From Candidatus Alcyoniella australis (GTDB lineage: Bacteria > Lernaellota > Lernaellaia > JAVCCG01 > Alcyoniellaceae): a stretch of 6,481 nucleotides of DNA. The stretch covers positions 1 to 6,481 of the forward strand of contig JAVCCG010000089.1 of NCBI GenBank assembly GCA_030765605.1. The letters are read 5' to 3'. Numbering within the stretch: position 1 is the first letter of the stretch; each line of letters begins with the position of its first letter. This document shows, piece after piece, positions 1 to 6,481 of the stretch. Below the pieces are notes generated by a model. That model was not told where the DNA came from. It made no database searches and saw only the letters and a list, made by a program, of their open reading frames with translations. The translations under genes and the position numbers were made by a program.

Positions 1-73
1 ACGCGTCGGCCCAGGCTGTGCCGGCGGCCATCACCGCTACGCACAGGATTGAAAGAAACAGTACCCTCTTCAT
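1..73 (-). CDS. Exported protein, N-terminal signal peptide only (cut by window edge)
   Basis: The minus strand from 73 down to 1 reads an ATG followed by 23 further sense codons and runs off the window. The peptide begins MKRVLFLSIL, has a hydrophobic core rich in Leu/Val/Ala, and reaches an AWA-DA site that fits signal peptidase I cleavage after about residue 22. Cys11 is not in a lipobox (the residue before it is Leu), so a lipoprotein is unlikely. An AGGAGG ribosome site at 84-79 sits five bases before the ATG, which strongly supports this start. The mature protein lies outside the window, so its function cannot be told. It is transcribed divergently from the FHA-GAF kinase-like gene. Confidence 0.82.
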   Translation of the reverse strand, partial: MKRVLFLSILCVAVMAAGTAWADA

Positions 74-92
74 ATAATCCTCCTACTCTCTC

Positions 93-159
93 TTTATAGA
101 GCGTATTGCCCCATGTCGTTTTTGTTTAAAACCTATTATTACTTACCCCCCCTTGTCAA
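93..159 (-). promoter_or_regulatory. Candidate promoter region of the exported-protein gene, with a G7 tract
   Basis: On the minus strand a perfect TTGACA (159-154) is followed at once by a run of seven G (152-146). Possible -10 hexamers are TAATAG (138-133, spacer 15) and TAGGTT (135-130, spacer 18); neither is good nor ideally spaced. A second option is TATAAA (98-93, five of six to consensus) with no clear -35, which would give a very short leader. The region is AT-rich and points to the gene starting at 73. Which hexamer is used cannot be settled from sequence. Confidence 0.35.
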
Positions 160-241
160 TAGCAATGTTTTTAGCTTCAGAGATGATGAGCCCCTGAAAT
201 ATCGGCGGCTCCGGCCATTGTCCGAGGATTGGCAGCGTGAT

Positions 242-269
242 TTGACTTGCCGGGGCTGGGCGTTAAAAA
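242..269 (+). promoter_or_regulatory. Candidate sigma-70 promoter for the FHA-GAF kinase-like gene
   Basis: TTGACT at 242-247 (five of six to TTGACA) is followed after 16 bases by TAAAAA at 264-269 (four of six to TATAAT). Transcription would start near 276, leaving a leader of about 25 bases that carries GGGAG at 287-291, ten bases before the ATG at 302. Rest of the 74-301 interval: I see no further gene or repeat, apart from the minus-strand promoter candidates. Confidence 0.4.
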
Positions 270-301
270 TGGACTGCATCACATCCGGGAGAAAAACTTA
301 G

Positions 302-1891
302 ATGCCGACCCTGATAATCGAGGAACGCGGCAGGGGCCAGCGCTCCAAGACAATTGGCGATTCCGCCGTGCTCGGCTGCGGATTGGATTGCGAGGTCGTG
401 CTGCAAGGCGAGACCGATCGCCTGGCCCAGATCGAAATGATCGAGGGCAAGTGGCGAGTGCGCAGCCTCTCCGACTCGATCTCGCTGTTCGTCAACGGTC
501 GGCCGGTCAAGCAATCGGCCCTCAACGACGGCGACGAGCTCAACATGGGAAAAAGCCGAGTGACCTTCCACTTGGCACAAGACAAGCTGCCCGAGGGGCT
601 GTGGGACAGCTTCTCCACCGGGTTCTCCCTTAACGACGCCGAGGCGCGCAGTCTGCTCGGCGCGGTCTCCTCCCCCGAAGAGCGGCGCAGGATCAACCCG
701 GATCACGAGGGATACCTTAAAATCGCATACGAGATCAGCAGCCTGCGCGCCCAGTCGCGCTCGTTGCGCGAGTTGGCCGTCGGACTGCTCGAGGTGGTGT
801 TCCGGCTGACGCCGGCCGAACTGTGCTGCATCATGCTCAGCCAGAATCCGACATCGGTCGATCAGCTTATCTGCACCGATCGCCAGGGCCGCGATTGTGA
901 GATGCCGATCAAGAACGAGGTGATCGAGCACGTGGTCGGCCAGGGCACATCGTTCTCTTGCCGCAACGTGCACGACCGCACGGGCCAATGCGCACAGCTC
1001 GAGTTCGAAGATCGCGACATCTGCAGCCTGATGGCCGTGCCGCTGCGCGGTCCCAACGGAATCCTCGGCGCAATCAAGATCCTCACCCAGGGCCGCGATC
1101 TGTTCGGCCGCTCGGACGACCTGCAGCTGATGACGATCATCGGCAACGAGGCCGGGCTGGCGATTCACAACCAACTGACAATGCAGGTGCGGATCGAAAA
1201 CCAACGCCTGGCGGCCATCGGCCGCGCCCTGAACTCGCTGACCGATTATCTGCGCGACGTGTTCCAGGGGATCGACGGCGCATCGTTCGGCATCGAGAGC
1301 GGCATCGAGTCCAAGGACATCCCCGCGATCCGCACGGCCTGGGAACGGCTGCAGGCCAACCACCAGCGCCTGCGGGCGCTGGTCCAGACCATGCTGCACG
1401 CAACCGAGCAACGTCCGTTGCGGCGCCATCGCCAATCGATCAAGCCGCCGATCGACCAAGTATGCGAAATGCTCAGCTCCAAGGCCCTGACCAAGGGCTG
1501 CATCATCGAAAGCACGATCTCGGAAAACCTGCCCTGGGTCTTGGTGGACGAGGATGCGATACGCTCCGCGCTGTTCGCCCTGATCGACAACGCGGTGGAC
1601 GCCGTACCCGACGCCAACGGACGCGTGCGCATTGACGCCCGCGCCACGCGCGACCGCCACATGTTCGTCGAGATCACCGATAACGGACCGGGAATGGACC
1701 TCGACCAGTTGCCCCAGGTTTTCGAGGCCTTCTACACCACCAAGGCCGAGGAAGGCACGGGTATTGGGCTGTTCAACGCGCGCAAGATCATCCGCGAGCA
1801 CAACGGCCAGATCAGCGTGCGCAGCCAGCCGCAGATGGGCACCACGTTCACCATCGACCTGCCGGTACCCAAGCACAAAGAAAAAGAGTAG
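302..1891 (+). CDS. FHA-GAF sensor histidine-kinase-like protein lacking the phosphoacceptor His
   Basis: 529 residues with no signal peptide or membrane span, so cytoplasmic. Domains in order: FHA-like fold about 5-95, a linker, GAF about 150-295, a dimerisation helix pair about 300-370, and a HATPase_c domain about 375-525. The ATP-binding boxes are all present: N box with Asn430 and Asp433, G1 box DNGPG at 460-464, F box FEAF at 474-477, G2 box GTGIGL at 486-491. In the dimerisation helix the family pattern SLxHxIKNxLQGI is replaced by SLTDYLRDVFQGI (312-324), so Asp315 stands where the phosphorylated His should be and Asp319 where Asn is usual. The FHA domain also lacks its usual Arg, Ser-x-x-His and Asn-Gly-Thr binding residues. 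The GAF part holds Cys175, 176, 191, 199, 220, 230 and 241. The start has GGGAG ten bases upstream. The likely partner is the NtrC-type regulator at 3480. The protein may act as an ATP-binding scaffold or pseudokinase rather than an active phosphodonor. Confidence 0.88.
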   Translation: MPTLIIEERGRGQRSKTIGDSAVLGCGLDCEVVLQGETDRLAQIEMIEGKWRVRSLSDSISLFVNGRPVKQSALNDGDELNMGKSRVTFHLAQDKLPEGLWDSFSTGFSLNDAEARSLLGAVSSPEERRRINPDHEGYLKIAYEISSLRAQSRSLRELAVGLLEVVFRLTPAELCCIMLSQNPTSVDQLICTDRQGRDCEMPIKNEVIEHVVGQGTSFSCRNVHDRTGQCAQLEFEDRDICSLMAVPLRGPNGILGAIKILTQGRDLFGRSDDLQLMTIIGNEAGLAIHNQLTMQVRIENQRLAAIGRALNSLTDYLRDVFQGIDGASFGIESGIESKDIPAIRTAWERLQANHQRLRALVQTMLHATEQRPLRRHRQSIKPPIDQVCEMLSSKALTKGCIIESTISENLPWVLVDEDAIRSALFALIDNAVDAVPDANGRVRIDARATRDRHMFVEITDNGPGMDLDQLPQVFEAFYTTKAEEGTGIGLFNARKIIREHNGQISVRSQPQMGTTFTIDLPVPKHKEKE

Positions 1892-1896
1892 GCGCC

Positions 1897-3258
1897 TTAG
1901 AGCTTCTTCTGCATCACTCTCGCCGCCATCAGGATCGGATCGATCACTGCTGAGAACGGCGGCGCATAGGCGAAGTCGACCTCGTTGAGCTGATCCACGG
2001 TCATTCCGGCATACAGCGCCACGGCCAAAGAATTGATGCGGTGCGCCACGCCCTCGGTGCCGGCCATCTGAGCGCCGAGTAGCCGCCGCGACCCGCGGTC
2101 GGCGATCAACATCACGTTGATCGGAACTCCCTTGGGCTGGGCGTGGGCCCGCGAGCGATGCTTGACCAACTGGGTGCAGGCGTCGAACTGCTGCTGCGCC
2201 TCGCGCAGGGTCAGCCCGGTGTATCCGACCTGCAGGTCGAAACATTTGAAGTGCATCGATTGCAGCACACCGGCGAAACGCGCATCGCCGCCCGCCGCGT
2301 TTTCGCCCGCGGTCCAACCCTGCTTGTTGGCCACATCGCCCAAAGGCGCGTACACCGGCTCGTTGCTGATTCGCTGCAGCGACTGGCAGCAGTCGCCCGC
2401 AGCGTAGATCCCATCCACCGAGGTCTGCTGCCGCTCGTCCACGGCAATGGCGCCGCTGGGTCCGATCTCGCAGCCCGCCGCACACGCCAATTCCACAGCC
2501 GGCTCCACGCCCAGGGCGGTAAGCACCATCTGGGTCTCGAACTCGCCGCAGTCGGTTTGCACGGCGCATACCAATCCCTGATCGTCGAGCAACATTTGCT
2601 GCACCTTGCAGTCGGGCACGTAGCGCACGCCGTTGGCCTGCAGCGTCTGGATGATCAGCTCCGCGATCGGCTGCTCGGCGCGTCCGCCGGGCTTGCTGCT
2701 GCGATGCAGGATCGTCACTTCGAGGCCGCGCGCGCTCAGCGCCTCGGCCATCTCCAGGGCGATGAATCCCGCGCCGACGATCGCCACACGCTTGGGGGTG
2801 CGCTGCCGGATGAAATCGTCGATAGCCCGTGCTTGGTCGAGAAACTTGAGGCTGAAGACATTGGCCGCGTCCGCGCCCGGAGCATCGAGGGTCCGCGGCC
2901 GCGCGCCCGTGGCCAGGATCAGCCGGTCGTACTGGTGCGTCTGCTCCGCGCCGGTCTCCAGGTCGCGCACGGTCACGCTGCGCGCCTGCGGATCGACGGC
3001 CGACGCCTCGTGCCGCAGACGAATACGGATGTTTTGACGGCCCTCGAACTCCTCGGGCGAGCGCACCAGCAGACGCTCCCAGGTCGGCACCTCGCCGCTG
3101 ATGAAGTACGGCTCGTCGCACGCGCCGTACGACACGTAGCGATCGCGTTCGAACAGCGTGATCTCCATTTGTGGATCAATCCGCCGCGCGCGGCTGGCCG
3201 CACTGGTGCCGCCGGCCACTCCACCGATCACGATCAACCGCTTGCCCTGATTCGACAT
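1897..3258 (-). CDS. CoA-disulfide reductase-like FAD/NAD(P)H pyridine nucleotide-disulfide oxidoreductase
   Basis: 453 residues from the ATG at 3258. This start is preferred over the in-frame GTG at 3267 (456 residues), because that GTG lies inside the ribosome site. Residue numbers here follow the longer form; subtract 3 for the chosen start. Visible features: an FAD-binding glycine loop GGVAGG (15-20), ATGARP (119-124), an NAD(P)H-binding loop GAGFIALE (165-172), the second FAD motif AAGD (289-292) and a C-terminal YAPPFS (434-439). The motif SYGACDEPY places a single redox Cys50 as in the CoA-disulfide reductase/NADH oxidase group, which uses one Cys with a bound thiol rather than a CxxxxC pair. 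The length is close to S. aureus CoA-disulfide reductase (438). The expected role is NAD(P)H-dependent reduction of CoA disulfide, persulfide or a related thiol in the cytoplasm; the real substrate is not shown. Asp51 replaces the usual Gly. There is no rhodanese extension. It converges on the kinase gene, with stops five bases apart. Confidence 0.87.
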   Translation of the reverse strand: MSNQGKRLIVIGGVAGGTSAASRARRIDPQMEITLFERDRYVSYGACDEPYFISGEVPTWERLLVRSPEEFEGRQNIRIRLRHEASAVDPQARSVTVRDLETGAEQTHQYDRLILATGARPRTLDAPGADAANVFSLKFLDQARAIDDFIRQRTPKRVAIVGAGFIALEMAEALSARGLEVTILHRSSKPGGRAEQPIAELIIQTLQANGVRYVPDCKVQQMLLDDQGLVCAVQTDCGEFETQMVLTALGVEPAVELACAAGCEIGPSGAIAVDERQQTSVDGIYAAGDCCQSLQRISNEPVYAPLGDVANKQGWTAGENAAGGDARFAGVLQSMHFKCFDLQVGYTGLTLREAQQQFDACTQLVKHRSRAHAQPKGVPINVMLIADRGSRRLLGAQMAGTEGVAHRINSLAVALYAGMTVDQLNEVDFAYAPPFSAVIDPILMAARVMQKKL

Positions 3259-3263
3259 CCGAC

Positions 3264-3272
3264 TCACCTCCC
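3264..3272 (-). promoter_or_regulatory. Ribosome binding site that decides the disulfide reductase start
   Basis: The minus strand reads GGGAGGTGA from 3272 to 3264. The core GGAGG (3271-3267) is eight bases before the ATG at 3258, which is ideal spacing. The alternative GTG start (3267-3265) overlaps this element and would have no ribosome site of its own. Confidence 0.8.
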
Positions 3273-3292
3273 GCCCGTTGAGTACAATCCGA

Positions 3293-3320
3293 ATTAAAAT
3301 ACCCTACTTCGCCTTGTCGA
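3293..3320 (-). promoter_or_regulatory. Candidate sigma-70 promoter of the disulfide reductase gene
   Basis: The minus strand has TCGACA (3320-3315, five of six to TTGACA), a 16-base spacer and TTTAAT (3298-3293, five of six to TATAAT). Transcription would begin near 3286, giving a leader of about 28 bases that contains the GGAGG site. This is the best promoter match in the window. Confidence 0.55.
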
Positions 3321-3341
3321 TAAAAAGGTGAACATATTGTT

Positions 3342-3360
3342 TATTGGACAATATCCAATA
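3342..3360. promoter_or_regulatory. Perfect inverted repeat, candidate operator in the divergent control region
   Basis: TATTGGA (3342-3348) and TCCAATA (3354-3360) are exact inverted copies separated by CAATA. The centre, 3351, is about 65 bases upstream of the predicted start of the disulfide reductase transcript, a usual position for an activator site. It is about 130 bases upstream of the response-regulator ATG. The AT-rich arms and lack of a following T-run make a protein site more likely than a terminator. The protein that binds it is unknown. Confidence 0.45.
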
Positions 3361-3387
3361 CGCTCGCAGGGGAAGAGGGCTGGCGGA

Positions 3388-3398
3388 GTGTCCGACAC
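3388..3398. repeat. Short inverted repeat upstream of the response regulator
   Basis: GTGTC and GACAC are exact inverted copies around a single C. It lies in the 212-base stretch before the response regulator, which otherwise shows no gene. Five-base arms can arise by chance, so the claim is weak. Confidence 0.2.
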
Positions 3399-3422
3399 CA
3401 CGGGAAATCAACAGCGCATCCT

Positions 3423-3458
3423 GTAAGATAAAGCGTAAGCGCGTTGATCGCGCGTAAG
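3423..3458 (+). repeat. GTAAG repeats and a small GC hairpin in the response-regulator leader
   Basis: GTAAG occurs at 3423-3427, 3435-3439 and 3454-3458, the last two within GCGTAAG (3433-3439 and 3452-3458). Between them GCGCG (3439-3443) and CGCGC (3449-3453) can pair around TTGAT, ending 26 bases before the ATG. This could affect translation of the regulator, whose ribosome site is poor (GAGG at 3463-3466, thirteen bases from the ATG). No convincing promoter for the plus strand was found here. Confidence 0.25.
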
Positions 3459-3479
3459 ACCTGAGGCATTATCTGCGCA

Positions 3480-4840
<1,361 letters not shown>

Positions 4841-4847
<7 letters not shown>

Positions 4848-4866
4848 TGTTGGATAACATTATTTG
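4841..4866. terminator. AT-rich stem-loop overlapping the response-regulator stop codon
   Basis: AATAATGTT (4843-4851) and AACATTATT (4856-4864) are perfect nine-base inverted copies around GGAT. A G-T pair and a C-G pair extend the stem to eleven. The TAA stop (4845-4847) is inside the left arm. No clear T-run follows on the plus strand, so it may be a weak terminator, an RNA 3' end element or a protein site. Confidence 0.4.
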
Positions 4867-4872
4867 GTAAAC

Positions 4873-4909
4873 GCTCGCGGGGGCGGCTTCGAGCCGCCAC
4901 ATGGCGAGC
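4873..4909. terminator. GC-rich two-tier stem-loop, possible bidirectional terminator
   Basis: The inner stem is GGCGGCT (4882-4888) with AGCCGCC (4892-4898) around TCG. The outer stem is GCTCGC (4873-4878) with GCGAGC (4904-4909). It lies between convergent genes, where a shared terminator is expected. It lacks a T-run on either strand, so intrinsic termination is not proven; GC-rich stems of this kind also occur as dispersed repeats. Confidence 0.5.
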
Positions 4910-4916
4910 CTACACA

Positions 4917-4940
4917 CAAAGATCGATATCTCGACCTTTG
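4917..4940. repeat. Third inverted repeat of the convergent spacer
   Basis: CAAAGATCGA (4917-4926) pairs with TCGACCTTTG (4931-4940) around TATC, with one mismatch (A4922/C4935). On the minus strand it lies just downstream of the TusA-family gene and may mark the end of that operon's transcript. Confidence 0.4.
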
Positions 4941-4945
4941 TCCCC

Positions 4946-4960
4946 ACCAATCATATTGGT
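4946..4960. repeat. Fourth inverted repeat, overlapping the TusA-family stop codon
   Basis: ACCAAT (4946-4951) and ATTGGT (4955-4960) are perfect inverted copies around CAT. The TGA stop of the minus-strand TusA-family gene (4953-4951) falls inside it, mirroring the stem-loop over the response-regulator stop on the other side of the spacer. Confidence 0.35.
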
Positions 4961-5163
4961 TTAAGGATTAGCTTGTACGCGTCGTCCGCCTGCTGCACCT
5001 GGACTTGGTAGCCGTTGCTGCGGCCCAGGCGCGTGATGTTTTCAACTTGGGTCATCTCGTCGACCAGCACGCTCAGCTCGGACTTGGGATCGTCCTTCAT
5101 CGCCTGGCGCGTTCTAACAACCGGGATCGGGCACGATAGCCCCCTGGCATCGATTTCGATCAT
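4951..5163 (-). CDS. TusA/SirA/YedF-type sulfur carrier protein
   Basis: 70 residues from the ATG at 5163. An in-frame GTG at 5175 would give 74, but it overlaps the GGAG ribosome site (5173-5170) that sits six bases before the ATG. The protein then begins MIEIDARGLSCPIP, the usual family opening, with the CPxP motif at Cys11-Pro14. In TusA this Cys carries a persulfide between sulfurtransferases. The later pattern of acidic residues, an Asn-Ile-x-Arg helix (from NITRLGRS) and a C-terminal strand completes the two-layer fold. It is slightly shorter than E. coli TusA (81) and has no DsrE-like second domain as in longer YedF proteins. It is the last gene of the minus-strand operon, starting 13 bases after the stop of the ribokinase-fold gene. 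A role in sulfur or selenium transfer is a family-based inference; donor and acceptor are unknown. Confidence 0.88.
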   Translation of the reverse strand: MIEIDARGLSCPIPVVRTRQAMKDDPKSELSVLVDEMTQVENITRLGRSNGYQVQVQQADDAYKLILKPI

Positions 5164-5169
5164 TTCATT

Positions 5170-5173
5170 CTCC
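5170..5173 (-). promoter_or_regulatory. Ribosome binding site that decides the TusA-family start
   Basis: GGAG on the minus strand (5173-5170) lies six bases before the ATG at 5163, just after the TAA of the upstream gene (5179-5177). The GTG at 5175-5173 shares a base with this site and so is an unlikely start. Confidence 0.65.
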
Positions 5174-5176
5174 ACA

Positions 5177-6058
5177 TTAAACGGTGCATACGCCCGACCA
5201 GGCGCAGAGGTTTTCGTTGAGTACTTCAGGCAGGCTTTGGATCAGCTTGACGATGCTGGAGTCGACCTGCATTGCAGCGTGGCTGCCTGCCGCGCGGTTG
5301 GCTTTGGCCGCGATGATCGCCGCCTCGTGCGGCTCGAGCCCGGCGTACAGCAGCGCCGCCAGCAGGCCGGTGATCGTATCGCCGGTGCCGCCGACCGCCT
5401 CCATCTGCGGGACGTTGGGCGAGTCGATACGCGCCTGGATCACCCCGGCGCGAGCCACCAGATCCTCGGCCCCCTTAATCAGGGTCAGTTGCGGGGCGTT
5501 CCCCTCTTTGTAGGCCCGGGCGATCTGCTTGGCCGGATCAGCCGCACAATCGTAGATCAGATGCTCGGCAATGTAGGCCGGATGGTCGGCCCGCGGGTCG
5601 GCCAGAAACGCCAACTCCGCACGGTCGGGCGTAAACACGTCGAAACGGCGCGCCAGCCCCGCAGCCTTGGCCGCGTACATCGCCCCGGCGTCGGCCAGCA
5701 GCAGCGGACGCTGCTTGCAGCGCTCGATTTGCGCCTCGAGCTGCTTGATCAGCGTGACGATCGGCAGCATGTAGTGCAGGCAGAGCACTTGCGGCGCGAT
5801 GTGCCGTATGTGTTGCGAGAGGTAACGGTAGAGCGCGCGGCTGCCCTTGCCCTGGCCGATATCGCCCGCCAACAGCGCGTGGGGCGGGTCGATTCCCAAA
5901 TGCTGAGTTACAGCGCAGGCCGCACTGATCATCGCCGCGGTCCCCTGTCCGCAGGGAATTCGCAGGTCGCCCACCACCAGCGTTCCGTTGTCCAGCACCG
6001 CAGGGCCCAAGATCGGCTCGGAGCGCTCGTGAGGGATCGTTCCGCAGACCAGCAACAT
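5177..6058 (-). CDS. Ribokinase-fold protein, NAD(P)H-hydrate dehydratase (NnrD/YjeF C-domain)-like
   Basis: 293 residues, near the size of stand-alone NnrD enzymes (B. subtilis YxkO, 276). The C-terminal signature GGTGDTITGLLAAL (223-236) with Asp227 matches the family's catalytic loop. LADAG (121-125), FTPDRAEL (142-149) and LIKGAED (193-199) fall where NnrD has its DA, TPHPGE and KG motifs. The family removes water from damaged NAD(P)H hydrates at the cost of ADP or ATP, in the cytoplasm. The usual His-Pro-Gly of TPHPGE is Asp-Arg-Ala here and the N-terminal part is divergent, so another small substrate is possible. There is no N-terminal epimerase (YjeF_N) domain. GGGGAGG (6071-6065), inside the previous gene, is six bases before the ATG, and that gene's TGA is one base from the ATG, so translation is probably coupled. 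The TusA-family gene follows after 13 bases. Confidence 0.72.
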   Translation of the reverse strand: MLLVCGTIPHERSEPILGPAVLDNGTLVVGDLRIPCGQGTAAMISAACAVTQHLGIDPPHALLAGDIGQGKGSRALYRYLSQHIRHIAPQVLCLHYMLPIVTLIKQLEAQIERCKQRPLLLADAGAMYAAKAAGLARRFDVFTPDRAELAFLADPRADHPAYIAEHLIYDCAADPAKQIARAYKEGNAPQLTLIKGAEDLVARAGVIQARIDSPNVPQMEAVGGTGDTITGLLAALLYAGLEPHEAAIIAAKANRAAGSHAAMQVDSSIVKLIQSLPEVLNENLCAWSGVCTV

Positions 6059-6059
6059 C

Positions 6060-6481
6060 TCAGGCCTCCCCGGCCAGCTCGCGCGCGTGCTGGAAAGCGC
6101 GGTCGAGCATCAGCGCACACAGCGTGTGCCCCAGCTCTCGGGGCGGCTGCGCCGTGTGCAGATCTTGGCCAACGAGCATCGCGTAGAGGTACGGCACGTC
6201 CGGGCAGCCGCCGCCGGAGATGTTTACGATCCGCCCGCTGACGCTGTCAAAGGTCAGCTTCATGTTCGCCGCCCTGACCATCACGCAGTCGCCGAAGCGT
6301 TCGTGCTGAACCAATTGCAGGGGCTGCGGCGCATTGTCCTGGATCAGCTCGATGCCGATGAATTCGACCCGCGTTCGCTCGAGCTCGCGCCGGATCGACA
6401 ACTGCTCCACCGCGTTGAACTCCAGCGCCAGGTCGCAGCCCTCGCGTTTGGACACCGGCGGCGCGACCAGACGCACGTCCT
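6060..6481 (-). CDS. Unrecognised Cys-containing protein, 5' end beyond the window
   Basis: The frame is open from the window edge to a TGA at 6062-6060, giving about 140 residues so far. A GTG at 6476 is an internal candidate start, but the only AGGA near it is one base away, so the true start probably lies outside. I do not recognise the family. Counting from the GTG, Cys occurs at 14, 64, 91 and 120, and the most striking motif is ISGGGCPDVPYL (86-97), a glycine turn with Cys-Pro-Asp that looks like a conserved active or binding site. A second candidate motif is GHTLC (116-120) in a helix ending the protein. No signal peptide or membrane segment is seen. It is the first gene of the operon visible here, one base from the NnrD-like gene, and shares the operon with a TusA-type sulfur carrier, so a link to sulfur handling is possible but unproven. 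Confidence 0.75.
   Translation of the reverse strand, partial: DVRLVAPPVSKREGCDLALEFNAVEQLSIRRELERTRVEFIGIELIQDNAPQPLQLVQHERFGDCVMVRAANMKLTFDSVSGRIVNISGGGCPDVPYLYAMLVGQDLHTAQPPRELGHTLCALMLDRAFQHARELAGEA

Follow-up and report, generated by a model that had tools for sequence, protein, structure and literature searches.

The protein encoded at positions 302 to 1,891 of the window (the whole contig G000:C89, 6,481 bases, from a genome that is 98% complete and has few sequenced relatives) is predicted to be an unusual orphan member of the known pseudo-histidine kinase class. Asp stands both at the phosphoacceptor His site of its DHp domain (Asp315) and at the Asn site four residues downstream (Asp319), where 118 of 118 aligned relatives carry His and Asn, respectively. 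Kinase, phosphatase and FHA ligand residues have been lost together, with the ATP site largely preserved, in a family that otherwise possesses His and Asn without exception in our sample. Pseudo-histidine kinases are a recognised class, but HisKA domains without His are rare, at 0.9% (PMC12632262), and studied examples are few. The explanation that we favour, with somewhat better than even confidence, is that the product is a folded, ATP-gated pseudo-histidine kinase that acts through a bound partner, as DivL does. If so, it would offer a clean case in which to ask what role nucleotide binding plays in a kinase that does not phosphorylate.

The protein shows the full-length FHA, GAF, DHp and HATPase homology that defines the FHA-GAF-HK family (Table 1), with GAF and HATPase_c above their Pfam cut-offs (93 bits for PF02518), and an FHA match (PF00498) that scores 19.7 bits against a whole-protein cut-off of 20.7 bits, yet exceeds the cut-off, at 23.2 bits, in the genome search. 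Its reading frame is open for 529 codons, with GC contents of 0.63, 0.42 and 0.85 at the three codon positions, like those of its neighbours. Because the adjacent oxidoreductase and NtrC-type regulator have same-class relatives (59% and 51% identical, respectively), sequence comparison supports the assignment of the contig to the named lineage.

Table 1 Features of the predicted pseudo-histidine kinase gene and its neighbours in the window
Feature	Position	Strand	Basis or remark
Predicted pseudo-histidine kinase gene, FHA-GAF-DHp-HATPase_c, 529 aa	302..1891	+	ORF list, Pfam
Degenerate FHA domain, aa 3-92 (R26C, D36G, R39D, H41L, D55S, S58D, N60I, G61S)	308..577	+	Family alignment; beta strands in model
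GAF domain, about aa 135-292	704..1177	+	Pfam GAF_2/GAF; model
Long helix, aa 271-336, including DHp helix 1	1112..1309	+	Model
Asp315 (GAT) at phosphoacceptor His position	1244..1246	+	His in 118/118 relatives
Tyr316, position +1 (classical HisKA: Glu/Asp; FHA-GAF-HK family: mostly His, Ser or Tyr)	1247..1249	+	Alignment
Asp319 at +4 Asn position needed for phosphatase activity	1256..1258	+	Asn in 118/118 relatives; PMC3510030
DHp helix 2, aa 340-368, with conserved W347, M364, L365	1319..1405	+	Alignment, model
HATPase_c / CA domain, aa 376-521	1427..1864	+	PF02518 1.9e-26; model; Foldseek
Ala426 at first N-box Asn position	1577..1579	+	Asn in 118/118 relatives
Asn430, second N-box Asn, retained	1589..1591	+	Alignment
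G1 box DNGPG, retained	1679..1693	+	Alignment
G2 box GTGIGL, retained	1754..1771	+	Alignment
CoA-disulfide-reductase-like gene	1897-3267	-	Convergent with 302-1891
NtrC-type sigma-54 response regulator, candidate partner	3480..4847	+	Receiver Thr replaced by Gly81, codon 3720-3722

A sequence-only reading of this DNA had placed Asp at the phosphoacceptor site and again at the downstream Asn, and both assignments hold in the family alignment. Relatives were gathered by whole-genome searches and by scanning GTDB contigs for a pattern in the ATP lid, and an initial alignment of 89 (His315 and Asn319 in 89/89 each) was extended by a further 29. As the retrieval pattern, which supplied 80 of the aligned relatives, sits in the ATP lid and outside the DHp domain, the count of His is free of selection bias. 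An independent HMMER alignment to ZraS (PDB 9jfj) likewise sets D315 on the His of AHEIRNPL. Tyr316 is shared with 14 relatives, and position 318 is still basic. The protein therefore lacks both the DHp helix 1 His of an active HisKA histidine kinase (D315) and the Thr or Asn, four residues beyond it, of the E/DxxT/N motif of HisKA phosphatases (D319).

The same reading had treated the loss as selective and the ATP boxes as intact, which is correct only in part. Scored over those columns of the 118-relative alignment whose conservation reaches 95% or more, the protein agrees with the family at 19 of 24 within the ATP-binding domain and 4 of 7 in DHp, but at only 3 of 8 in GAF and 2 of 10 in FHA. 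The ATP cassette is indeed mostly spared, whereas two domains have lost ligand and catalytic residues; the loss is not restricted to the His site, the FHA domain, where 8 of the 10 columns differ, being just as degenerate. Nearly all of the FHA signature (the GR, SRxH and NG ligand residues of phosphothreonine-binding FHA domains) has disappeared through R26C, R39D, H41L, N60I and G61S. These five positions belong to the phosphothreonine-binding loops, and the domain has consequently probably ceased to bind phosphopeptides as well. Within the ATP domain, N430, D460, G462, G464, F477, K481 and GTGIGL are retained, so that the N, G1, F and G2 boxes of a HATPase_c domain are recognisable, with the exception of N426, which is Asn in every aligned relative and Ala here; G482 is also Ala. 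Sequencing error as the source of Asp315 is ruled out by the many coordinated changes.

An AlphaFold2 model of the protein (pLDDT 85, a confidence that derives in part from the 50 relatives in its input alignment) has a well-defined all-beta FHA region, GAF domain, pair of DHp helices and CA domain, with D315 lying within DHp helix 1. Foldseek matches to the model include HisKA kinases, among them the pseudo-kinase DivL (4q20). By sequence and model, then, this is a folded histidine kinase homolog lacking at least one catalytic function, as pseudo-histidine kinases are defined, and the pseudokinase proposal of the sequence-only reading is well supported, at the level of sequence, by H315D, N319D and the lack of an alternative His in the column. 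Evolution has evidently been fast, given that no branch of the tree is longer than that of the protein (3.73; median 0.33) and that its best same-class relative is 31% identical (59% for the neighbouring oxidoreductase). A scan of GTDB contigs that used only this protein as query yielded no close ortholog, a search of 7 genomes of the phylum gave nothing closer than 31%, and no Asp-carrying ortholog was found in either set. The long branch also fits relaxed constraint; the fast evolution may reflect either this or a new function.

Under the favoured explanation, the protein would be incapable of autophosphorylation, of phosphotransfer and of dephosphorylating a regulator. It would still dimerise via its DHp helices and probably bind Mg-ATP through its CA domain (N426A could weaken this binding), and its GAF domain and nucleotide state would set a DHp/CA conformation to be read by a bound partner, either a receiver domain or another kinase, as in DivL. 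Signalling is thus probably by shape and docking, not by phosphate transfer, since residues for phosphorylation, phosphatase action and FHA binding are gone and most of the ATP pocket is kept. Experimental work on the HisKA kinase CrdS provides a guide: H371A abolishes kinase activity and keeps most phosphatase activity, N375A is without phosphatase activity, and in N375D kinase activity is not measurable and phosphatase activity is insignificant (PMC3510030). By analogy, neither activity would be expected here, because N375D is the substitution that matches N319D.

DivL of Caulobacter is a transmitter that senses a phosphorylated regulator by binding it (PMC4211667), and it resembles the present protein in its histidine kinase architecture and in the replacement of its phosphoacceptor (by Tyr550); the likeness in mode of action is an analogy. 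However, DivL has PAS sensors and Tyr, and its H, N, G1, F and G2 boxes are described as retained, whereas this protein has FHA and GAF domains and Asp, and has lost the +4 residue and N426 as well. ZraS and AtoS-type HisKA kinases (9jfj; NF008468, NF007688) share its DHp-CA fold and sequence, but are active membrane kinases with His, and the protein falls far below their NCBIfam cut-offs. Its closest kin are the FHA-GAF-HK proteins, with which it shares full-length homology, domain order, the RLAAIG, W347 and ML motifs and the ATP boxes, and from which it differs in that all of those aligned have His, Asn319 and N426, and a nearly complete FHA signature. This family, for which our literature search found no dedicated study, is near-universal and single copy in 116 of 119 planctomycete-related genomes around G141 (a genome that the tree places with the planctomycetes), and it is this ubiquity, together with strict conservation of His, that makes the contrast sharp.

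Several alternative hypotheses may explain these features. The gene may have lost its function and be drifting in decay without yet being interrupted, which would account for the length of its branch, for deviations from the family in every domain and for an identity to relatives far below that of the oxidoreductase. Yet 529 codons have stayed free of stops and frameshifts despite about 70% divergence, third-position GC matches that of the neighbours, and ATP-box residues and structural Gly, Trp and Leu have been retained far more often than ligand residues, and we consequently regard decay as unlikely. Less likely again is a heterodimer in which the protein would be the regulatory partner of a catalytically active kinase from another locus. 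DHp heterodimers usually require close paralogs, and since no second, intact family member was found in its own 98% complete genome, this possibility loses ground, even though the DHp helices and CA domain are intact in the model and a pseudokinase effect acting via another histidine kinase is documented for ChrS/HrrS (PMC9491836).

The remaining alternatives retain some chemistry. A phosphatase-like role, raised in the sequence-only reading and here disfavoured, would make the protein a phosphatase-only regulator of a response regulator; HisKA phosphatase activity is not strictly dependent on His (PMC12632262), as CrdS H371A illustrates, but the required +4 Asn is Asp in this protein, and the failure of CrdS N375D and N375A at the matching position renders such a role very improbable. 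The largely intact ATP cassette might instead phosphorylate Asp315 itself, or Ser/Thr of a substrate, in the manner of an acyl-phosphate or GHKL protein kinase. GHKL Ser kinases have a catalytic Glu at N-box -4, where this protein has the non-acidic A426, and our literature search found no paper on Asp at the His site of histidine kinases; we give this idea still less weight. Finally, His354 and His366 lie within DHp helix 2 and had been named as possible substitutes, but the family alignment and ZraS fix column 315, no other His of the protein reaches it, both candidates align elsewhere, and relatives lack His at 354 and 366, so that use of a different phosphoacceptor His appears remote in the extreme.

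The NtrC-type regulator encoded on this contig is a candidate partner for the predicted pseudo-histidine kinase. Its receiver still has the Asp pair, phosphoacceptor Asp53 and Lys, but the position that is Thr or Ser in 13 of 13 relatives is Gly81 (VIVIGSF). A switch without phosphoryl chemistry on either side, in which an ATP-gated pseudo-kinase (H315D, N319D) binds this Gly81 regulator, can be imagined, but we think it doubtful. As a conserved partner of the family the regulator was rejected, being within reach at only 2 of 88 family loci, and any receiver was detected nearby at only 8 of 88; the family is consequently mostly orphan, and the pairing should be read as a hypothesis only. In two same-class relatives (L022:3208-3948 and L023:7220-7955), a single-domain receiver and a HEAT-repeat-like gene converge on the intact kinase of the family, possibly forming a cognate module; the best match to that receiver in the genome studied here is only 36% identical and lies within a 735-aa frame.

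The same genome encodes a second kinase-like protein without the His (L135:523-1950, on G000:C69), which has ILPQLRQYL in place of IAHEIRNPL and has also lost its N-box Asn (LSLLGHCMDA). Elsewhere in the window, genes for TusA, an NAD(P)H-hydrate-dehydratase-like kinase and a weak Se/S-carrier-like protein stand in a row on the reverse strand (4954-6476), and together with the CoA-disulfide-reductase-like gene they look like a set for sulfur or selenium trafficking.
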